This document shows, piece by piece, positions 1 to 10,613 of a DNA stretch of 10,613 nucleotides. The stretch spans positions 1-10,613 of the forward strand of contig JAHEGL010000137.1 in NCBI GenBank assembly GCA_024645145.1, read 5' to 3'. How positions within the stretch are numbered: position 1 is the first letter of the stretch; the number at the start of each line of letters is the position of its first letter. Below the pieces are notes generated by a model. It was not told where the DNA came from, searched no databases, and saw nothing but the letters and a program-made list of their open reading frames with translations. The translations under genes were made by a program, and so were the position numbers. Source of the DNA: Planktotalea sp. (lineage in GTDB: Bacteria > Pseudomonadota > Alphaproteobacteria > Rhodobacterales > Rhodobacteraceae).

Positions 1-815
1 TTTGCCATAGGCTTGCCGAGGGTGACGATGTCAGGGGTTACGCCCATTTTTTCATGCGCCCACATGTGTGTACCGACACGTCCAAAGCCTGATTGCACCT
101 CGTCACAGATCAACAAGCCACCTGCCTTGCGCACAACATCAGATACGGGTTTGAGCCAGCCATCCGTGTTATCTGGGAAACCTTCGTTCAGGAAATAAGG
201 GCAGATTAGTAACGCTGCGAAACCTGTGCCTGATGTTTCGTGTTCAGCGATCTGTTGGGCCACGTTGTTTGCAAAAATTGTACCGTCAGGATCGTAGGCG
301 CGGTAGCTATCAGGGGCATCGACAAAGCGAAAATACTGCTCAAGACCGAAGCCGACTGTAGGGACATTGCTTTGGCTGAGTTGGCTCACAAGGGATGTGT
401 TGCCATGATAGGTTGCATCGGTTGTGATGATGCCGCGCTTACCTGTTAGGGCTTCGGCCATGCGCAAGGCGATGTCGTTGGCTTCAGAACCTGTACAAGT
501 CACTATTGCGCTGTTTAGAGACTGATTCATCGTCGCTGTTAGACGTTCGATGTAGTCAAGGATGCCATCGTGCAGATAGCGTGTATGGGTGTTGAGCGTG
601 CTGGCTTGGCGATGGATCGCGTCCACGACGCGTTGATTGCAATGACCGACGTGGGGGACGTTGTTGTAGCAATCAAGGTATTTGCGTCCGTCTGCATCCC
701 AGAGCCAGACGCCTTCACCTTTCACGAAATGAACGGGGTCATCGTAAAAGGTTGCAACGTTCGGGCCCATAAGGCGGGCCCGATCTTTGATGAGTTGATC
801 TTTGAAGCGTGTCAC
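1..815 (-). CDS. Class III PLP-dependent aminotransferase, ETNPPL/AGXT2L-like (partial, C-terminus outside window)
   Basis: Reading the minus strand from a GTG at 813-815 gives 271 uninterrupted codons before the left edge, so the C-terminal third is missing. The N-terminal region has LDCYNNVPHVGH and LNTHTRYLHD, patterns I associate with the ethanolamine-phosphate phospho-lyase/alanine-glyoxylate-2-like branch of class III aminotransferases. The PLP-binding aspartate lies in LLICDEVQSGFGR, and the Schiff-base lysine is probably K268 in VTLGKPMA, almost at the edge. The GTG overlaps the TGA of the upstream aminotransferase as GTGA, which implies translational coupling. A later ATG (codon 16) is possible but loses the coupling. 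No N-terminal kinase domain precedes it, unlike some fused relatives. Class III enzymes transfer or eliminate amino groups from omega-amines or amino acids. The substrate cannot be read from the sequence; a lyase instead of a transaminase is possible. Gene assignment is firm, substrate unknown. Confidence 0.87.
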   Translation of the reverse strand, partial: MTRFKDQLIKDRARLMGPNVATFYDDPVHFVKGEGVWLWDADGRKYLDCYNNVPHVGHCNQRVVDAIHRQASTLNTHTRYLHDGILDYIERLTATMNQSLNSAIVTCTGSEANDIALRMAEALTGKRGIITTDATYHGNTSLVSQLSQSNVPTVGFGLEQYFRFVDAPDSYRAYDPDGTIFANNVAQQIAEHETSGTGFAALLICPYFLNEGFPDNTDGWLKPVSDVVRKAGGLLICDEVQSGFGRVGTHMWAHEKMGVTPDIVTLGKPMA

Positions 816-2158
816 GCTGCTTTAAAGCCCGCTTCGATGCCATTAAGAAGCGTTTGTGCATCTGCTTCGCTTAGCACCAATGAGGGCGAAAGGATCAAGT
901 TAGGGCCTGATACGCGCACCATTGCACCGTTGTCATAGGCCGTATCTTGGACGACTTGTGCACGGCCTGCATCGACCGGCTTTTTAGTGGCACGGTCTGA
1001 AACCATTTCGATTGCGGTCATCAGGCCATGGCCGCCACGCACATCCCCGATGATGTCGTATTTCTCTTTAAGAGCGAGGCAGCCCTCATAGAGCTGCGTG
1101 CCACGTGCAGCGGCGTTTTCGATGACGTTCAAACGTTTGGTTTCTGTAAGACAGGCAAGCGCGGCGGCGGCACCAACGGGGTGACCGGAGTATGTATAAC
1201 CGTGACCGATTTTAGCGTTTGGATTGTCCTCGAATGTTTTGACCATCCGCTCACCGAGCATGACGGCGCCGAAAGGAAAGTAGCCATTGGTGATCGCCTT
1301 GGCAGTGGCCATCATGTCAGGCTTGATCCCCCAAAGACGCGCGCCGGACCATGCGCCCGTCCGACCGTATGCGGTGATGACTTCATCGGTGATCAACAGG
1401 ATGCCATTGCGGTTGCAGATCTCTTGTACCATCGGCGCGAAAGACTTGTGTGGCGGGATAACCCCGCCTGCGCCAAGGATGGGTTCCATGATCATCGCGG
1501 CGATGGTGTTAGCGCCTTGGAATGCGATTTCATCCTCAAGCGCCTGCGCGCAGAGCTGAGCGAGCTTTTCAGGATCGGTTTCATTGAAAGGATTGCGATA
1601 TGTGTAGGGGGCCGGAATGTGGAAACAGCCGGGCAAGAGCGGTTCATACGCGGTGCGGAAGTTCGCGTTGCCGTTGACCGATGCGCCGCCCATGTGGGTG
1701 CCGTGATAGCCTTTCTTGAGGCTCAGAAACTTGGTGCGCCCATGTTCGCCGCGCAGTTTGTGGTACTGCCGTGCGAGGCGCAGAGCTGTTTCAACGGAAT
1801 CGGACCCACCTGAGGTAAAGAATGCGCGGCTCAACCCGTCGGGCGCGAAAAATTCACTAAGCTCGTAGGCCAGTTCGATGGCCACATCATTGGTCGTGCC
1901 GCGAAACGTTGAATAGTAGGGTAGGGTGTCAAGCTGCGCTGCCATCGCGTCTTTGATGGGCTGGCAAGAGTAACCAAGGTTAACGTTCCACAGACCACCG
2001 ACGCCATCGACAACGCTGTGACCGTCGATATCTGTGATGCTGACGCCGTCTGCGCCCGTGATAATCTTGGGTGGATTTTCAGCGCTGTCCTGTGGGGAGG
2101 TCATAGGGTGCCACATCTGGCGCGCGTTGTTCTCTTTCAAAAAGTTGGAGTCTTTCAT
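812..2158 (-). CDS. Class III omega-aminotransferase (pyruvate-dependent omega-amine type)
   Basis: This 448-residue protein is full length for the omega-amino acid/amine:pyruvate transaminase group. Visible landmarks are GLWNVNLGY (residues 55-63, with the tryptophan typical of omega-transaminases), FTSGGSDSVETA for PLP phosphate binding (114-125), KKGYHG with the ring-stacking tyrosine Y151, the PLP aspartate D258 in LLITDEV, the Schiff-base lysine K287 in TAKAITNG, and a C-terminal arginine (R374) in GDVRGGHG. I chose the ATG at 2156-2158 because the protein then begins at the usual family N-terminus, MKDSNFLKENNARQMWHPM. An in-frame ATG at 2236 would add 26 unrelated residues and run into the intergenic palindrome. 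The family moves the amino group of a primary amine (putrescine, beta-alanine, arylethylamines) to pyruvate, leaving an aldehyde. The divergent aldehyde dehydrogenase is the natural next enzyme. Putrescine/GABA-type amines are the conservative substrate; tyramine or dopamine is inferred from the hpa context. Confidence 0.93.
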   Translation of the reverse strand: MKDSNFLKENNARQMWHPMTSPQDSAENPPKIITGADGVSITDIDGHSVVDGVGGLWNVNLGYSCQPIKDAMAAQLDTLPYYSTFRGTTNDVAIELAYELSEFFAPDGLSRAFFTSGGSDSVETALRLARQYHKLRGEHGRTKFLSLKKGYHGTHMGGASVNGNANFRTAYEPLLPGCFHIPAPYTYRNPFNETDPEKLAQLCAQALEDEIAFQGANTIAAMIMEPILGAGGVIPPHKSFAPMVQEICNRNGILLITDEVITAYGRTGAWSGARLWGIKPDMMATAKAITNGYFPFGAVMLGERMVKTFEDNPNAKIGHGYTYSGHPVGAAAALACLTETKRLNVIENAAARGTQLYEGCLALKEKYDIIGDVRGGHGLMTAIEMVSDRATKKPVDAGRAQVVQDTAYDNGAMVRVSGPNLILSPSLVLSEADAQTLLNGIEAGFKAA

Positions 2159-2191
2159 GGTACGGTGTCCAATATGTGGGGTGTTTTTCAA

Positions 2192-2220
2192 ATTTTGACA
2201 GAGTACGTCAGTTAGGACAA
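2192..2220 (-). promoter_or_regulatory. Possible promoter for the two aminotransferases
   Basis: On the minus strand, TTGTCC (plus positions 2215-2220) and CAAAAT (2192-2197) each match four of six bases of the sigma-70 -35 and -10 boxes, with 17 bp between them. This would start transcription about 25-30 bases before the ATG at 2158 and would place the inverted repeat at 2235-2257 just upstream of the -35 box, where an activator could bind. Matches of this quality occur by chance, so this is tentative. Confidence 0.25.
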
Positions 2221-2234
2221 TATGTTTTTGAACC

Positions 2235-2257
2235 ATCGGTTCTATATGTGAACCGAT
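2235..2257. promoter_or_regulatory. Perfect 8+8 bp inverted repeat, candidate operator of the divergent aminotransferase/aldehyde dehydrogenase genes
   Basis: ATCGGTTC (2235-2242) and GAACCGAT (2250-2257) are exact reverse complements separated by a 7-base AT-rich spacer. Two more GAACC half-sites flank it, at 2230-2234 and 2273-2277. The first of these also pairs with GGTTC at 2238-2242 across a 3-base spacer. The site sits in the 177-base gap between divergent genes, which is typical for a dimeric regulator controlling both. No regulator gene adjoins these two transcription units apart from hpaR, whose own putative operator looks different. The binding protein is unknown. Confidence 0.6.
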
Positions 2258-2270
2258 TTCGAATTAGCTG

Positions 2271-2302
2271 TTGAACCTTAGGCATGTTCGGCGGTCTATA
2301 AG
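2271..2302 (+). promoter_or_regulatory. Possible promoter of the aldehyde dehydrogenase gene
   Basis: TTGAAC (2271-2276) resembles a -35 box, and TCTATA/TATAAG (2295-2302) lies 18-20 bp downstream as a -10 candidate. The -35 box overlaps the last GAACC half-site at 2273-2277, so a protein bound there would compete with RNA polymerase. The spacing is slightly long, and this is a visual match only. Confidence 0.3.
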
Positions 2303-2335
2303 CTAAATGGGCAAAGCTCGGCCAAGGGGAAAAAG

Positions 2336-3820
2336 ATGGATCAGACCAAGATTGACGCATTGCGCGCACAACCAGTTGCGACGCGCACGCATATCATCAA
2401 CGGCAAACACGTGCCTGCGTCTGATGGGAGTCTGATGGATATTCTATCCCCTATTGATGGGCAGGTGTTGACGCAAACGGCCAAAGGCACCGTGCAAGAT
2501 ATGAACGCTGCGATCAAAGCGGCGCGCGACGCTTTTGAGGACAAGCGATGGGCTGGCCAAGCGCCTGCTGCGCGTAAAAAGGTTTTGATGAAATGGGCTG
2601 ATTTGATCGAAGCGCATGCGTTGGAGCTGGCCGTATTGGGCGTGCGCGACAATGGCACAGAAATTAACATGGCGATCAAAGCAGAGCCGGGCAGTGCCGC
2701 TGGTACGATCCGCTATTATGCGGAAGCTTTGGACAAGATTTATGGTGAGATCGCGGCCACGCCATCTGACATTTTAGGAATGATCCATAAGGAGCCTGTT
2801 GGCGTTGTTGGTGCGATTATTCCTTGGAACTTCCCGATGATGATCGGTGCTTGGAAGCTGGGACCTGCGCTGGCGATGGGCAATTCTGTTGTCTTGAAAC
2901 CATCTGAAACTGCATCTTTGTCGCTGATGCGCATGGTGGAGCTGGCGCATGCGGCGGGATTGCCTGATGGCGTGTTGAACGCAGTGACGGGTGAGGGCGC
3001 AGTTGTCGGCGAAGCGATGGGTTTGTCGATGGATGTTGATGTGTTGGTCTTTACCGGATCGGGGGGCACGGGTCGTCGTTTGATGGAATATGCTGCGCGT
3101 TCTAACATGAAGCGGGTCTATCTGGAGCTGGGCGGGAAATCCCCAAACGTGATTTTTGCCGATGCGCCGAATTTAGCGGAGGCTGCGCAGGTCGCCGCTG
3201 GTGGAATTTTTCGCAATTCCGGACAGGTCTGTGTGGCTGGATCCCGGCTTTTGGTGGAAGCGTCTATTCACGACGCGTTTGTCGCTGAGGTCGCGAAGGC
3301 AAGCAGTGCAATGAAAGTTGGGGATCCGTTGGATTTGGGAACCGCGATTGGGGCTGTGAATTCGGAAATTCAGCTTAAGCAAAACCTTGAGTTTGTTGAA
3401 ACAGCGCGCGCTGAGGGCGGTGATGTTGTTTTAGGCGGCAGTCGTATTTTGCAAGAGACGGGGGGCTATTATATGGCACCGACGATTGTGACTGGGGTAA
3501 CAGCAGAAGCGACGTTGACCCAAAAAGAAGTGTTTGGACCTGTGCTGGGTGTCACTGCTTTCGATAGCGAAGAAGGGGCGGTGAGATTGGCCAACGCAAC
3601 TGTATACGGGCTTGCGGGTGCTGTTTGGACGTCGAACCTAAGCCGTGCACATCGTATGGTGCGCGAGATCAAAACAGGCGTGATGCATGTGAATACATAC
3701 GGCGGTGCAGATGGGACTGTGCCGCTGGGCGGCGTGGGGCAATCGGGCAATGGCAGCGATAAATCGCTTCATGCGATTGAGAAGTACATCAACCTTAAGA
3801 CCGCTTGGATCAAGCTTTAG
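2336..3820 (+). CDS. NAD(P)-dependent aldehyde dehydrogenase, PuuC-like
   Basis: This 494-residue protein has the full aldehyde dehydrogenase fold and all catalytic positions: N165 in IPWNFP, the cofactor-binding lysine K188 in LKPSE, the general base E264 in LELGGKS, the nucleophile C299 in NSGQVCV, and E398 in KEVFGP. The ending, KSLHAIEKYINLKTAWIKL, resembles the C-terminus of gamma-glutamyl-gamma-aminobutyraldehyde dehydrogenase PuuC and related broad-range enzymes. The ATG is preceded by a strong ribosome site, AAGGGGA, at 2324-2330. It oxidises an aldehyde to the acid in the cytoplasm. Divergent transcription from an omega-aminotransferase suggests it takes the aldehyde made by that enzyme. 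In this setting 4-hydroxyphenylacetaldehyde or 3,4-dihydroxyphenylacetaldehyde is an attractive substrate, and succinic semialdehyde released by HpaI is another. The exact substrate is not visible. Its last 11 bases overlap the end of hpaR tail to tail. Confidence 0.93.
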   Translation: MDQTKIDALRAQPVATRTHIINGKHVPASDGSLMDILSPIDGQVLTQTAKGTVQDMNAAIKAARDAFEDKRWAGQAPAARKKVLMKWADLIEAHALELAVLGVRDNGTEINMAIKAEPGSAAGTIRYYAEALDKIYGEIAATPSDILGMIHKEPVGVVGAIIPWNFPMMIGAWKLGPALAMGNSVVLKPSETASLSLMRMVELAHAAGLPDGVLNAVTGEGAVVGEAMGLSMDVDVLVFTGSGGTGRRLMEYAARSNMKRVYLELGGKSPNVIFADAPNLAEAAQVAAGGIFRNSGQVCVAGSRLLVEASIHDAFVAEVAKASSAMKVGDPLDLGTAIGAVNSEIQLKQNLEFVETARAEGGDVVLGGSRILQETGGYYMAPTIVTGVTAEATLTQKEVFGPVLGVTAFDSEEGAVRLANATVYGLAGAVWTSNLSRAHRMVREIKTGVMHVNTYGGADGTVPLGGVGQSGNGSDKSLHAIEKYINLKTAWIKL

Positions 3821-4256
3821 AAGGCTTGCTTCCAGGGTCTAACTGTTCGAGCAAATCGAGCAGTGTTTCATAGTTTTCATCGCCTAAAGTTTTGCGAAAC
3901 TCAGCAACGATCTGCGCTGCTGGCTCGGCATATTCATCGATTATTTTCTGGCCCTTGTCAGTGATTTTGATGAACTGTCGCCGCCTGTCTACGCTATCTC
4001 GTGTTTGGGTAATGAGCCCTTTGCTGCGCATGGTTGTTGCGATGCGCGTCAGGCTTGGGAAGAGCAGGGAAGCGCGACTGGCCAATGTTGAAGTGTCCAG
4101 TGCGCCAAATTCACTTAGCACGCGCAGAACGCGCCATTGTTGTTCCGTGATGCCGGTTTCTGCGAGCATTTCGCGAATCGGTGACATTGCGCCTTCGCGG
4201 GCGCGGATGAGCGCGATCGGAAGAGAACGCGAGGTGCTGGGCAATTGAGATGACAT
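3810..4256 (-). CDS. hpaR: HpaR, MarR-family repressor of the homoprotocatechuate operon
   Basis: This is a 148-residue MarR-type winged helix protein. The N-terminal LPIALIRAREGAMSPIREML and TEQQWRVLRVL (38-48) closely follow E. coli HpaR as I remember it. Residues about 62-79 (SLLFPSLTRIATTM) form the recognition-helix region, and TRDSVDRRRQFIKIT (85-99) is the wing. I chose the ATG at 4254-4256: it has AGGCG upstream and begins at the family N-terminus, whereas the in-frame ATG at 4361 would overlap divergent hpaF and its promoter. HpaR homologues repress the hpa ring-cleavage genes and are relieved by aromatic acids such as 4-hydroxyphenylacetate or homoprotocatechuate. Position opposite hpaF is the expected one. 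The palindromes in the shared gap are the likely operators. Its 3' end overlaps the convergent aldehyde dehydrogenase gene by 11 bases, leaving no room for a dedicated terminator. Confidence 0.92.
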   Translation of the reverse strand: MSSQLPSTSRSLPIALIRAREGAMSPIREMLAETGITEQQWRVLRVLSEFGALDTSTLASRASLLFPSLTRIATTMRSKGLITQTRDSVDRRRQFIKITDKGQKIIDEYAEPAAQIVAEFRKTLGDENYETLLDLLEQLDPGSKPSKA

Positions 4257-4301
4257 AACACGCCTGTTTTGCACGAAGGTTTCGAAGCTGCCAAGTGATG
4301 C

Positions 4302-4329
4302 TTGACAAAGGTGCCTCAGTTTAATTAAT
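4302..4329 (+). promoter_or_regulatory. Putative promoter of the hpaF operon
   Basis: TTGACA at 4302-4307 is a perfect -35 consensus. ATTAAT at 4324-4329, 16 bp downstream, matches four of six bases of the -10 consensus. Transcription would start near 4336-4340, just before the hpaF ribosome site. The -10 region overlaps the first TTAA palindrome, consistent with repression by HpaR. Seen by eye, not tested. Confidence 0.5.
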
Positions 4330-4351
4330 TTAGCAATATTTAACATGTTAA
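4321..4351. promoter_or_regulatory. Paired TTAA palindromes, candidate HpaR operators
   Basis: TTAATTAA (4321-4328) and TTAACATGTTAA (4340-4351) are both perfect palindromes with TTAA ends. Their centres lie 21 bp apart, two helical turns, so two dimers could bind the same DNA face. The first covers the -10 region and the second the likely transcription start and the edge of the ribosome site. AT-rich palindromes at this position are typical MarR-family operators. HpaR as the ligand is inferred from adjacency. Confidence 0.5.
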
Positions 4352-4354
4352 GGA
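4350..4354 (+). promoter_or_regulatory. hpaF: Ribosome binding site that fixes the hpaF start
   Basis: AAGGA lies five bases before the ATG at 4360. An in-frame ATG at 4345 lies upstream of this site and within the palindrome, so it is not the start. Confidence 0.75.
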
Positions 4355-4359
4355 ATATC

Positions 4360-4749
4360 ATGCCACATTTTCACATCGAATATTCGGCGAACCTTGAAGA
4401 GGTGGTAGATGTTGGCGCGCTGTGCGAAGCTATTCGCGCTGAAGCGGTGCAGATTGATGCGTTTCCTTTGGCAGGTGTGCGTGTACGCGCTACGCGTGTT
4501 GACCACTATGCAATTGCCGATGGTAACGCCAAGCACGGGTTTATCGATCTTTCGATCCGCCTGCGCGAAGGGCGTTCGCAGGATGTAAAGTCAGATAGCA
4601 TCACGCGCATTTTCGCGACGCTCAAGAGCTTTATGTCAGAAGCCTTGGGCACGCATTCCATAGCACTTTCTGCAGAGATACGTGACATTGATGCGTCTTT
4701 GTCCCCGAAATTTGGCACGATTAGAGATCATTTGGAGACCCCTTCATGA
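4360..4749 (+). CDS. hpaF: HpaF, 5-carboxymethyl-2-hydroxymuconate delta-isomerase
   Basis: This small 129-residue enzyme of the tautomerase superfamily converts 5-carboxymethyl-2-hydroxymuconate to its 2-oxo-3-ene isomer (OPET), the substrate for HpaG. The family uses the N-terminal proline exposed after methionine removal as catalytic base. Starting at 4360 gives MPHFHIEYS, placing that proline second, so biochemistry and the ribosome site agree on this start. FPLAGVR (35-41) and GRS (71-73) carry R41 and R72, which line up with arginines 40 and 71 of the mature E. coli enzyme. Length agrees with the E. coli protein (about 126 residues). It is the first gene of the operon, divergent from hpaR, and its TGA overlaps the hpaE ATG as ATGA. 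Confidence 0.92.
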   Translation: MPHFHIEYSANLEEVVDVGALCEAIRAEAVQIDAFPLAGVRVRATRVDHYAIADGNAKHGFIDLSIRLREGRSQDVKSDSITRIFATLKSFMSEALGTHSIALSAEIRDIDASLSPKFGTIRDHLETPS

Positions 4750-6257
4750 GCAGCCTTGATGACAATATTGCAAAGCTGAACGGCTTTTTAGAGCGTTTTA
4801 AAAGCGGTGGCATTCAGAACCGGATTGCTGGGCAGGATGTTGCTGGTTCCGGCGGCGTCTTTCAGGCGCATTCACCTGTGGATAAGTCGCTGATTTGCGA
4901 TGTCGCACATGGGACAGCAGAAGATATCGATGCGGCGGCAAACGCGGCGTCTGATGCATTTGCAGAGTGGCGCGATATGCCTGCGCTTCAGCGTAAGAAG
5001 ATCTTGATCAAGGTCGCGGAAGGGATCGAGGCGCGCGCAGAAGAGATTGCTTTGTGCGAATGCTGGGACACTGGCCAAGCGTTGAAATTCATGTCCAAAG
5101 CGGCGCTGCGCGGGGCTGAAAACTTCCGCTATTTCGCGGATCAGGTTGTGCAAGCGCGCGATGGACAGCATTTGCAATCTCCAACGCTGATGAATGTCAC
5201 CATGCGCAAGCCGATTGGCCCGGTTGGGGTGATCACCCCTTGGAATACGCCATTCATGCTCTCTACTTGGAAGATTGCGCCAGCGCTCGCTGCGGGTTGT
5301 ACTGTGGTTCATAAGCCCGCCGAAGCATCGCCGCTGACAGCGCGTCTTTTGGTTGAGATCGCTGAAGAGGCAGGTTTGCCACCCGGTGTTCTGAACACTG
5401 TGAATGGATTTGGTGAGGGCGCGGGTAAAGCGCTGTGTGAACATCCCAAGATCAAGGCGATTGCCTTTGTGGGCGAAAGTTCGACAGGTTCGCTGATCAC
5501 CAAGCAAGGCGCGGATACATTGAAGCGCAATCACTTGGAGCTGGGCGGCAAGAACCCTGTGATTGTCTTTGATGATGCGGATCTTGAGCGCGCTTTGGAT
5601 GCTGTCATTTTCATGATCTATTCGATTAATGGCGAGCGTTGCACATCGTCTTCACGGCTTTTGGTTCAGGATACAATTCGCGAAGAGTTTGAGGCGAAAC
5701 TGGTCGAGCGTGTGAACAACATCAAAGTTGGTCATCCACTGGATCCTGCGACTGAAATTGGCCCGCTTGTGACGGAAGAACACTTCAACAAGGTGACCAG
5801 CTATTTCGACATCGCGAAAGCGGATGGTGCAAAGGTCGCTGCTGGCGGCGAGGTTGTTGGCGATGAGGGGTATTTTGTGCGTCCAACGCTTTTCACCAAT
5901 GCAAACAACGATATGCGGATCGCTCAGGAAGAGATTTTTGGCCCTGTGCTCACGTCGATCCCGTTCACCACTGAGGAAGAGGCGCTGCAAATCGCGAATG
6001 ACACAAACTACGGTTTGACCGGGTATGTGTGGACCAATGATCTAACGCGCGCGCTGCGCTTTACCGAGGCGTTAGAGGCAGGCATGATCTGGGTGAATTC
6101 CGAGAATGTGCGTCACCTGCCCACGCCGTTTGGCGGGGTCAAAGCCAGCGGTATCGGCCGCGATGGCGGCGACTGGTCTTTCGAATTCTACATGGAGCAA
6201 AAGCACATCGGCTTTGCGACAGGTCAACATAAAATCACTAAACTAGGAGCGCTCTGA
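4746..6257 (+). CDS. hpaE: HpaE, 5-carboxymethyl-2-hydroxymuconate semialdehyde dehydrogenase
   Basis: This 503-residue aldehyde dehydrogenase oxidises the ring-cleavage product 5-carboxymethyl-2-hydroxymuconate semialdehyde to the dicarboxylate with NAD. Catalytic positions are N167 in TPWNTP, K190 in VHKPAE, E265 in LELGGKN, C299 in NGERCTSSSR and E396 in EEIFGP. The NGERCT nucleophile motif, with Glu-Arg before Cys and Thr after, is characteristic of the HpaE/hydroxymuconic semialdehyde branch and differs from the GQVCV of the other dehydrogenase in this window. An N-terminal extension of about 25 residues precedes the NAD-binding domain, as usual for HpaE. Its ATG overlaps the hpaF stop by four bases, and its TGA shares one base with the hpaD ATG, so the first three genes are probably translated as a coupled set. 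Confidence 0.95.
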   Translation: MSSLDDNIAKLNGFLERFKSGGIQNRIAGQDVAGSGGVFQAHSPVDKSLICDVAHGTAEDIDAAANAASDAFAEWRDMPALQRKKILIKVAEGIEARAEEIALCECWDTGQALKFMSKAALRGAENFRYFADQVVQARDGQHLQSPTLMNVTMRKPIGPVGVITPWNTPFMLSTWKIAPALAAGCTVVHKPAEASPLTARLLVEIAEEAGLPPGVLNTVNGFGEGAGKALCEHPKIKAIAFVGESSTGSLITKQGADTLKRNHLELGGKNPVIVFDDADLERALDAVIFMIYSINGERCTSSSRLLVQDTIREEFEAKLVERVNNIKVGHPLDPATEIGPLVTEEHFNKVTSYFDIAKADGAKVAAGGEVVGDEGYFVRPTLFTNANNDMRIAQEEIFGPVLTSIPFTTEEEALQIANDTNYGLTGYVWTNDLTRALRFTEALEAGMIWVNSENVRHLPTPFGGVKASGIGRDGGDWSFEFYMEQKHIGFATGQHKITKLGAL

Positions 6258-7240
6258 TGCCAGTTCCAACACCCAATCTTTATCCTGATTTCAACACGAT
6301 CCGCTTGAGCCATGCCTGCTTGAATGTGAAAGATCTTGCCGCGTCCAAGGAGTTTTACACTAATATTCTGGGCCTTCAGGTCACAGATGAAAATGACACA
6401 CATGTGTATCTGCGCGCCATGGAAGAACGTGGTCATCACTGCGTTATTTTGCAAAAATCTGATCAACCCGGCACGGTCGAGGTGATGGGTTTCAAAACAT
6501 TTGATGAGGATGACCTTGATAAAGCCGAGGTCTATTTCAAAGGCAAAGGGCGTCCCACGTCTTGGGTGGATCGTCCCCATCAGGGCCGTACTTTGCTGAC
6601 CTCGGACAACATGGGAATTCCGCTGGAATTTTACCACAAGATGGATCGTCTTGAGCCAATTCATCAGAAATATGCGCTTTATCGCGGGGTAAAGCCGCTT
6701 CGGATAGATCACTTTAATTGCTTTAGTCACGATGTAGATGAATCTGTAGCGTTCTATTCTGATTTCGGTTTTCGCGTGACGGAATACACAGAGGATGATG
6801 AGAGCAAAAAGGTTTGGGCAGCGTGGATGCATCGCAAAGGCGGCGTGCATGATATGGCCTTTACTAATGGCACTGGTCCGCGGATGCATCACATTGCGTT
6901 CTGGGTGCCTACACCGCTCAACATCATTGATTTGCTCGATCTGATGGCGACCACTGGACATGTGGATAACATTGAGCGTGGTCCTGGACGGCACGGCATT
7001 TCCAATGCGTTCTTCCTCTACATTTTGGATCCGGATGGTCACCGCATTGAGATTTACTGCTCTGATTACCAAACAGTTGATCCAGATATGGAGCCGATCA
7101 AATGGGACTTGCAGGATCCACAGCGTCAAACGCTTTGGGGGGCTGCTGCGCCGCGCAGCTGGTTTGAACACGGCACTAAATTTGTTGGCGTGGACACGAA
7201 AGATTCCCAGATCGCGGCTAGCCCGATCATAGCGCCATAA
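6257..7240 (+). CDS. hpaD: HpaD, 3,4-dihydroxyphenylacetate 2,3-dioxygenase, vicinal oxygen chelate (type I extradiol) form
   Basis: This 327-residue extradiol dioxygenase opens homoprotocatechuate between C2 and C3. It has two vicinal-oxygen-chelate modules (about 15-130 and 148-270). Compared with Brevibacterium fuscum HPCD, the metal ligands are H152, H212 and E265, and second-sphere or substrate residues N154, W190, H198, R241, H246, Y255 and R290 are all present with a constant offset of two or three. It should therefore be active with Fe(II) or Mn(II). E. coli HpaD/HpcB does the same reaction with an unrelated LigB-type protein, so the symbol reflects function and not descent. The start ATG shares one base with the hpaE TGA, and AGGAG at 6245-6249 supports it. 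The C-terminal tail after residue 270 is the lid extension typical of this subfamily. Confidence 0.94.
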   Translation: MPVPTPNLYPDFNTIRLSHACLNVKDLAASKEFYTNILGLQVTDENDTHVYLRAMEERGHHCVILQKSDQPGTVEVMGFKTFDEDDLDKAEVYFKGKGRPTSWVDRPHQGRTLLTSDNMGIPLEFYHKMDRLEPIHQKYALYRGVKPLRIDHFNCFSHDVDESVAFYSDFGFRVTEYTEDDESKKVWAAWMHRKGGVHDMAFTNGTGPRMHHIAFWVPTPLNIIDLLDLMATTGHVDNIERGPGRHGISNAFFLYILDPDGHRIEIYCSDYQTVDPDMEPIKWDLQDPQRQTLWGAAAPRSWFEHGTKFVGVDTKDSQIAASPIIAP

Positions 7241-7243
7241 AGT

Positions 7244-7248
7244 AGGAA
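7244..7248 (+). promoter_or_regulatory. Ribosome binding site of the decarboxylase gene
   Basis: AGGAA lies six bases before the ATG at 7255, favouring this ATG over the adjacent TTG at 7252, which would be only three bases away. Confidence 0.65.
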
Positions 7249-7254
7249 CATTTG

Positions 7255-8652
7255 ATGGATTGGGACGAATACGCCCATTGGGGCAAGAAAATCGCTGATT
7301 GGAGCGCGGAGTACCATAAGGGACTTCGTGACCAGCCTGTGCGCGCGCAAACCGCTTATGGTGAGATTGCTGCGCAACTTCCTAAAGCGCCACCCGAGGG
7401 TGGTGAGCAGATGGAAGCGATCATGGCGGACTTTGAGGATATCGTGATGCCGGGGATCAGCCATTGGCAACACCCGCGTTTCTTCGCCTATTTCAATTCC
7501 AACGCTGCGGCACCCTCGATGCTGGCAGAGCTATTGGTCACGACCATCGCCGCACAGTGCATGCTATGGCAGACGTCACCCGCCGCAACCGAAGTTGAGG
7601 GCGTGATGATCGACTGGCTGCGCCAAGCGATGGGTCTGCAAGAGGGCTATACAGGCGTTATTCAAGATAGCGCGTCGTCGGCGACGTTGTCTGCGGTGCT
7701 GACAATGCGTGAACGTGCGCTTGGTTATACGGGCAATCAGGATGGGTTGAACGGGAAAGGCAATTTGCGGATTTATTGTTCCGAGCAGGTTCACTCTTCG
7801 ATTGATCGCGCGTGCTGGGTTGCGGGCATTGGTCAGGCGAATTTGGTAAAGATCGCAGGCACTGGTGAGCGGTTCAGCATGGCGGCAGATGCCCTTCAGG
7901 CAGCGATTGATGCAGACCGCGCAGCAGGGCATACGCCTGCGGGCATTATCGCGATTACGGGCGGTACTGGGATTGGTGCGTGCGATGATCTGGGCGCGAT
8001 TTTGCGCGTTGCGCAGGCTGAGGATCTTTACACACATCTTGATGCCGCATGGGCGGGCGCTGCGATGATAGTGCCGGAGTTTCAGCAAGACTTTTGGGCT
8101 GATGTGAATGGCTACGACAGTATTGTGTTTAACCCGCACAAATGGCTTGGCGCGAATTTTGATTGTTCGGTTCAGTTCTTGCGGGATGCGCAGCCGCAGC
8201 TCAACACGCTGAAAATCGAGCCTGAGTATCTCAAGACCACGGGTGAAACTGTGGTGAACTATTCCGAATGGACAATCCCGCTGGGGCGCCGTTTCCGTGC
8301 GCTTAAACTGTGGTTTTTGATCCGCTCTTATGGGCTTGAAGGGTTGCGAACGCGTATCCGCAACCATGTACTTTGGGCAGGTGAGTTGTGCGACGCGTTG
8401 CGCGGTTTGGACGGGTTTGAAATTGTGACGGAACCCATTCTGAGCCTGTTTTCATTCCGCTGCCCGGGCGATGATGACATGCAACAGCGCCTTGTTGATG
8501 CGATCAATGATGATGGCCGTATCTACATCACACAAGGGGCATTTGACGGGCGGAAAATCATCCGATTTACAGTGGGTCAATTCGATACGACACGCGACGA
8601 TGTTATGATGGCGCACAGCGTTATCGAAGAAGTGTGGGAGACACTGTCATGA
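7255..8652 (+). CDS. Group II PLP-dependent aromatic-L-amino-acid (DOPA/tyrosine-type) decarboxylase
   Basis: This 465-residue protein belongs to the group II PLP decarboxylases. Landmarks are SPAATEVEGVMIDW (108-121), H180 in EQVHSSIDRA (stacks on PLP), D263 in HLDAAWAG (binds the pyridine nitrogen) and the Schiff-base lysine K296 in NPHKW. After these comes IPLGRRFRALKLWFLIRSYG, nearly the same as in animal DOPA decarboxylase. Y325 in EPEYLK aligns with catalytic Tyr332 of human DOPA decarboxylase, 29 residues after the lysine in both. Retaining this tyrosine and H180 predicts simple decarboxylation and not aldehyde synthase activity. The product would be tyramine, dopamine or a similar amine plus CO2. 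It lies between hpaD and hpaG, 14 bases after hpaD and overlapping hpaG by ATGA, so it belongs to the operon. It has no step in the classical homoprotocatechuate pathway. I infer that it feeds amines to the neighbouring aminotransferase and dehydrogenase. Tryptophan, phenylalanine or another amino acid cannot be excluded. Confidence 0.9.
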   Translation: MDWDEYAHWGKKIADWSAEYHKGLRDQPVRAQTAYGEIAAQLPKAPPEGGEQMEAIMADFEDIVMPGISHWQHPRFFAYFNSNAAAPSMLAELLVTTIAAQCMLWQTSPAATEVEGVMIDWLRQAMGLQEGYTGVIQDSASSATLSAVLTMRERALGYTGNQDGLNGKGNLRIYCSEQVHSSIDRACWVAGIGQANLVKIAGTGERFSMAADALQAAIDADRAAGHTPAGIIAITGGTGIGACDDLGAILRVAQAEDLYTHLDAAWAGAAMIVPEFQQDFWADVNGYDSIVFNPHKWLGANFDCSVQFLRDAQPQLNTLKIEPEYLKTTGETVVNYSEWTIPLGRRFRALKLWFLIRSYGLEGLRTRIRNHVLWAGELCDALRGLDGFEIVTEPILSLFSFRCPGDDDMQQRLVDAINDDGRIYITQGAFDGRKIIRFTVGQFDTTRDDVMMAHSVIEEVWETLS

Positions 8653-9506
8653 ATTTTGCGAGCTTTTCATCTGGTGGAGAGAGTTTTTACGGCGCCGTTG
8701 CTGACGGCGGCATGGTCGCGCTGAACGCGGTTTGCCCACAATGGCCAACGCTGCTGGACGTGATTGAGGCGGGCGCCTTGGATGAGCTGGAAAACGTCGC
8801 CGCAGGGCGACCTGTCACGCATGAAGATTTCGAATTTGAGATGGTACTTCCCAATGCCAAGCGCATTCTTTGTGTGGGTGTCAATTTTCCAGATCGCAAC
8901 GCAGAATATAAAGACGGCACTACAGAAGCGCCGAAATATATGTCGCTGTTTCCGCGTTTCGTCAGCGGTTTTACAGGGCATAATCGCCCCCTGATCCGGC
9001 CTCCTGAAAACGAAACGCTCGATTATGAGGGTGAAGTCGCGATTGTTATTGGCAAAGGTGGACGGCGCATTGCGCAAGCAGATGCGTATGACCACATCGC
9101 GGCGATTACGATCTGCAATGAAGGCACAATTCGCGATTGGGTGCGTCATGCGAAATTCAACGTCACGCAAGGCAAGAACTGGGACCGCTCTGCTGCGATA
9201 GGCCCTTGGTTGGTGCCGTTCAAAGATGCGAGCCAGCTTGATGACGCGCGCATTATCACGCGGGTCAATGGGGAGGTGCGCCAAGATGATGTGCTTAGTC
9301 GAATGATGCATCCGATCCGCCGTGAGATTGAATATATCTCCACCTTTATGACGCTTCAGCCGGGCGACGTTATCGTTACGGGAACGCCCACTGGGGCAGG
9401 TGCGCGTTTTGATCCGCCACGCTATCTCAAGCCCGGTGATGTGGTTGAGGTTGAGGTTAATGGCATTGGCACGCTTGTAAACACTGTGGAAGATGAAGTG
9501 GTATGA
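8649..9506 (+). CDS. hpaG: HpaG, single-domain fumarylacetoacetase-family OPET decarboxylase/HHDD isomerase
   Basis: This 285-residue member of the fumarylacetoacetate hydrolase family probably decarboxylates 5-oxopent-3-ene-1,2,5-tricarboxylate and isomerises the resulting 2-hydroxyhepta-2,4-diene-1,7-dioate. A short N-terminal cap (1-65) precedes the catalytic fold. Metal ligands are E127 and E129 in LDYEGEV and an acidic residue in ICNEGTIRDW, where E158 stands at the usual aspartate position. K176 in TQGKNWD, GPWLV and VTGTPTGAG complete the active site. E. coli HpaG is a tandem of two such domains (about 430 residues), whereas this protein has one. The ATG at 8649 overlaps the decarboxylase stop, and GGGAG at 8636-8640 is a fair ribosome site. 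A GTG at 8634 is less likely. Context is what identifies the substrate, since the family also includes fumarylpyruvate and acylpyruvate hydrolases. Confidence 0.88.
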   Translation: MNFASFSSGGESFYGAVADGGMVALNAVCPQWPTLLDVIEAGALDELENVAAGRPVTHEDFEFEMVLPNAKRILCVGVNFPDRNAEYKDGTTEAPKYMSLFPRFVSGFTGHNRPLIRPPENETLDYEGEVAIVIGKGGRRIAQADAYDHIAAITICNEGTIRDWVRHAKFNVTQGKNWDRSAAIGPWLVPFKDASQLDDARIITRVNGEVRQDDVLSRMMHPIRREIEYISTFMTLQPGDVIVTGTPTGAGARFDPPRYLKPGDVVEVEVNGIGTLVNTVEDEVV

Positions 9507-10303
9507 ACGAAAGCGATCATGCACAAGCCGCGGCAGATTTGCTGGCTGCGGAGAGCTCTGGTGCGCAGATTGGTTTGCTTACGCTAAAGCATCCTGAGAT
9601 GGGTATGGATGACGCTTACGCGGTGCAAAACGCGATCTATCGCGCGAAGCTGGCGCAGGGCCGCAAGGTGGTTGGTTGGAAGATCGGACTGACCTCTAAA
9701 GCGATGCAATATGCGCTGAATATTGATATTCCTGACAGCGGTATCTTGTTCGATGATATGGTTTTTGAACATGGCGCAACTGTGCCTAAAGGGCGCTTTA
9801 TCCAACCGCGGATTGAGGCGGAAATTGCTTTTGTGATGAAGTCCTCCATCGGGGGTGCAGATGTGACGCGCGATGATGTGTTGGCCGCAACGGACTATGT
9901 TGCCCCCTCTATCGAGATCCTTGATACACGTATTTTGCGCGCTGATCCTGAAACCGGTGTGACGCGCAAAGTCTATGACACAATCAGTGACAATGCCGCC
10001 AATGCTGGCGTTGTTCTGGGTGACAAGCAACACAAGGTCGATGCGTTCGATCTGCGCTGGGTTGGCGCGATCACCTCGCGTAATGGCGAGGTTGAAGAGA
10101 CAGGGCTTGGGGCAGGGGTCTTGAACGATCCTGTGGAAAGCGTTGTCTGGCTTGCGCAGCGTATGGCGCAATATGGACAAAGCATTGAGCCTGGTCAGAT
10201 CATTCTGTCGGGCAGTTTCATTCGCCCCGTTGAGTGCCCCAGTGGCACAGATATTCATGCAGACTTCGGCGCGTTTGGATGCGTTGATATTTCATTTGCT
10301 TAG
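9503..10303 (+). CDS. hpaH: HpaH, 2-oxohept-4-ene-1,7-dioate hydratase
   Basis: This 266-residue hydratase matches the length of E. coli HpaH/HpcG (267). It adds water to 2-oxohept-4-ene-1,7-dioate to form 4-hydroxy-2-oxoheptanedioate. The divalent metal ligands are E105 and E107 in QPRIEAEIAF and E138 in APSIEIL, one residue earlier than the E106/E108/E139 set of HpcG. K60 in GWKIGLTS is the conserved active-site lysine, and SGSFIRPVECPSGTDIHADFG closes the fold. The protein belongs to the same broad hydratase/decarboxylase family as MhpD and DmpE, and the operon settles which substrate it takes. Its ATG overlaps the hpaG stop as ATGA, and hpaI follows after a 12-base gap. Confidence 0.94.
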   Translation: MNESDHAQAAADLLAAESSGAQIGLLTLKHPEMGMDDAYAVQNAIYRAKLAQGRKVVGWKIGLTSKAMQYALNIDIPDSGILFDDMVFEHGATVPKGRFIQPRIEAEIAFVMKSSIGGADVTRDDVLAATDYVAPSIEILDTRILRADPETGVTRKVYDTISDNAANAGVVLGDKQHKVDAFDLRWVGAITSRNGEVEETGLGAGVLNDPVESVVWLAQRMAQYGQSIEPGQIILSGSFIRPVECPSGTDIHADFGAFGCVDISFA

Positions 10304-10315
10304 GGAGTTCCGCTC

Positions 10316-10613
10316 ATGCCTGCACCACACAATCCGTTCAAACATGCCATCAACAATGGAGAGCTGCAGGTGGGCTGTTGGCTAGGCCTTGCGGATGCTT
10401 ACGTGGCAGAGATCAGCGCGAGTGCTGGATTCGATTGGGTCTGTGTGGATGGGGAACATTCGCCCAATGACCTACGCTCGATCATGGCGCAATTGCAGGT
10501 ATTAAATGGCAGCAACACCCATGCGATGGTGCGGCCGCCTGTAGGGGATACCGCGTTGATCAAGCAATACTTGGACGCGGGCGCGCAATCGCTTTTGATC
10601 CCAATGGTGGAGA
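10316..10613 (+). CDS. hpaI: HpaI, 4-hydroxy-2-oxoheptanedioate aldolase (partial, cut by right edge)
   Basis: Only the first 99 codons are present. They read as a class II, metal-dependent pyruvate aldolase of the HpcH/HpaI family, which splits 4-hydroxy-2-oxoheptanedioate into pyruvate and succinic semialdehyde, the last step of the pathway. Recognisable segments are VGCWLGLADAYVAEISASAGFDW (by position 19-41), VDGEHSPND with catalytic H48 and MVRPP with R73; these match H45 and R70 of E. coli HpaI with a constant shift of three. ALIKQYLDAGAQSLLIPMV follows. AGGGAG at 10302-10307 is the ribosome site. The metal-binding Glu and Asp residues lie beyond the window. Family members include YfaU-like rhamnonate aldolases, but position after hpaH makes HpaI the clear choice. 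Confidence 0.92.
   Translation, partial: MPAPHNPFKHAINNGELQVGCWLGLADAYVAEISASAGFDWVCVDGEHSPNDLRSIMAQLQVLNGSNTHAMVRPPVGDTALIKQYLDAGAQSLLIPMVE

Follow-up and report, generated by a model that had tools for sequence, protein, structure and literature searches.

The window, that is the whole 10,613-nucleotide stretch of Planktotalea sp. DNA analysed here, carries a gene for a group II PLP decarboxylase (hereafter DC) inside the operon for homoprotocatechuate ring cleavage (hpa), and we propose that DC is probably the entry enzyme of an arylethylamine branch leading into this operon. According to this proposal, DC would decarboxylate an aromatic L-amino acid, most likely L-DOPA, into the amine (dopamine), the transaminase AT2 would convert the amine into the arylacetaldehyde, an aldehyde dehydrogenase would oxidise the latter into 3,4-dihydroxyphenylacetate (homoprotocatechuate), and HpaD-E-F-G-H-I would cleave and degrade this compound into pyruvate and succinic semialdehyde. 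Each step taken alone has known counterparts, and it is their assembly in one cluster that represents a new variant. We infer every substrate and reaction of the cluster from the genes, their homologies, their recurring placement and co-occurrence, and an operator-like site. The window is contig 493 of a 532-contig assembly, 83% complete, and its features are the following (CHM and CHMS as in the family names):

3..815, minus strand: AT1, phospho-lyase-like class III enzyme, cut by the window and contig end
812..2236, minus strand: AT2, class III omega-transaminase, candidate arylethylamine transaminase (NF005683 722 bits, cut-off 575; omega-transaminase 5lh9 429 bits; probable start near 2158)
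2336..3820, plus strand: aldehyde dehydrogenase (PuuC/KauB-like), candidate arylacetaldehyde dehydrogenase (PF00171; best PDB match 6b4r, KauB, 517 bits; 5iuu 501 bits)
3810..4256, minus strand: hpaR, MarR-type regulator (TIGR02337 133 bits, cut-off 121; ORF listed to 4361, likely start 4256)
4340..4351, no strand: candidate HpaR operator, palindrome TTAACATGTTAA, between hpaR and hpaF
4360..4749, plus strand: hpaF, CHM isomerase (PF02962 128 bits; ORF listed from 4345, probable ATG 4360)
4746..6257, plus strand: hpaE, CHMS dehydrogenase (TIGR02299 764 bits, cut-off 638)
6257..7240, plus strand: hpaD, 3,4-dihydroxyphenylacetate 2,3-dioxygenase (TIGR02295 412 bits, cut-off 321)
7255..8652, plus strand: DC, group II PLP decarboxylase of the aromatic amino acid type, 465 aa
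8649..9506, plus strand: hpaG, single FAA-hydrolase domain, 285 aa (PF01557 210 bits; TIGR02303 160 bits, below the cut-off of 276)
9503..10303, plus strand: hpaH, hydratase (TIGR02312 382 bits, cut-off 351.5)
10316..10612, plus strand: hpaI, aldolase, cut by the window end

HpaR, HpaE, HpaD and HpaH all score above their NCBIfam equivalog cut-offs, and these four equivalogs together identify an hpa operon. HpaF is above the Pfam CHMI cut-off and below the NCBIfam one, and hpaI was named by its position and its matches in relatives, among them the copy of R. leguminosarum annotated hpaI, not by family profiles. HpaG is not the two-domain bifunctional enzyme of E. coli, since it has a single FAA-hydrolase domain and falls below both the N- and C-terminal HpaG cut-offs; its length is 285 aa from the ATG at 8649 and 290 from the in-frame GTG at 8634 chosen by the ORF caller. 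The idea that DC supplies the decarboxylation missing from this one-domain HpaG was rejected on chemistry, because the HpaG decarboxylation substrate has no amino group for PLP. AT1, AT2 and the aldehyde dehydrogenase, which sit beyond hpaR, were absent from the earlier note; the two AT genes overlap by 4 bases and are divergent from the dehydrogenase. Promoter and terminator scans of positions 2200-4800 gave no excess over shuffled sequence, and the window has no Rfam match at gathering scores and no tRNA.

The DC frame begins at ATG 7255 (the mechanical ORF list starts it at TTG 7252), scores 294 bits against PF00282 (cut-off 27) and has the fold of the group II PLP decarboxylases. Its best PDB sequence match is 7xin, annotated as a DOPA decarboxylase (351 bits, 39% identity over 455 columns), which is also the best structure match (VIA-align) of the AlphaFold2 model (mean pLDDT 85.3). 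The TGA of DC (8650-8652) overlaps the hpaG start by four bases (ATGA, 8649..8652), so that the complete decarboxylase gene which the earlier note had placed between hpaD and hpaG, with this overlap, is confirmed. The terminal ATGA is found in 64/75 of the fetched loci with hpaG downstream vs 11/60 of those without, a count based on the last four DC bases only, whatever the hpaG start, in which a few rows are copies of one genome. The gene as a chance product or artefact is ruled out, because three separate records of close relatives show DC, its frame and its neighbours again, at 90-91% identity.

The residues of the window DC were compared with those of 125 other members (71 hpa-linked, 13 part-linked and 41 solo), in human DDC numbering; three of the codons are listed here:

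7792..7794, plus strand: codon of His180 (human DDC H192), proton donor, a role taken from an excerpt of PMC6411801; His in 125/125 other members
8140..8142, plus strand: codon of Lys296 (human DDC K303), PLP lysine; Lys in 125/125 other members
8227..8229, plus strand: codon of Tyr325 (human DDC Y332), loop tyrosine, marker of decarboxylase vs plant-type aldehyde synthase; Tyr in 70/71 hpa-linked, 12/13 part-linked and 38/41 solo members

All five residues of aromatic amino acid decarboxylases (Lys303, His192, Asp271, Thr246 and Tyr332) are present in the window DC, which by these residues appears catalytically intact. If DC were an aromatic acetaldehyde synthase, it would turn the amino acid straight into the arylacetaldehyde, with no amine, as related plant and insect enzymes do (excerpt of PMC6411801), and this product would fit the pathway. 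According to the same excerpt, plant aldehyde synthases have Phe for the loop Tyr and insect ones Asn for His192, whereas Tyr325 and His180 are both present in DC, the former being kept in 120/125 and the latter in all of the other members, and AT2 would be needless; the synthase identity was rejected on these residues and is very improbable.

The substrate is less clearly drawn, and the choice of DOPA or tyrosine made in the earlier note is weakened by the ring pocket and by the genomes, described below, in which DC stands without hpaE. The ring-contact positions are unlike those of the animal and P. putida DOPA decarboxylases, which counts against our proposal: human I101 and F103 correspond to Q and M in 71/71 hpa-linked members, and T82, whose hydroxyl meets the catechol in the animal enzymes, is Ala in 57/71 of them. 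This last replacement favours the alternative of a tyrosine branch, in which DC would yield tyramine, AT2 and the dehydrogenase would produce 4-hydroxyphenylacetate, and a ring hydroxylase encoded elsewhere would form homoprotocatechuate; the window DC, however, has Ser at this position. The hydroxylase HpaB was found in 14/120 family genomes and in only 7/45 of those with hpaE (no match in 38/45), with no association (p 0.38). No PF03241 match was obtained in the window's genome (G000 in our numbering, in which G and L denote genomes and loci; assembly 83% complete), and searches for HpaB in the genomes of L002, L003 and L004 were negative, with 3/10 examined genomes positive. The scarcity of HpaB therefore favours an amino acid already bearing the catechol, hence L-DOPA, which we consider the likeliest substrate. 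Missing HpaB does not exclude a monophenol input, because G000 has seven long matches to FAD_binding_3 (PF01494, a broad family matching in all 14 control genomes) and L087 has one such gene near hpa; these genes, together with the one hpa cluster where HpaB adjoins AT2 (L126, genome G111), speak for the tyrosine branch and against L-DOPA, and taken with the rest leave the tyrosine branch possible but unlikely.

The view of this arrangement as an unusual, one-off case did not survive the survey of relatives, which shows that it is widespread and not singular. In 120 genomes of the family, one per genus, DC at an identity threshold of at least 49% is present in 55, the window's included (70 had any match, of which 15 weaker ones were dropped), and the DC family is also found on Rhizobiaceae plasmids, lying between hpaD/E and hpaG in 7/10 plasmid loci picked from 30 listed. 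Placements were counted by tblastn, and the relatives' ORF labels were assigned by a simple longest-ORF caller, in which wrong-strand frames were sometimes kept. More than 571 loci matched, and in the best 80 of them the placement of the window, with DC between hpaD/E and hpaG, is shared by 53. In three further loci, two of which are near a contig end, only hpaD/E is found, upstream of DC; in one only hpaI is present, and in 23, some of them cut by contig ends, no hpa D/E/G/H/I adjoins DC. A selection of the best matches biases the rate of 53/80 towards close relatives; the draw of 120 genomes gives the fairer one, DC being within 4 kb of hpaE in only 16/55 DC-bearing genomes (window's included) and not within this distance in the remainder, which limits the generality of the placement and counts against our proposal. 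Surroundings were fetched for 45 of the 55 genomes, window's included, G069 giving two loci; in the resulting 45 survey loci, window excluded, DC is between hpa genes in 15, beside hpaI only in 9, downstream of hpaD in 1 and without an adjacent hpa gene in 20, the last figure being again unfavourable to the proposed role.

The link with the pathway is strengthened by the co-occurrence of the genes, DC being present in 39/45 genomes with hpaE vs 16/75 without it, although 6/45 hpaE genomes lack DC. These counts take one genome per genus and are uncorrected for phylogeny; they use thresholds of our own (hpaE at E 1e-180, AT2 at 1e-150 and AT1 at 1e-150, the latter retaining 36 of 52 listed genomes plus the window's cut copy), and the scoring for hpaE was restricted, in many genomes, to the 12 best aldehyde dehydrogenase candidates. 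In the tree of 139 rows, hpa-linked and unlinked DC are intermixed, with at least 12 changes on well-supported branches, and one clade of 14 rows is entirely unlinked (solo). Among 22 genomes with solo DC that were searched (taken from the best 80 of more than 571 loci, L061 excepted), 8 yielded hpaE and 4 yielded AT2; the absence of hpaE from the other 14 and that of AT2 are soft, because several of these genomes are MAGs. The 14 genomes without hpaE indicate that DC can serve elsewhere. DC could then be a passenger that makes an amine for another purpose and is in the operon by happenstance in some lineages, as the loci without adjacent hpa genes (23 of the best 80 of more than 571, and 20/45 in the survey), the all-solo clade and these 14 genomes would suggest. 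The association of DC with hpaE, the excess of the ATGA ending upstream of hpaG and the operator-like site before detached DC genes argue against happenstance, and we regard it as improbable. In several loci (L098, L101-L106, L109, L110, L114 and L030) the layout is split, DC and hpaI being together without hpaE; hpaE was not found anywhere in the genome of L101 (G097). An FAA-hydrolase gene adjoins the solo DC of L008.

The operator-like site is a perfect 12-base palindrome, TTAACATGTTAA, which occurs once in the window and not at all in shuffles. Within 2 mismatches it is found upstream of hpaF in 55/71 loci, compared with 15/1067 control upstream regions, and we consider it a candidate HpaR operator, the binding of HpaR being suggested by its position only. 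The scanned stretch was 260 bases for hpaF and 250 for the others, and the DC start was set by a rule of thumb. Before DC inside the operon the site is found in 0/78 loci, before detached DC (near hpaI, hpaR, upper-module or a single hpa gene) in 8/14, and before solo DC in 2/43; five of the eight detached loci form one clade, and the site of L102 may be hpaR's own, because it sits between hpaR and DC. A control of the upper module by the same palindrome was rejected, the site being mostly absent before those genes (AT2 0/27, aldehyde dehydrogenase 0/28, APH 0/7, AT1 1/10 and UPF0261 2/25), which therefore seem to be regulated apart; for AT2 and the dehydrogenase this weighs against our proposal. 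Taken together, the position of DC, its four-base junction, the co-occurrence, the operator-like site and the decarboxylase residues, with a transaminase and an aldehyde dehydrogenase in the window for the amine route, support the part of the earlier note that proposed an entry of aromatic amino acids by decarboxylation, to the extent that gene neighbourhood and co-occurrence can.

In the upper module, AT2 resembles omega-transaminases most closely and its family is present in 41/45 hpaE genomes vs 9/75 others, a tie to hpaE tighter than that of DC. The window's genome has a second AT2-like transaminase, 64% identical (contig 285, G000:C285:12606-13958), so the role of AT2 could be shared. The aldehyde dehydrogenase has KauB and 5iuu as its closest PDB matches. 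As for AT1, its window fragment is closer to characterised phospho-lyases than to transaminases (5g4i 213 bits, ethanolamine-phosphate phospho-lyase 6tor 183 bits, next family 96 bits), and AT1 is accordingly described here as phospho-lyase-like on sequence grounds. The phospholyase 5g4i (Arthrobacter aurescens) and 6tor are its nearest PDB sequences, but AT1 differs in being placed next to hpa and AT2 and, in relatives, beside an APH-like kinase. In Planktotalea frisia (L002:422-2628), among the closest relatives, an APH-like gene, AT1 and AT2 form a run with 4-base overlaps, one of them joining the APH-like gene to AT1; this APH-like gene is 42% identical to the Shinella one, which matches PF01636. 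Eight Rhizobiaceae plasmid loci were fetched: AT2 and an APH gene share the stretch with hpa genes in five (L147 and L150-L153), AT1 being labelled in four of these, and the APH-like gene follows AT1, with AT2 in the same run, in L147 (3041-5340), L151, L152 and L153, whereas L149 and L154 show neither AT2 nor APH. In Shinella L146, DC has as neighbours a phosphotransferase, AT1, AT2, a HAD hydrolase, UPF0261 and an aldehyde dehydrogenase, and within 9 kb no gene bears an hpa annotation.

The wide margin by which AT1 is nearest to phospho-lyases and the APH-like genes next to it fit another reading, overlapping with ours, in which DC would also or mainly yield arylethanolamines (octopamine or noradrenaline type) that a kinase and AT1 would convert into the same arylacetaldehyde. 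AT1 is, however, weakly tied to hpaE (23/45 vs 14/75) and to DC (24/37 vs 31/83), and any kinase at this locus would be beyond the window and contig end, so we hold such beta-hydroxylated substrates to be doubtful. A broader and still tentative possibility is a general degradation of catecholamines and phenolamines by two converging arms, (i) DC and AT2 for the non-hydroxylated amines and (ii) an APH-type kinase and AT1 for the beta-hydroxylated ones (octopamine, noradrenaline), AT1 eliminating phosphate along with ammonia, so that the arylacetaldehyde would form directly. Among the titles and abstract openings listed by our searches of openly licensed PubMed Central papers, none described a kinase/phospho-lyase bacterial route for such neuroactive amines.

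The preferred L-DOPA route can be compared with several known systems. The DOPA decarboxylase of Pseudomonas putida KT2440 (PP_2552) and 7xin (a Pseudomonas) share their fold and catalytic residues with DC, all being bacterial members of the animal/plant-type family, but the pocket positions L101/L103/S82 of the known enzyme are Q/M/S in DC. A 3,4-dihydroxyphenylacetate catabolon for tyramine and dopamine was reportedly described in Pseudomonas putida U (Arcos 2010, by its title), where arylethylamines feed 3,4-dihydroxyphenylacetate as proposed here; unlike in that system, the window has a decarboxylase inside its ring-cleavage operon, and a transaminase is predicted for the amine step. The classical hpa operon of E. 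coli W and its A. baumannii TH version (excerpt of PMC12718150) share homologues of hpaR, F, E, D, G, H and I with the window, which differs by the extra DC, the one-domain hpaG and the scarcity of HpaB in hpaE genomes. Among the titles and abstract openings listed by our searches of openly licensed papers, none described a decarboxylase in an hpa operon.

Our proposal offers a testable genetic basis for a possible use of DOPA- or tyrosine-derived amines as nutrients by marine Rhodobacteraceae and by some rhizobia, algae, mussel adhesives and legume exudates being plausible sources of these amines. It would place an animal-type decarboxylase in a catabolic pathway and gives a substrate hypothesis for a large family with inconsistent database names (aromatic-L-amino-acid decarboxylase, pyridoxal-dependent decarboxylase and aspartate aminotransferase family).

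Other genes recur around these loci. A P450, a glutamine-synthetase-like enzyme and a class I amidotransferase are found together, in whole or in part, near DC-hpaI or hpa clusters (L005-L007, L044, L067, L098, L109, L110, L114 and L128), and this set may form a branch for the gamma-glutamylation of amines; upstream of the P450 the palindrome occurs within 2 mismatches in 3/12 cases and upstream of the amidotransferase in 3/9, all of these in L005-L007. A LigB-type second homoprotocatechuate dioxygenase (TIGR02298) is present in hpa clusters, at L054:5690-6544 and in 12 other loci, often beside hpaD. Genes for UPF0261 (Tm-1-like) and a HAD-IA hydrolase accompany the upper module in L146:6512-8418 and L147:1-1660.
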